Origin: Alphaproteobacteria bacterium
GTDB lineage: Bacteria; Pseudomonadota; Alphaproteobacteria; RF32; CAG-239
Length of the DNA stretch: 64,000 nt
NCBI GenBank assembly: GCA_015062305.1
Contig: SUUX01000001.1
Location: forward strand, 90,808 to 154,807
Direction of reading: 5' to 3'
Below are positions 1 to 64,000 of this stretch, piece by piece (position 1 is the first letter of the stretch; every line of letters starts with the position of its first letter). A program made the translations under genes and the position numbers. Under the pieces are notes generated by a model. It was not told the DNA's origin and made no database searches. It saw nothing but the letters and a program-made list of their open reading frames with translations.

Positions 1-190
1 TATTTATTGAATAGATATTCTAATCCAACGCAAAAAGCTACTGCGCTGAGAATTACAACTAGTGCTTGAATACCAAAGAATATTATTGACATAATAGCTG
101 CAGGAGCCAAAGCAATTATAACATCCAGCATAATACTAGAGGTGTCTTTGGTGGTTTGAAAATGAGGAGCAGTCGATATTTTTAACATAG
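1..190 (-). CDS. rnfD: Electron transport complex subunit RnfD, N-terminal part (runs off window start)
   Basis: Reverse-strand translation from ATG at 190: MLKISTAPHFQTTKDTSSIMLDVIIALAPAAIMSIIFFGIQALVVILSAVAFCVGLEYLFNK; RnfD-type N-terminus directly downstream of rnfC. Absent from the ORF track because it is truncated. Confidence 0.85.
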
Positions 191-1513
191 TTACTTCTTC
201 TTTTTAAGTTCCATTTTAGATAGTTTACAATAATCTAGCAGTGGTATGTGTGCCGGACATATGTAAGAACAACATCCGCATTCGATGCAATCCAAAACAT
301 GACAGTCTTTAAGAGCTTCTATTTGGTGGTTTTGCATTAAGCGACCTATGAGATGAGGTTGAAGCCCAATGGGGCATACTTCTACACATTTGCCACAGCG
401 AATGCAATCTGTTTCCGGTCTTTTGGCTGCCAACTGGTCAGAAAGCATTAAAATTCCAGATGTTAGCTTGGTTATGGGAGCATTTATATTGAAAGCAGAT
501 GTTCCCATCATTGGACCGCCGAATATAATTTGAGTTGTTTCTGGGGTTATACCTCCGACTTTTTCAATCAGAAAAGATGCTGGAGTACCTATGCGTACTA
601 AGAAATTGGCTGGGTGTGGGCAGGTGTCTCCACTAACAGTTACAATGCGTTCATAAAGAGGCTTGTTTTTCATAATTGCCTCGTAAATCGCAAAAACAGT
701 GCCTACATTTTGCACTAAACAACCGGCATCTGCAGGTAGACGTCCGGAAGGAACTTCTCTACCAGTGATGGCAGTAATTAGCTGTTTTTCTCCTCCTTGT
801 GGGTATTTGGTTGCACATACTTCTACATTAACTCCAACGTAGGTTTTTGTTATCTTATTTAAAATGTCTATTGCTTGAGGTTTGTTTTCATCAACTGCGA
901 TGATCGCATTCTGGATTCCCAGAGCTTTGTTTATGATTTTGGCGCCGATAATGATTTGTTCTGCTTTTTCGACCATAAGGCGATCATCTGCGGTTAAAAA
1001 TGGTTCACACTCAATGCCGTTTATGATAAGAGTGTCTACTTTTTTATCTTCAGGTATAGAGGTCTTGATTGGTGTCGGGTACCCTGCCCCACCCATTCCA
1101 ACAATTCCGGCTTCTCTTATTTTGGCAACAATCTCTTCTGCAGAGAAAGGAATTTCTCGATTGATATCAGTTGAGGTATCTATTGAAGATTCAAATTCAT
1201 CACCCTCTACTTTGATTGTAATCATATCTTCAAGATAACCAAATTCTCCTTCTATGGCTTCAACTTTTATAACTTCTCCAGATACAGAAGAATGCACATC
1301 GGAAGAAACTATACCATCGGCATCAGCTAAAAGTGTGCCTACTTTTACTTTGTCTCCTGGTTTCACAAGGATTTTTGCCGGAGATCCGATGTGTTGTTTG
1401 ACGGGAATAGTAACAACTTCCGGTAAGCCAGCAAAAACAATAGGCGTATCTGTGGTAATTTTGTGTTTGTTAGGGTGAATGCCCCCTTGGCAAAAGGTTT
1501 TTAGTTTAGACAT
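191..1513 (-). CDS. rnfC: Electron transport complex subunit RnfC
   Basis: 440 aa; GGIHP start motif, GMGGAGYPTPIK, GGPMMG and two CxxCxxCxxxCP clusters (CIRCGKCVEVCP, CIECGCCSYICP). Confidence 0.95.
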   Translation of the reverse strand: MSKLKTFCQGGIHPNKHKITTDTPIVFAGLPEVVTIPVKQHIGSPAKILVKPGDKVKVGTLLADADGIVSSDVHSSVSGEVIKVEAIEGEFGYLEDMITIKVEGDEFESSIDTSTDINREIPFSAEEIVAKIREAGIVGMGGAGYPTPIKTSIPEDKKVDTLIINGIECEPFLTADDRLMVEKAEQIIIGAKIINKALGIQNAIIAVDENKPQAIDILNKITKTYVGVNVEVCATKYPQGGEKQLITAITGREVPSGRLPADAGCLVQNVGTVFAIYEAIMKNKPLYERIVTVSGDTCPHPANFLVRIGTPASFLIEKVGGITPETTQIIFGGPMMGTSAFNINAPITKLTSGILMLSDQLAAKRPETDCIRCGKCVEVCPIGLQPHLIGRLMQNHQIEALKDCHVLDCIECGCCSYICPAHIPLLDYCKLSKMELKKKK

Positions 1514-2345
1514 TGGTGTTTTCTCCGCCGGAATAATAGTTTATGGCGCCGGTTGGGCATGTTTCCTTCAATTGCTGACCAAACTGCTCGGCTGGCACAG
1601 TGTCTGGAATATAAGATAAATTGTTTTCAACTTTTACTTCTGGATTAATTTTGGTGCATTTGAGACAAGCTATGCAAGCAGCCTTGCAGTTTTTGCGTGC
1701 TAAAGCTCCTTTTTGAGTATTGCGACAGGCAACATACACCATCTGTCCTTGAGGTCCTTTGTTTCTGATCTCAAACAGACCTCTGGGACAAGTGCGCACA
1801 CAAGCTCCGCAAGATGTGCATTTGTTATAATCCACGACAGGAATTTGAGTAACCGGATCTATACTTAGGGCTCCAAACTGACAATTTTTTACACAATCGC
1901 CCAAACGCAAACATCCTGTAGGACAACCTGTTTGACCACTGGATATGCGAGCGGCTATGCGGCAGCTGGTAATTCCATCATACGCAACTTTTTGAGGAGC
2001 ATTTTGACATGTTCCATTACAACGCAAAACAGCTGCTGACGGTTGCTTTTGAATAGCTACAACTCCTTTGATTGCCGCAATTTTATCCATTACAGGCTGA
2101 CCGCCCACAGGGCAACGCAAGTTGGCAAATTTTTCCTCTGATGCACTAGAACAAGCTTTGGCAAAATCGTGACATCCGGCAAAACCGCAGCCTCCACAAT
2201 TTGCTTGAGGCAAAACTGCATCTATTTCCAGTATTTTGATGTCTTCTTTTACGGCAAACTTACGAGAGACCATATACAAGACAGCGGAAGCAACTACAGC
2301 TATTCCGCCCAAAACCAACATGCTTAAAAAAATAATAGAGTCCAT
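1506..2345 (-). CDS. rnfB: Electron transport complex subunit RnfB (Fe-S protein)
   Basis: 279 aa; N-terminal TM, LPQANCGGCGFAGCHDFA motif, ferredoxin CxxCxxCxxxCP clusters; overlaps rnfC start. Confidence 0.94.
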   Translation of the reverse strand: MDSIIFLSMLVLGGIAVVASAVLYMVSRKFAVKEDIKILEIDAVLPQANCGGCGFAGCHDFAKACSSASEEKFANLRCPVGGQPVMDKIAAIKGVVAIQKQPSAAVLRCNGTCQNAPQKVAYDGITSCRIAARISSGQTGCPTGCLRLGDCVKNCQFGALSIDPVTQIPVVDYNKCTSCGACVRTCPRGLFEIRNKGPQGQMVYVACRNTQKGALARKNCKAACIACLKCTKINPEVKVENNLSYIPDTVPAEQFGQQLKETCPTGAINYYSGGENTNV

Positions 2346-2353
2346 TGTGTTCC

Positions 2354-2773
2354 TCAGTCTGTTGTTTTTGATACCCTTATTTGAAATTTAGGGGCTATAT
2401 ATTTGTTAGACAAGAATAGCCCGAAATAATAAGGAATCAAGATAATTATGGCAGATATTCCGCTTTTAATTTCATTTTGTGTTAAACGGTATGTGGTAAA
2501 CAAACTGATGAGCATTATGATAAGAGGTAAAACATAACAAAAAAATAATGCCCAATAGCCTGAGTTTTGAGAGATAGAGACGACAACTTCCTCACCAATA
2601 GAGAATTGTTTGGCTCTGATTGTTGGTACATTTATAATTCTGTTTTGACATTCTCTGATTGAGCAACCGTTTTGAGCCTCACAATTGTGACAAGCCGAAT
2701 GTCTGCTAATCTCTAATTTAAGAGAGCTGGTTGATACTGATACAACTTTTGCCAAGTGATTAATTTGTTTCAT
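2354..2773 (-). CDS. rseC: SoxR-reducing system protein RseC/MucC family
   Basis: 139 aa; Cys-rich N-terminus (CHNCEAQNGCSIREC) followed by two TM segments; located in rnf cluster. Confidence 0.8.
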   Translation of the reverse strand: MKQINHLAKVVSVSTSSLKLEISRHSACHNCEAQNGCSIRECQNRIINVPTIRAKQFSIGEEVVVSISQNSGYWALFFCYVLPLIIMLISLFTTYRLTQNEIKSGISAIIILIPYYFGLFLSNKYIAPKFQIRVSKTTD

Positions 2774-3794
2774 CTACGGCTCCTATCAATTTTTGGGCTG
2801 CGGTGGAAGTTTTCATAATGAAACTATTACCTTGGTTGTGCAAATATAAGATGACCGGAAGTTGTAATTTTTCGGCAAAGGATATTCCTAATGTATATCC
2901 CATAGACATGATGGCTGTTGCATAGGCATCGGCTTCCATACAATTGGGTGCAAAAACAGTTACTGATGCCAAATCATTTTTGATAGGATATCCAGTTTTG
3001 GCAGAAATAGTATGTGAATAGCGAATTCCGTTTTGTTCTCTAAAATTGCGATAATCTCCTGATGTAGCAACAGAATAATCGGTGAAATCTATAATCATTG
3101 CATTGGCTTTTGAATCAGATAAAGGCACCCCAACCCCCATACTCCACAAGGTTCCTTGCTCATCTTTGGTGCCAGAAACTCTTATTTCTCCACCAATTTC
3201 TACAATATAATCTTTTAATGATTCTTGTTCTATGAGTTTGGCAAGGCGGTCTACGGCATAACCTTTGGCAATAGCTGATAAATTTATTTCTGTTTGCGAA
3301 TTTTTCTTGCGAATTTTTTTGTAATCTGAAGAAAATTCCAACATATTAAAGTTGGAATAGCTTAGCATTTGTGTAATATTTTGTGCCGAAATGTCATGAG
3401 TAGAATCTTTTGGTCCAAATCCCCATGTTTTGATAAGAGGAGCCAATGTTGGGTCAAAGGCACCTTGGCTTTCATGGTGTATGCGTTGAGATGTTTGAAG
3501 AACATATGAGAGTTCTTCTGATATATCTATCCACCGCCCTGCTTGAGAAAGGTTGATTTTGTTAATCTCTGATTGTTGTTCAAAAACAGACATTTGCATA
3601 TTTATTTTATCTAACTCTGATTTGATTTTTTGTGCCAGATCTTGAGGTAATTTCGGTGTGCGAATTTTGACTTGATAATATGTATTGAAAATGTTGCCTT
3701 TAATGACTTTAATTGGCTGATTTTGTTGTTGATATATGTATAAAGCCAATATTGTAAACAGGCAAAAAATTGAAATGTATTTAAAAATGCGCAT
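2760..3794 (-). CDS. apbE: FAD:protein FMN transferase (ApbE)
   Basis: Motifs GAFDPTLAPLIKTWGFGP, NLSAIAKGYAVDRLA, EIGGEIRVSG, SHTISAKTGYPI. Start placed at MRIFKYISIF; the ORF-track start at 3980 would overlap the divergent gene. Confidence 0.92.
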   Translation of the reverse strand: MRIFKYISIFCLFTILALYIYQQQNQPIKVIKGNIFNTYYQVKIRTPKLPQDLAQKIKSELDKINMQMSVFEQQSEINKINLSQAGRWIDISEELSYVLQTSQRIHHESQGAFDPTLAPLIKTWGFGPKDSTHDISAQNITQMLSYSNFNMLEFSSDYKKIRKKNSQTEINLSAIAKGYAVDRLAKLIEQESLKDYIVEIGGEIRVSGTKDEQGTLWSMGVGVPLSDSKANAMIIDFTDYSVATSGDYRNFREQNGIRYSHTISAKTGYPIKNDLASVTVFAPNCMEADAYATAIMSMGYTLGISFAEKLQLPVILYLHNQGNSFIMKTSTAAQKLIGAVDETN

Positions 3795-3885
3795 ATTCTT
3801 CTTTATAACCTTTAAGTTGGTTTTTACTTTGTAAAAAATTAGAGCTATGATGATGATATCATTTATCTGATGAAGGGAGTATACT

Positions 3886-4563
3886 ATGCAAAATAAGTTG
3901 AAAGCAATCATTAATAAAATTCGCTCACAATATAATAAGACAAACCTGTGTTTGGGTGTGCAATGTGTGCAAAATAGCATAGCACAGACAGCTCAACAAT
4001 TGGCAAAACGAGGTATCTCTGCTAATTTTATAAGCATTTGCGGGTTTGTAATCGGAATGTTTGCTCTTAATTTTTTGGCAATGCAAATGTATTTGTGGGC
4101 TTTGATTTGTGTGTTGATCAACAGATATGGTGATGCTCTTGATGGTGCGGTGGCAAAAATAAAAGGCAAAACAAATTTTGGCGTGTTTTTAGATGCTTGT
4201 TTGGACTATGTTTTTTATGCTGCCGTTATATTTGGATTTGCTTTGGCTAACCCATCTGATAATGCTGTTTCCGCTGCGTTTTTGCTCTTTGGATTTGCAG
4301 CATCTGGTTGCGCAATGCTGTCCTATGCTGTTGTTGCATATGGAAAAAATGGTGAAAATACCGATTTGAAAGAATCTCCATTTTATTTGGGAGGCTTAGC
4401 ACAAGGGGCTGAGACTTTGACTGCTTTTGTTATAATGTGTATTGTGCCTGTTTGGTTTGCTCCGATTGCTGTTGTTTTGGGGTGTTGGTGTTTGATAAAA
4501 TCCTTGCTGGTTGTTTCTACTGCTTATTATAATTTTGTGATAGCTCCTAAAGGACATAAATAG
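3886..4563 (+). CDS. CDP-alcohol phosphatidyltransferase family protein
   Basis: 225 aa, multi-TM; RYGDALDGAVAKIKGKTNFGVFLDACLDYVFY is a variant of the CDP-OH-P transferase motif DGx2ARx8Gx3Dx3D. GGGAG-type RBS upstream. Confidence 0.8.
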   Translation: MQNKLKAIINKIRSQYNKTNLCLGVQCVQNSIAQTAQQLAKRGISANFISICGFVIGMFALNFLAMQMYLWALICVLINRYGDALDGAVAKIKGKTNFGVFLDACLDYVFYAAVIFGFALANPSDNAVSAAFLLFGFAASGCAMLSYAVVAYGKNGENTDLKESPFYLGGLAQGAETLTAFVIMCIVPVWFAPIAVVLGCWCLIKSLLVVSTAYYNFVIAPKGHK

Positions 4564-6159
4564 ATGAACAAAAGATGGTGGGCTGCTTGTTTTTTGCTAT
4601 TGTTGCTGTTTGCCTCAAACATAACAAATGCACAAGTCGTAAAAAGATCTGCTCATGTAGAAGTGAGCGGTTTTAGCCAATTTGATGCAATAAACATCAG
4701 CCAACCAATTGATGTTTTGATAAAGTTCAAAATCTTAGACAATTGGCACATATATAGCCAAAATCCCGGAGAAATTGGAATGCCAACACAGGTTTTGTGG
4801 CAATTGCCTCTGGGGGCAACTATATTGGCAGAGCAATGGAGTGTAGATGAAGAATTTGATAATGATGGCTTAAAACAAAGAGGATACTCAGGTGTTGCAT
4901 ATTATAAAGCCACATTGTCTTTTGCCCCAGAAACTATTTTTGAACAACCAATTGCTGCAAAAATCAAATGGTTGGCTTGTGCTGATGAGTGTTATCCGGA
5001 GCAAAAGGTTTTGGAATTTGATCTGCCGGTGTCTGATAGAGAACAAATGGATACTCATTTGTGGCAAAAAGAGATATCTGAGGCAGAACCTTGGTTTCAT
5101 AAAAGAGAATCGAGTGAAGAAACTGTTTTGTGGCTAATGTTGGGGTTGGCTTTTGTCGGCGGAATTGTAATGAATGCAATGCCTTGCGTGTTTCCGGTGT
5201 TGACCCTAAAACTAATTTCTTTGACTCAAGGAACTCAAAATATCAAAAAAAGCAGAATTGACGCTTTGTTTTATGCCCTGGGAGTGGTGATTTGCTTTTT
5301 ACTTATTGCTTCTATACTTTGGTGGTTGCGCAAAAGCGGCGAACTTATCGGATGGGGTTTTCAACTACAGTCCCCTTGGTTTGTGGGATGTATGGCTTTT
5401 TTGTTTATAATTATTGCTCTGATGCTATTGGACTGTATTGCTCTAAACATTCCTTGGCTAAATAACTTGCAATCTGCAAAAATTTCTACCAGTGGCTCTT
5501 TTGCTACAGGATTATTGGCTGTGTTAATTGCAAGCCCTTGTACTGCTCCATTTATGGCTGCGGCTGTAGGATATGCACTGGCAGCACCAATTGATGAATA
5601 TTTTCAGATATTTTTTGCTTTGGCATTAGGGTATGCCATGCCTTTTGTTTTGATTGGGAGTTTTCCGCAGCTATTAAAAAAAGTTTTGCCAAAACCAGGA
5701 CGTTGGATGCTGGTCTTGAAAAAAATATTTGCAATTCCGATGTTCTTAACAGCATTATGGTTGTTTTGGGTATTATATCATCAAATGTTGCCAAGCAAAG
5801 AAGCTGGTGTAAATTGGCAAAATTATAACAAACAAAAAGTAGAAATTTTGGTGGAACAACAAAAACCCGTGTTTATAGATTTTACGGCCAAATGGTGTTT
5901 GACTTGTATGCTAAATAAAAAAACAACATTGCAAACATCTGAGTTTGCTAAATTGGCAGAAGAACTAAAGCTCAATTTGTTTGTGGCTGATTGGACAAAT
6001 AATGAAAAAGAGGTTTCTGAAGCTTTGAATTTTTATGGCAGGAACTCTGTGCCATTGTATGTTTTTTATGATGGTACAAATTTTGATTATATAATTCTGC
6101 CTCAGATTTTGAGTGTGGGAATCATTAGAGAAGAAATACAAAAAAAACTCCGAAAATAA
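4564..6159 (+). CDS. Thiol:disulfide interchange protein DsbD-like (protein-disulfide reductase)
   Basis: 531 aa; signal peptide, DsbD-alpha-like N-terminus, TM domain with NAMPCVFPVLTLK and SPCTAPFMAAA, C-terminal thioredoxin-like FIDFTAKWCLTCMLNKK. Confidence 0.9.
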   Translation: MNKRWWAACFLLLLLFASNITNAQVVKRSAHVEVSGFSQFDAINISQPIDVLIKFKILDNWHIYSQNPGEIGMPTQVLWQLPLGATILAEQWSVDEEFDNDGLKQRGYSGVAYYKATLSFAPETIFEQPIAAKIKWLACADECYPEQKVLEFDLPVSDREQMDTHLWQKEISEAEPWFHKRESSEETVLWLMLGLAFVGGIVMNAMPCVFPVLTLKLISLTQGTQNIKKSRIDALFYALGVVICFLLIASILWWLRKSGELIGWGFQLQSPWFVGCMAFLFIIIALMLLDCIALNIPWLNNLQSAKISTSGSFATGLLAVLIASPCTAPFMAAAVGYALAAPIDEYFQIFFALALGYAMPFVLIGSFPQLLKKVLPKPGRWMLVLKKIFAIPMFLTALWLFWVLYHQMLPSKEAGVNWQNYNKQKVEILVEQQKPVFIDFTAKWCLTCMLNKKTTLQTSEFAKLAEELKLNLFVADWTNNEKEVSEALNFYGRNSVPLYVFYDGTNFDYIILPQILSVGIIREEIQKKLRK

Positions 6160-6173
6160 TCCGGAGTTTTTTT
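6142..6173. terminator. Bidirectional Rho-independent terminator overlapping the dsbD-like stop codon
   Basis: aaaaaactccg-aaaataat-cggagttttttt perfect hairpin between convergent genes. Confidence 0.8.
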
Positions 6174-6187
6174 GAAACTTAAGATGT

Positions 6188-6973
6188 CTATTCTTTTTTG
6201 CCGAATATGCCAAAGCTCTTAACTTTGTCTTTGACACTATCAACTGCGTTGTTGAGGTTTTTCTCAGCAATGTTTTTGACATCTGCCAAACCACTTTTGA
6301 TTACGGTTTCTGATGCCGTAGTCAAAATCTTGTTGAGGATTTTGGTGACAGAGCCGATGATACTCTCGCCTTTTTGGTCTTTTTGAGCGCCAATATCTGT
6401 GAGTACGATTTGTGGAAGTTTTACATCTATCAAACCTTTGTCTCCAGGTACTGCGGTTACAGCTTTTAGCTCACCGGATGTTACAGTCACTTTTTTGATG
6501 ATAACTTGTTTGCTCGGTTTTTCTGTTGTGCCCTCTTCTGATTTCTCATTGGTTGCTGTCGGTGCTGTGGTTTCTGAAGCTGTATTTTTTGCAATATTTG
6601 CCTGCAGCTGTTTGATGTTGTTTTGTGTGAGAGACAACATCTCATAGGTGATAACCGGTTTGTCAACGGTAATATCTTCTACTACAATGGTGTTGCCAAA
6701 CAGGCTGTTTACGTCTACTTTTACAGATACTCCACCCAAAGACAATAAATATGGACTTTTGTAATTTTCAGGATTGGCAACAGTCAAACCTTTGATGGAT
6801 ACAAAACCAGAAAATGGAGAGAAGTTAAAACCTTCTAATTTAACCTCGGTACCGGTAACTTCACTGCCGAATTTGTTAACAGCCTTTTTTACTATAGACT
6901 CTAATGATATCCAAACAACGGCCAATGCAATGATGATAACTGCCAATAGGCCTAAAAATATACGTTTTTTCAT
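6188..6973 (-). CDS. AsmA-like / DUF748-like membrane-anchored protein
   Basis: 261 aa; single N-terminal TM, GTEVKLEGFNFSPFSGFVSIKGLTVANPENYKSPYLLSLGGVSVKVDVNSL typical of AsmA/DUF748 repeats. Confidence 0.6.
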   Translation of the reverse strand: MKKRIFLGLLAVIIIALAVVWISLESIVKKAVNKFGSEVTGTEVKLEGFNFSPFSGFVSIKGLTVANPENYKSPYLLSLGGVSVKVDVNSLFGNTIVVEDITVDKPVITYEMLSLTQNNIKQLQANIAKNTASETTAPTATNEKSEEGTTEKPSKQVIIKKVTVTSGELKAVTAVPGDKGLIDVKLPQIVLTDIGAQKDQKGESIIGSVTKILNKILTTASETVIKSGLADVKNIAEKNLNNAVDSVKDKVKSFGIFGKKE

Positions 6974-7104
6974 ATTTTTTGCTCCTTTTGTTTATACTGT
7001 GAATGATTGTATCTAATTTGTGATGTTTGGCAAGATTATTTTTATAAAAAAAGTTGTTGCAAATAAAAAAAATAGAGTCTATATTCGCTCCTGTCATGGA
7101 CAAT

Positions 7105-7180
7105 GCGTGCGTAGCTCAGTTGGTAGAGCAACTGACTCTTAATCAGTGGGTCCGGGGTTCGAGCCCCCGCGCGCGTACCA
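7105..7180 (+). tRNA. tRNA-Lys(CTT), CCA encoded
   Basis: 76-nt cloverleaf: GCGTGCG acceptor pairing CGCGCGT, anticodon loop CTCTTAA (CTT), TTCGAGC T-loop, 3' ACCA. Confidence 0.96.
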
Positions 7181-7384
7181 TTTATATTTTAGGTGACCTC
7201 TTTCAAGATGGTCACTTTTTTTATGTCTGTGGATAGGCTCTAACCCCTCCGGGGTTCGTCTGGCTCATAAGCTCATTTCTTTCGCTAACTCGCTGCGGTC
7301 ACTCGGGTTGTAACATTTGCTTGGTTGGCTTTGTCAGCCAAGTCGCAAATTAACAAGCCTCTCGCCTGTCGTGAAAATCGCCAA
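7162..7384. repeat. Direct repeat copy 1 (includes last 19 nt of tRNA-Lys)
   Basis: 7162-7384 aligns to 7409-7631 at a constant offset of 247 bp; the one difference I found is g7373 versus t7620. Confidence 0.95.
7192..7222 (+). terminator. Rho-independent terminator of tRNA-Lys
   Basis: GTGACC TCTT TC AAGA T GGTCAC followed by TTTTTTT; a second copy lies in the downstream duplicate about 247 bp on. Confidence 0.7.
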
Positions 7385-7408
7385 GAGCAATTGGCGATTT
7401 TTGCCTCC

Positions 7409-7631
7409 AGCCCCCGCGCGCGTACCATTTATATTTTAGGTGACCTCTTTCAAGATGGTCACTTTTTTTATGTCTGTGGATAGGCTCTAACCCCTCCGGG
7501 GTTCGTCTGGCTCATAAGCTCATTTCTTTCGCTAACTCGCTGCGGTCACTCGGGTTGTAACATTTGCTTGGTTGGCTTTGTCAGCCAAGTCGCAAATTAA
7601 CAAGCCTCTCGCCTGTCGTTAAAATCGCCAA
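7409..7631. repeat. Direct repeat copy 2 (duplicated tRNA-Lys 3' end plus flank)
   Basis: Begins agcccccgcgcgcgtacca (tRNA-Lys 3' end) and repeats the terminator and downstream ~180 bp of copy 1. Confidence 0.95.
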
Positions 7632-7677
7632 TAAAAGACCTGCTTTAAGAAACTGATAATCAGTATGATAGTATCTA

Positions 7678-10600
7678 CTACATAGAACTACAATATTGGC
7701 TATAAGCACCACTACCAAATTCACTATCACTCCATGAACCATCATTGGTAACTTGAGTACCGTAGAATAAACATTGACCATTTACGTAATTTGCTCTTTT
7801 AGGTGATATACCGCTTAATCCAGAACATTTGCTATAAGTAAAATCTAAACCTGGATAATTAGTAAAAGTAGGAAATTCAGGAATACTACCAGTAAGACCA
7901 GTACAACCGTAGAACATATAGCTGGCGTTTCGTATAGTTGGTGGAAGAGTTGGAACTCGGCCTGTTAGCCCTGTGCAATCACGAAACATAGCGGTGCCAT
8001 ATGACAAAGCTGATGGAAGTTCTGGAATACTACCTGTGAGACCTGTGCATCCTTGGAACATATATGTTGCATCGGTTAAAGTCGAAGGTAGCGCAGGAAT
8101 ACTGCCAGTAATTCCTGTGCATAATCGAAATAGACTATTTCCATTCTGTAAATTTGGTGGCAATGCAGGAAGCTGTCCTGTTAAGTAACATTTTGTAGCA
8201 TAAATATCCATGCTTTTTAAAGTTGGAATATTCATTTGTTGAATCGATTTAATAACAGCGGTACCATCATCATAGCGAAAATCTTCGATATCACCAATTA
8301 TTTTTACGGTGTATGGTAACATTGTTTCATAAATATGTTGGGTAAATGCATATCCTGTAAACTGTTCAATCTGTCCATCACCCCAATCTATGGTTATCGG
8401 ACAAGTTGAATTTGTACAATGTATAGTAAGATTAATCGTCCCATTTGATAATTGCTCTTGTTCGCTTTCAACCGTAAAGATGAGTGCTGGTTTTTCTTGG
8501 CAGACACCATCTTGCAAAACATAGCCAAAATTGCAGACAGGCGTGCATGCCATACAGGGGTATTCAATGGTATTGTTATTTACTGGACTCAACACATAAT
8601 ATCCATTTGTGATGGGAGATGTACATTCAGATACATCTTTTACCAAACCAGTAGGACATTGCGTTATCAAATCGCATGAGCATTTGGAATATTCATTATA
8701 TTTGCCAGTGCTTGGGTCATATGCTTGATATGTTTGGTCACAGTCTGAAACATAACCTTGCCATTCAGAGGAAAGCCTAATTGTTGAATCATATTCTTGA
8801 CCGGAATAATGACTCACTGATAATGGACGGTTAAGACAACCAGTTAACTGTTCTGCACCATAAAACATATAATCCATGCTAATTAAACTATCAGGCAAAT
8901 GAGGAATGTTTCCTGTTAAATTGGTGCAACCATGGAACATAAAATCTGCATATTGTAAATTTGGTGGAAATTCAGGAATGGTGCCAACCAACTGCCTCCA
9001 TAAACCCTCCAATTCTGCTCTTATGAGAGATGGCAGGTTAAACTGAAGTATTTCTACTGTTGATGTGGAATTGGTGTAAACCCAAAGTAACTCTGATACT
9101 TCTCCCGTAATAGTAATGATATACTCAGCACTATTGTCTTTATACTCATGACTAGGGTTGTATTGAACATTTGATAAACCAACAAAGCGTTCTTCATTGC
9201 TACCATCGCCCCAATCTATAATCACTTCTTTACTTTCGCGTACGGCAAACAAAAGATCAAAATGGTTATCATAATACTCTTTAGTTGTAAGCTTAAATTT
9301 TACAGAAGCAGGTTTGCAAGTGCCATCTATTAAACCATATCCCGGATTACAAGCAAGAGTACACTGCTTGCAAGGGTATTGGCTTGGGTAGCCGGATATA
9401 GTTGTTAGTTCCCAATATCCGTTTTCAACGGCAGGACCGCATTCTGATACATTTTTGGCTTGTCCTGTGGGGCATTGATAAATATCACAAGCGCATGTGG
9501 GGAAAGAGATGTTTTCATAAACATTTTTGGCAACACCTCCAGCTGGAAGAGTTAATTCTTGTGAACTTCCATTATATATTAATCCATTGGGGAAAATTAT
9601 ATTTGCGCCCTGAACTTCTATTCCATAGTAAAGAAACAAATCACCGTAAGTTCCATCTGGAAGTGTTGTTTGAGTACCGGGATAACCACCAAGGCCATTT
9701 GGAATACTTAATCTATCATCTTGAAATAGTGTTCCATCTGAAAATTCTACAGTCCTGTTATTATGAATAATCGTACCATCGGGAAGAGTGATGGGTTCAG
9801 ATACGTAGGTGTTTGTGCCATCTGGGAGACGAATCTCTAGACAGAGATAAACTACTGTTCCCTCGGGAAGAGTTTTGTCTGTAACAATTGGGAAATTTGC
9901 TGTCGTACACTCATCAGAATAACCTTCCCATTCAGATGAAAGATTGATTCCGCTGGACTTGGTAATATCAGTAATATTATAGCTTGTTGTTTTTGTTATT
10001 GAAGAAGGCCTGTTTAAGCAACCGGTTAGACCCGAGGCGTTTCGAAACATATTACTGGCATTAGTCAATGTAGATGGTAGTCGGGGAACATCGCCTGTCA
10101 TATTATAACAATCGTTAAACATATATGATGCATCAGTTAAAGTGTTTGGAAATTCAGGAATTGAACCTGTTAACATGTTACATCCAGAAAACATATGTTT
10201 AGCGTTTTCTAAATTTGGAGGCAACTCAGGTATCTCTCCCACTAGAGCATCACAAGAAAGACCAAAAGAGGCTTTTTTTAATGTTGATAAATTAAATTTG
10301 ACAATTTCCATTTTTCCATCCGTCAACACGATTCCAGCAAATTCGCTTATGTTTCCTGTAATAGTGATAGTTGCCCCTTTTTCAACAGTATTAGATTTAT
10401 GAGTGTTATTCGAGGAATCACCTGGAAGTTTGTCAATTTCACCATTACCCCAATCAATGACAATATCTGTACCTTTTACTGTAACACTTGCTGTAGCCAC
10501 TCCTGATATTATATCATCCATTGAGGCTTCTAAAATTCTGACAGTTATTGAGCCTAAGTCTTGGCAAGTGCCGTCTTTGAGGGTAAGACCAGGGGTGCAA

Positions 10601-11160
10601 GCAGTGATTTTGTAGCGAGGTGTGTTATCTCCGCATCCAGGAGTGCAAGTGCTATAAGAGGCATTGGCCGGTGCTGAACTAAGAGTGAAACCGGAGCAGT
10701 CAGTTTTGGTACAGGTTTTACCGAGTTCACACTTGGAAGAACAGTCCGACCAATATGAGGTGCAACCATAATCAGTACGATTATCTGTGCGGTTGTGGCA
10801 GTTGTCGGCATAACAGACCTCACACTCGCTAGCGCAGGTGGCAAAATATTGTTTGCAACCATATTGGCAAGAAAGACCGTTTACTAAATCGCATGGCGAA
10901 GGTTCCTTGCAACCCACAAAGCATTCACCAACTCCGTTAATACTTATTGTTGATTCACAATTCATACCACTGGCTTCTGTTGCTGTTTTATGGCCATAAG
11001 TTGAACATGTTAACGGAAGTTTTGTTTTTGTGGGGGCTACGGTTGAGCCACGTGTTGCGCCCTGCACCAAATAATCCGGCAACCAATAAACCTTGGCTTG
11101 CAGATTTAAGACAATGCCAAATATGAGCAAGAATGCCCACACAACAGCGCGGCAAAACAT
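7678..11160 (-). CDS. BspA-like leucine-rich-repeat surface protein (Cys-rich, multi-module)
   Basis: 1160 aa; signal peptide (MFCRAVVWAFLLIFGIVLNLQA), Cys-rich N-terminus, three modules each starting with an IDWGDG-type domain followed by 24-aa repeats TGSIPxLPxxLxxAxxMFxGCxxL; CNPGYGLIDGTC linkers. Confidence 0.85.
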   Translation of the reverse strand: MFCRAVVWAFLLIFGIVLNLQAKVYWLPDYLVQGATRGSTVAPTKTKLPLTCSTYGHKTATEASGMNCESTISINGVGECFVGCKEPSPCDLVNGLSCQYGCKQYFATCASECEVCYADNCHNRTDNRTDYGCTSYWSDCSSKCELGKTCTKTDCSGFTLSSAPANASYSTCTPGCGDNTPRYKITACTPGLTLKDGTCQDLGSITVRILEASMDDIISGVATASVTVKGTDIVIDWGNGEIDKLPGDSSNNTHKSNTVEKGATITITGNISEFAGIVLTDGKMEIVKFNLSTLKKASFGLSCDALVGEIPELPPNLENAKHMFSGCNMLTGSIPEFPNTLTDASYMFNDCYNMTGDVPRLPSTLTNASNMFRNASGLTGCLNRPSSITKTTSYNITDITKSSGINLSSEWEGYSDECTTANFPIVTDKTLPEGTVVYLCLEIRLPDGTNTYVSEPITLPDGTIIHNNRTVEFSDGTLFQDDRLSIPNGLGGYPGTQTTLPDGTYGDLFLYYGIEVQGANIIFPNGLIYNGSSQELTLPAGGVAKNVYENISFPTCACDIYQCPTGQAKNVSECGPAVENGYWELTTISGYPSQYPCKQCTLACNPGYGLIDGTCKPASVKFKLTTKEYYDNHFDLLFAVRESKEVIIDWGDGSNEERFVGLSNVQYNPSHEYKDNSAEYIITITGEVSELLWVYTNSTSTVEILQFNLPSLIRAELEGLWRQLVGTIPEFPPNLQYADFMFHGCTNLTGNIPHLPDSLISMDYMFYGAEQLTGCLNRPLSVSHYSGQEYDSTIRLSSEWQGYVSDCDQTYQAYDPSTGKYNEYSKCSCDLITQCPTGLVKDVSECTSPITNGYYVLSPVNNNTIEYPCMACTPVCNFGYVLQDGVCQEKPALIFTVESEQEQLSNGTINLTIHCTNSTCPITIDWGDGQIEQFTGYAFTQHIYETMLPYTVKIIGDIEDFRYDDGTAVIKSIQQMNIPTLKSMDIYATKCYLTGQLPALPPNLQNGNSLFRLCTGITGSIPALPSTLTDATYMFQGCTGLTGSIPELPSALSYGTAMFRDCTGLTGRVPTLPPTIRNASYMFYGCTGLTGSIPEFPTFTNYPGLDFTYSKCSGLSGISPKRANYVNGQCLFYGTQVTNDGSWSDSEFGSGAYSQYCSSM

Positions 11161-11229
11161 TTGCTTTTCTCCATCTATACCAACAAGAAGATTATAGCAT
11201 TTATTTTAACCGTGGTCAAACACAAATTG

Positions 11230-12315
11230 TTATCGGTGGACAAATTTTATAGGGAGTGTGATTTGAAAGGCGCTGTAACAATTTGGACGAGATTTTAGCC
11301 TAATATCACCGTTCAACATTTTGACTATGCGTTTGACAATCCCTAGCCCCAGCCCTGCTCCTTGGTTGCGATTATCCGGAATATCTTTGCTCTGGTAAAA
11401 ATCGGCAAATATTTTTTCTTGTTCTGCTACATCAATACCACAGCCGTCGTCTATAACTCTGATAATCAGGTGTTCGTTTTGTGTGTTTATGGTTACTAAT
11501 ATTGAAGAATGAGCATATTTTTGGGCATTGCTCAAAAGATTGCGAATTATGCGTTCTATTAGCAGATTATCGCTGATTATAACTTCTGCATTTATTTTGC
11601 TTTTGATAGATAGTGATGAAAATTGTTGTTGCTCTTGGCAAATGTTTTCAACCAACTGTTTGATATTAAAGTTTTCAAAATGTGGTTTCATGCCGCCAGA
11701 ATCTATTTTTGATATATCTAGTATGCAGTTTAGAAGCTTGGATAAATTGCACGCAGAAGCTGATATTTTGGCGGCTATCAAATATTGCTCTGGTGTTAGA
11801 GACTCGTTGCACAGGTGATCTGCAAACAACTGGATTGCTTGTAATGGCTGACGTAAATCATGACTGGCTTGAGCCAAAAAATATGACTTTGCTTTGTTGG
11901 CTTCCTCTGCCTCTGTTTGAGCTTGTTTTAGCTCTTGGTGGGCAATAACTTGGGCTGATACATCTTGAAAAGTGCCAACAATTTTGCCGAAACCATCTGT
12001 TTGAGCGTTGTAGAGGCAATGAACAATGTGGCCATTGGGTTGTTGTATGCGAATGTTGCCGGATATCGGTTGTTGATGAATAATGAGCTTTTGCAACTGC
12101 TGTTTGTATTGCTCAAAATCTGGCTTGTATACATGCTTTTTAATCAAATTTTGGCGAAGATTTTGCGGTTTGGCACCAAATATGCGAAAAGCTTCATCTG
12201 ACCAATAAAAAGTTTTGGTTTTGGTGTCTAGCTCCCAGTAGCCGAGTTTGGCTATTTTCTCGGCTTGTTTTAGTCGCTGACAACTACAACTGTTAGTCCG
12301 CGAAAGCTCTGTCAT
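11230..12315 (-). CDS. PAS-domain sensor histidine kinase
   Basis: 361 aa; PAS (KIAKLGYWELDTKTKTFYWSDEAFRIFG), H-box ASHDLRQPLQAI, N-box NLLSNAQKYA, DDGCGID and GAGLGLGIVKRIV. Confidence 0.93.
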   Translation of the reverse strand: MTELSRTNSCSCQRLKQAEKIAKLGYWELDTKTKTFYWSDEAFRIFGAKPQNLRQNLIKKHVYKPDFEQYKQQLQKLIIHQQPISGNIRIQQPNGHIVHCLYNAQTDGFGKIVGTFQDVSAQVIAHQELKQAQTEAEEANKAKSYFLAQASHDLRQPLQAIQLFADHLCNESLTPEQYLIAAKISASACNLSKLLNCILDISKIDSGGMKPHFENFNIKQLVENICQEQQQFSSLSIKSKINAEVIISDNLLIERIIRNLLSNAQKYAHSSILVTINTQNEHLIIRVIDDGCGIDVAEQEKIFADFYQSKDIPDNRNQGAGLGLGIVKRIVKMLNGDIRLKSRPNCYSAFQITLPIKFVHR

Positions 12316-12324
12316 ATCTTTTGC

Positions 12325-13272
12325 TTATTCAAAAGGTAATGAAACCAAAGTTTGTCCTACAATCGCTGGTATTTGGAAATACCAATTATTATAGAACATT
12401 CCGTTTTCTTTTATATAAGCATTAACTTCTTGTTTTGGTAGATGGGTAGCTGATAGTTCTATGTTTAGCCAATATGCGTCTGCTACATTATATATATTGT
12501 ATTTAATAATAAGTCCTTGAAATGTTGTGATGGTAATTTGTTTGAGAAAGTTGTGTTTGAGGGGTTCAAACGATGAAGCCGATTTGATGTTTATTGCTTT
12601 GATTGTAGATGTTAGGTTTAGTTGTGGTATAATATCTACATTTTGTTCATCTGCATTTATAAAGTTGTCCATTGGGGTTGGACGATGCAATTTTTGATCT
12701 CCAATCTCTATGGCGGCAACCATAGATGATGGTAAATCCATAACTGGCTGAATTACCCATGTATATATGTCAGTGGGCAAATTATAGGTGCCATCGGTTA
12801 GCCATATTTCTTCTTTGTTTTGAGATTTGGCGTATCTGTATTGCTCTTTGCCTGCCAAAGCACCAAAATCAATATCATCAAGCAAAGTTTGGTTGGCATA
12901 GGTTTTGATGTTTAAAATTGGTTTTTTTAGCTCATATTTATCTAAATTGGCAGGTGTGGCTTCTTGGCTGCTATATAAAGTGGAGCGTGATAATTCAATT
13001 AACAAAAGATTGACAAGCTCTACATCGGCATAATAATCGTCTGCCTCGGCAACAACCCAATAATCACTCTTGTTTTCTAAAGTGATGTGTTGTTGGGAAT
13101 TGCTGATGATAATTTTGCTGAGCTCAGCACCTGATGTATTGCTATTGCTAAAAAGTAACTTGCCATGTGATTGTTCAGGATATATCCATGATGCATACAT
13201 AACAGCAAAAATTAAGACATAAATTGATGTTATGGCTAAAATAAGCGATGTTTTTATTATCTTGTTAGGCAT
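12325..13272 (-). CDS. DUF4340-like protein accompanying the Gld-type ABC system
   Basis: N-terminal TM then repeat-like segments (KIIISNSQQHITLENKSDYWVVAEADDYYADVELVNLLLIELS) typical of DUF4340; start placed at MPNKIIKTS, overlapping the GldG-like stop. Confidence 0.75.
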   Translation of the reverse strand: MPNKIIKTSLILAITSIYVLIFAVMYASWIYPEQSHGKLLFSNSNTSGAELSKIIISNSQQHITLENKSDYWVVAEADDYYADVELVNLLLIELSRSTLYSSQEATPANLDKYELKKPILNIKTYANQTLLDDIDFGALAGKEQYRYAKSQNKEEIWLTDGTYNLPTDIYTWVIQPVMDLPSSMVAAIEIGDQKLHRPTPMDNFINADEQNVDIIPQLNLTSTIKAINIKSASSFEPLKHNFLKQITITTFQGLIIKYNIYNVADAYWLNIELSATHLPKQEVNAYIKENGMFYNNWYFQIPAIVGQTLVSLPFE

Positions 13273-15043
13273 TGGTAATCCTTTCGGCCTGACGGGCAAT
13301 GCGTTTTGAAATCAAATTTGTTATGGCGTATAAAACAAATATCAAAATTAAAGGTATCAGCAAATTGATAGCCACAAAAATTGCTATGCCAATTTGTTGA
13401 TTTTTGATGATTTGTGCTTCTATATCTGTTTGTTTTTGCAAAAGATCTAATCGCTGGCGTTCAATGTTCTCTAATTGGCGTGTGACGGTTAATGATGGAA
13501 GCAACAAATTTTCTTTTAGTTGGGAGATAATTTGTTGTTTTTGTTCTTCGGTCTTGCTTATTTGTTCGTTTATCGCTTGTGATTGAGCAGAATATTTGCG
13601 GTTTATGATTTGCGAAATATAATTTGCAATAAAAGCCTGTTTGTTTGAACTTGCCTTGGGGGCAATACTCAAAATGTTTTGATTGTTGTTGAGGTAGTCT
13701 ATGGCTTGTTCGATAAAATCAAAGTTGCCGTTGAGAGGTATTGTCTCTGAGGCCAATGTTCCAATAGATTGTTCTGATTGCCACAAATGAGAGCTGAGTA
13801 TATCGCTATCGGCTACAATGATGATTCTGGCCGGCTTTATGCCTGATGCCAAAAAAATAGGATTGTCAGATGAATCTGAGTATAAGGAGCCTTGAAAATA
13901 TGATAGGAATTTGCCCTCTAGTAAAACAGATATGTTTTGAGGCTCAGATATGGTTTGTTTTTTTGATGATTTGTTGTCTGTTATTGTGTTGTATAAATTT
14001 ATTTTTTGGTATTCGCCAACAGTGGTATGCAATATTTGTGCAGATCCCTGATGTTCGGCAGACAAAAGCAAGCTGCCGGCAGAACTAAGCTTGAGGGGCC
14101 AACTGCTGAGCTGTTGAGGTGCTGTTTTCTGAAGTGTTGCATGTATGCTAAAATCTGTTGCATCATCGGCATTGTCCATTGACGAGATGATGCTGGTGGG
14201 ATTATAAAATATGCCAAGTTTTTCTAAAAATGATTTTATCTCATTTTGTTCGGTTGTGGCTGAAATAGCCTCAGAATATGGATCAGCAAACAAAATAACA
14301 TTGCCGCCTCTCATGATATATTGATCTATGGCATAAAGTGATGATGTGGAAATATTTTGCGGATTTATAACTAATAACACCTTGATATCTTGTGGAATAA
14401 AGGCCTGATTGTCAGAAATGTGATGAACATAGTAGTGTTGTCTGAGGGCTGATACAAATGGCCAATCGCCTCTGGTGTCAATGCCGTATTCGGTGGATAT
14501 TACATCAATCGATGGTGACAAAATGCCGATAGAAGACTTTTGCTTGTTGCCAAGTTCGCTGATTAGGCGACTTAAATCTCTTTCTAAATGAGCTTGGCGC
14601 TCCGGCAACAAATGCGGTATGACATTGAAGTTGCCAATATCATCAGAGACAACAACCCCTAAAACAGGTCTGCCCTCTTCTATTTTGATACCGACTTTTC
14701 GCCCCTCTGTTTCGGCATTGCTAAGAGGAGATACTGTTATAGTATGAATACCTAATTTGCCTTGGTAATTATTCTGATATTGCTCCAATATGCGAACAAT
14801 GTCTTGTGAATATTGGTTGTATTGTGCATTTTTTGAAATATCAGAAGATACATATAGGCGAATGTATAAATCTTTTGACTGTTGGGATAACCAATCTTTG
14901 GTTTGTTGACTAAGACTATATTGTTTGTCTGAAGATATATCCGAGGTTAGAGAACTACCGAATATGGCAATGGATATATTGAGCGCAACAAAGGAAATTG
15001 CTACACAAATGATAAAGATAAAGTATTGATATCTTTTTAGCAT
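13265..15043 (-). CDS. GldG-like ABC-type transport auxiliary protein
   Basis: 592 aa; N- and C-terminal TMs, LSQQTKDWLSQQSKDLYIRLYVS, MRGGNVILFADPYSEA, coiled-coil before the last TM. Confidence 0.85.
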   Translation of the reverse strand: MLKRYQYFIFIICVAISFVALNISIAIFGSSLTSDISSDKQYSLSQQTKDWLSQQSKDLYIRLYVSSDISKNAQYNQYSQDIVRILEQYQNNYQGKLGIHTITVSPLSNAETEGRKVGIKIEEGRPVLGVVVSDDIGNFNVIPHLLPERQAHLERDLSRLISELGNKQKSSIGILSPSIDVISTEYGIDTRGDWPFVSALRQHYYVHHISDNQAFIPQDIKVLLVINPQNISTSSLYAIDQYIMRGGNVILFADPYSEAISATTEQNEIKSFLEKLGIFYNPTSIISSMDNADDATDFSIHATLQKTAPQQLSSWPLKLSSAGSLLLSAEHQGSAQILHTTVGEYQKINLYNTITDNKSSKKQTISEPQNISVLLEGKFLSYFQGSLYSDSSDNPIFLASGIKPARIIIVADSDILSSHLWQSEQSIGTLASETIPLNGNFDFIEQAIDYLNNNQNILSIAPKASSNKQAFIANYISQIINRKYSAQSQAINEQISKTEEQKQQIISQLKENLLLPSLTVTRQLENIERQRLDLLQKQTDIEAQIIKNQQIGIAIFVAINLLIPLILIFVLYAITNLISKRIARQAERITNA

Positions 15044-15044
15044 A

Positions 15045-15788
15045 TTATTGTCTCCGATATCCGATTGTTATGATGTTTATCCAAAGAGCAAATGCAGTTA
15101 TGCTAAAAAAGTAAAAAACACTACTGGCAGATATTTGACCGGATAAAATGTTGTTGACGTGAGTTACAAAGCTAAGACTGTTGCCGGCTCTGAGAATGAT
15201 GTCTTGAGAAAAGTTGCTATTGGATAGCAACCACGATAAATTGAAGAGACTTACAAACAAACATATTGATAATGAAATTACATATGCTCCTACAATGCCT
15301 TTGGCAAATGATGAGGCGCACAGGCTAATGGAGCAAAAAACTCCGCAAATGAAAAATAGACCTATATAATTGCAAAAAATATGAAGATTGTGTAATTCTA
15401 CAATCAGAGCGGAAGAAATCCATATTCCTACCGAACATAGAATTATAAGACCGCTAAGAACCCATACTGCAAAAAATTTGCCCAACGTGAGAGCCGTATA
15501 ACTTATGGGAAGACTAAATGTCATCTCGATGGTACCGGAGGTGCGTTCTTCGGCCCATTGTTTGAGAGTTAGTGCCGGGATGATGAATGTTAGCAAACCT
15601 GTTTGTAGCTGAAAAAATGTTAAAAAAGATAAAGAAGTTGAATAAAGGAATCGGCTTTGAAAAAAAGTGATGATCACACTCAATAAACTGTACGCAACAA
15701 AAACAAACCAAACCATTTTGCTACGAAAAAAAGAACTGAATTCTTTGTTGAAAACCTGAAATAAATTATACATCATATTTTGCCTCAT
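15045..15788 (-). CDS. ABC transporter permease (GldF-like, ABC-2 type)
   Basis: 247 aa, six predicted TMs; ALTLKQWAEERTSGTIEMTFSLPISYTALTLGKFFA; ATGA start/stop overlap with the ATPase gene. Confidence 0.88.
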   Translation of the reverse strand: MRQNMMYNLFQVFNKEFSSFFRSKMVWFVFVAYSLLSVIITFFQSRFLYSTSLSFLTFFQLQTGLLTFIIPALTLKQWAEERTSGTIEMTFSLPISYTALTLGKFFAVWVLSGLIILCSVGIWISSALIVELHNLHIFCNYIGLFFICGVFCSISLCASSFAKGIVGAYVISLSICLFVSLFNLSWLLSNSNFSQDIILRAGNSLSFVTHVNNILSGQISASSVFYFFSITAFALWINIITIGYRRQ

Positions 15789-16501
15789 TTATCAAAAGTT
15801 ATAGAACGGAAGGCTGTTTCTATATCATTGGAAGGGGTTAGGCTCTTGAGACCTTCTGGGGTTGTGTCGCAGATAAGTTTGCCGTGATTCATTAGCAAAA
15901 CTCTGCCGGCGCAGGCTTCTACTTCTTCCATTATGTGAGTTGACATTAATACGGTATGGTGTCGGGCATAAAGGCGTAAAAAGTCTCTTATCATAAATTT
16001 TTGATTTGGATCCAGACCTTCGGTTGGTTCATCTAACAAAAGAGTATCTGGACGATGAATGAGCGCCCCGGCTAAGGCTACTCTACGTTTGAAACCTTTA
16101 GAGAGTGTTTCGCATTTTTGGTTTATGACCTCAGTTAAACCAAGCTCTTGGCTTAAAGATGCTAAATTATCCACATAGTTTTGTCGGCTGAGTTTGTGGA
16201 GCTTGGCCATATACAAGATATATTCGGCAACTGTCATCTCTGGATATAAAGCGCCGTTTTCTGGAATATAAGCAAATGATTGCAAGGCACCCACCCTGTT
16301 TTTTTGGATGTTGGTACCGTTGATTATAATATCTCCTTCATCAGGATAATAATAACCGGAAATAAGGCGCAATAAGGTTGTTTTGCCGGCTCCGTTAGGC
16401 CCCAAAAGAGCTGTGACCTCACCTTTTTGCAGACAAAAGTTAATACCATCAACGGCCTTTATAGCTCCAAAAGATTTGTATATATTCTTTACAATCAGCA
16501 T
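15785..16501 (-). CDS. ABC transporter ATP-binding protein (GldA-like)
   Basis: Walker A GPNGAGKTTLL, signature LSKGFKRRVALAGAL, Walker B LLLDEPTEGLDP. Confidence 0.95.
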   Translation of the reverse strand: MLIVKNIYKSFGAIKAVDGINFCLQKGEVTALLGPNGAGKTTLLRLISGYYYPDEGDIIINGTNIQKNRVGALQSFAYIPENGALYPEMTVAEYILYMAKLHKLSRQNYVDNLASLSQELGLTEVINQKCETLSKGFKRRVALAGALIHRPDTLLLDEPTEGLDPNQKFMIRDFLRLYARHHTVLMSTHIMEEVEACAGRVLLMNHGKLICDTTPEGLKSLTPSNDIETAFRSITFDK

Positions 16502-16652
16502 TTTGCATCCATCTTATTTGTCATAAATTTGATACTATACTAACAAAATATTTTTAAATTTTAACAATTATTTTTATTTTTCAAAATCTTTGGTGACAAA
16601 ATATTTATTTTGCGTTATTTGTTATATTAGTTTTATAAGAGGATTTAGGATT

Positions 16653-17183
16653 ATGTTGATAAAAGAAACTTATAGCCGTGAGGAAACAAAATATCTTAAG
16701 ATCGGATTTGGTGTGGCTTTGGGAATTTTGGCCATTGTCTTGTTCTGGATATCGGCTAACAACTCTATATCTCACCAAGAAAAAGGCAGCTATTATCCGG
16801 TGTTGGCCAGATTCAACAGAACAGACGGTCTGTTGGTTGGCGATTTGGTTAGGCTGGCAGGTATGAATGTGGGAAAAGTTGTTGATGCCAGATTAGATGA
16901 AAATTTTAAGGCTGTTATGACATTGGAAATTAAAGAAGATGTCAAACTTCCAGATGATAGTAGCGCCTCAATCGTTAGCTCTGGTTTGATGGGAGCAAAA
17001 TATATAGAAATAGAACCTGGCGGATCAGAAGATATGATTGAACCAAATGGTGAGTTTGCGTATACTCAAGACGCAATGGTGCTTGAAGAATTGTTAGATA
17101 GAATAGTTAGCATCGGAAAAGCTAATCGTAATAGTGAAAAAAAAGAAATAAATAATTCTACCGAGGAGAATATTAATGAATAA
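16653..17183 (+). CDS. MlaD family protein (Mce domain), paralog 1
   Basis: YPVLARFNRTDGLLVGDLVRLAGMNVGKVVDARL and SGLMGAKYIEIEPGG; start at MLIKETYSREE preceded by AGGA. Confidence 0.82.
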   Translation: MLIKETYSREETKYLKIGFGVALGILAIVLFWISANNSISHQEKGSYYPVLARFNRTDGLLVGDLVRLAGMNVGKVVDARLDENFKAVMTLEIKEDVKLPDDSSASIVSSGLMGAKYIEIEPGGSEDMIEPNGEFAYTQDAMVLEELLDRIVSIGKANRNSEKKEINNSTEENINE

Positions 17184-17640
17184 GAGACCAGTTGAAACGA
17201 TTATGGGAATCGTAGTATTGGCAGTAGCTGCATTTTTTGCATATTTTGCCTATAATGTTTCTGATTTGCAAGTTGTTAAAGGCTACAATGTTACAGCTAA
17301 GTTCTTAAAGGTGGGCGGTTTGACTGTCGGTTCTGATGTTAGACTTAATGGTATTAAAATTGGTACTGTTATTGGACAATCTTTGGACAATGAAGATTAT
17401 ACTGCCGAAGTTAAAATGAGCTTGAGTTCTGATATTAAACTGCCTACTGATAGTGTAGCAGCTATCGTTGGAGACGGATTGGTTGGCGATAAATTTATTA
17501 AAATAGAGCCCGGTCATGCCAAGGAGATTTTGAAAGATGGTGATGTTATGAAAAACACCAAAGATTTCAAAACTTTAGAAGATATGGTCGGAGAAATTAT
17601 CTTTATGGTGACAGATGATGGCTCAGGTGAAAATCAGTAA
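17176..17640 (+). CDS. mlaD: Outer membrane lipid asymmetry protein MlaD, paralog 2
   Basis: YNVTAKFLKVGGLTVGSDVRLNGIKIGTV, GDGLVGDKFIKIEPG; N-terminal TM; overlaps previous CDS. Confidence 0.88.
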   Translation: MNKRPVETIMGIVVLAVAAFFAYFAYNVSDLQVVKGYNVTAKFLKVGGLTVGSDVRLNGIKIGTVIGQSLDNEDYTAEVKMSLSSDIKLPTDSVAAIVGDGLVGDKFIKIEPGHAKEILKDGDVMKNTKDFKTLEDMVGEIIFMVTDDGSGENQ

Positions 17641-18472
17641 ACTTCTAGCGTCTTCTGCTTTGGGAGTGTTGTTGTCTTTTGCAGGTGCTGAGGCTGCAAA
17701 TATTGACGTCAATTTTGCCAGAATGCAGGCAATGGATAAAATCACAGGAAAAGTCAGCGAAATTGATATTCCGGTAAATGGCGAAGCAAAATTTGGCAGT
17801 TTTTCAGTGGTGATTCGTCGATGTGTGACACATTCTCCAGAAGAAACGCCTGAAAATTATGCTTTTGTTGATGTGGCAGATACTTATAATTCAGAAGCCC
17901 CTGTAAATATATTTAAGGGATGGATGATGTCTTCCTCCCCTGCCCTTAATGCTGTGGAACATCCTATATATGATGTATGGCTTCTTAAATGTTTTGAAGG
18001 TAAAAGTGAAAACAAAAGACTGCTTAGTGAAGCTGAACTTGCAGCCAGAGATAATTTGCCTAAGAAACAAAAAGATGAAGCATTAGAAACAATTCAAGAA
18101 AAAGATGTCGTTGTCGCTGATGACAAAAAAATTGAAACCTTTGATGTAAAAGAAGCTGTTGAGGCAAATGATGCTCAACCAACAGATAAAATTGAAGAAG
18201 TTGAAGATGCAGAGAAAGTTGTTACTGAAGTTGTTTCTGTTGTAGTTACTACTGATGACACACAAGATACTAATGACGGCACACCGAAAGCATTGCTACA
18301 GCTTCAAGAGCAACCGACAGAAAATTTGTCTGGTGCCATAGTGCAGGATGACAATAACTCTGTTGATGAATATGAAGAGCCCGAATCTGATGCTTATATT
18401 GATGAAGAAAATGGGTTTGAAGAGGAAGATGAATCTGTTTTGTCTGATGATGAAACAACTGGCGCTGAATAA
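17615..18472 (+). CDS. DUF2155 domain-containing protein with long acidic C-terminal tail
   Basis: Signal peptide; MDKITGKVSEIDIPVNGEAKFGSFSVVIRRCVTHSPEETPENYAFVDVAD...FKGWMMSSSPALNAVEHPIYDVWLLKC; then a ~130-aa acidic low-complexity tail. Confidence 0.9.
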   Translation: MMAQVKISKLLASSALGVLLSFAGAEAANIDVNFARMQAMDKITGKVSEIDIPVNGEAKFGSFSVVIRRCVTHSPEETPENYAFVDVADTYNSEAPVNIFKGWMMSSSPALNAVEHPIYDVWLLKCFEGKSENKRLLSEAELAARDNLPKKQKDEALETIQEKDVVVADDKKIETFDVKEAVEANDAQPTDKIEEVEDAEKVVTEVVSVVVTTDDTQDTNDGTPKALLQLQEQPTENLSGAIVQDDNNSVDEYEEPESDAYIDEENGFEEEDESVLSDDETTGAE

Positions 18473-18493
18473 ACTTTAGCGCCAGAAATTTTT
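18459..18493. terminator. Terminator hairpin containing the stop codons of both convergent genes
   Basis: CTGGCGCT-gaataaacttt-AGCGCCAG-aaattttt. Confidence 0.75.
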
Positions 18494-19909
18494 GGTGAAA
18501 ACGACCAATACGGTCATTACTTCTAAACGGCCAATTATCATAACTAAAGATAAAATATATTTTACAGAATCGCTGAGAGGTGCATAAGATCCACTGGGGC
18601 CTATAATTTGGGTTATGCCGGGGCCGCTATTGGTCATGCAGGCTATTACCGCACTAAAAGATGTGAGAAAATCATATCCGCAATATGATACGATGATTGT
18701 AAAAACAGCTACCGTAAAGCAATATGCTGCCAAAAAAACAAAAATGGAAGATGATATTTGTGATGAAATTGTGCTACTACCAATACGCAGAGGAATTACA
18801 CGATTGGGAGCTGTTGTAGTGATGAATGATTTTTTTAACTGAGCAAAAACAACCTGCCAACGAAATATCTTGATGGAACCAGATGTTGAGCCTGTACACC
18901 CCCCTGTAAGAGCGAATATTATAAATAATGTGCCGGCAAATACGCCCCAATTGAGGTAGTTGGTGGTAGAAAAACCCGTGGTGGAGACTATGGATATAAT
19001 ATTAAAAGCAGCCATACGTAGTGATGTGGCAAAATTATATGTATCTGATGTCCAAAGCCACAAAGTTACAATCAAAATATATAGGCACAATACTTTTGAA
19101 AATATTGCAACTTGTGAGGATCTAAGAGAGTGAATGTTTTTGGTGGCCAATAAACTATGATAGAAAGTGAGAGGAATGGCTCCTAAAAACATAAAAAGAG
19201 TAATTATCCACTCTATTGTGGAATTATCAAATGCGGCAATAGATGTATTTTTGGAAGAAAAGCCTCCGGTTGAAACGGTTGAAAGAGCTTGGCAAACGGC
19301 ATCGAACCAACTCATGCCGGCCCATTTTAGACATAGGAGACAGGAAATTTGCAAAATTGCATATACAACCAGAATGCGTTTGGCAATATAGCTTATTTTG
19401 GGCATGAATTTTTCGTCTACGTCGGAGTTTTCTCGTTGAAATATTTGCATACCTCCAATTCCTAAGAATGGTAAAAGAGCTATTGCAAAAATAACAATCC
19501 CTACTCCGCCTAAACCATGTAATATGGCTCGCCATATTAATATTGATTGGGGTAGAGCTTCAACATTGGCATAGATAGTGGCTCCAGTTGTGCTAATACC
19601 AGATGCAGACTCAAATATGGCATCGGCAAGTGGTGTGCCATAAAGGACAAAAGGTACAGCACCAAGCAGAGCAACAGAAAACCAGCTACAACAAGTGAGC
19701 AAATATCCTTGTTGGATTGAGATGTTGCGTATTTTGTTATTATTGGCCAAAAACAAGGACAGACCGACAAATAAAGCAACAATGGCAGAAGTTATGAAGT
19801 ATGACCAATTGCTATGAGTATTGATTATATCAACAACAGCAGGAATGAGCATGGAAATACCCAGAACGCTAATGAAATAGCCGCTTATCATTAGTACCGG
19901 CTGCCACAT
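18476..19909 (-). CDS. trkH: TrkH family potassium uptake protein
   Basis: 477 aa; FESASGISTTGATIY, ALSTVSTGGFS, ALTGGCTGSTSGSIKIFRW. Confidence 0.95.
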   Translation of the reverse strand: MWQPVLMISGYFISVLGISMLIPAVVDIINTHSNWSYFITSAIVALFVGLSLFLANNNKIRNISIQQGYLLTCCSWFSVALLGAVPFVLYGTPLADAIFESASGISTTGATIYANVEALPQSILIWRAILHGLGGVGIVIFAIALLPFLGIGGMQIFQRENSDVDEKFMPKISYIAKRILVVYAILQISCLLCLKWAGMSWFDAVCQALSTVSTGGFSSKNTSIAAFDNSTIEWIITLFMFLGAIPLTFYHSLLATKNIHSLRSSQVAIFSKVLCLYILIVTLWLWTSDTYNFATSLRMAAFNIISIVSTTGFSTTNYLNWGVFAGTLFIIFALTGGCTGSTSGSIKIFRWQVVFAQLKKSFITTTAPNRVIPLRIGSSTISSQISSSIFVFLAAYCFTVAVFTIIVSYCGYDFLTSFSAVIACMTNSGPGITQIIGPSGSYAPLSDSVKYILSLVMIIGRLEVMTVLVVFTKNFWR

Positions 19910-19919
19910 ATCTAGCCTC

Positions 19920-20708
19920 CTAATCTAAAGATACGTTTTTTGAAAATCCAAGTTCTACCAGTTTATGGTTTAGGCTAACATTGCCAACTTTACATATCGC
20001 TGTAGCTATTGATTGTTGAGTATAGGCAATAATGGAACAATCAACAGCTCTGTCTTTTGTTGACTTGATCAGATATTCTTTGGCAGCTTGCCCATCTGTG
20101 GTTTGTGGGGTTGAATATATGCCGTATAAAAACATTTCTATTCCACCAACTTTTAGCTCATTTGCGTTTACAATCTCCGCCCTGCCGGAAATTACTTGAG
20201 GAGATGTTAGATATTTCAATCCAGAAATGCGATTACTTGGTGGTTCAACAGCAACAACTTGTATAGCTGCTTGTTCGATTGCAATGTTTTGAGACACTGG
20301 AGCAACTTCTACTGCTGCGGGGGCGATAACAACCGGAGGAGATTTTGCACGTTCAAAAGCACGTCGTCCACTGGTTTTTGCCGGAATTTGAACAATTTTA
20401 GGTTTGGCATCTGCTGAGCTAGAAATAATCCCTTCTGTAGAAGGCAAAGAGGCTGTTATTTCTTTGGCTTTTTGAGTAACGACATTTGATGACACCCTAA
20501 ACTGATTCAGATACCATTGGTTTAAGTTTGAAAATTTGATACCTGTTAGCATCGGAGACAAATATAACAAAAATAAAACCAATATAATGAGAGCAAATAT
20601 TTTAGGTTTGCGCAAAGGAAACGTTATAAATAGAAACAATCTATGAAAAAACTTAGCCCAACCTTTAGATGGTCCGATATTATCATTATCTTTTCTGCGT
20701 TTTATCAT
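19920..20708 (-). CDS. Membrane-anchored protein with SNase-like (thermonuclease) C-terminal domain
   Basis: 262 aa; one TM, proline/alanine linker, then ISGRAEIVNANELKVGGIEMFLYGIYSTPQT...AKEYLIKSTKDRAVDCSIIAYTQQSIATAICKVGNVSLNHKLVELGFSK. Confidence 0.55.
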   Translation of the reverse strand: MIKRRKDNDNIGPSKGWAKFFHRLFLFITFPLRKPKIFALIILVLFLLYLSPMLTGIKFSNLNQWYLNQFRVSSNVVTQKAKEITASLPSTEGIISSSADAKPKIVQIPAKTSGRRAFERAKSPPVVIAPAAVEVAPVSQNIAIEQAAIQVVAVEPPSNRISGLKYLTSPQVISGRAEIVNANELKVGGIEMFLYGIYSTPQTTDGQAAKEYLIKSTKDRAVDCSIIAYTQQSIATAICKVGNVSLNHKLVELGFSKNVSLD

Positions 20709-22405
20709 TATTTATTGCTCCCGTATTTTTGTTTTAGCTCATCAATTTTTTCCGGAGTGATACGCTCGAATAAGGGTTCTCCTACTTCAAATGGGGTTCC
20801 TGCTTGCAGAGCAACAATTTCTTTTGCTATGTCAAAATCTTTCAGACTTGGCATATCTTCTGTTTTTAATCCCAGTCGTGCCAACATAGAGGTAGATATT
20901 GTCGGCATTATTGGTGCACTCAAAATTGCAAAAATGCGTATCAGATTGATACAGGTGCGCAAAATTGCGGCAGCTCTAGCCTCGTCTGTTTTGATAACAG
21001 TCCAAGGCTCGGTGGTTGAGATATAATTGTTTCCTTCTACCCAAATAGCTCGAAGCTCGTTCATTGCTTTGCGGAATTCCATTTCATTCATATATTTGAA
21101 ATAGTCATTAACTTTGGTTTGCAAAGTTGCAATTAAATCTTTTTCTACCTGTGTAAGCTCTCCACCGGCAGGAACAGAATTGCCTATTTTAGATGATGTC
21201 ATCTTGAGTACTCTGGAAACAAAATTTCCTAACACGCCGTTTAGGTCTTTGTTTACAACAGCTGCAAATAAATCAAAGCTAAATGAAGCATCTGAGCCTT
21301 CCGGAGCGTTGCTCATGAGCCAATAACGCCAATAATCGGCTGGAAAATCTTTAACAGCATCCTCGGCAAACACACCTCTTTTTTCAGATTTTGAGAATTT
21401 GCCGCCCTCATAAGTGAGGTAACTCATTCCCTTTAGGTAGTCAACCTGTGTCCAATTTTCCCCTGTTCCCAACAATGTTGCCGGAAATGTGATTGAATGA
21501 TATGGAACATTATCTTTGCCCATAAACTCAACATGACGGACATCTTTGGCATCAATCCACCAATCTTTCCAGTTGCGTTCAGACTTATTTTCATCAGCCC
21601 ATTGTTTGGTTATGCCAATATAACCAATTGGTGCATCAAACCATACATAAAATACCTTATCTTCGTAGCCTGGTTTATTTACTGGGAATCCCCATTTCAA
21701 ATCTCTAGTAATGCAACGAGCCTGCAATCCTTCTTTGAGCCATTTTTGAGCTATGGTATAAGCTACATCGGGCCAGAATGGCTCTTTGGTTTTTATCCAC
21801 TCGCTAAGTTTTGCCTCTAATTTAGGCAAATTGAGAAACAAATGTTTGGTTTCGCGCACTTCTAAATTTGTTGAACCGGAAACCGAACTCTTAGGATTTA
21901 TCAAGTCAGTTGGTTCCAACACTTTTGTACAATTTTCGCATTGGTCTCCACGAGCTTTTTCATAACCACAATGCGGACAAGTTCCTGTGATGTATCTGTC
22001 AGCCAGAAACATACCATCATCAACCGAATAAACTTGTTTTATGGCGCGCTCTTCAATAAAGCCATTTTTATCCAGTTGTTCAAAGATATGATAGGTTATT
22101 TCTTTATTTTGTTCACTAGACGTACGACCAAAATAATCAAAAGACAGGTTAAAATCTTGATATGTTTGGGCATGGCGAGCATGATACATATCACAATAGC
22201 TTTGGACGTCCATGCCTTCTTTTAGGGCGCCTACTTCAGATGTGGTGCCGTGTTCATCAGTACCGGCAATGTAAAGCACCTCATTACCCATCATTCGCAT
22301 ATACCTTGCATAAATATCTGATGGCAATAGGCAACCAACCATGTGTCCTAAGTGTGGCACTCCGTTGATATATGGTAATGCAGAGGTAATGAGTACTTTA
22401 GACAT
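20708..22405 (-). CDS. metG: Methionyl-tRNA synthetase
   Basis: 565 aa; ALPYINGVPHLGHMVGCLLPSD, CPHCGYEKARGDQCENC, KFSKSEKRGVF. Confidence 0.97.
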   Translation of the reverse strand: MSKVLITSALPYINGVPHLGHMVGCLLPSDIYARYMRMMGNEVLYIAGTDEHGTTSEVGALKEGMDVQSYCDMYHARHAQTYQDFNLSFDYFGRTSSEQNKEITYHIFEQLDKNGFIEERAIKQVYSVDDGMFLADRYITGTCPHCGYEKARGDQCENCTKVLEPTDLINPKSSVSGSTNLEVRETKHLFLNLPKLEAKLSEWIKTKEPFWPDVAYTIAQKWLKEGLQARCITRDLKWGFPVNKPGYEDKVFYVWFDAPIGYIGITKQWADENKSERNWKDWWIDAKDVRHVEFMGKDNVPYHSITFPATLLGTGENWTQVDYLKGMSYLTYEGGKFSKSEKRGVFAEDAVKDFPADYWRYWLMSNAPEGSDASFSFDLFAAVVNKDLNGVLGNFVSRVLKMTSSKIGNSVPAGGELTQVEKDLIATLQTKVNDYFKYMNEMEFRKAMNELRAIWVEGNNYISTTEPWTVIKTDEARAAAILRTCINLIRIFAILSAPIMPTISTSMLARLGLKTEDMPSLKDFDIAKEIVALQAGTPFEVGEPLFERITPEKIDELKQKYGSNK

Positions 22406-22511
22406 GTTTAATTTTCTCCATTTTTTTTGTTATTATTCCGGCTGATTTTACTACATTTTATAAATATCTCAAGAAAAAAGTTAAATTTTATCGTTTTCGC
22501 TATTTTGTCTA

Positions 22512-22540
22512 TTGCATAAATACTAAAAATATGATATAAG
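22512..22540 (+). promoter_or_regulatory. Putative sigma70-type promoter of the 417-aa gene
   Basis: TTGCAT - 17 nt - TATAAG. Confidence 0.45.
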
Positions 22541-22585
22541 TAAAGGCGAAAGTAAATTTTAAAAAAATTATAAACATTAACTATT

Positions 22586-23839
22586 ATGAACGAAAAAGTA
22601 AAAGCACTTTTGCAGCAGATTGGCTACAAGTGCAATGCAGAAGCAAGACAGCGAATAGCTGAAGCAGTAGATGGTAACTATGTTCCAGACAGAAGAGAGC
22701 CATATTTGAAAGATTGGGCTGATGTGATTAAGTATTCAATTGAAGTTGGTGGTGCAAAACACGGCACTAACTATCAATATCGAAACGCTCAAGGTGAATT
22801 TGCAACAGCAAAGGTATATGACCTCTATGAAATTCCTAATGATCTGACAAACCCGATACTTGTGTGTCTTTCCGGTTATGTTCCGGCGGCATTCTATGCT
22901 TTGGAAGCTTTTAGGGCTTATAAGGTTAAGTATGGCGTTGAACTACCTATTTTTGCTACAGGCAAAGGCGGTAACAAGGGGTTGTTTGAAAAGGTGTTTA
23001 ACACCGCTGAGGGCTACATGGTTAGCACTGAGGCTGAGATGTACATGAGGATTATGGAGAAGTTCATTGCTTCGGACATCGTACGTCAAAACCAACGTGC
23101 AGTGGTTGATACGGATACTAAGGGTAATTTTGGTGAGATGTATCAGCTGGCAAAAACAACCGGATGTGATGAAGTTACCTTCGTTTTGTGTTCCGGACAA
23201 CCTTGGTACACCAAACGTCTGTTGGCCGAAGGAATGCTGGAGTTTGGCAAACCTGAGTATGCCGATGTCAAAATTAATTTGGTGGTGTTGGACTGCCCTT
23301 TGACATTAGATTTGGCAATACCAGAAGGTATGGTAAGCGAAGTTTTGCTTGGCTATATTGCTGCCTCTCTTGGCCCGTTGACTAAGGATACAACTCCTTT
23401 GGATATAGAGGCAAGCCCAGACTTTTCGAAGGAGCGTTATTTACTTCCGGGGGTGGCTGAGGCTGATTGGTCAAAGTTTGAGGAGCTGATTACCTACTAC
23501 TCTAACATGGGGTGGCCAAACTATCAGGAATTGCTCTATGGAGTGGATCATGAGACTGCGGTATACAACATTATCATGGCTGATTTGAGAGCTCGCTATT
23601 CTTTTAGCAAAGACAGCTATGAGAACGGCATTAAAATCGAGATCGAGCGTTATAAAAACTTTTTGAAATCAGGTAATAAAAGACATACCTATTTTCCAAG
23701 AAAGGTTGCTCTGAAGCTTAGGTGGTATGATGATAAAAGAGGTCATACTGAATATGCTAAAGTACCGTACATTAGTTACAAGAGCGACAGTTTTTATAGT
23801 GACTGGAGTATTGATGCAGAAAGCTCTGAGAAGTTCTAG
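22586..23839 (+). CDS. Uncharacterised protein, possibly a divergent YdcF/DUF218-like Rossmann-fold protein
   Basis: 417 aa; ILVCLSGYVPAAFYALEAFRAYKVKYGVELPIFATGKGG...TEAEMYMRIM...DTDTKGNFGEMYQLAKTTGCDEVTFVLCSGQPWYTKRLL resembles the DUF218 layout. Confidence 0.5.
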   Translation: MNEKVKALLQQIGYKCNAEARQRIAEAVDGNYVPDRREPYLKDWADVIKYSIEVGGAKHGTNYQYRNAQGEFATAKVYDLYEIPNDLTNPILVCLSGYVPAAFYALEAFRAYKVKYGVELPIFATGKGGNKGLFEKVFNTAEGYMVSTEAEMYMRIMEKFIASDIVRQNQRAVVDTDTKGNFGEMYQLAKTTGCDEVTFVLCSGQPWYTKRLLAEGMLEFGKPEYADVKINLVVLDCPLTLDLAIPEGMVSEVLLGYIAASLGPLTKDTTPLDIEASPDFSKERYLLPGVAEADWSKFEELITYYSNMGWPNYQELLYGVDHETAVYNIIMADLRARYSFSKDSYENGIKIEIERYKNFLKSGNKRHTYFPRKVALKLRWYDDKRGHTEYAKVPYISYKSDSFYSDWSIDAESSEKF

Positions 23840-23865
23840 TCTTCCCTTTAAGTTGAATTCAAAAT

Positions 23866-23896
23866 AAAACCGAGCCTTTGAGCTCGGTTTTGTTTT
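23866..23896 (+). terminator. Rho-independent terminator of the 417-aa gene
   Basis: AAAACCGAGC-ctttga-GCTCGGTTTTgtttttt. Confidence 0.85.
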
Positions 23897-23965
23897 TTAT
23901 TACATGCCTTACAGCCCCCCCCAGTTTACTCGGGGATATCTATTTTACTCCTCCACCACAACCGG

Positions 23966-25078
23966 CTACCTATTTGTTTGAGATCTATCTCTTATTACCT
24001 CATACTTACCATTGATAACCTTACGTAAGATTGGATCATTTATAATATACCCTGTCGGTGATATCTTACACCTTCCGGCTCCACAATCATATGGTGCTAA
24101 GTTGTTCAAATATTCTATAATTTCCTCTGAACTTGGGATTCCTTCTTCTTTATGAATATTTTCAAAAGCAGATACTACTAAATTTGCCAAATCATAACTG
24201 ATAACGGCTCCATAACCAGCATCGTGTCCATATTTTTTGTTAAATTTTTTTTGAAATGATTTTGTTCCAATAGAAGACCCTGAAAAAACTATGCCTTCGT
24301 ATAAAGACATATCTTTTATTGTATCACCTCCGGCACCCATAATTTTTTCATTTGATACTCCGGCTTCATTTAGCTGCTTAACAATAATATCAAATTCTGG
24401 ACGAATACTGTTTACCATGAAATAATCATATTTTTGTGATTTTAACTTTTCAATCATTAACTTAAAGTCTCTTTCTCCTCTATTAAATGTTTCATATGCA
24501 GTATCAAATCCATTTTTTTTCATTTTATCATTAAGTTTAGATGCAAATTTTTCTGATGTTCCTCTAACTTCTGTAATAATAGCTACCTTATCAATGTTTT
24601 TTTCCTGCAAATAGTCTATAGCCAAATCTGCCATTGCTTCCATGGTTGTATACTGGATAAAATTATAATCACCATTTGTTATGTTTTCCTCCCATGTATT
24701 AGAAAAATGGGGTATTTTATGCTGTTCTGCAATTGGCTGAACAATAAAACCAGCAGGAGCATAATAGGTTAAAACAGAATTAACTTTATCTTGAAAAACA
24801 AGCTTATTTATAACATTTGCAGTTACAGCGCTCTTAAATTGATCATCTTCAATTATAAATTTATATTCATACTTAGAAAGCTCTGGGATTTCGTCTTGAG
24901 CCAATAGAATGGCTTTTTTAGCCATCTCACCAACATCCGCAGAATTACCAGTTAATGGCAAAATAACCCCAATCTTCACCACCGGTTTTTCGTTTTTCTT
25001 CGGAGCCTCAGCTTTTTCACCACAGGCTACCAAGCCAAGAGCCATCAACAAACCCAACAAACTCTTTTTCATTTTCAT
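23966..25078 (-). CDS. ABC transporter substrate-binding protein, branched-chain amino acid type (lipoprotein)
   Basis: 370 aa; lipobox LGLVACGE; VKIGVILPLTGNSADVGEMAKKAILLAQDEI of periplasmic-binding-protein type 1 (LivJ) family. Confidence 0.9.
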   Translation of the reverse strand: MKMKKSLLGLLMALGLVACGEKAEAPKKNEKPVVKIGVILPLTGNSADVGEMAKKAILLAQDEIPELSKYEYKFIIEDDQFKSAVTANVINKLVFQDKVNSVLTYYAPAGFIVQPIAEQHKIPHFSNTWEENITNGDYNFIQYTTMEAMADLAIDYLQEKNIDKVAIITEVRGTSEKFASKLNDKMKKNGFDTAYETFNRGERDFKLMIEKLKSQKYDYFMVNSIRPEFDIIVKQLNEAGVSNEKIMGAGGDTIKDMSLYEGIVFSGSSIGTKSFQKKFNKKYGHDAGYGAVISYDLANLVVSAFENIHKEEGIPSSEEIIEYLNNLAPYDCGAGRCKISPTGYIINDPILRKVINGKYEVIRDRSQTNR

Positions 25079-25235
25079 TTTCTTTTTCCTTTCGTTTAAT
25101 CTTTCCCTTAATTTTAAGGAAAGAAAAAATTTTTTGCAATTGTCAATTGCTTAAAAATCTAGATGAGTTTAATTAAATTTTGTTCCATACTTTATTAAAC
25201 TCACCTAACTCTCTCTTAAAATTAAGAGAGGGAAA

Positions 25236-26087
25236 TTATTTTTTGCTTAAGAACTCCGGCAATTTATTAAGTTTAGAGGCTCCGGCAGCGTGGACATGCC
25301 CTCCTCCTCCCAGAGATGCTGCAATTTTAGAAACATCAACCTCATCTTTATGACTATAAAAAGACAAATTCCACTGATTGTTTTTGTTCATGTAAAAATT
25401 GCACATGAAGTCGTAATCTTTTATATTTGGTACAGAATCAAAAAATTCTGAATATCCTTGTGGCATATTGGCACAAATACACTTATACCCCATATATTCG
25501 CTCTCAAAAGCCATATTATGCGATAACCTTATGTTTCGGTTGCGTACCCAAGATAAAATGGCATCACCTTTTTCTACAGCCTTATCAATATCTAAAGTCC
25601 CATCTAATAGAGTGTCCCAAGTATCATCGGTTGGGCGATTTACTCCCATTGATTGAAAAGCATATTCGAATGGACGTACTCTTGGGTCACGCAAATCAAA
25701 AATATCATTCAGCCCCAAAAGCTTAACTCCTTCAGGCTCTGGTTCTGATGGATGAAAATATTCCCAAGTTAATCGCAGCGCTGCCGTACCAATTCGGCGC
25801 AACCCTTTGAGTTCTGCAGCTCCTTTGGCAATAGCTTCGTTATAACTATTAATTACAGATGCGTGGTGATCAATCCATGTAAAATCTTTGGTTTTGTTTA
25901 ATTCAAACATATAATCCATTGGCAAAGCGATATCGCAGATAATTATTTTGTCGTGTTTTTCAATTTCTGCATAGGGAATTTCCATGTCGTGATTGAGCCC
26001 CAAAAGCTCAATGTCTGGAAATTTTCTTTTTACAATGGCGGCGGAGCCTTTGCCATCGTGGTCTGCAATGTGATATATACATAACAT
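25236..26087 (-). CDS. DHH-family phosphoesterase-like protein
   Basis: Start at MLCIYHIADHDGKGSAAIVKRKF; IICDIALP, TWIDHHASVI, IAASLGGGGHVHAAGAS. Confidence 0.85.
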   Translation of the reverse strand: MLCIYHIADHDGKGSAAIVKRKFPDIELLGLNHDMEIPYAEIEKHDKIIICDIALPMDYMFELNKTKDFTWIDHHASVINSYNEAIAKGAAELKGLRRIGTAALRLTWEYFHPSEPEPEGVKLLGLNDIFDLRDPRVRPFEYAFQSMGVNRPTDDTWDTLLDGTLDIDKAVEKGDAILSWVRNRNIRLSHNMAFESEYMGYKCICANMPQGYSEFFDSVPNIKDYDFMCNFYMNKNNQWNLSFYSHKDEVDVSKIAASLGGGGHVHAAGASKLNKLPEFLSKK

Positions 26088-26101
26088 ATTATAGCTCCTT
26101 T

Positions 26102-26893
26102 TTATAAATCTAGTTGCATACAATCATAGGCAGGAAAAACATTTTTTGGGGTACGCAAATCAACAATTTGGTAGTCGCATTCACTGGCCATATGGTTAAG
26201 AATAGTTTTCTGAGGTTTTATCATATCTATATATTGTAGTACTTCTTCCAAACTGGCGTGATATCTGGTGCCATTGGGAGTGGTTAATGGCATAATTAGT
26301 AATTTTATCTTTTTTGATTGCAATAATTTGATTGTTGAAGATGGCAACCATTTGAAATCTGCAATATGAGCAACTTCACCATCATTAAACAGATATCCAT
26401 TTGAAGGAACATTATGCCCACAAAGTTTTAGGGGTGTTATTTTAACATCGTGGATAAAAAACTCGTGATTACATTTGATTTTATGAGCAACAAGACACGG
26501 TGAACTGATAACATCTTTTATTGTTTGGGAATCTGTTATCAAGTAACTGAAACGTGTTTTGATATCTTTTAGAGTTTTGTCTGTTGCATATATATCTAAA
26601 TTAGAAAGATTTATACGATTTATTTCTCTCAAATCATCAATTCCGTGCAAGTGATCTGCGTGAGCATGAGTATACAAAACAGCATCTAACCTATTAATTT
26701 GATTGTCTAAAAGTTGCTGACGCAAATCTGGAGAAGTATCTACTAAAATCTCTGTACCATCAAAGTTATAATAAGTGCCAATGCGATGACGAATATTTTT
26801 TGGATTAGAAGCATCACAAAAACCCCAGCCATTGCTGAGAGACGGAACTCCTGAAGCGGCACCTGCCCCCATTATAATTACTTTTGTTGACAT
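26102..26893 (-). CDS. MBL-fold metallo-hydrolase (PhnP-like)
   Basis: 263 aa; VPSLSNGWGFCD, LVDTSPDLRQQLL, YTHAHADHLHGIDDL, LNHMASECDY. Confidence 0.9.
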   Translation of the reverse strand: MSTKVIIMGAGAASGVPSLSNGWGFCDASNPKNIRHRIGTYYNFDGTEILVDTSPDLRQQLLDNQINRLDAVLYTHAHADHLHGIDDLREINRINLSNLDIYATDKTLKDIKTRFSYLITDSQTIKDVISSPCLVAHKIKCNHEFFIHDVKITPLKLCGHNVPSNGYLFNDGEVAHIADFKWLPSSTIKLLQSKKIKLLIMPLTTPNGTRYHASLEEVLQYIDMIKPQKTILNHMASECDYQIVDLRTPKNVFPAYDCMQLDL

Positions 26894-27687
26894 TCAAACT
26901 CTCTCCGTCCCTTGTCGCTGGCCTTACGAAACAGATTGCAGAAATTATCTGAGGTTATTTGAGCTATTTTTTCAAATGGTAACTCTCTGATTTGAGCGAG
27001 CTTTTCTGCCGTGTATCTGACAAATGCAGGTTCATTACGGTGACCGCGCTCTGGTATTGGCGCCAAAAAAGGAGAATCGGTTTCAACCAGTATTCTGTCC
27101 AACGGTATTTGAGCAAAAATATCTCTTAGTTCGCTACATTTATTGAAGGTTATCATCCCTGATGCAGAAAGATAAAAACCTATTGATAGTGCAAATTTAG
27201 CTAATTTTTCTGATGAACTAAAACAATGTATAACACCTTGGAATGCTTGTTGCTTATATGCTTCACCCAAAATATTAATCATATCATCATCTGATTCTCG
27301 ATTATGAATAATCAGAGGCAAGCCGGTTTGTTGGGCGGCCTTGATGTGTTCTTTTAAGAGCTTTATTTGCAAATCTCTTGGAGAGTAGTCATAGTAGTAG
27401 TCTAACCCTGTTTCTCCGATACCAATAACTTTTTTATGAGCAGTTTTGGCAATTATCTCATCTGCTGTCAGATCCGGATATTCTTCAGCGTTGTGGGGAT
27501 GAACTCCTACAGCTGTATATACAAAAGGGTATTGTTCTGAAAGAGCCAATTGGTTATCTAGCTCTTTGATATTATTTCCGGCATTGAGTATCATATTCAC
27601 ACCACATTCGCGAGCACGTTTAATTATTTCGGCGGTTTCTCCTTCAAAATCATCAAAATCCAGGTGGCAATGACTATCTACTAACAT
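26878..27687 (-). CDS. tatD: TatD family metal-dependent hydrolase
   Basis: 269 aa; MLVDSHCHLDF, IGETGLDYYYD, IIHNRESDDD, GVIHCFSS, LVETDSPFLAPIPERGHRNEPA. Confidence 0.95.
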   Translation of the reverse strand: MLVDSHCHLDFDDFEGETAEIIKRARECGVNMILNAGNNIKELDNQLALSEQYPFVYTAVGVHPHNAEEYPDLTADEIIAKTAHKKVIGIGETGLDYYYDYSPRDLQIKLLKEHIKAAQQTGLPLIIHNRESDDDMINILGEAYKQQAFQGVIHCFSSSEKLAKFALSIGFYLSASGMITFNKCSELRDIFAQIPLDRILVETDSPFLAPIPERGHRNEPAFVRYTAEKLAQIRELPFEKIAQITSDNFCNLFRKASDKGRREFECQQK

Positions 27688-27697
27688 AAAATTCCTC

Positions 27698-28753
27698 TTA
27701 TATTTGTTTACACATATTTGATATAATATTTATTAAAGCTTGTTTTTTATCTAAATTCAAGCCCTCTACTTCAGAAAATGTCTTTATGGCATAACTCCAA
27801 CAATCTGCTGTTTCTACAACTTTTGTCGTATTTTTAGCGTGTTCACTCAAAAATTTTAACAAAAGCTCTTGGGTTAAATAATAGCTATCTTCACCGGATG
27901 TTGATTTGTTCACAAAATCAAGCAACTCAGATAAACTAAAATTGGTGCCTCTGGCAACCAAAGAACAAATGGCGTCATAACAATCTGCAGCGTTATTATC
28001 AACATAGCTTATAGCCTTGCCGATGCTACCAGATGAAATAGCGGTGACTTTTTTGATATTGGCTTCAGAAATATCCGGACGATATCTGCGTAAAAGGCTG
28101 GCAACCTCGTTGTCTTTTAGCGGTTTGAGTTCAAGTTTGGCGCATCTGGAACGAATTGTTGGCAACAAGCGATTAGGATTGTGAGAAATCAATACCATTA
28201 GGGTCTTGTATGGCGGCTCTTCCAATATTTTTAGCACCGCATTGGCGGCTGCGGAGTTCATATCATCTACACTGTCTATAATTACAACACGCCAGCCATC
28301 TCCTGATGAGCGACGAGACAAAAAATCATTGATGGTTCTAACATCATCAACTCTAATATATGCAGATTTTTTGAGTTCTTTTAGCTCTTCCGGACTAAGA
28401 TTATCTCCTTCTTTAATGGCTTTGAGAATTTTTTTACGGTCTGTATCGGTGTAGTCTCGTTGTAAAATCTTAAAATCCGGGTGAGCATTACCGGCTATGA
28501 GCTTATAGGCTTGAGAAGAAGGAGATACCTCAAGAGAGTTATATTGTTCTGGCTTGGTCTCGTCTGCGTGGAGAACAAAACGAGCTAATCGATATGCAAA
28601 TGTGGCTTTGCCTATTCCTTGTATTCCGGTGATGAGCCATGAGTTATGCAAAGATTTGTTTTGCCAACATCTTAAAAATAGTTGTTCTGCCTCTGAGTGA
28701 CCTAAGAGAAAGGTATTACATTGCGGGTCTGTAGAAGCAATATCTGTGGCCAT
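27698..28753 (-). CDS. holB: DNA polymerase III subunit delta'
   Basis: SWLITGIQGIGKATFAYRLARFVL, VVIIDSVDDMNSAAANAVLKILEEPP, TIRSRC; start placed at MATDIASTD just after tmk. Confidence 0.92.
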   Translation of the reverse strand: MATDIASTDPQCNTFLLGHSEAEQLFLRCWQNKSLHNSWLITGIQGIGKATFAYRLARFVLHADETKPEQYNSLEVSPSSQAYKLIAGNAHPDFKILQRDYTDTDRKKILKAIKEGDNLSPEELKELKKSAYIRVDDVRTINDFLSRRSSGDGWRVVIIDSVDDMNSAAANAVLKILEEPPYKTLMVLISHNPNRLLPTIRSRCAKLELKPLKDNEVASLLRRYRPDISEANIKKVTAISSGSIGKAISYVDNNAADCYDAICSLVARGTNFSLSELLDFVNKSTSGEDSYYLTQELLLKFLSEHAKNTTKVVETADCWSYAIKTFSEVEGLNLDKKQALINIISNMCKQI

Positions 28754-28755
28754 AA

Positions 28756-29400
28756 CTAAATCCCCAAGCGTTTGTTTATTTCTTTTATAATCTCTTGATG
28801 CAATGATTCTATGCTTTGATTGGCATCTATAACAACACAACGTTCTGGTTCTGAGGCAGCAATTTCCAGATATCCTTGACGCAGACGTTTATGAAAAGAA
28901 ATGTCTACATTTTCAAAACGAACTTCTTTTACAGCAGCAGAGGCTGCCCGATTGAGAGATCTTTTGATTCCTATTTCGGGATCAATATCTAAAATTATAG
29001 TCAAATCAGGCTTAAAGTTACCAACGGAAATCTCATATAAATTATGCAAATCAGGCAAAGAAACCCGACCATTGTGTCCATAATACTGATATGCTTTGGT
29101 TGAATCGGCAAACCTGTCGCTTATAACCCATTGTCCTTTTTCTAGCGCCGGCCATATCTTTTTGGTCAGATGGATTCGACGGTCGGCAAAAAACAGCATA
29201 GCCTCAGATTTGGCATCCATTTTATCGACATCTCCGGTGAGAAGAATACGACGTAGCTCTTGTCCGAGAGGTGTTCCTCCTGGTTCTTTGGTGGTGATTA
29301 CATCTTTACCTTTTACTTTAAGATACTCTTCCAGTAACTTGATTTGAGTGGATTTTCCACTACCATCACCACCCTCAAATGTAATAAACTTACCTTGCAT
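28756..29400 (-). CDS. tmk: Thymidylate kinase
   Basis: FITFEGGDGSGKSTQIKLL, TKEPGGTPLG, DRFADSTKAYQ. Confidence 0.96.
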   Translation of the reverse strand: MQGKFITFEGGDGSGKSTQIKLLEEYLKVKGKDVITTKEPGGTPLGQELRRILLTGDVDKMDAKSEAMLFFADRRIHLTKKIWPALEKGQWVISDRFADSTKAYQYYGHNGRVSLPDLHNLYEISVGNFKPDLTIILDIDPEIGIKRSLNRAASAAVKEVRFENVDISFHKRLRQGYLEIAASEPERCVVIDANQSIESLHQEIIKEINKRLGI

Positions 29401-30551
29401 TATTCTGAACCCAATAAAAGATAGCTTATATTTTTGCGAATTCTTCCAAACAGACCAACTTCTGCCACATCTGCTGCTGCAATTAACGGAATTTCAACTG
29501 TTGGCTGATTGGGAATTTCGACTTTTACAACACCGAGTTGCTGTCCCTTTTTGACCGGAGCTTTAACCGGTTTGTCGTAAGAAGCCTTGAGTTTTACATC
29601 ATTCTTTTGGTTGCGTTTGAGAGTGCGCACCACATCTTCGGAAACAACCATAGAAACATCGGGTTGAACACCATACCAAACAGGAATATCTGCCACCTTA
29701 TGTCCCTTGTTTAGAAGTTTATAATTATTAAACTCCCTAAAGCCCCAGCTCATTATTCTTTCGGCCTCTTCTGAGCGTTCTTTGTTTGAATTTAGGCCTG
29801 TCATAACCCCAATCAGACGGCGACCGTCTTTTTTGGCAGACGCTGTCAAGCAATATCCGGCTTCTTCTGTGTGGCCTGTCTTTAGGCCATCGGCATAGGG
29901 CATGCTGTATAACAACGGGTTACGGTTGCCTTGACGAATATTACGATAAACAAACTCTTTCATAGAAAAAAGATGATAGTATTGCGGATATTCTGAGATA
30001 ATTCTGCGTGATAATTTTGCCAAATCTTCTACAGACATTCGATGGTCCGGATGAGGAAGCCCTGTGGCATTGGCAAAATGAGAATTGGTTAGACCAATCT
30101 CTTGAGCTTTGGCATTCATGTCTGCGGCAAAGTCTTCTTCTGTTCCGGCAAGATTTTCGGCAACAACAATACATGCATCATTACCAGATTGAATGATGAT
30201 GCCTTTTAGCAAATCTTCTACTCTAACTTTGTCACCGATGGCCAAAAACATGGTAGACCCACCACTGGCAGCACCGCCTTTGCGCCATGCGTTTTCGCTT
30301 ACGGTAAATGTATCATCTAAAGATAGTGTGCCATCTCCAAGTTTGTTGAACAACATATAAACAGTCATCAATTTGCTCATTGATGCCGGAGGTATCATTT
30401 TTTCGGCATCTTTGGTATGAAGATATTGGCCGGTATCATAGTCCATTAAAATAAGATTGCGAGCCTTGGTTTCAATGGATTGCGCATGAGTGGCAGAAAA
30501 AACAAAGCCACAAAACGCTATGGACGAAAGTAATTTTGAAGAAAGTTTCAT
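29400..30551 (-). CDS. dacA: D-alanyl-D-alanine carboxypeptidase (penicillin-binding protein 5/6 family)
   Basis: 383 aa; MIPPASMSKLMT (SxxK), SGNDACI (SxN), DGLKTGHTEEAGYCL (KTG). Confidence 0.93.
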   Translation of the reverse strand: MKLSSKLLSSIAFCGFVFSATHAQSIETKARNLILMDYDTGQYLHTKDAEKMIPPASMSKLMTVYMLFNKLGDGTLSLDDTFTVSENAWRKGGAASGGSTMFLAIGDKVRVEDLLKGIIIQSGNDACIVVAENLAGTEEDFAADMNAKAQEIGLTNSHFANATGLPHPDHRMSVEDLAKLSRRIISEYPQYYHLFSMKEFVYRNIRQGNRNPLLYSMPYADGLKTGHTEEAGYCLTASAKKDGRRLIGVMTGLNSNKERSEEAERIMSWGFREFNNYKLLNKGHKVADIPVWYGVQPDVSMVVSEDVVRTLKRNQKNDVKLKASYDKPVKAPVKKGQQLGVVKVEIPNQPTVEIPLIAAADVAEVGLFGRIRKNISYLLLGSE

Positions 30552-30568
30552 ATCAGACCTCTATTTGT

Positions 30569-31447
30569 TTAATCTTGGACAACAGCTGCGTTATATATAC
30601 CGTGATGTTTTACTTGAGCCAGAGCTACTTCGGCTTCTTTTTTGTGAGCAAACGGGCCGACTCTTACGCGGTAGAAAAGTTGGCCATCTATTGTTACATA
30701 ATAAATATTTGTGGTGCCTACATCTTTGAGCTGCGAACTCAGATTTTTGGCTGCGGTCTCTTTGGTATAGGCTCCGGCCTGTACAAACCAACTACCTTTA
30801 GGATATGGTTTGATAGAATTGGAGTTTAAGTATCCGGCTCCAATCAGGTGCAACGGCTTTACATCTTGTGCTGTTTTTACGGTTTGTTTGGCAGATGATG
30901 CCTTGAGTATGGTTTTGCTGCTACCCCCGTTTAAAAGAGCTTCTTTAAGTTGACGGCTTTCTTCAGCCATTATTTCGACACGAACTTTGGCTGTGCCTTG
31001 TGTCTGATAACCCAAAAGTTGAGCTCCGCGTTTGGATATATCAATAATGCGATTCTTGGCGTATGGACCTCTGTCGTTTACTCGCAAAACAAGTGAGCGA
31101 CCATTCTCTAAATTTGTTACCTTAACAATGCTTGGTAGAGGCAGTGTTCTGTGTGCCGCGGTGAGTGCATGCATATCATAGTGTTCGCCGTTGGCTGTTT
31201 TTTTGGCATGAAAATCTTCACCATACCATGAGGCAATACCAACTTCTGAATAGTTGTAGTCTTCTTTGGGATAATACCATTTGCCCATAATCTTATAGGG
31301 TTTACCAACTTTGTAGCTTCCGCCCTGCCCCATTATGGTTTGAGCCTGTGAATATTTGCCATTTATGCGGCCATAGGTGCAGGCATTTAGCAAAAGACCA
31401 ATGCCCACAAGCATTACAGTTAGTAGAATCGGTTTATTATTCGTCAT
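30569..31447 (-). CDS. rlpA: RlpA family septal ring lytic transglycosylase with SPOR domain
   Basis: Lipobox LLNACTYG; GIASWYGEDFHAKKTANGE, LVLRVNDRGPY, C-terminal SPOR (SWFVQAGAYTKETAAKNLSSQL). Confidence 0.93.
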   Translation of the reverse strand: MTNNKPILLTVMLVGIGLLLNACTYGRINGKYSQAQTIMGQGGSYKVGKPYKIMGKWYYPKEDYNYSEVGIASWYGEDFHAKKTANGEHYDMHALTAAHRTLPLPSIVKVTNLENGRSLVLRVNDRGPYAKNRIIDISKRGAQLLGYQTQGTAKVRVEIMAEESRQLKEALLNGGSSKTILKASSAKQTVKTAQDVKPLHLIGAGYLNSNSIKPYPKGSWFVQAGAYTKETAAKNLSSQLKDVGTTNIYYVTIDGQLFYRVRVGPFAHKKEAEVALAQVKHHGIYNAAVVQD

Positions 31448-31513
31448 TTATTCTCTCAAAATCGTTTTTTACTGACGAACAAGTTATACTGTTTTTAAGA
31501 CTTCGTAAAGCGT

Positions 31514-32797
31514 TTAATTATGCTTGTGTAATTTTCTTTGCGGAACCGGAACAGAAAAACCAATATTGGGATTATAATTCTTAATTTTTTGCAACAATCT
31601 ATAATCCGGATAGCCGTCTGCCGTTAGCTTGGCGGCTTGTTGCACCTTTTTGATGGCTTCTCTGGTTTGAGAACCCAGTTGTCCGTCTTCTTCCAACTTA
31701 AACCACCCTAATTTGTTTATAAATGATTGAAGAAGGATAATATCATCTGTGCGCAAACGTGTTGCCGGATCTTTATATATAGGTTTCCATTCTTTATTTG
31801 ATGATATATAATCAGAAAGGATTCCTATGGCTAAGGCATAATTCTCCGATCGGTTCCACTTCATTATAATATGAAAATTGTTAAACACCAGATATGCTTT
31901 GCCTTTTTTGCCCTCAGGGGTTATTACGGCTCCTTGTATATCATCATCTAGCTTGATAACACTATAATCTTTGTTTTTGAGACCAATCTTTTTCCATTCC
32001 TTAACGGATTTGTTCTTGTTACGCCCTGTTTGAGAAAAATCAAAATTCCACGGCAGGCTGACTTCAATACCCCATGGTTCTGATTGTTTCCACCCAATAG
32101 AACTGAGATAATTTGCAGCCGAAGCCGCAGCATCTTCAAAAGAGTGCCAAATATCTATTTTTCCGTCTTGAGTATAATCTACTGCATAGGCATTAAAAGT
32201 GGATGGCATAAATTGAAAGTGTCCCATTGCACCAGCCCAAGACCCTTGCATTCTGGTGTAATCAACATCCCATGTGTCTATAATCTTTAAGGCCTCGTAT
32301 AGTTGAGATCTAAAAAACTTTGGTCTTCTGGTGTCATAGCTTAACATTGTTAAAGATGCAATAGTATTAAAACCTCCGAAATTTTGACCAAAATTGGTCT
32401 CAACGCCCCAAAATGCAGCCAAATATACCCCCGGAACGCCATATTTTTTCTCTATATCATCAAACAGAGGCTTCAATTCTTGATAATGTTTGCGGGCCTC
32501 TTCAACCCTACGTCTGGAAACAACCCTGTTAACATAGTCTGTTGATGTTAGTGCAAATTCTATTTGTTTGCGGTCTATCTTGACGACTTCTGGTGCCGGG
32601 TGATAAAAATCTTGAGCATAAACTTTTTCCAATGTTTGTTTGGATATCCCTTTTTGTAACATTTCAGACTTTAGTTCTTCTAGCCAGCACAGATATTCTT
32701 TGGGGGCAAAAGATGTGACACTGGCACATGCGGCTGTGCTTATACACAGAGCCAAAACCAAACCAGAAACCGATTGTGATAAAGACATTCTATACAA
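31514..32797 (-). CDS. Lytic murein transglycosylase (MltB family) with PG-binding domain
   Basis: 427 aa; AAFWGVETNFGQNFGGFNTIASLTMLSYDTRRPKFFRSQLYEAL, MQGSWAGAMGHFQFMPSTF, C-terminal QLGSQTREAIKKVQQAAKLTADGYPD. Confidence 0.93.
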   Translation of the reverse strand: MYRMSLSQSVSGLVLALCISTAACASVTSFAPKEYLCWLEELKSEMLQKGISKQTLEKVYAQDFYHPAPEVVKIDRKQIEFALTSTDYVNRVVSRRRVEEARKHYQELKPLFDDIEKKYGVPGVYLAAFWGVETNFGQNFGGFNTIASLTMLSYDTRRPKFFRSQLYEALKIIDTWDVDYTRMQGSWAGAMGHFQFMPSTFNAYAVDYTQDGKIDIWHSFEDAAASAANYLSSIGWKQSEPWGIEVSLPWNFDFSQTGRNKNKSVKEWKKIGLKNKDYSVIKLDDDIQGAVITPEGKKGKAYLVFNNFHIIMKWNRSENYALAIGILSDYISSNKEWKPIYKDPATRLRTDDIILLQSFINKLGWFKLEEDGQLGSQTREAIKKVQQAAKLTADGYPDYRLLQKIKNYNPNIGFSVPVPQRKLHKHN

Positions 32798-32934
32798 CTT
32801 TCAATAAACATTGTTATCGTATAATTAAATCATTTGTGTATAGTATTGCAAAGTTGTAAATAAATTATAAAAAAAAGCTTGACGATATGAAAACTTTAAG
32901 TTAAAAGTCTTTTTCAGAACGGTAGTTTACCTAT

Positions 32935-33036
32935 GGAGAGGTGGCGAAAAGGTTTAATGCAGCGGTCTTGGAATCGCAGATGGCCGGAGGCCCAAACCGG
33001 AGAGGCAGAAACGGAGTTTCTGAGACGGTTTTCTCC
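32935..33036 (+). repeat. tRNA-Ser-derived repeat unit 1 (tRNA 5' half plus structured non-tRNA 3' half)
   Basis: GGAGAGGTGGCGAAAAGGTTTAATGCAGCGGTCTTG then non-tRNA sequence ending TTTCTCC; period 126 bp to unit 2. Confidence 0.9.
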
Positions 33037-33060
33037 TTTGATTATTATAAATGCACCTAT

Positions 33061-33162
33061 GGAGAGGTGGCAGAGCGGTTTAATGCAGCGGTCTTGGAAT
33101 CGCAGATGGCCGGAGGCCCAAACCGGAGAAGCAGAAACGAAGTTTCTGAGACGGTTTTCTCC
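33061..33162 (+). repeat. tRNA-Ser-derived repeat unit 2
   Basis: Same 5' half as the genuine tRNA-Ser up to GGTCTTG; 3' part matches unit 1 with a few substitutions; 126 bp before the genuine tRNA start. Confidence 0.9.
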
Positions 33163-33186
33163 TTTGATTATTATAAACACACCTAT

Positions 33187-33276
33187 GGAGAGGTGGCAGA
33201 GCGGTTTAATGCAGCGGTCTTGAAAACCGTCGAGGGGGCGACCCCTCCGTGAGTTCGAATCTCACTCTCTCCGCCA
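33187..33276 (+). tRNA. tRNA-Ser(TGA), CCA encoded
   Basis: 90-nt class II tRNA: acceptor GGAGAGG / CTCTCC, anticodon loop CTTGAAA, long variable arm, GTGAGTTCGAATCTCAC T-arm, GCCA. Confidence 0.96.
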
Positions 33277-33283
33277 ATATAAT

Positions 33284-33313
33284 AGCCCAACTATTATGGT
33301 TGGGCTTTTTTTG
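33284..33313 (+). terminator. Rho-independent terminator of tRNA-Ser
   Basis: AGCCCAAC-tattatg-GTTGGGCTTTTTTT. Confidence 0.85.
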
Positions 33314-33425
33314 TTTCTATTTTCTATGGCGGAAACGTCTCAAACAGCGCTTGTCTTAAAGACAAGCTTGTTTTCGTCAATTTAAGAGATTGATTTTGTT
33401 AAATTTATATGAAAAGAAAAAAATA

Positions 33426-33454
33426 TTGCTTTGGTGATCAAAATGTGATATAAT
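33426..33454 (+). promoter_or_regulatory. Putative sigma70-type promoter for 33635 gene
   Basis: TTGCTT - 17 nt - TATAAT, about 180 nt upstream of the ATG. Confidence 0.55.
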
Positions 33455-33634
33455 TAGCGTAAACAAAAAGCTATTGTGTTCTATTATTTGGTTAAAAGTT
33501 TTTCATAATTGTAATTTGAGGTTTTCCTTAAATTTTTGGTTATTGATTCTTTTTTTCAAGTAGTAGACACTTGCGCTTTTTGAAAAACAGACAATCAACA
33601 ATAAACTATTAACTCTTAACTCTCAACAACAATT

Positions 33635-34075
33635 ATGAAAAATTTACTATTGAAAGCACTATGGGTGTTGCTAAATTATCCTTCAGTGGCAATTTTAACG
33701 CTGGTAACAGTGATAGCATCAGCGATCCATCTGGTTTGTTATAATGACCAGAATGAAGCTTTGTGGACACAGGCATTGGGAGGCGCGGTGTGTATTACTT
33801 GGATACTCCTGGGTATCTTCCAAAGCATAGAAAGTGGGGATTTATATTGGAAAGGAACACAGACAATAATGTTCCTGTTGACGATATTAGTAGCCCTAAT
33901 ATCACTTGGATGCTATTTAAGTGGGAATAAGCACATGATATTCTCACAACTGGTGATTTATATGTCCCCAATATTGTATATGTTTACCTGCGTAACTGCA
34001 GCTATTTATGCAGCTGTTTATTGTGCATTAAAATTGCTGAAAAGATGGGTGAATGAAAAAACAGAGACCCTGTAA
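33635..34075 (+). CDS. Small multi-TM membrane protein of unknown function
   Basis: 146 aa with about four hydrophobic segments; own promoter-like sequence upstream and strong terminator downstream. Confidence 0.65.
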   Translation: MKNLLLKALWVLLNYPSVAILTLVTVIASAIHLVCYNDQNEALWTQALGGAVCITWILLGIFQSIESGDLYWKGTQTIMFLLTILVALISLGCYLSGNKHMIFSQLVIYMSPILYMFTCVTAAIYAAVYCALKLLKRWVNEKTETL

Positions 34076-34081
34076 AATCTT

Positions 34082-34115
34082 AAATAACATCCTGTTGCAA
34101 AACAGGATGTTATTT
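34082..34115 (+). terminator. Strong Rho-independent terminator after 33635 gene
   Basis: AAATAACATCCTGTT-gcaaa-ACAGGATGTTATTT followed by attttc. Confidence 0.85.
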
Positions 34116-34164
34116 ATTTTCTATCTTATCATAAATCATCTCTTTAATGATAGATGAAAAATGG

Positions 34165-34542
34165 TTATCTCCAATTAATTCTTGCTTTGCCTGTATTTCC
34201 TAAACGTCTGCATCTTTCGACTGTTACTGGTGATCTTTCTGTGTTAGATGGAAGTTCTGCCATCCTTTTTTCGTATTCATCTCGGTTTATTAAAGCTTGA
34301 CCTATTTGCATTTTTAATAGAGGTTGAGATTTGAAATCTTTGTCAAACGTCAAGATATGTTGACCGGCATGCATTGTATTGATATAATTGCGCAACTGTA
34401 ATAAGTCTTCAGAAGAATTAGTGTTAAAATTTGGCAAGACAGCGTCTTCGCCTTGCGTTAATCTTTTGAATTCTTGGCTTGCAAAAAACTTTCTGCAACG
34501 ATCTATATATTCATTGTTATTTATATCACCTTTTGTGTGCAT
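34165..34542 (-). CDS. Hypothetical protein (start probably MHTKGDINNNEYID)
   Basis: ORF of 169 aa in track; likely start is internal. No family recognised. Confidence 0.5.
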   Translation of the reverse strand: MHTKGDINNNEYIDRCRKFFASQEFKRLTQGEDAVLPNFNTNSSEDLLQLRNYINTMHAGQHILTFDKDFKSQPLLKMQIGQALINRDEYEKRMAELPSNTERSPVTVERCRRLGNTGKARINWR

Positions 34543-34602
34543 ACCATGCTCTCCTATCTTATATTGTTTTATTATATAATATTTATCATGGGTCGACAAG
34601 TA

Positions 34603-34638
34603 CAAAAAAACCTGCAGGTGCAAAGACCGGCAGGTTTT
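34603..34638 (-). terminator. Rho-independent terminator for the CoaD-like/HD-like gene
   Basis: On minus strand AAAACCTGCC...GCAGGTTTTTTTG. Confidence 0.75.
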
Positions 34639-34657
34639 GTTGTAAGAATAATCAGCC

Positions 34658-35767
34658 TTATTTTGAAGAACCAAAGAGTTTTTTGTGAAGGAAAACGGCG
34701 TTTTCGAGTTCTAATTCTGAAAAAAGATGGGTTTGCTCCAGATATTGCATTGGATCTGCCATGTTTGAATAGAACGGAACTTTTGTTTTGCCACAATCTT
34801 GGGATCTAACAATTCGGCGATAAAGAGGATAATTCTCCTCATCTGTCAACAGAAGAAGATCACAACGAACAATAAGTTGTTGGTTATCTGTCAGTTGTGT
34901 CGGCACAGATGAATAGTCCATAGCCAGAATACACTGTTTGATTTCTTCTACATCTGAAAAAGAGATGTTTTTTTCTACCCATACGGCGCTCTCTGCCGGT
35001 GTATCACAAACATCACGCAAAAACATAGCTCTAACCACAGAAGTGGGAATTTGCTCTATGCGCTTGAGAGCCAACTCTATATGCAATCGATTTAGCATAT
35101 AGGCAACATGAGTAAAATTGCAACACCTACGATTACCATAGATGGCGTTTAGCTTTTCCCAAAGCTTATCCTGCTTGCTAAAGTAGCGCTGGAATGGTCT
35201 TTTGAGATAGTAACTCATCATGCGGTTGTGTACTCGCGGTGTGACATGGTGAAGAGCCTGGATATATTCGCCACGTTCACACAAGTGTTTTGACAACGAA
35301 GAAGACATGTGAGCAACCTCTGCATTGGTAGATTCCAAAATATAATCTTTGGACTTAAGCGGATAGTTGCGAATACGGAACTGACTTAGAATGGTATTCC
35401 GGAGTTCTTCCTCCACATGGATATCAAATTCATTACGGATTCCTCGCACCATCACGCTGGCATTGTGAAGAATGGCGGCATCGACAGTTTCTCCTTCGAT
35501 AGGCACAACTTTGATGATGGACGGATCTTCCATAATGCGTCTGGCAACTTCTTGGCGAAATTGAACCGGACCATAGTCTAAATCCAAAAAGTCTTGAATT
35601 GTGTCTTTGACCATTTGAATTCGCTCTTGCAAGCTAAAATGACATGCTCCTGTGTTTTCTACTCCAATGATGATCTTTGGGTAGGCCTTTAGCACTCTGA
35701 TAACAATGTTTAGATGACCTCGGTTGGAGGTATCAAACAAACCTGAATAAAAAGCAATCTTTTTCAT
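34658..35767 (-). CDS. Pantetheine-phosphate adenylyltransferase-like nucleotidyltransferase fused to a C-terminal HD-phosphohydrolase-like domain
   Basis: 369 aa; CoaD-type signatures (GLFDTSNRGHLNIV, FSLQERIQMV, VMVRGIRNEFDIHVEEELRNTI, VAHMSSSLSKHL) in first ~165 aa; remaining ~200 aa resemble COG4339-type HD proteins (NFTHVAYML, AMFLRDVCD, DLLLLTDEENYPLYRRIVR). Confidence 0.72.
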   Translation of the reverse strand: MKKIAFYSGLFDTSNRGHLNIVIRVLKAYPKIIIGVENTGACHFSLQERIQMVKDTIQDFLDLDYGPVQFRQEVARRIMEDPSIIKVVPIEGETVDAAILHNASVMVRGIRNEFDIHVEEELRNTILSQFRIRNYPLKSKDYILESTNAEVAHMSSSLSKHLCERGEYIQALHHVTPRVHNRMMSYYLKRPFQRYFSKQDKLWEKLNAIYGNRRCCNFTHVAYMLNRLHIELALKRIEQIPTSVVRAMFLRDVCDTPAESAVWVEKNISFSDVEEIKQCILAMDYSSVPTQLTDNQQLIVRCDLLLLTDEENYPLYRRIVRSQDCGKTKVPFYSNMADPMQYLEQTHLFSELELENAVFLHKKLFGSSK

Positions 35768-35872
35768 AGGCTTATATTTTTATAAAAATAACATTAATAA
35801 CTATTTTGTTCGCACAAAATATAGGTTTTTTCGCTATTGGTCAATACAAAAATTTTTATTGAATATTATTTG

Positions 35873-35901
35873 TTGACAAAATAGACAATTTGTGGCATAT
35901 T
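35873..35901 (+). promoter_or_regulatory. Putative sigma70-type promoter for 35944 small ORF
   Basis: TTGACA - 17 nt - CATATT. Confidence 0.55.
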
Positions 35902-35943
35902 CTGTGTAATTTAAAAATTTTTATTATATTAAATCTATAGACA

Positions 35944-36132
35944 ATGCTAAAAAATGTGAAAGATGTTGTCAGTTTTCTGGATGAAGCCGGCATCATAAGA
36001 AGTGAAATTAAACAGGTAAGCCTTCCCAAAATCAAAAATCCTTTATGGCGAATCAAAGGAATATCTCGATATTTTTTTATCGACCAGGAAGGAAACCTCA
36101 TCAAAACAGAAACTATAGGAGCTTCAGCTTAA
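35944..36132 (+). CDS. Small protein of unknown function (62 aa)
   Basis: MLKNVKDVVSFLDEAGIIRSEIKQVSLPKIKNPLWRIKGISRYFFIDQEGNLIKTETIGASA; well-placed promoter-like sequence upstream. Confidence 0.55.
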   Translation: MLKNVKDVVSFLDEAGIIRSEIKQVSLPKIKNPLWRIKGISRYFFIDQEGNLIKTETIGASA

Positions 36133-36225
36133 TGCTGACCTCCTATTTTTTTTGTTTATCTATGGTAGAATATTTTTTGGCAGTTTCAAAGCCACAAACA
36201 ATACAAGACAATGCAATAATTACTT

Positions 36226-36627
36226 TTACAAACCCCACCTGTAGTCTCCCCTGCTATCGGCAACACAGGCATCTCCATTGAAACTAAAATTACTAATAAT
36301 GCCATTTATGATGGTAAAACTGGTTTTGCAATAATAAGTGCTATAGCGTGGTTGATCTGACAAACCAATATCTGGTGTAGCTATGGCTGAATATGCAATA
36401 CTATTGGAATATGGTTGGTATCCTTGAGGGTGTTTTGAAAAATGCAAATATGTGATAACTTTTTCTTGTGGTGTGACATAAAAACTGTTACGAGGATATC
36501 CCCAAGACTGAAAAAGGCGTTCTTCTGACTGGCCAATCCATGGTTGCAACTCATCAGAATATGAAATATTGTTGCCGGCACAGCTAATTATTATCAGACA
36601 AATAAAGTATGTGACATATTTTTTCAT
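36226..36627 (-). CDS. Putative lipoprotein of unknown function
   Basis: Start at MKKYVTYFICLIIISCAG (lipobox-like IISC); remainder unrecognised. Confidence 0.6.
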   Translation of the reverse strand: MKKYVTYFICLIIISCAGNNISYSDELQPWIGQSEERLFQSWGYPRNSFYVTPQEKVITYLHFSKHPQGYQPYSNSIAYSAIATPDIGLSDQPRYSTYYCKTSFTIINGIISNFSFNGDACVADSRGDYRWGL

Positions 36628-36670
36628 AACTAAATCTCCTGTTGAAGATGTAGTCAATGAGTTTTTGATT

Positions 36671-37960
36671 TTAAAGGTTTTTGAGTATTTTTTGGAGTTT
36701 GGCGGCTGATGATTTGCAAATACGCACCTTTAAGATGGTGGAATCTTCGTGATGACGACAAGAAAGAACCTCTGAATTGGCGTATATCCATGCAATGCTT
36801 TTGCCATCGTATGACGGAACTGAAAATTCGATAACCTCGTAGTCTATGGCCAAGCGGTCATCTAGCAATTTGAGAAACTCTTGACACCCCTCCCCGCTAT
36901 AAGCCGAGACAAGCAATGCCTTGGAATGTGATGATAATTTTTGTTTATCTTCTGAAGACAATAAATCTACTTTGTTGAGCAACTCAATATAACGCTTATC
37001 TTCTTCAATATTTTGTAAACCAATATTTTTCAGAACCTTTAGCACATCTTGTCGTTGTTCTTTGCTGTTTGGGTTGGCAATATCTCTGACATGGACAATG
37101 ATATCTGCTTCCAAAACTTCTTCTAACGTTGCTCTGAAGGCCATTACCAATTCATGAGGCAAATCTGAGATGAAACCAACAGTATCTGATAAAATAGCCA
37201 AACGGCCTGAAGGCAACGTTATCTTGCGAAGAGTGGTGTCTAAGGTGGCAAACAACATATCTTTGGCCAAAACAGAACCCTGTGATAAATAATTGAACAA
37301 TGATGATTTGCCGGCGTTGGTATAACCGACCAGTGCCACAACAGGATATGGAACACGTTGACGTGAAGAACGCTGGATTTTGCGAGTTTGGCGAACTTTT
37401 TCTAAATCTTTTTTAATGCGCAGGATTTTGTCATCTATAATTCTTCTATCTAACTCTATTTGTGTTTCTCCGGGACCACCTAAAAATCCGGCACCACCTC
37501 GTTGGCGCTCCAAGTGTGTCCAGCTTCTGACCAAACGACTGCGCTGGTAGCTCAGATGTGCGAGTTCTACCTGCAATTTTCCCTCGTTAGTTTGGGCTCT
37601 TTCTCCAAAAATCTCTAAGATTAGAGCTGTACGGTCAATGACCTTAATTTGCATAAATTTTTCAAGATTGCGTTGTTGAATGGGACTAAGGGAGCTATCT
37701 ACAACCATAAGCTCTATACCCAAAGCAACAAACTCTGTTCGTAGACGCTCTAACACCCCTTGCCCTAGTAATGTTGAGGGTTTGGCTGAGCGTATTTTGA
37801 TAATCTCTTGATATTCTACAGTTAAGTTTATGGCACAAGCCAAACCAACAGCCTCTTCTAATCTGGCTTCAGAAGATAAACTAATCTTTGCATCTGCAAT
37901 ATCGGGAAAAATTACAGCTGCTTTGGTGACCGGGTGAGAATTAAATTCTATTAGTGACAA
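36671..37960 (-). CDS. hflX: GTPase HflX
   Basis: GGAGFLGGPGETQIELDRR, ALVGYTNAGKSSLFN, DTVGFISDLP. Confidence 0.96.
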   Translation of the reverse strand: MSLIEFNSHPVTKAAVIFPDIADAKISLSSEARLEEAVGLACAINLTVEYQEIIKIRSAKPSTLLGQGVLERLRTEFVALGIELMVVDSSLSPIQQRNLEKFMQIKVIDRTALILEIFGERAQTNEGKLQVELAHLSYQRSRLVRSWTHLERQRGGAGFLGGPGETQIELDRRIIDDKILRIKKDLEKVRQTRKIQRSSRQRVPYPVVALVGYTNAGKSSLFNYLSQGSVLAKDMLFATLDTTLRKITLPSGRLAILSDTVGFISDLPHELVMAFRATLEEVLEADIIVHVRDIANPNSKEQRQDVLKVLKNIGLQNIEEDKRYIELLNKVDLLSSEDKQKLSSHSKALLVSAYSGEGCQEFLKLLDDRLAIDYEVIEFSVPSYDGKSIAWIYANSEVLSCRHHEDSTILKVRICKSSAAKLQKILKNL

Positions 37961-37961
37961 T

Positions 37962-38183
37962 TTATTTTGAAATTTCTACGTCAATTGCATCTGCCGGCAT
38001 GATAGTAGATACGGCATGCTTATATATCAACTGAGTGTGACCATCACGACGAAGCAACAATGATGCATCGTCAAACCAAGTGATAATCCCTTGTAACTTT
38101 ACACCATTTACCAAAAATACGGTAACAGATACTTCATTATCACGGATATTGCCTAAAAAATCGGCTTGAACATTTTGAGACAT
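37962..38183 (-). CDS. hfq: RNA chaperone Hfq
   Basis: 73 aa; [44 protein letters not shown]. Confidence 0.96.
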
Positions 38184-38252
38184 AGGATTTTCCTTCTTTA
38201 TTATTTATTGCTCTTTAATTCTAACAACATTTTTTTTAATTAGTAAAGCTTT

Positions 38253-39611
38253 TTAAGAAAAAATATTTTCAGCATAGCGAATAACCGAAGAATCTACATA
38301 TAGCAATATGTTGTCCCCAGATAATAATGTGGTGGTGGGATCGGGATATATCTTCTCGGAACCTCTGATGATTAAGAATATGCGACTTTGTTTGGGAAGA
38401 TTTAAAGAGCCTATTTTTTTGCCGTTACATAAATCTTCGGCCTCTATCTTTATCTCCCATATTTCTCCATGGCCTCGGCTTACAGCATAAGCTTCTTGCA
38501 ACTTGACACGACGAAGTTCTTTGAGAATCTTGGAAATAGTCACCGAACGTTTGTCGATGAGTGTGCTGTCACCAATATTGAATACCATATTGCTATATGA
38601 TGGGGTATTGACCACAGAAATGGTGTTGGTTACTCCTCTTTTGGCAGATAAAAGAGAGGCAAGCAAATTATCTTTATCACTTGGTGTTACTGCTATGGCA
38701 ACATCTGTGTGATTGATATCTGCTTCATTTAGAATAATATCACTAAGCATTTCTCCATTGATTACTACCGCATTGGGCAGTTCTCGTGCCAGATATCTGG
38801 CATTGTCCAAATTTTCTTCTATTATTTTGTAGCTTATAATACTGTCTTCAAGCTCAATAAGTTGTCCTAAATGCTCGGCAATAGCATTGCCTCCAAAAAT
38901 GAGAACTCTTTCATTTGTTGTCTTTTCGGCACCAAATGCGTTTATTACATCGTATGCATGATGCATATCTGTATATAAATTTATCTCATCGCCAGAAGAC
39001 AGGATATCATACGCCTCCGGTATAAAACAACGCCCGTCCCTAATGATGGAAACGATTGCAATGTCTAAATTGTCATCTTGACGATAAAGCTGGTTGAGAG
39101 GAACGTTTAATAACGGACAGTTTGCTGAAAGTTTTAGACTTAAAACACATCCCTGTTTATCTAATACCGGCAATATTCCTCTGCACCCTGGATATTTGAT
39201 GATCTGTAAAATATTTTCAGATACTTCTATATCCGGTGATATAATCAAATCTATTGGCAAGTGTTTATCATTGTACATAGCTCCCCAAATAGGATCTAAA
39301 AAAACATCACTATCTATTCTGGCAATTTTGCGGGGAATATCAAACAACGTATATGCAATTTGGCAAGCCATCATATTAACTTCGTCTACGTTTGTGACTG
39401 CCAAAATTAAATCTGCATCTTTTGCGCCTGCTCTTTCTAAAATATCGGGATGAGAAGCCTCTCCAAACACAGGCAAAATATCAAATTCTGTAGAAATCTC
39501 GTCTAGGCGCCGTTGATTGTTGTCTACAACGGCAATGTCATTGTTGCCTTGAACCAAATAGCTGACAATGCTTTGCCCTATGCTACCGGCTCCACATACG
39601 ATTATTTTCAA
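38253..39611 (-). CDS. trkA: Trk system potassium transporter TrkA
   Basis: 452 aa; two NAD-binding domains (CGAGSIGQSIVSYL, IFGGNAIAEHL) and TrkA-C segments. Confidence 0.95.
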   Translation of the reverse strand: MKIIVCGAGSIGQSIVSYLVQGNNDIAVVDNNQRRLDEISTEFDILPVFGEASHPDILERAGAKDADLILAVTNVDEVNMMACQIAYTLFDIPRKIARIDSDVFLDPIWGAMYNDKHLPIDLIISPDIEVSENILQIIKYPGCRGILPVLDKQGCVLSLKLSANCPLLNVPLNQLYRQDDNLDIAIVSIIRDGRCFIPEAYDILSSGDEINLYTDMHHAYDVINAFGAEKTTNERVLIFGGNAIAEHLGQLIELEDSIISYKIIEENLDNARYLARELPNAVVINGEMLSDIILNEADINHTDVAIAVTPSDKDNLLASLLSAKRGVTNTISVVNTPSYSNMVFNIGDSTLIDKRSVTISKILKELRRVKLQEAYAVSRGHGEIWEIKIEAEDLCNGKKIGSLNLPKQSRIFLIIRGSEKIYPDPTTTLLSGDNILLYVDSSVIRYAENIFS

Positions 39612-40582
39612 CAGTTTTCTCCTTCTATATAGGTATCAAAAAAACGATTAATCTCAGTATAAGCAGCTTCTAGATTATCTATGCGAACATAGGCTTCTCT
39701 GAACTTGCGGGCATCTCTCATGTTTTTGCAGTACCAACAAACATATTTGCGAGATAAGCCTAGAGCCAAACGCTCACCATAATACTCTACTAAATATTTT
39801 ATATGGGTGAGCAAGGTCTGTTTAACAAGGGCTGTCGGTATGGGTGTGGGTTCTTGATTGTGACTCAAATATGCATCTATTTGCGAAATAAGCCACGGCA
39901 TACCTAATGCTGCTCTGCCAACCATCACGCCATCGGCTTTGGTATATTCTAGCATTTGTTGTGCGCTTTGGGCCGAACAAACATCTCCGTTGCCAATTAC
40001 AGGGATTTTTACGGCATCTTTAACCGCTGCAATAATATCCCAATCTGCAGTGCCAGAATAAAATTCTGAGCGAGTGCGACCATGAACAGTAATATATGCA
40101 GCTCCACTATCTTCACACATTTTGGCAAATTCAACAGCATTTACATGATTGCAATCCCAACCTTTGCGAAATTTGATGCTAACTTTTAGCGAAGTTGCTT
40201 TGACAACCGTTTGTATTATTTGAGAGGCCAATTTGATATCGGTCATAAGGTGTGAGCCTGACTTGTTGGCTATAATTTTTTTGACAGGGCAGCCCATATT
40301 TATGTCTAGAGAATGAGCTCCTAATTCTGCGGCTAATTTGGCTGCCTCATCAAATAGAGCCAAGTCGCTGCCAACCAACTGAACAACCACCGGATATGGC
40401 TCGTCTCTGACATCTGCTATGCGATATGTTTTGGGGTTTTTACGTGAAAGAGCATTGATTGCCACCATTTCTGATACAATATTGCCACCCCCGAAAGAGG
40501 CTGTCAGCTTGCGCAGCGGTTTGTCGGTGATACCGGCCATGGGGGCTAAAAAAACTTTGCTCTCAAAATCTAATATCTGCAT
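39608..40582 (-). CDS. dusB: tRNA dihydrouridine synthase (DusB/NifR3 type)
   Basis: VFLAPMAGITDKPLRKL, SLDINMGCPVKKI, ITVHGRTRSEFYSG, IPVIGNGDV, DGVMVGRAALG; overlaps trkA start by 4 bp. Confidence 0.95.
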   Translation of the reverse strand: MQILDFESKVFLAPMAGITDKPLRKLTASFGGGNIVSEMVAINALSRKNPKTYRIADVRDEPYPVVVQLVGSDLALFDEAAKLAAELGAHSLDINMGCPVKKIIANKSGSHLMTDIKLASQIIQTVVKATSLKVSIKFRKGWDCNHVNAVEFAKMCEDSGAAYITVHGRTRSEFYSGTADWDIIAAVKDAVKIPVIGNGDVCSAQSAQQMLEYTKADGVMVGRAALGMPWLISQIDAYLSHNQEPTPIPTALVKQTLLTHIKYLVEYYGERLALGLSRKYVCWYCKNMRDARKFREAYVRIDNLEAAYTEINRFFDTYIEGENC

Positions 40583-40924
40583 TTATACCTTAAAGTCAAA
40601 TTCTCGGTTATTCTTAAACATAAAATCTATTAAAACGGTTGGCTCTTTGAGTGCATCTCTAACCTGTTGATATGATGTTGTTGCATATAAATTCTCAGAC
40701 AAAGATGGAGAGCCGCTCGTTTGTAACGTCCAGCTTATATTTTCTGGCAATAGCTGATAGGCATAGTTCTCTATACGGTTGTAATAATATCTGTATTCTT
40801 CTGTTGATGTTTCGGCAAAATTTGCTCTATCAGAGGAACTTTGCTTGAGTTTTATGCGATCTACAGAAGAATATATTTGGTCTTGTAGATTGTTGAAGTA
40901 ATTGTTTAGGTTTAATCTGCTCAT
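40583..40924 (-). CDS. Hypothetical protein, apparently co-transcribed with the 1397-aa coiled-coil gene
   Basis: 113 aa ORF abutting dusB and only 9 bp from the giant ORF. Confidence 0.65.
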   Translation of the reverse strand: MSRLNLNNYFNNLQDQIYSSVDRIKLKQSSSDRANFAETSTEEYRYYYNRIENYAYQLLPENISWTLQTSGSPSLSENLYATTSYQQVRDALKEPTVLIDFMFKNNREFDFKV

Positions 40925-40933
40925 TGATTAATA

Positions 40934-43900
40934 TTACTCCAACTTATCCATAATTTTGGCAAGAATGTAATAGAGTTTTCCGATATCGGCACCAGAGATA
41001 ACAGATAGTAACAAACCGGAATTCTCATGTTTTTTAGCAGCAGAAACCAAGAGCTCAAATTCTGCAAGATATGCATTTATTTGATTGCGGAAGTCACTGT
41101 TTTTCTCAAATTCTTTGCGAACAGCAGACATCTGTGTTTTGGTGATGTTGCGAGATAGATAACGAACAAAAACATCGGTATCGCCATTATAAAAACGTTT
41201 CCATAAATCATCTTCATCTTTGGGGTTGAATACCCTGTTGATGTCAACAGAAATACTTTCTAATTTTTCAATTATGGAACCAGCCTGCTTTAGGAAACCT
41301 TCAATCTGAATTCCTTGGTACGCAGTTGTAAGTGTTTTTAGGGTGTCATCTGCTTTGCGAGAATGCTCTCCAAGCTCTTTTATCTGATTGCTTATATTGT
41401 CTTTGAAGCGAATTGCATCTTTGATAATATTTTCGCTACTGATGTTGAAATTGTGACTTGTTTCCAACAATGTACCCATGGCACTATTTACTTTGCCTAC
41501 AGTATCATCTGTAGCGGCAACCAAAGCATTAGACTGTTTGATGAACACCTCTCCTGAACCCAAAATATCGTTAGATATGCGTTCGGCATTGGCGGCAATC
41601 TCACTGATTGATGCGCGGAGTTTATCTGCAGAATTGCTCATGTGTGTAGCACTAACCTTGGCCGCCTCTTCCATTTGCAGACCTAAATTCTTCAGATCCT
41701 TGCCTAAGCCTTTGACCTTATCATAGGCATCATTAGCTCTGTCTGCCAATTGGTTCGATGTGTCATTTAATACGGTATTAAAACAATCAACTAATTTTTT
41801 GGTATCGTTAGATATTTGTACCATTTTGTCTCTTTGAGCAGAGATGAGGCTGTTTATCTCTATTACTCCGGTACTGGTTTCGGCGGTAACGGTATTAAAT
41901 CCGGCAATATATTTCTCATATTCGCCAAATATACTACCAATTCTTTCAACTGATTGTTTTACTGCAACATCTAAGTCTTCGCTATTTTGAGTTAGTGAAA
42001 GGCTAACTTGATCCATACTCTTCATAGAGTTCTTAGATATCTTGCTCACATCTTCACCGGCCTTGATAAGTCGATCCCCCAGAACATCAAACTCATAGGC
42101 TAATTTTGTTGAAGTCTCAAATATATGATCTGCATTGCTATGGAAATTGTCATTTACCTCTTTCATTTTAAGAGAAATATTGGTTGTGGCATCAGAAAGA
42201 TATTTGAACTGTTGGGCCAATGATGCCTCGCCTAAACGACTTTGGGTTGCCAAAGTATTGGCAACTTCGGTTAACGAATTTGCCTGTTCGTTTAGGGCGT
42301 TATTAATTTCTTCACTCTGACTGCGTAATCTTACTGCAGCCAAATCAATATTCTTTGCGTGTTCATCAATCAATTTGTAAACACTGGCGCCGGTCTTGCT
42401 AAGTTCTGTTTCGGCGTTTTGAATATGTGTACAACTATCTTGCAGGCTAGAAACAGAGGAGCGTCCTTGTTCGTCAATACTCTTTGCGGCCTGTCCAAAT
42501 AATCCGATTTGTTCCTGAATTTTTTGAGAAATATCTTGAAGGTTTGCAGTAGTATCATCTACCATGGTTTTGATATTGCTATTTTTTGCTGCAACCATTG
42601 CCTCAATCTCTGACAATCTGTCAATAGAACGATGTGTATTGTTGACAACAGCCTCTGTGTGACGAGATGTATCTTCTTCTAACATGACCATACGAGAAAA
42701 TACCTTATCAGCACTTTGCTCTATAATGTTTACCTGCTTTTTGAGTGCATCACTCATCTCTTCGGCGTGGTCTGATATCTTATCACAAAAACTATAAAAC
42801 TCATTTTGTTGTTGCTTAAATAATGTATTGAGAGCTGCGGCTTTTTCATCAAATCCGGCAGCAACACCTGTGGTATATTCAGTGGTGCTACGAGAAATTT
42901 CGTGCAAAGCTTTAGTCTGAATATCGAAGTTATCGGCAGCCTTGCGGAAGCTTTCTAGAGATGTGTGAGTAGATTCATTAATAGCTTTGTTTTGCTGATT
43001 GAGAGAGGCTTCTATGCCGGCTACTCGTTCAGATACATTTTTGCTCAATAATTCCAGATTTTGGTTTTGGGTGTTTAACACACTTTCAAATTGTGTAACT
43101 TTGGCAAGTGTGCGGTTTGCCGAAGTATCAAATAAATTGGCTTGTTCAAACAAGTTGTCATTGATGGATTTGCTTTTGTTGATGACATCATTGCATGATA
43201 TTAACATATCGTTGATGTTTTCTTTGAGTTTTTCAACAGTAGAACTTGCATCAGATTGCAACTTAACAGAAACAGATGACAATTCATCCAGCTGACGTTT
43301 GAGTTCTATCTTGGTGTCTTCTACTTGGGCAGCACTAGAGGTAATGTTCTTATGTTGCTGAGCCAAGGAGGCCTCGCTTACCTGAGATTGAGCAACAACA
43401 ACAGCTGATGCCTCAGATAAATTATTGGCAAAGCGATTCATATTATCAGATGCATCATTCATTGCTTTAATGCTCTCATCGACTTTGAGGCAAATATTAT
43501 CACAAGCAGAATCTACTCCATTGTTCATGATGTTGATTTGCTCAACAACATCGGTTATCGTGTCTTTGATATGTTGGCGACGTGTTTGCAGATTGTCTCC
43601 GGCTTGTGTCATGGTTGTCATAGCTTCTTCGGTTAAACGTTGTAATACCTTCGTTTTTTCATCTAAAGAATCTATGTATACAATCAAATGCTCATTGGCC
43701 AGAGATGATTTGTTTTGCAGATTGTTGATGTTGTTCTCAAGTGCAACATCTGCTTTTTGAATAGAGTTGGCAACTTGGTCGGCAACATCATTAAGGTTGT
43801 GCACTTGAATTGATACGCTCTCTTCTAAATTGTTGCTGCGAACCATCAACTTGTCGATCTCTTGGGCTAAGAGATCTCCATGGTTAGACAGTTTTTTATT

Positions 43901-45127
43901 GATGATATCTGCGTGTTGTTGCAGATTGTTGATGAGCTCGGCAACCTCATGATTATTTTGCGACATTGCAGCACCAACCTTTTTGATTTGTTCGTCTACA
44001 GAACTACCTAAATCATTCATTCCTTTGTTTAGGTGTTCATGTATGCTGATAATCTTCTCTGAGGCATGTTTGGCTATGTCGTTTACTTTATCTTTCATGA
44101 CATTGCCGCTTGAGGCTATAGCGTGCTCCAGTTTGGATGTATGCTCGTTGAGGTGAGATGCTAAATTTTCTACTTCGTTAGAAACAACTGTTTTGAGTTC
44201 TTCACAATTACTGATGGCTTCTTGAGATATGTTTTGCAAACTTTGAGCGTGTGTTGTCAATGTGTTGTTTACATTTTGTAAGTTATCTGCAGCTTCTAGT
44301 GAAACCTTTTGTAACAAATTGCCTGCATACTCAATATTTTTGCCAGAATCCTCTGAAAGTTGATGCAAGAAATCTACAGAATCTTTCATCTCTTTGAGTT
44401 TGGGTAAAAGTTTTTCAAAAAGATTGTTGAGGCTACGCTCAATATCTTCGGCACCATCTACAAAATCTCGGTTAAAGCTGGCAAAAGTGGCTGTGGAATT
44501 TTGAGCCTTTGATGTAATATTTTCAAAATTCTGCGTCAGATATTTGACACCATCACTCAACTCTACAATGGTTTTGGAAGAATAGTTATCTAATGTGGCA
44601 ACAAGTTTGGCAAACTCATTGATATTGCCACGAATTTCATCTTTTATCTTGGCCGTGTGTTCGGTTGCCAACTTGCTAACTTCTTGCAATTCTACAACTT
44701 GAGAACGAATTGCATCTGCCATAGCCTTGGCTGTTTGGGGGGCTCCATCTTCGGGGTATACCAACTGATTCATGTAGGCACGCAAAAACTTGGCTTCTTG
44801 CTTAAATGATGTTCCCCTATCAATATAAGCCATAACAACCCAGATAATTGCCAAGGGCAAAGTTATGCCTGCCAAGAATCCGCCAAATTCATCCGGCATC
44901 ATCAAGAACAGATTGTCCCATCCAAAAAATTGTGTGATGTATATCAACACGATGGCAAACCAAACCACACTCACTCCTATCATGAGTTTGTGCAAATTGT
45001 TGTTTAGCCATGACGGTTTTTCCTCAATCTCTACAGATTTTGGTGTGTCTTGCATAAAATGTGGAAGCTCGTTTGCAGATATAGCTGTACGATTCACAGC
45101 GGTTTTGTTAGACATTTTGTTCCCCAT
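40934..45127 (-). CDS. Giant N-terminally membrane-anchored coiled-coil protein (polar-organiser/growth-pole-like by architecture)
   Basis: 1397 aa; two N-terminal TMs (LMIGVSVVWFAIVLIYITQFF; GGFLAGITLPLAIIWVVMAYI) then >1200 aa of heptad-rich, Q/N/S-rich coiled coil with recurring EASLAQQ-type segments. Confidence 0.8.
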   Translation of the reverse strand: MGNKMSNKTAVNRTAISANELPHFMQDTPKSVEIEEKPSWLNNNLHKLMIGVSVVWFAIVLIYITQFFGWDNLFLMMPDEFGGFLAGITLPLAIIWVVMAYIDRGTSFKQEAKFLRAYMNQLVYPEDGAPQTAKAMADAIRSQVVELQEVSKLATEHTAKIKDEIRGNINEFAKLVATLDNYSSKTIVELSDGVKYLTQNFENITSKAQNSTATFASFNRDFVDGAEDIERSLNNLFEKLLPKLKEMKDSVDFLHQLSEDSGKNIEYAGNLLQKVSLEAADNLQNVNNTLTTHAQSLQNISQEAISNCEELKTVVSNEVENLASHLNEHTSKLEHAIASSGNVMKDKVNDIAKHASEKIISIHEHLNKGMNDLGSSVDEQIKKVGAAMSQNNHEVAELINNLQQHADIINKKLSNHGDLLAQEIDKLMVRSNNLEESVSIQVHNLNDVADQVANSIQKADVALENNINNLQNKSSLANEHLIVYIDSLDEKTKVLQRLTEEAMTTMTQAGDNLQTRRQHIKDTITDVVEQINIMNNGVDSACDNICLKVDESIKAMNDASDNMNRFANNLSEASAVVVAQSQVSEASLAQQHKNITSSAAQVEDTKIELKRQLDELSSVSVKLQSDASSTVEKLKENINDMLISCNDVINKSKSINDNLFEQANLFDTSANRTLAKVTQFESVLNTQNQNLELLSKNVSERVAGIEASLNQQNKAINESTHTSLESFRKAADNFDIQTKALHEISRSTTEYTTGVAAGFDEKAAALNTLFKQQQNEFYSFCDKISDHAEEMSDALKKQVNIIEQSADKVFSRMVMLEEDTSRHTEAVVNNTHRSIDRLSEIEAMVAAKNSNIKTMVDDTTANLQDISQKIQEQIGLFGQAAKSIDEQGRSSVSSLQDSCTHIQNAETELSKTGASVYKLIDEHAKNIDLAAVRLRSQSEEINNALNEQANSLTEVANTLATQSRLGEASLAQQFKYLSDATTNISLKMKEVNDNFHSNADHIFETSTKLAYEFDVLGDRLIKAGEDVSKISKNSMKSMDQVSLSLTQNSEDLDVAVKQSVERIGSIFGEYEKYIAGFNTVTAETSTGVIEINSLISAQRDKMVQISNDTKKLVDCFNTVLNDTSNQLADRANDAYDKVKGLGKDLKNLGLQMEEAAKVSATHMSNSADKLRASISEIAANAERISNDILGSGEVFIKQSNALVAATDDTVGKVNSAMGTLLETSHNFNISSENIIKDAIRFKDNISNQIKELGEHSRKADDTLKTLTTAYQGIQIEGFLKQAGSIIEKLESISVDINRVFNPKDEDDLWKRFYNGDTDVFVRYLSRNITKTQMSAVRKEFEKNSDFRNQINAYLAEFELLVSAAKKHENSGLLLSVISGADIGKLYYILAKIMDKLE

Positions 45128-45303
45128 AAAAAATAATATTCCCCAGCCCTACTTGGACCAAAGGTATAATAAAACATTATTTTCAAATTGGAAACAAATA
45201 CTGTGTTTTTAATACACTTATCCACAGTGCAAAGCCACACCGGCTTTACTAAGTAGTCATTCACACAGCGCTCTTCTTTCGGGGGCTTACTTTGCACCCA
45301 AAT

Positions 45304-45483
45304 TTATTCCTCAGCCTTTTTACGTAACACATAATTTAGCTTTTGCAAAGCTTGTAACTGCATTTGTTCTTGGCTCAAGTTTGCTGGAACTACAACCGAT
45401 GCTTCAATTTTTGTTTCTGGTTCAATGGCTGTTACCTTAACGTATGCCCCTTGGCGAATAAATTCAAACAAAACCTCTGACAT
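45304..45483 (-). CDS. Small conserved protein (DUF6898-like)
   Basis: MSEVLFEFIRQGAYVKVTAIEPETKIEASVVVPANLSQEQMQLQALQKLNYVLRKKAEE; start inside ORF 45304..45513. Confidence 0.6.
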   Translation of the reverse strand: MSEVLFEFIRQGAYVKVTAIEPETKIEASVVVPANLSQEQMQLQALQKLNYVLRKKAEE

Positions 45484-45544
45484 CTTATTTTTCCTCTTAT
45501 AGTTTAAACACACCCTTCTTTGGTTTAAGAAAGGTGTGTTTGAG

Positions 45545-47767
45545 CTAATCTTTTAAGAATTTATTATTCTTTGGGAAGCCAAAAGGAGCAAGTTTTCCCA
45601 CTTGAGCACGGTGTCCGAGCCATGTCAAAAGCTCGGTTTCTGTCTTGGTGCCACCTGCTCGTGTATATGTGAAGCCATCTGCTTCGTTGAAGACTTGAAT
45701 ATCTGATAGGCCGCCATCTTTGTATTTTTGCAACAAAACGCCGTGTCCTCTGGCCATGGTTGGAATTTCTTCTGCCTTAAACACCAAAAGCTTGCGGTTG
45801 TCACCAATAGTGGCAACCATATCTCCGACCATTCGTTTGCAAAATGCTACATATTCACCCTGCCCTACATTCATAATCTTGCGGCCATTTCTGGTTTGAG
45901 CAATGATGTGATTCTCATCGATGATAAAACCTCGACCAACATTGGAGGCAATTAAATATTTGGCCTTGGCATCAAAAACAAACATATCTACAATATTGTC
46001 ATTGTTTCCGAGATCTACCATTAGGCGCAAAGGTTGGCCAAAACCTCTGCCACTTGGAATTTCAGAGGCGGCAATATTAAAAAATTTGCCTGAACTATCC
46101 AACAAAACAATTTTATCGGTGGTTTGGGCGTGAATCGCCATAAGCAATGCGTCATCATCTTTGAACTTAAATTCATCATTAAGATTACTATAACCTTTAG
46201 TGCAGCGTATCCAGCCTTTTTGAGAAAGGATTACAGTAATTGGCTCTTTTTCTACCAAAGCTTCAATTGAAATTTCTATATCGTCTGCAACTTCGGCAAA
46301 TTCGGTACGACGACGACCTAAGGCGGTTTTTTTGCCAAATTTTTCTCGTATAAATTTAATTTCTTCGGCAACTTTTTGCCAACACAAATTCTCATTGGCA
46401 AGCAACGCTTCCAATGCCGTTTTTTCTGCACTCAAGTCATCGTATTCTTGTTTGATTTCGGTTTCTTCTAACTTGCGCAAGCTACGGAGTTTCATATTTA
46501 AAATAGCTTCTGCCTGATTGTCTGTAAGACCGAACTTTGCCATCATTACCGCTTTGGGTTCGTCTTCTTCTCTGATGATGCGGATAATTTCATCTAAATT
46601 TAAGTATGCAATGAGGTAGCCAGCCAAAATCTCTAATCTGGCATTTATTTTTTGCAAACGGTAGTTAGAACGGCGTTCTAACACATTCAATCGGTGGCGT
46701 AAATATTCTCCCAATACTTCTTTTATACTCATAACTCTGGGAACACCATCCGAGTCAAGAACATTCATATTTAAGGCAAATTTACTCTCCAGCTCTGTTT
46801 GCTTGAATAAAAATTCCATGAGCATATTGGCGTCTACATTGCGATTTTTGGGTTCTAAGACAATACGAACATCTTGTGCTGATTCGTCTCTGACATCTGC
46901 CAAAAGTGGAATTTTTTTATCTATCAATAGTTGGGCAATTTTTTCAATAAGTTTAGATTTAACAACTTGGTACGGAATTTCTGTAACAATTATCTGATAT
47001 TGCCCCATACCAAGGTCTTCTTTTTCCCACTTGGCACGAATGCGGAAGTTGCCTCGACCTTGTTTGTAGGCATCCAAAATGGTTGAAAATTTATCTACTA
47101 TCACGCCGCCGGTCGGAAAATCCGGTCCCTTGAGTTTGCGGACTAATGGTTCAATCTCAACATCTGGTTTTTCGATGAGAAGAAGAAGAGCATCACAAAC
47201 TTCGGATAAATTATGCGGGGGAATATTGGTGGCCATACCAACCGCAATGCCGGAGCTGCCATTGCAAAGCAAATTAGGTACTGCTGCCGGCATAACAACC
47301 GGTTCGCATTCTTCTCCATCATAGGTATCTCTAAAATCTACGGAATCATCGTTTAGACCTTCCATCAATGCCATTGCAAACTCGGTTAATCTGGCCTCGG
47401 TATAACGCATGGCAGCCGGGCCATCTCCATCAATATTACCAAAGTTGCCTTGACCATCAACCAACGGATATCGGACCGAAAAATCTTGTGCTAAACGAGC
47501 CATTGCCTGATAAACAGCGCTATCACCATGAGGGTGATATTTACCGATTACGTCACCAACCACACGAGCGCACTTTTTGAAGCCGGACTTGGGATCAAGG
47601 TGCAATTGACGCATTGCAAACATAAGGCGACGGTGCACCGGCTTTAGACCGTCTCTAACATCGGGTAGAGAACGAGATACAATTGTGGACATGGCATAAG
47701 ATAAATATCTAGAGCTGAGCTCTTCTGCCATAGCAACAGTTTTGATTCTTTCTTCAATTTCAGCCAT
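45545..47767 (-). CDS. parC: DNA topoisomerase IV subunit A
   Basis: 740 aa; YLSYAMSTIVSRSLPDVRDGLKPVHRRLMFAM, HPHGDSAVYQAMARLAQDFSVRYPLVDGQGNFG, AAMRYTEARL. Confidence 0.96.
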   Translation of the reverse strand: MAEIEERIKTVAMAEELSSRYLSYAMSTIVSRSLPDVRDGLKPVHRRLMFAMRQLHLDPKSGFKKCARVVGDVIGKYHPHGDSAVYQAMARLAQDFSVRYPLVDGQGNFGNIDGDGPAAMRYTEARLTEFAMALMEGLNDDSVDFRDTYDGEECEPVVMPAAVPNLLCNGSSGIAVGMATNIPPHNLSEVCDALLLLIEKPDVEIEPLVRKLKGPDFPTGGVIVDKFSTILDAYKQGRGNFRIRAKWEKEDLGMGQYQIIVTEIPYQVVKSKLIEKIAQLLIDKKIPLLADVRDESAQDVRIVLEPKNRNVDANMLMEFLFKQTELESKFALNMNVLDSDGVPRVMSIKEVLGEYLRHRLNVLERRSNYRLQKINARLEILAGYLIAYLNLDEIIRIIREEDEPKAVMMAKFGLTDNQAEAILNMKLRSLRKLEETEIKQEYDDLSAEKTALEALLANENLCWQKVAEEIKFIREKFGKKTALGRRRTEFAEVADDIEISIEALVEKEPITVILSQKGWIRCTKGYSNLNDEFKFKDDDALLMAIHAQTTDKIVLLDSSGKFFNIAASEIPSGRGFGQPLRLMVDLGNNDNIVDMFVFDAKAKYLIASNVGRGFIIDENHIIAQTRNGRKIMNVGQGEYVAFCKRMVGDMVATIGDNRKLLVFKAEEIPTMARGHGVLLQKYKDGGLSDIQVFNEADGFTYTRAGGTKTETELLTWLGHRAQVGKLAPFGFPKNNKFLKD

Positions 47768-47794
47768 TTGTAGTTCCTAGTTTGTTATTTGGCA

Positions 47795-48505
47795 TTATGC
47801 AATTTTTTCGAAATTAGCACGAGATTCCGGAAATTTCAAGCCATGAGCCGCAAAAAAGTTTTTATTGAGGAAAAAAGCCGTCATGTTTAGGCTATCTTGC
47901 AGCTCAATGGGTTTTGGATGGTAACTCTTATTTATAATATAATGAGGATAACGATAAAGCCTGGATTTGTATGGTTCTCCAACGTCGGAACAAACGGCTC
48001 TGCCGGTTTTTGGGGATATATAGGCAAGATTTTGATTGCTACCGGTGACAGAGCATTCTGAAATGTCTAGAGATATGCCCAAATAGTCAAGAAGATAAAA
48101 CTCAAAATATGCATAGTGAACAAGCCAATTATCTTCATCTATCAAGTTAAAAAAACTGTCTATGTAGTAATAAAAACGCTCCAAGTTCTGAAGCTCTGGC
48201 ATACATTGATTGCAAATTGAGCATAGAGAGCTAAGGGCTTTGAGCTTGCTGATATCGTGAATAAAGTTGACAGAACACGGATTGATAAGCTCTGTTTTTA
48301 AGCTTATCATATTTTCATCTACTCGGGAATAGGCATCTATTTTGATAAAATTGCCTAATTGAAATGTAGATAAGTTTTTTTTGCTTAGGCAATTTTTGGC
48401 ATAGCCTACAACTTTGCCATGATTACGCGTCAACACGGTGAGTAATAATGAGCGCTCACCGTGTTTGCGAATGTTTATGATATATCCCTCATCTACAAAG
48501 TTCAT
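47795..48505 (-). CDS. recO: DNA repair protein RecO
   Basis: 236 aa; GYIINIRKHGERSLLLTVLTRNHGKVVGYAK and typical length; zinc-knuckle region reduced. Confidence 0.88.
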   Translation of the reverse strand: MNFVDEGYIINIRKHGERSLLLTVLTRNHGKVVGYAKNCLSKKNLSTFQLGNFIKIDAYSRVDENMISLKTELINPCSVNFIHDISKLKALSSLCSICNQCMPELQNLERFYYYIDSFFNLIDEDNWLVHYAYFEFYLLDYLGISLDISECSVTGSNQNLAYISPKTGRAVCSDVGEPYKSRLYRYPHYIINKSYHPKPIELQDSLNMTAFFLNKNFFAAHGLKFPESRANFEKIA

Positions 48506-49338
48506 TATCTTGCTTTGCGGATATTGTCATAAGCCTTTAGTTCTGATAGTACAGATTCCATATCTTTGAGGGCAATGGTGTTGGGACCATCAGACAAGGC
48601 TTTATCCGGATTCTCGTGAGTTTCGATAAATATGGCAGCAACACCAACAGCAATTGCTGCTCTGGCCAAAATCGGAGCAAACTCTCTTTGGCCTCCAGTA
48701 GATGAACCATGACCACCAGGTTGCTGAACAGAGTGTGTAGCATCAAAAATAACGGGGCAACCTGTTGTTTGTGCCATTTGCGGAAAACCTCGCATATCTA
48801 CAACCAACGTATTATACCCGAAAGAAGTGCCTCTCTCTGTTATGCAAACATTTGGATTGCCACTATCGGTCACTTTTTTGACAATATTGGGAACATCCCA
48901 TGGAGCTAAAAATTGACCTTTTTTAACATTTACAACTTTACCGGTTTTGGCAGCAGCAACAACCAGATCGGTTTGGCGACACAAAAAGGCCGGAATCTGG
49001 AGTATATCTACATGTTTGGCAACCTCTGCACATTGAGAAGCTTCGTGTACATCTGTGACGATAGGAATATTGTTGTATAGTTTTTTGATTTCATCAAAAG
49101 TGCGCATACCCTCTTCTAACCCAACACCTCTGGCTCCATTAATAGAAGTGCGATTTGCTTTGTCAAAAGAAGCTTTGAATATATAGTTTATGCCCAACTT
49201 GCTTGTCAGATCTTGCATTGCACCACAGATATCTATAGCGTGTTGACGGCTTTCAATTTGGCAAGGACCACAAAGCAAAGAAAATGGCAAATCATTGCCT
49301 ATTTCAAAGTTGCTTATTTTTATAATTTTCTGTTCCAT
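48505..49338 (-). CDS. kdsA: 3-deoxy-8-phosphooctulonate synthase
   Basis: [67 protein letters not shown]. Confidence 0.96.
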
Positions 49339-49447
49339 TTAATTATCCTTTCAAACAATATGGAACAGGCTAGCAAATTTTTATGATTTTGACAACAATA
49401 TTAAATTAAAATCCCCAAAAGGCTATATTTTGTTTGAAAGCAATATA

Positions 49448-50005
49448 TTAATTCAAGGATAGTTTTGTCCACAAAAACAACACGTTACCATCGTTTTTTA
49501 CACCAGGTACATAGGCTCCTTGTATGGCCAAACGTTTGTATTCTATGCCTGCTATAGGTAATGGTGCCGGCATCGGCAGATAGTACCAATCCGTGCGCTG
49601 AGTGAAACCAAGAGTATAACCTACTCCCGCTCTTAAATCCGGATTGTCGCCAATCTGCCAATTTTTCATATAAGCATATCCGAAAAATGTTTCTAAATGC
49701 TTGTTGGAGTCCTTAAAACCCATAGCATAAAGGCTATGCCAATTGCCTTTTTCATCGTAGCGAGATTTGCCAAGACCAAAGCCCCATGGATTTTCATTGT
49801 ATTTATCTATGTGTTCTTGATCATAAGTTAGACGATTGTGCCATGCATATATGGGTATATATGCATCATATTTTGAAGAATCCCATGTTGCTGATATATC
49901 ATGCTTAAGTTCTGCAACAAACTCCTTAAATCCGGCTTGGGCTGAGGAACAAAAAAAACAAAAAATCAGCATTGTGTATAATATTTTTTTCATCAGTTTA
50001 CTCAT
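49448..50005 (-). CDS. pagP: Lipid A palmitoyltransferase PagP
   Basis: 185 aa; signal peptide, YIPIYAWHNRLTYD, NPWGFGLGKSRYDEKGNWHSLYAMGFKDS, MPAPLPIAGIEYKRLAIQGAYVPG. Confidence 0.9.
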   Translation of the reverse strand: MSKLMKKILYTMLIFCFFCSSAQAGFKEFVAELKHDISATWDSSKYDAYIPIYAWHNRLTYDQEHIDKYNENPWGFGLGKSRYDEKGNWHSLYAMGFKDSNKHLETFFGYAYMKNWQIGDNPDLRAGVGYTLGFTQRTDWYYLPMPAPLPIAGIEYKRLAIQGAYVPGVKNDGNVLFLWTKLSLN

Positions 50006-50097
50006 TAGTATAATATATAAAATTTACAACAATTATATAATATGCTTTTTTATATTTTTAGCATGTTCTAAATTAAAAAAACATTTTAAGATAATAT

Positions 50098-52236
50098 TTA
50101 TCTTTCTTTTCTAATAGCGGCAACATTGCGGATATACGCAGGATCTGTTTCCATATTCTCAAGGCTGACCGGTAGTTTCAAACGCCAATTGAGGTGCTTG
50201 TCAATATCGGTTCCAGGAAGATTTTGCTGTTTTGTAACGTGCAAAAAGTCTTCTAACTGAGCCAAAAACACAACGGAAGATGAACGTGCGACATAGCGAT
50301 GTACAGCTTCTTCCAAACCTTCGGGATAGTTCTCGCCGTAGATATAGTTGCCTTGACGAGGACGATCCTCTGGCCATACGCCGGCTGCATCTATAGAACT
50401 GAGTAACAAACCTCTGTCTGTTTCTCTTTTGTGGTAGGCTTCGTTTTTATCTTGTTCAGAAGATATCAAGCCCAAATTGTATGCCTCGGCAATGTCGTAA
50501 CCATACCACCACATCTTGAGAGGTGGCATATCGTGAGTGCCAACAGAAGCAAATGCTGTTGGAGTATAGTCATGTGGAGCATAAAAACCGCCCCAACCTA
50601 CAGCTGCACGTTCTGACCACAATACGCTCAGAGATAATATGTTTCTATCTTTAAGGGTATCTAAAAATCCTTCGGGAACATTACCAATGCTTTCTCCAAC
50701 AATCACGCACTTATTCAAATAGCTTTCTAATGCCACGATATTTAACATATCGGCAAAATTATAGTACAAATATGTGCCTCGGTTTGATTCGTCATCCAAC
50801 AAATACAGACGCATGAGGCTCATTACATGATCCATACGCAAAGCCCCGGCATTTTTCATATTTGCTCTTAGTATTTTAATAAATGGTTCATAACGATGCT
50901 CTTTAAGCTTGGTAGGAGAAAATGCAGCCAAACCCCAACGTTGTCCACTGGTAAAAAATGCATCCGGTGGAGCTCCGGCACCAACTCCGGGAATAAATAA
51001 TTCATGATTGCCCCAATATTCGGCACTATCTTTGCCAACGCCTACAGCCAAATCTCGGTACAAACCAATTTTTAATCCCATATCTTTTACCAATTTTTGG
51101 GCTTCTGAGAATTGCCGATTGGCTTCAAACTGCATAAATTTGAAAAACTCTATGCGCTCTTGATGTTTTTCTATATACTCCGGAATACCACTTGCTTGTG
51201 GAGATTTATATTCTTCGGGCCAAGCTCTCCATCCTCCCCATACTTTTGGGCTTTCACTCTCATATAGGGCTTGAAACAGAGCTAATTTATCCAAATCTTC
51301 ACCCTGCTCTTTGCAAAACTTTTTATATGCTTCCATACGAGATGATTGAACTGATTCTTGAAAACGTTTGAAACATTTTTCCAGCATTTTAACTTTGAGC
51401 GGATATACTTTTGAATATTGGATATATTCGCTTGTTTTGACATCTGCCAAAAGACCTTCTGCCATTTGTATATCTGCTGCTCTATATTCAGGAACTTTTT
51501 CAACATCTATATAAATCGGGTTTAAAAACAAACGGCTGATGGATTGATATGGACTGGCGTTTTCTGGAAAATCGTGACACAAAACATTGAGCGGATTAAG
51601 ACCTATGATATTGGCTCCGGTTTTGGCGCACATTTTTATAATCTCAGACAAGTCAGTAAAATCTCCAACGCCCCAATTGCGTTGACTTTTAACAGCGTAT
51701 AGCTGAATAGCATATCCCCAAAGCTTGTTATCCATACCAGAAGAATGATAACACCGGCTTGGAGCAACTGCGATTTTTGATTTGTAATTTTTGTTAGAAA
51801 TTTTAACATCTAATTCATAGTAGCCGGGCTCCAGCCTGGTGCTGATTTTGTAATTTTGTAACACATAAAATGTGCCGGCAATATCTTTGGTTTGGGGTTC
51901 AGATACAGCCTCGATACAAACATCTTGTAGTTTTAGAGCTGAGTTTTTAATAGCTATTTTATCAACCTGTTTGTCTTGCGGATGGACAATATCGAATGTA
52001 ACATTATCTTCTTTGCATACATATATCGGAGCCAAAACATCTTGGTATCGTTGATTGTGAAATGCCTCCATAGAAGCAGATATTTCTGCATCATTGCCAC
52101 AAGCGTACCCTAATTTTGAGATAAAAAAACGTAAAGTATCATCATCAATATTGTATGTGCGTTGAACCATACCGGCATCGTTGAATGTTGTGGCTATTCC
52201 TAAGTCGGTGGCAAATTGTTTTAGTAGATCTGACAT
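50098..52236 (-). CDS. malQ: 4-alpha-glucanotransferase
   Basis: 712 aa; NWGVGDFTDL, GLYRDLAVGVG, FTSGQRWGLAAFSP, ALRMDHVMSLMRLY, SVGTHDMPPLKMWW. Confidence 0.95.
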   Translation of the reverse strand: MSDLLKQFATDLGIATTFNDAGMVQRTYNIDDDTLRFFISKLGYACGNDAEISASMEAFHNQRYQDVLAPIYVCKEDNVTFDIVHPQDKQVDKIAIKNSALKLQDVCIEAVSEPQTKDIAGTFYVLQNYKISTRLEPGYYELDVKISNKNYKSKIAVAPSRCYHSSGMDNKLWGYAIQLYAVKSQRNWGVGDFTDLSEIIKMCAKTGANIIGLNPLNVLCHDFPENASPYQSISRLFLNPIYIDVEKVPEYRAADIQMAEGLLADVKTSEYIQYSKVYPLKVKMLEKCFKRFQESVQSSRMEAYKKFCKEQGEDLDKLALFQALYESESPKVWGGWRAWPEEYKSPQASGIPEYIEKHQERIEFFKFMQFEANRQFSEAQKLVKDMGLKIGLYRDLAVGVGKDSAEYWGNHELFIPGVGAGAPPDAFFTSGQRWGLAAFSPTKLKEHRYEPFIKILRANMKNAGALRMDHVMSLMRLYLLDDESNRGTYLYYNFADMLNIVALESYLNKCVIVGESIGNVPEGFLDTLKDRNILSLSVLWSERAAVGWGGFYAPHDYTPTAFASVGTHDMPPLKMWWYGYDIAEAYNLGLISSEQDKNEAYHKRETDRGLLLSSIDAAGVWPEDRPRQGNYIYGENYPEGLEEAVHRYVARSSSVVFLAQLEDFLHVTKQQNLPGTDIDKHLNWRLKLPVSLENMETDPAYIRNVAAIRKER

Positions 52237-52245
52237 AGTGTACCT

Positions 52246-54324
52246 CTATTTTTTTATCTCAAATACAACAACACTCCATGCTGGAATGCTGATTACAGAA
52301 CCGGATGATACAGAAACAAAATCAGCTTCGCCTTCTGTACTATCCAGCACCAAATTCCATTTTAATTTATCGGGAAGTAATGGCAATTTCCATTCTTGAC
52401 GTTGATAATCTGCATTAAATACGGCATACACAAATTTATTTCCGGTGTATACACAATAAGCAATGCTACGACGCTCTCCATTGTGCCAATCTGAAGTGGC
52501 AAACTCTTTGCCTGCTTCTGTATACCACGCAATATCCTTAAAACCAGTTTTGTCTATCGGCTTGCCTTTGAAGAATTTGCATCGATCAAATATTTTTAAT
52601 TTTTTGCGAAGTTTGATGACTTGTTTGATATATGATGTGAATTGTTTATGTTTGGTGGTTATCCCCTCCCATGTTATCCATGTGAGAGCATTGTCTTGAC
52701 AATATGGATTATTATTGCCCATTTGTGTGCGCAAAAACTCGTCTCCGGCAACCATCATCGGTGTTCCAAAAGACAAAAGCAAAGTGGTGAGCATGGCTTT
52801 GCTGCGAAGCAGACGGTTTTTTTCTATAGCGGGATTATCTGTGCCACCCTCGGCTCCAGAGTTCCAGCTCCAGTTGGAGTTTGTACCGTCATTGTTGTTT
52901 TCGCCGTTACTTTGATTATGTTTGCTATTGTAGCTAACCAAATCACAGAGATTAAAACCATCATGTGCGGTTACAAAATTGATACTGGACCATATATCTC
53001 TGTTGTTGTAATTGAATACATCGCTTGAGCCGGATAATCTGCTGGCTAATTCTGCTGTTTGCCCAACATCTCCCTTCCAAAAACGGCGCAGATTATCTCT
53101 ATATTTATCATTCCATTCGGCCCACCCAGGAAGAAATGCTCCTAATTGATATCCGCCATAGCCAACATCCCATGGCTCTGCAATCATTTTGGTATTACGC
53201 AGTATTGGGTCTTGAGCCACAGCATACATAAATCCGCTTTGCTGAGTAAAATTCTTTTGTTGACGAGAAAGAGTTGGTGCTAAATCGAATCTAAAACCGT
53301 CTACATGCATTTGTTCTACCCAATAGCGTAAAGAATCCATCACCAAACGCAAACAAAATGGATTTTGAACATTAAATGATGCTCCGCAACCGGTAGTGTC
53401 ATAGTAGTATCTTTTATTATCAGGGTTGAGAATGTAATATGAACTGTTGTCTATACCTCTGTAACATAGAGTTGGTCCCAAGTGGTTTCCTTCTCCAGTA
53501 TGGTTATATACAACATCTAAGATGACCTCCAGCCCGTGAGAGTGCATCTTTTTGACCATATCCTTTATCTCATCTATGCTGTTGCCAGAAAGATATGACT
53601 GCTCGGGTGCAAAGAAACTAAAACTCTCATACCCCCAGTAATTGTCTGTTACAAACCCCTTTTTATGTCGGTTACCAAAAAAAGCATGAATTGGCAAAAA
53701 TTCGACTGCGGTGACACCCAGCCATTTGATATAATTGATGACCGATGAATGAGCAAAACCGGCGAATGTCCCTCTCTTGGCATCCGGTACGGAAGGATGA
53801 AGCTTGGTATAGCCCCTAAGTTGAGCCTCGTAGATTATGCTATCTTCAAAAGGAATATTAGGGTGCTTATCTTCGCCCCAATCGTAGCTATCATCAACAA
53901 CTACTGATTTGGGAACATAGGGGGCAGAATCAAGATTGCTATATGACAAATCTTGATCCGGACTATCGATATCATAGCCAAAGATTGCCTTGTTCCAAAT
54001 CAGTTTGCCAACCAATTTTTTGCCATAGGGATCTATAAGCAATTTGTTGGGATTAAAACGCAATCCTTCTTGCGGTTTGTATGGCCCATAAACCCTATAT
54101 CCATATACCAAGTCAGGTTTTGCTCCCTCCAGATATATGCTCCAAATGTTGTTATCATTTGTGCTGATCTCATAGCGTTCAAGCTCCTCTGAACCAGAGG
54201 CATTAAATAAGCACAATTCTACTTTTTCGGCATGGGCAGAAAACAAGGCAAAATTAACACCCTTTCCATCGTAGGTGGCACCAAGCTGGTTGCTGCATCC
54301 TTCAGAAGTTTTGTAATTTGCCAT
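52246..54324 (-). CDS. glgX: Glycogen debranching protein GlgX
   Basis: 692 aa; GVNFALFSAHAEKVELCLF, VDGFRFDLAPTL, IAEPWDVGYGGYQLG, VTAHDGFNLCDLVSY. Confidence 0.96.
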   Translation of the reverse strand: MANYKTSEGCSNQLGATYDGKGVNFALFSAHAEKVELCLFNASGSEELERYEISTNDNNIWSIYLEGAKPDLVYGYRVYGPYKPQEGLRFNPNKLLIDPYGKKLVGKLIWNKAIFGYDIDSPDQDLSYSNLDSAPYVPKSVVVDDSYDWGEDKHPNIPFEDSIIYEAQLRGYTKLHPSVPDAKRGTFAGFAHSSVINYIKWLGVTAVEFLPIHAFFGNRHKKGFVTDNYWGYESFSFFAPEQSYLSGNSIDEIKDMVKKMHSHGLEVILDVVYNHTGEGNHLGPTLCYRGIDNSSYYILNPDNKRYYYDTTGCGASFNVQNPFCLRLVMDSLRYWVEQMHVDGFRFDLAPTLSRQQKNFTQQSGFMYAVAQDPILRNTKMIAEPWDVGYGGYQLGAFLPGWAEWNDKYRDNLRRFWKGDVGQTAELASRLSGSSDVFNYNNRDIWSSINFVTAHDGFNLCDLVSYNSKHNQSNGENNNDGTNSNWSWNSGAEGGTDNPAIEKNRLLRSKAMLTTLLLSFGTPMMVAGDEFLRTQMGNNNPYCQDNALTWITWEGITTKHKQFTSYIKQVIKLRKKLKIFDRCKFFKGKPIDKTGFKDIAWYTEAGKEFATSDWHNGERRSIAYCVYTGNKFVYAVFNADYQRQEWKLPLLPDKLKWNLVLDSTEGEADFVSVSSGSVISIPAWSVVVFEIKK

Positions 54325-54348
54325 GTTTTTGCCTTTTGTTGCTTGGGT

Positions 54349-56541
54349 TTATCGGACAGGTTTTATAACAATGGTGGACAATGGTGGAACACGCAGAGTA
54401 ATAGAACAAGGTTTACCATTCCACTCACCTTCAGAAGCCTGCATAAAGCCCTCATTTTTGACACCGCTTCCCCAGTAGTTTACATCGTCACTGTTAAAAA
54501 TTTCTTGATAACGACAATTTTCCGGAACACCTATGCGATAGTTTTCTCTGACAACCGGAGTAAAGTTTGAAACCACAATTAAATAGTCTCCGGGCTGATA
54601 ACCTTTACGCATATATGATATAATGCTATCGTCTGAATTAGAATGATCAATCCATTCGAAACCACGATAGTCAAAATCTTGTTGGTATAATGGAGCATTG
54701 CCTCTGTACATGAGGTTCAAATCTCTAACACAGTTTTGCATACCTTTGTACATAGGGTGGTCAAGCAAAAACCAACGTAAACTTTCTTCTGAGTTCCACT
54801 CCCAATCATGGCCAAACTCACAACCCATAAATAAAAGTTTTTTACCTGGGTGAGTAAACATAAAGCCGTAATAAGCTCTGAGGTTGGCAAACTTTTGCCA
54901 CTCGTCGCCCGGCATTTTTGAGAGCATTGAACCTTTGCCATGTACTACTTCATCATGAGAAATAGGTAAAATAAAGTTTTCGTTAAAGGCATATAACAAA
55001 CCAAATGTTAGCATACCGTGATGATATTTGCGATGAACAGGGTCGTGAGAAATGTATTTGAGAGTATCATTCATCCAACCCATGTTCCACTTATATCCAA
55101 AGCCCAAACCACCCATAGATGTCGGACGAGAAACCATCGGCCATGCTGTAGACTCTTCGGCAATTGTAACAGCTCCTTTGGTTTGAGAATATGCAAGCTC
55201 ATTCATGCGGCGCAAGAAAGATATTGCTTCAATATTTTCATTACCACCATAAATGTTTGGAATCCATTCTCCGTTTTTGCGAGAATAGTCAAGATAGAGC
55301 ATAGAAGCAACAGCATCTACTCTCAAACCATCTATGTGAAATTCTTTGAGCCAATATACAGCGCTTGCACACAAAAAGTTCATAACTTCTGTACGACCAT
55401 AATTATAAATTTTGGTACCCCAATCAGTATGTTCACCTTTGCGAGGGTCTGCGTGTTCATACAGATGCGTTCCGTCAAATTCGTTCAGTCCATGACCGTC
55501 TTTTGGAAAGTGTGCCGGTACCCAATCCATGATTACAGCAATGCCTGCTTGGTGAAATTTTTCGATGAGATAACGCAAATCATCCGGCGTGCCAAAACGA
55601 CTGGTGGGTGCAAACATACCAATAACCTGATAGCCCCAAGATGCATCTAACGGGTGCTCCGATAATGGCAAAAACTCTACGTGTGTAAAGCCCATATTTG
55701 AAACATAGGGAACCAATGTATCGGCTAATTCTCTGTAGGTGAGATATTCGTTACCGTCTTTGCGGCGCCAAGACCCCAAATGAACTTCGTAAATAGACAT
55801 TGGTTTATCGAAAGAATTATGCTCTTCTCGATAGTTCATCCATCCCTCATCATCCCATTGATAGTTGTCTATATCATAAACAACAGATGCCGTGTTTGGA
55901 CGTTTTTCAGAATAGAAAGCAACAGGATCTGCCTTGACCATGATGGAACCATCGTTAGCTTTAATCTCGTATTTATACAATTCTCCTTGATGAATATTGG
56001 GAATAAAAATATCCCATACACCACAAGTAGGATGTTTGCGCATAACATTGACACGACCATCCCAATTGTTGAAGGCACCAACAACACTTACTCTTTTGGC
56101 ATTTGGGGCCCATACTGCAAAACTAACACCTTTTACACCATTTAGTTCGGCTGGATGTGCACCCAACTTTTTGTACATTTGCAGATGATTTCCCTCTGCC
56201 AAAAGATACAAATCCATATCTCCCATTATAGATGGAAAACGGTATGGATCTTCCGCCTCATAAACAACACCCATGTCATTTTCAATGCGGAATTTATATG
56301 CAAAATTTTCAATCTTTCCGAGATTGATTTGATAGAATCCTCGCTCATCAATTTTGGTCATTTGACCTAAGGATTTTCCACTAATATCCACAAGCTCTAC
56401 TTTGTTTGTATGCGGCAAATATGCACGAATAAAAACTTCTTTACTTCCTTTATTTTTGTGTATTCCTAACACAGCAAAAACATTGCCATGATCACCATTA
56501 ATTATGGCTTCGAGTTCTTCTTTAGACAGTAAGTTTTCCAT
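54349..56541 (-). CDS. glgB: 1,4-alpha-glucan branching enzyme GlgB
   Basis: 730 aa; SVVGAFNNWDGR, EVHLGSWRR, DGLRVDAVASMLYLDYSR, TIAEESTAWP, LPISHDEVVHGKGSM. Confidence 0.97.
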   Translation of the reverse strand: MENLLSKEELEAIINGDHGNVFAVLGIHKNKGSKEVFIRAYLPHTNKVELVDISGKSLGQMTKIDERGFYQINLGKIENFAYKFRIENDMGVVYEAEDPYRFPSIMGDMDLYLLAEGNHLQMYKKLGAHPAELNGVKGVSFAVWAPNAKRVSVVGAFNNWDGRVNVMRKHPTCGVWDIFIPNIHQGELYKYEIKANDGSIMVKADPVAFYSEKRPNTASVVYDIDNYQWDDEGWMNYREEHNSFDKPMSIYEVHLGSWRRKDGNEYLTYRELADTLVPYVSNMGFTHVEFLPLSEHPLDASWGYQVIGMFAPTSRFGTPDDLRYLIEKFHQAGIAVIMDWVPAHFPKDGHGLNEFDGTHLYEHADPRKGEHTDWGTKIYNYGRTEVMNFLCASAVYWLKEFHIDGLRVDAVASMLYLDYSRKNGEWIPNIYGGNENIEAISFLRRMNELAYSQTKGAVTIAEESTAWPMVSRPTSMGGLGFGYKWNMGWMNDTLKYISHDPVHRKYHHGMLTFGLLYAFNENFILPISHDEVVHGKGSMLSKMPGDEWQKFANLRAYYGFMFTHPGKKLLFMGCEFGHDWEWNSEESLRWFLLDHPMYKGMQNCVRDLNLMYRGNAPLYQQDFDYRGFEWIDHSNSDDSIISYMRKGYQPGDYLIVVSNFTPVVRENYRIGVPENCRYQEIFNSDDVNYWGSGVKNEGFMQASEGEWNGKPCSITLRVPPLSTIVIKPVR

Positions 56542-56761
56542 AGATACATCCTTAAAATTGACAACATAATTATGAGCGTTTTGAATCGTTTTTTACTCAC
56601 TCTAATTATCTATAATTTCTTATGATTTTAAATGCAAGTATTTTGATTCTTTTATAAAAAAAATTTACGAAAAATCCACTTTTCTTTCTTTAGGTGTTGA
56701 CGGATAAAATTTTGATTGTATATTAGTGATGTTTACCGAACTTTTATTTGGAGTTAAGATT

Positions 56762-57025
56762 ATGATTAAAAATAACGAAAAGGCTATCCAAGAAGCAGCT
56801 TATTATATTTGGCAAAATGCTGGTTGCCCACAGGGTCAAGATGAGTATTTTTGGGCAATGGCTGTTGAGCAAATCAACAACAATAATAAGTCTTGCAATA
56901 GCTTGAAAAAATGCAGCAACTCTAAGTCTTCTTCTTGCAAATCTTCTGCAAGCAAAAAGGCTTCTACTGCAAAGAAAACAAGCTCTTCAGCAAAATCTTC
57001 TTCTGCTAAAAAATCTTCAAAGTAA
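56762..57025 (+). CDS. DUF2934-like protein with Lys/Ser/Ala-rich (histone-like) tail
   Basis: EKAIQEAAYYIWQNAGCPQGQDEYFWAMAVEQI resembles DUF2934; tail SSASKKASTAKKTSSSAKSSSAKKSSK; GGAG RBS before MIKNNEK. Confidence 0.7.
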   Translation: MIKNNEKAIQEAAYYIWQNAGCPQGQDEYFWAMAVEQINNNNKSCNSLKKCSNSKSSSCKSSASKKASTAKKTSSSAKSSSAKKSSK

Positions 57026-57052
57026 TTTTTTATAGAAGAGAAATTTAATCTA

Positions 57053-57083
57053 AAAAAGTTCCGTTATTTGCGGAACTTTTTTT
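57053..57083. terminator. Bidirectional Rho-independent terminator
   Basis: AAAAAGTTCCG-ttatttg-CGGAACTTTTTTTT between convergent genes. Confidence 0.85.
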
Positions 57084-58388
57084 TTATTTTTTTATAGCAG
57101 AAACAATCCAACCTTGAACATTTTTTTTGCCCTCTGTGCGAAGAATTGTAGAGGTAAATTTTATATTTGAGAATCCGTTTTCTGACAGTTCTTTCTTGAT
57201 GTATTTTTTCGCGTGTAAAAAACGTCCGGAAATGTGTTGTTGCCAATCTGATATTTGCGAATCTAATTTAGTGATGCTGAAGATAAAAACACCATCTTTT
57301 TTTAGTGAATTGGCAACACCAAAAAATACTTTTTTTAAATCTCCGAAATAGGTGAACACATCAGCAGCTACACATAGGTTATATACATTGCAACAGCGGC
57401 TAAAATATTCTTCAACATCTGCATTTATGAGCTTTTTGTATATGTGTTTTTGTTTTGCAAATACAAGCATTTGCGAAGATATATCCACACCATCAAGGTG
57501 ATGCTTTGGAAAGATGGAATCTATAATCGGAGCGCACAAACCTGTGCCGCAACCAATGTCTAAAATGCGAATTTTTTGACGGTAATTCGAAGGGTATATT
57601 TTACGTATTTCTTTGCCTATTTCTTGAGGTACTTGATAACTTAAATCTGACAATGTTTGCTCAAAAGAATCTGCAAAATTATCAAAAACATCTTTGACAT
57701 ATTGTAGGTTTGATTTGCAAAATTTTGGGTCGGGAAAAAAAGAAAAATAGCACTGCTGAGCAATTGCACTTTGTGGGTATTTTTGATACCATTTCTGCAA
57801 AATCGAGACAACAAAATCAGCCCCTTTTTCTGAGCCTATTTCATATATGCAATAAGCTAAATTAAGTTGATGAGCGACATCTCCCCCGCCTCTCTCAACA
57901 GCTTGGAAACCTGCTTCTAAAGCTAGAGTGTAGTGCGTGTTTTTTTGTGCTACTTGTGACAATAAATTCCATACCCAAGCATTGTTTTGATGTTTGTTTA
58001 GGGCTGTTTGCAAATACTGTTCTGCAGCAATAAAATCTTCTTTTTCAAAACTTATTTTAGCAGATAAAAAATCTGCATAATAATCATCTTTTAGAGCTGA
58101 TATATAGGGCAAAATATCTGAATATTTATGTTGCCACAAAAAAGCCTCGGCACAGTTAATAATTGCCTGATAATTATCTGGTTGAAGATTTATGATTTGT
58201 TGATAATATTTAGCTGCTTCTGAGTACTTTTGTTGCATATAATATGTATTGCCGATAAGAAGCAGTAACTCGATGTCTTGAGGTGTTTTTCGGAGTGCTT
58301 TTTGCGAATATTTTATTGCACTCAAATAATCTTGACGTTGATATGCTGCAATAGCCTTGTATTTAGAGTTGAGTTTTGATAAAAACAT
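57084..58388 (-). CDS. TPR-repeat protein with C-terminal SAM-dependent methyltransferase domain
   Basis: 434 aa; N-terminal TPRs (AIKYSQKALRKTPQDIELLLLIGNTYYMQQKYSEAAKYYQQIINLQPDNYQAI); methyltransferase motif IRILDIGCGTGLCAPII. Confidence 0.88.
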   Translation of the reverse strand: MFLSKLNSKYKAIAAYQRQDYLSAIKYSQKALRKTPQDIELLLLIGNTYYMQQKYSEAAKYYQQIINLQPDNYQAIINCAEAFLWQHKYSDILPYISALKDDYYADFLSAKISFEKEDFIAAEQYLQTALNKHQNNAWVWNLLSQVAQKNTHYTLALEAGFQAVERGGGDVAHQLNLAYCIYEIGSEKGADFVVSILQKWYQKYPQSAIAQQCYFSFFPDPKFCKSNLQYVKDVFDNFADSFEQTLSDLSYQVPQEIGKEIRKIYPSNYRQKIRILDIGCGTGLCAPIIDSIFPKHHLDGVDISSQMLVFAKQKHIYKKLINADVEEYFSRCCNVYNLCVAADVFTYFGDLKKVFFGVANSLKKDGVFIFSITKLDSQISDWQQHISGRFLHAKKYIKKELSENGFSNIKFTSTILRTEGKKNVQGWIVSAIKK

Positions 58389-58457
58389 ATCTTTAACTGG
58401 TGGTTATAAAAACATTTGCTATTATATTACATATATTAAAATAATAAGTGGTTAATA

Positions 58458-59783
58458 ATGGAATACACAAATAAAAAAATATTAGATATTTCTTTGCCGA
58501 TTTTGTTTGCATTAATAATACAACAATTAATCGGTCTGACAGATACTGCGTTTTTAGGTAGGCTTGGCGCTGTTGAGTTAGGAGCATCTGCTCTGGCAGG
58601 TGTTTTTTATATAATGATATTTATGTTGGCCCAAGGATTTGGTGTTGGTGTGCAAATTATTGTGGCCCGCAGAAATGGAGAAACTAACACTCAAAAAATC
58701 GGAAGAGTTGTATATCAGGGAGTTTTTTGCTTATTAGCCGCTGCTGTGATAGTGCTGATACTGCTTTATGCAAATGCTCAGTATTTGCTCAAAATGATGA
58801 TATCGTCTGATGATGTATATGAAAAGTCGTTAGAGTATTTTGATATTAGAATTTTTGGATTTTTATTTGCTTTTCCTTTGGTGGTGTTTAGAGCTTTTTT
58901 TATCGGCATTACAAAGACAAAAATACTAACATGGAATGCAATATTTATGTTGCTGATTAATGTGATTTTGGATTACATTTTTATTTTTGGAAAACTAGGA
59001 TCTCCTGTAATGGGAATTGCCGGAGCCGCCTTGGCATCTGTGATAGCAGAGGCTTTGGCCGCTATTTTCTTTGTATGGTATATCCGTTACAAAGTGGAAA
59101 TACAAAAATATGGATTTGATAAATTTGTTTTATTCAGCAAAAAAATTGTAGGACAAATTTGGAGCCTGTCTGTTTGGACGATGTTGCAATATTTTGTATC
59201 TATGGCAACATGGTTTTTGTTCTTGTTGGCAATAGAAAAATTAGGAGAAAATGAACTAGCAATATCTAACATTTTACGCAGTGTTTCTTCTATTCCATAT
59301 ATGGTTGTGGCAGCATTTAGTGCGGCAGCAAATACCATAACCAGTAATTTAATTGGTGCTGCAAAAAATGAACAAGTTTTACATACGTCTAAACAAATTA
59401 TGAAAATGACTTATTTTTCAGTAGGTGTTTTGGCTATCATTATGGCCTTGTTTCCTAAATTAATGATCGGCATATACACTAATGAAGAGCATCTTATTAT
59501 CGGAAGCATTTGGCCGTATTATGCGGCTTTGATTTCTTTTGCAACCATGGTTCCTGGTTTGATATTGCTGAGTGTGGTATCTGGAACCGGACAAACACAA
59601 AAAGCTATGTATATGGAGTTTGTAGCTCTATTGGTATATATGCTAAATGTGTGGTATGTGGTGTTATATCTGAAAGCAGATTTATTTGTTTGTTGGACGA
59701 CAGATTATTCTTATAACATTGTTTTGTTATTGCTGACATATATATATTTGAAACGCAACAATTGGTGCTGCAAAATAATATAA
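58458..59783 (+). CDS. MATE family efflux transporter
   Basis: 441 aa, 12 TM pattern; LTDTAFLGRLGAVELGASALAG; MGIAGAALASVIAEALA. Confidence 0.94.
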   Translation: MEYTNKKILDISLPILFALIIQQLIGLTDTAFLGRLGAVELGASALAGVFYIMIFMLAQGFGVGVQIIVARRNGETNTQKIGRVVYQGVFCLLAAAVIVLILLYANAQYLLKMMISSDDVYEKSLEYFDIRIFGFLFAFPLVVFRAFFIGITKTKILTWNAIFMLLINVILDYIFIFGKLGSPVMGIAGAALASVIAEALAAIFFVWYIRYKVEIQKYGFDKFVLFSKKIVGQIWSLSVWTMLQYFVSMATWFLFLLAIEKLGENELAISNILRSVSSIPYMVVAAFSAAANTITSNLIGAAKNEQVLHTSKQIMKMTYFSVGVLAIIMALFPKLMIGIYTNEEHLIIGSIWPYYAALISFATMVPGLILLSVVSGTGQTQKAMYMEFVALLVYMLNVWYVVLYLKADLFVCWTTDYSYNIVLLLLTYIYLKRNNWCCKII

Positions 59784-59815
59784 AAAAAAGCACTGCCATA
59801 GACAGTGCTTTTTTT
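59783..59815. terminator. Bidirectional Rho-independent terminator
   Basis: AAAAAAAGCACTG-ccataga-CAGTGCTTTTTTTT. Confidence 0.85.
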
Positions 59816-59827
59816 TGCTCTTGTTTT

Positions 59828-61465
59828 TTATAGCAAGCGGCTTTTGTTGATTGCTGCTCTGACAAAACTAACAAACAGAGGAGATGGGTCAAAAGGTTTA
59901 GATTTGAGTTCAGGATGAAACTGAACAGCAACAAACCAAGGATGATCCGGTATCTCCACAATCTCTGGCAAAAGTCCATCTGGAGATTTGCCGGTGATAC
60001 TCATTCCTGCCATGCGTAATTGAGACTCGTATTTTATATTTAGCTCGTAGCGGTGGCGGTGACGCTCTTGAATATGTTCGCATCCATAGGCATTAGCAAC
60101 AACCGAACCACTTTTTAGTACGCAAGGATATGCCCCCAAGCGCATGGTTCCGCCCAAATCACTATCTTGTGTGCGTACCTCTTTGCCTTGTTCGGTTTCC
60201 CATTCTGTCATAAGACTTATGACTGGCTCGCACTTGGCATCAAATTCGGTAGTGCCGGCATTTTTGATGCCAGCAACGTTACGCATGGTTTCGATAACAG
60301 CCAACTGCATTCCAAGACAAATACCTAAAAATGGTATTTTGTGTTCTCTTGCATAGCGAATTGCCTGAATTTTTCCTTCTGTTCCACGTTGTCCGAATCC
60401 ACCGGGAACTAAAATGGCACTAACGTCGTTTAAGTGTAATGATGGATCTTCTTGTTCTAAAATTTCTGAATTTATCCATTTTATCTTAACTTTGTATTTA
60501 TTTGCAATTCCGCCGTGGGTTAAAGCCTCATTGATAGATTTGTATGCTTCCAATAACTGTGTGTACTTGCCTACAACAGCTATTCTGACTTCTCCTTCTG
60601 GAAGACGTAAGGTATTTATAATATGCTCCCATTTGCTTAAATCAGGTTCACTTTCACAAGGAATGCCAAAATGTTTGCAAACTTGCTTGTCCATACCCTC
60701 GTGCGAATATGATATTGGTACTTGATATATGCTATTTACATCAAGTGCGGTAATAACATTTTCTTCTCTGATGTTGCAGAAAAGAGCTATTTTACGTTTT
60801 TCATTCTGAGGAATCGGCATTTGAGAACGACACAGTAACATATCTGGCTGGATACCGTATTCTTGTAATTTTTTTACAGAATGTTGTGTCGGTTTGGTTT
60901 TTAGCTCTCCTGCAGTTGGAATATAGGGCAAAAGAGTTACATGAATAAACATGGCTCTATCTCGTCCTAAATCGTAGGCAACTTGACGAATAGCCTCCAG
61001 ATATGGCTGGCCTTCGATATCACCAACCGTGCCTCCGATTTCACAAAGCACAAAGTCTTCATCGGTGATATCTGACAAGATAAAGTTTTTAATTTCGTTG
61101 GTCACATGAGGAACAACTTGAATGGTAGCTCCCAAATAGTCGCCTCTACGCTCTTTGTCAATTACTCGTTGATAGATTTTGCCGGTGGTAATACTATCTG
61201 TTTTGTGGCAAGCAACTCCAGAAAAACGTTCATAATGACCAAGATCTAAATCGGTTTCGGCACCGTCATCGGTAACATAAACTTCTCCGTGCTGATAAGG
61301 GCTCATAGTTCCTGGGTCTACGTTTAGGTAGGGATCTAATTTGCGCATACGAACTTTGAAACCACGCCCTTGCAAGATGGAAGCCAAGGAGGCAGATGCC
61401 AAACCTTTTCCCAGTGAAGAAACTACACCGCCGGTGATAAATATAAATTTTGTATTATCAGACAT
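59828..61465 (-). CDS. pyrG: CTP synthase
   Basis: 545 aa; [56 protein letters not shown]. Confidence 0.97.
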
Positions 61466-61548
61466 TTGAGTATCCTTATTTGCTATATTTTAAAGTGACA
61501 GAGGCACCTTAGAAAAGGTGCCTCTGTATGTTGTTTACTGCTATTCAT

Positions 61549-61875
61549 TTATTTGCCTGCAACCGGAGCTTCTGGAGCAGATGGGGCTGCCGGCTCTGAC
61601 TGAGTTGGCGTATCTTCCAAAATAGAGCCAGAAACTTGTCTATGCATCCCTTTGTAATATAAAGACAAAGAAATACTAGTTACAAACAAAATTACTGCCA
61701 ATATTGCGGTGGTACGAGTTAAAAAGTTACCTGTTCCTCTGGCACTCAAAAAGCTAGAAGCTCCAGAGCCTCCGCCTAAGCCATCTAAGGCACCACCGGT
61801 AGAACGTTGCAACAAAATTACGGCCACCAAAAAGATGCAAGCCAATAAATGTATTACTAATAAAACTGATCCCAT
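61549..61875 (-). CDS. secG: Preprotein translocase subunit SecG
   Basis: 108 aa; VILLQRSTGGALDGLGGGSGASSFLSARGTGNFLTRTTAILA. Confidence 0.95.
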   Translation of the reverse strand: MGSVLLVIHLLACIFLVAVILLQRSTGGALDGLGGGSGASSFLSARGTGNFLTRTTAILAVILFVTSISLSLYYKGMHRQVSGSILEDTPTQSEPAAPSAPEAPVAGK

Positions 61876-61902
61876 TTTTTGTTTCCTTCTTATTATATGT
61901 AT

Positions 61903-62664
61903 TTAGCATCCGCCATTTTTGGCAATTGCAAGAAAGTCTTCTGCCTTTAGACTGGCTCCACCAATGAGAGCGCCGTCAACATCTGGCAAAGATAATAATT
62001 CTTTAGCATTACTTGGCTTTACAGAACCGCCATAAAGAATACGCATTTTATTGGCATTAGCTTTGCCAAGCTTTTGAGCCAACACTTTGCGAACTGCAGC
62101 ATGAACTTCTTCTACATCTGCAGTGGTCGGTACCTTGCCGGTGCCAATTGCCCAAACAGGCTCATAAGCAATGACAGTATCAGCAGCAGACGAATCGGCT
62201 GGAACAGATCCTAAAATCTGCTTTTTGCAAACATCGACAGCTTTGCCTGATTCCCTTTCAGCAAGGGTTTCACCTATACAAATAACTGTTTTTAACCCTG
62301 CCTTATGCGCAGCAACAGCTTTTTGACAAACAATATCATCCGACTCGGCGTGATCTGCTCTTCTTTCGGAGTGTCCTAATATTACATGAGAACAACCCAA
62401 ATCTTTGAGCATGAGCGGGCTGATATCTCCAGTATGAGCGCCCTTCTCTGCCATGTGGCAATCTTGCGCACCAAGAGCCACCTTTGCACCACGCAACGCC
62501 TTCTTTACAGATGCCAATAGTGTAAAAGGAGGACATACCAAAAATTCACACTGAGGTTTGCCCATAGCTTTTACGCCAGAAGATATGTTTTTAGCTAATT
62601 CAACACCATCAGCCAACAAGCCGTTCATTTTCCAGTTGCCGGCAATAAGTTTTTTTCGAGCCAT
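61903..62664 (-). CDS. tpiA: Triose-phosphate isomerase
   Basis: 253 aa; LIAGNWKMNG, VILGHSERR, IAYEPVWAIGTGK, ILYGGSVKPSNAKELL, GALIGGASL. Confidence 0.97.
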   Translation of the reverse strand: MARKKLIAGNWKMNGLLADGVELAKNISSGVKAMGKPQCEFLVCPPFTLLASVKKALRGAKVALGAQDCHMAEKGAHTGDISPLMLKDLGCSHVILGHSERRADHAESDDIVCQKAVAAHKAGLKTVICIGETLAERESGKAVDVCKKQILGSVPADSSAADTVIAYEPVWAIGTGKVPTTADVEEVHAAVRKVLAQKLGKANANKMRILYGGSVKPSNAKELLSLPDVDGALIGGASLKAEDFLAIAKNGGC

Positions 62665-62813
62665 AAGTTTGTGTCCTTTATTAATTTAATCTTAATTTCT
62701 TCTAACACATACAAAAAAACTTTTCAACATCAATATTTATGAGTTGTATAAATTAGGAATATTGTTATAATTGCAACCAAAATGTTAATTAAGTGCTTAA
62801 GGATATATTGATT

Positions 62814-64000
62814 ATGATTACTAAAATCAGAAGCTTTCAGGACTCTTGGCTGGTTAAGGGTATTTTGATTTTGACCGCTTTGAGTTTTATGTCTTTGTTT
62901 GGAATATCTGGTTATATTAGCCGCAGTGGTGCCAACAGACCTATTGTGCGTGTGGACGATGTGGTGGTGACCCAAGATGAGATAAACTATCAGCTGAATG
63001 AACAAGTTCAAAGCGCTAAAAATATGTTTGGTGATGCTTTTGAGCTAAGTGAGGCTATGCGTGTTGAAATGTTGCAAGGGATTGTACATAAGAATCTGGT
63101 GAATGCAATAATGCAAAAGACAGCTGAAGACAATAGTGTGACGATTAGTGATGAGTTGGTGCGCAAAATTATATATTCTCAGCCCGAATTTATGGACGCA
63201 TCTGGACAATTTAGTTTGGACAAGATGCGTCGTATGCTCAGCATTGGCGGATGGAGCGAAAAAAAATATATAGATACTCTTAAAAGAGATATTGCAAAAC
63301 AACATTTGGTTGCTTCTCCGGTTGAGGGAATAGTTATTCCTCAAATTATGAATACTTATCTGGAAGAGCTTGATCAACAAAGAAAAATATTTGATTTTGT
63401 GGTTATTGATCCGACTAAAATTGCTATTGATCGTAAGATTTCTGCTGAAGAAATTGATCAATATTATCAGGATTTTGCTCCTCAGTTTGAAGAGCCAGAA
63501 AGCAGAGATGTTTCTTTTATTGAGTTGCAAATTGATAAGCTTGCCGAAAAAACAGCCCCAACTGATGAAGAAATCAGAGAATATTATGACAATAATATAA
63601 ATGACTATGTTGTACCAGAAAAACGCCGTGTTTTGCAAATGGTGTTTGATGATCAGTCATCTGCAGACAAAGCTGAAGCCGCTCTGAATGCCGGTGGTGA
63701 CTTCTTTAAGGTGGCACAAGATATAGCCAAACAAGATAAAGAAACCACCGATTTGGGTGAGGTTTCTAAAGATATGCTAATAGCAGACATGAGTGACGCT
63801 GTATTTGAGCTAAAAAAAGGCGAGCACACTTTGCCTGTCAAATCTGATATGGGTTGGCATATCATGAAAGTAACATCAATTACTCCGAAAAAAGAAACAT
63901 CTTTGAATGCTGCAAAGAATAAAATAGTAGAAGAAATAAGAAAAGAAACCGCTTATGAACAAGCAAACGATGCTATTGCAGAAATTGAAGATAAACTGGG
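62814..64000 (+). CDS. ppiD: Peptidyl-prolyl cis-trans isomerase PpiD/SurA-N type, 5' part (runs off window end)
   Basis: Translation from ATG 62814: MITKIRSFQDSWLVKGILILTALSFMSLFGISGYISRSGANRPIVRVDDVVVTQDEINYQLNEQ...; PPIase region SDMGWHIMKVTSI. Not in ORF track because it lacks a stop in the window. Confidence 0.88.
   Translation, partial: MITKIRSFQDSWLVKGILILTALSFMSLFGISGYISRSGANRPIVRVDDVVVTQDEINYQLNEQVQSAKNMFGDAFELSEAMRVEMLQGIVHKNLVNAIMQKTAEDNSVTISDELVRKIIYSQPEFMDASGQFSLDKMRRMLSIGGWSEKKYIDTLKRDIAKQHLVASPVEGIVIPQIMNTYLEELDQQRKIFDFVVIDPTKIAIDRKISAEEIDQYYQDFAPQFEEPESRDVSFIELQIDKLAEKTAPTDEEIREYYDNNINDYVVPEKRRVLQMVFDDQSSADKAEAALNAGGDFFKVAQDIAKQDKETTDLGEVSKDMLIADMSDAVFELKKGEHTLPVKSDMGWHIMKVTSITPKKETSLNAAKNKIVEEIRKETAYEQANDAIAEIEDKL

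Follow-up and report, generated by a model that had tools for sequence, protein, structure and literature searches.

Tandem tRNA-Ser-derived modules ahead of tRNA-Ser(UGA) in a family of gut and rumen Alphaproteobacteria, candidate minimal elements of tRNA genes

The tRNA-Ser(TGA) gene considered here lies in a 64,000-nucleotide stretch of an Alphaproteobacteria genome, which we call the window, and is preceded by two tandem 126-bp units that sit between a promoter-like site and the intact tRNA. The locus, all on the forward strand, begins with that site, TTGACG-N16-TTAAAA (32879-32906), recognized by sequence only; a CTTGAC-N16/17-(T/A)AAAA motif also stands ahead of the array, or of the bare tRNA, in relatives. 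Downstream follow hybrid unit 1 (32935-33060) and hybrid unit 2 (33061-33186), each made of a tRNA-Ser 5′ part, inserts and an AT-rich spacer, then tRNA-Ser(TGA) itself (33187-33276; called by ARAGORN, and 55 bits against the Rfam tRNA model), and finally the computed intrinsic terminator of the tRNA transcript (33284-33312). A first-pass annotation of this DNA had placed three starts at 32935, 33061 and 33187, exactly 126 bp apart, the last being an intact tRNA-Ser and the first two units nearly alike, and the repeat search, ARAGORN and Rfam bear this out, positions 32929-33054 and 33055-33180 being 94% identical. Both units match R1, a covariance model of the unit 3′ half (unit 1 with 84.4 bits), and a 45-nt 5′ part is common to the units and tRNA-Ser(TGA). 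The array has no further matches elsewhere in its own genome (1.47 Mb), a plasmid search with it gave none, and a phage search returned tRNA-Ser matches and short pieces only. The open reading frames at the array overlap nothing other than the tRNA-like repeats, and we rejected them as spurious read-through of tRNA-Ser (MERWQSGLMQRS..).

Within unit 1, the tRNA-Ser-like 5′ half runs from the acceptor 5′ strand to the TTG of the anticodon loop (32935-32970, by alignment to the tRNA), with a D-arm altered relative to tRNA-Ser (GCGAAAAGG). Divergence begins where the annotation had put it, at GGTCTTG|gaatcgc in the units versus GGTCTTG|aaaaccg in the tRNA. Beyond this point come hairpin A, ATC-GCA-GAT (32973-32981), which covaries in relatives; hairpin B, GGCC-GGA-GGCC (32982-32992), all four pairs of which change on both sides in relatives; and, predicted by folding, an outer stem of AAACCG (32994-32999) and CGGTTT (33026-33031) around hairpin D, CAGAAAC-GGA-GTTTCTG (33006-33022), which occupies the place of the tRNA variable arm and, by comparison, has been re-made in each lineage. 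Unit 2 repeats this anatomy. The hairpins had all been described before, with GGA or GAA as the loop of hairpin D, and all are present. That description of the non-tRNA half was accurate, but it had overlooked two pieces of tRNA there: AAACCG(TCGAGGG), which is the tRNA anticodon-stem 3′ strand, and GACGGTTTTC (33024-33033), the reverse complement of the anticodon-loop and 3′-stem sequence GAAAACCGTC of tRNA-Ser and near-invariant in relatives.

Comparing 58 distinct units, we found a common plan. After the tRNA-Ser-like 5′ half, which reaches the TTG of the anticodon loop, come GGA and hairpins A (ATC..GAT) and B (GGCC..GGCC). A single C or T then leads to AAAYCGTCG and to hairpin D, which takes the variable-arm place and often reads AAAC-GAA-GTTT; next are usually ACGGTTTTC, an AT-rich spacer and the start of the next tRNA. 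ACGGTTTTC, which repeats the anticodon 3′ strand in inverted form, occurs in most genera and is missing from the units of g8 and G105. In g8, g12, g13, g15 and G105 the inside of hairpin B is extended to about 30-40 nt, and units that measure 126 bp in the window reach about 175 bp in relatives. Many units have a broken D-stem (TTAGAGCGG instead of TGCAGCGG), so recent copying of the tRNA does not by itself account for the 5′ half, and the tRNA T-arm and 3′ acceptor strand are absent. The annotation had further proposed that TTTCTCC at the unit end pairs with the 5′ GGAGAGG like an acceptor stem. This closure exists in some lineages (G000, G039, G102, G041/G046, and also G047/G049 and SIG55/RGIG4267, where both ends have changed and still match), but we rejected it as a feature of the family, since it is absent in G051, G057, G005/G006 and most g13/g15 units. 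The spacer often carries ATTATTGTGAA, and a motif like it is conserved just ahead of each tRNA start, for example in loci L007, L012, L019, L085 and L154; it persists in some genomes that have no structured part (G160, G101). Genus g13 (L099-L101, L106, L110, L114, L172-L174) has a further conserved leader element, GTATTTGCT..TGTT/GCTGT....CGCAACGG, between the promoter and the unit or tRNA-Ser.

The search of related genomes that the annotation had called for showed that at least 49 of the 169 family genomes, spread over 10 of 16 genera, have units immediately ahead of tRNA-Ser(TGA). One of these genera, g3, is counted from a single genome with units, G023 (loci L054/L083); its contig is g2-like, with an array matching that of G001 of g2, and is possibly a contaminant. 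R1 by itself matches 43 of the 169 genomes, in 8 of 16 genera, and DNA searches likewise showed the unit ahead of tRNA-Ser in other species. Beyond the R1 matches, about 75 further tRNA-Ser upstream regions were read directly; this added divergent full units in G088, G095, G105, G108, G110 and G112, and truncated remnants in G002, G036, G037, G055, G064, G104, G115, G135, G158 and G165. Every complete unit locus inspected ends in tRNA-Ser(TGA), and the upstream module was found at tRNA-Ser(UGA) only. No units were found outside the family within the order, and a class sample of 395 genomes gave, outside the family, one weak match (G355) with no tRNA nearby, which we regard as chance; a pattern scan of contigs also produced several chance matches beside true ones. 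The locus records are metagenome-assembled genomes of gut and rumen Alphaproteobacteria, probably in GTDB order RF32 or close to it. Many tRNA-Ser loci lie at contig ends (G071, G079, G118, G134, G138); assembly seems to fail across the arrays, and the true copy numbers are probably higher than those counted. Downstream of tRNA-Ser in L129 (G035 C62) there is an Illumina-adapter-like sequence within the contig, probably an assembly artefact.

For the folding check that had been proposed, the energies of single units are ordinary against shuffles (z = -0.05 and -1.0), a score that is uninformative alone, but the comparative evidence for pairing is significant. In an 18-sequence alignment of the short unit type, 97.2% of cells are paired versus 87.2% in shuffles, and none of 500 shuffles scored as high. 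Hairpin B shows double changes at all four of its pairs, none broken, and is 100% paired; hairpin A changes in concert to GTC/GAC in G049, G122 and G132 and to GCC/GGC in G044, while ACC/GGT in G105 is a manual reading of a sequence for which the automatic parse chose another register. Wobbles are G·T (13) rather than A·C (2), so the folding strand is the tRNA-sense strand; the bias gives the strand only and fits RNA or single-stranded DNA of that strand equally. The anticodon-like stem GCGGT/ATCGC used in R1 is paired in 95.6% of cells, without a double change, and is broken in G003, G004 and G044. Wherever both can form, the 3′ hairpin AAACCG:CGGTTT is the more stable conformer (46 of 46 units, by a median of 7.6 kcal/mol), and we therefore rejected the tRNA-like anticodon stem as the dominant fold. 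Judged by these substitution patterns, the structure of the unit is under selection.

Inheritance was followed on an HflX protein tree from 81 genomes, with a full or partial unit counted as presence. Distances between units track those between HflX proteins (Mantel r = 0.56, reached in 0 of 2000 permutations), so inheritance is mainly vertical; G102, whose nearest unit is that of G041, is a possible exception. At the same time, presence and absence change at least 20 times on the tree, by which the unit is dispensable. Three pairs differ cleanly in the unit and keep the rest of the locus: G065 vs G073, G101 vs G095 and G048 vs G049. G065 has the promoter and leader of the G073 type fused directly to the tRNA, with no unit, and in G101 and G048 the spacer is retained and the structured part gone, which points to loss there. 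Copies are near-identical within a genome and divergent between genomes, which is the pattern that growing and shrinking tandem arrays should give, and the 5′-most copies are often truncated. In nearly all close pairs the core is better conserved than the spacer, the mis-split pairs G117/G118 and G161/G163 being left out of this comparison.

Related modules, which we call X and Y, occur at tRNA genes of the same family. Downstream of tRNA-Ser(TGA), a second CTCTCCGCCA stands after the terminator in 24 of 91 loci, of which one (L061) is a chimera and the others are mostly X or Y modules. In X, an inverted acceptor end (TGGCGGAGA) comes first and a direct acceptor end last. Its core, CGGGCAGAGCT..AAGATATCATTGG..CAGA..CTTAGC, is strongly conserved, and X stands behind tRNA-Ser(TGA) in L195, L080, L134, L193, L143, L144, L148, L164-L166, L168, L180, L119 and L120. 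In the window, positions 33327-33378 (TGGCGGAAACGTCTCAAACAGCGC..GCTTGTTTTCGTC, forward strand) may be a truncated remnant of such a downstream module, by-eye similarity to complete X modules being the guide. Y opens with an inverted T-arm. A T-arm follows whose 5′ strand and TTCGA are separated from its 3′ strand by a conserved insert (CTACAAGCGAAAGGCGGACGGGAGTACGCCGGT..), and an acceptor end closes the module. R3, a model of Y, matches 155 of the 169 family genomes, which have 1-20 copies apiece, and one further genome among 196 sampled from the class; a weak Y match in another family adjoins tRNA-Glu (G360, L310). The tRNA genes that Y follows are those for Gln, Glu, Ser, Lys, Pro, Arg, Trp, Met and Gly, and its flanks match the local tRNA (loci L278-L316, and L317-L322 in the genome of the window). 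Against Rfam, tRNA alone scores above the gathering threshold at X and Y loci, and a hammerhead-like motif in Y (CGAAA / GAUGAG) was rejected, its core not being conserved.

Other arrangements were seen beside these. In the tRNA-Lys(CTT) region of the window (7105-7480), a T-loop insert of about 170 bp is flanked by two copies of the tRNA 3′ end and terminator (7159-7480, forward strand; 75 bp, 99%, spacing 247), a Y-like layout; scanned with R3, the duplication gave no match. The L061 chimera, behind tRNA-Ser at about 4824-4889 on the reverse strand, has an anticodon arm with a 23-nt hairpin A/B insert, continues as an ordinary tRNA-Ser through variable arm, T-arm and CCA, and is a product of recombination between unit and tRNA. 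In L322 (C11:46743-48195 of the genome of the window), a tRNA-Val-like 3′ fragment starting in the anticodon loop lies about 1 kb from a 428-aa integrase ORF (C11:45926-46402), with a Y module beyond it; the fragment is likely an ordinary tRNA island end.

Our favoured explanation, to which we give a probability of roughly 0.4, is that the modules are tiny elements targeted to tRNA genes that rebuild the part of the tRNA they displace. The array would then be two tandem copies of a non-coding module occupying the anticodon loop of tRNA-Ser(UGA), each breaking the gene after ...GGTCTTG and ending in a spacer and a fresh tRNA 5′ half, and because the module supplies this half, the adjoining tRNA would stay intact. 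Transcription of the tRNA would run from the upstream promoter through the module, whose sense strand forms hairpins A, B and D, with the inverted copy of the anticodon 3′ strand usually closing the fold. X at the acceptor end and Y in the T loop, each of which combines hairpins with a piece of tRNA in both direct and inverted orientation, would belong to the same wider class. As to the spread of the modules and their action as RNA, we infer that tRNA loops are where they recombine or are copied, with a recombinase assisting in trans, and that the fold persists because the spreading requires it or because it is read out as RNA. The patchy distribution would fit losses in which direct tRNA repeats recombine with one another.

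The mobile-element part of this reading develops a suggestion in the first-pass annotation, a mobile-element scar at the anticodon loop. It is strengthened by the sibling modules in the T loop and at the acceptor end, but the scar itself does not hold, since units with conserved and covarying cores are not dead scars. Islands in tRNA genes attach at the anticodon loop, the T loop and the T/acceptor junction (PMC4383910), and the three break points of our modules match these sublocations, with fragments on the expected side and strand. By the criteria for integrative islands of the Islander class (PMC4383910; island tRNA fragments, PMC9897764), the array has the intact tDNA and a same-strand fragment on the correct side at an accepted sublocation, and the 126-bp units have neither an integrase in the interval nor a length of 2-200 kb. 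The modules resemble islands in that a restored, intact tRNA gene stands beside a displaced fragment whose side and strand are as expected, but they measure 126-175 bp rather than at least 2 kb, carry no integrase, contain conserved covarying hairpins, form tandem arrays without cargo and, in Y, have flanks fitted to many tRNA species; a 5′ fragment such as theirs is rare among islands (159 of 3919). No module contains a recombinase gene. PF00589 genes number 2-8 per genome, with counts that do not track module number, and in the genome of the window they lie on other contigs or far from the array; no circular form, transposition event or cargo-bearing copy was seen. Further observations count against the element reading: the upstream module is confined to tRNA-Ser(UGA), the core is better conserved than the spacer in almost all close pairs, the divergence that tracks HflX suggests long residence and possibly a host function, and the inverted arm and T-stem of Y, which fit each local tRNA, are not explained by a simple integrase element.

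The main rival, which we rate somewhat lower and which accounts well for the conserved upstream unit, is that the module is instead a cis-acting leader RNA, a structured 5′ domain that tunes the transcription, folding or processing of tRNA-Ser(UGA), perhaps with GCGGU:ACCGU (the tRNA-like anticodon stem) and ACCG:CGGUUU (the 3′ hairpin) as the arms of an attenuation- or timing-type switch. A sense-strand structure that covaries does lie in every case between the tRNA and a promoter-like site, the latter judged from its letters; core identity is 94-99% in pairs whose HflX proteins are only 78-87% identical; and the two helices are mutually exclusive, both being preserved by 5′-side wobble changes. 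An attenuator co-transcribed with tRNA-Ser had been proposed before, and its position and exclusive helices leave room for this, but the greater stability of the 3′ hairpin makes a switch doubtful, the stem is trailed by TTTT(C) only, with no strong terminator, the inverted anticodon strand is missing from the g8 and G105 units, the unit is dispensable, and X and Y modules past terminators at other tRNAs are left unexplained. That released units of about 100 nt act in trans on tRNA-Ser or partners, through GACGGUUUUC or the tRNA-like 5′ half, seems improbable. GACGGUUUUC is complementary to the anticodon loop and stem of tRNA-Ser(UGA), and ACGGTTTTC is retained where its local partner drifts (AAACCGGAG, AAATCG, AAACTG), but this strand pairs better locally and is absent in g8 and G105, and entry of RNase P is unlikely without a T-arm.

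Lowest of all we rate a functionless origin, with an old pseudo-tRNA fragment amplified by unequal crossing-over. Direct repeats would account for the copy-number changes, the losses and the truncated 5′-most copies, but the compensatory changes across genera already largely refute it, and hairpin D is re-made per lineage while the core stays more conserved than the spacer. A neutral duplication unique to one strain, named beforehand as what would speak against the annotation, is excluded by the units in many family genomes. Its idea of a tRNA-like RNA family survives as a conserved, covarying family, but one with no T-arm, no 3′ acceptor strand and an often broken D-stem; overall, its interpretations are partly supported.

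Among known systems, the nearest kinds are island tRNA fragments and the distal 178-bp repeats of E. coli tyrT (rtT RNA). As at tyrT, tandem repeats beside a tRNA gene carry a piece of that tRNA (this also holds for tRNA-Lys at 7159-7480), but there it is the tRNA-Tyr 3′ end, downstream, and here the tRNA-Ser 5′ half, upstream, with an anticodon-loop insert. An Rfam scan of the array at the gathering threshold matched tRNA only, and a permissive threshold likewise brought up no other family, rtT among them if that family was included. Like tRNA-like structures and pseudogenes, the units have a 5′ half, anticodon-stem strands and a variable-arm-like hairpin that correspond to tRNA-Ser; unlike them, they have no T-arm or acceptor 3′ strand, and two hairpins replace the anticodon loop. 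Nor do they pass as canonical tRNA genes: ARAGORN and Rfam call the downstream tRNA only, and cloverleaf, T-arm and CCA-side acceptor strand are wanting. tRNA-derived SINEs join a tRNA-related head to an unrelated body, a layout the units share, but the units are never dispersed, occur at the parent tRNA gene only and show no tail or reverse-transcriptase partner. T-boxes and other leader attenuators are structured leaders with alternative helices; the units have no T-box conserved elements, Rfam match or strong terminator, and they precede a tRNA gene, whereas the T-box controls mRNA. The open literature searched, of incomplete coverage, contained no description of such units. We tentatively propose an undescribed class of minimal, protein-free elements in the tRNA genes of a whole family, with 100-200 bp modules specific to anticodon loop, T loop or acceptor end that would rebuild the displaced tRNA part, carry an inverted local tRNA arm and propagate via folded single strands (RNA or ssDNA).

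Testable objects come from the covariance models, the unoccupied sites and the multi-copy sibling present in almost all genomes of the family, and the modules caution against taking every tRNA fragment beside a tRNA gene for an island scar. tRNA genes are classic docking sites of mobile DNA, and their known tenants are kilobases long and bring integrases. A protein-free, structured tenant of about 100 bp that keeps its tRNA intact and persists in at least 10 genera would be either a minimal parasite of tRNA genes or a new layer of tRNA-operon RNA.
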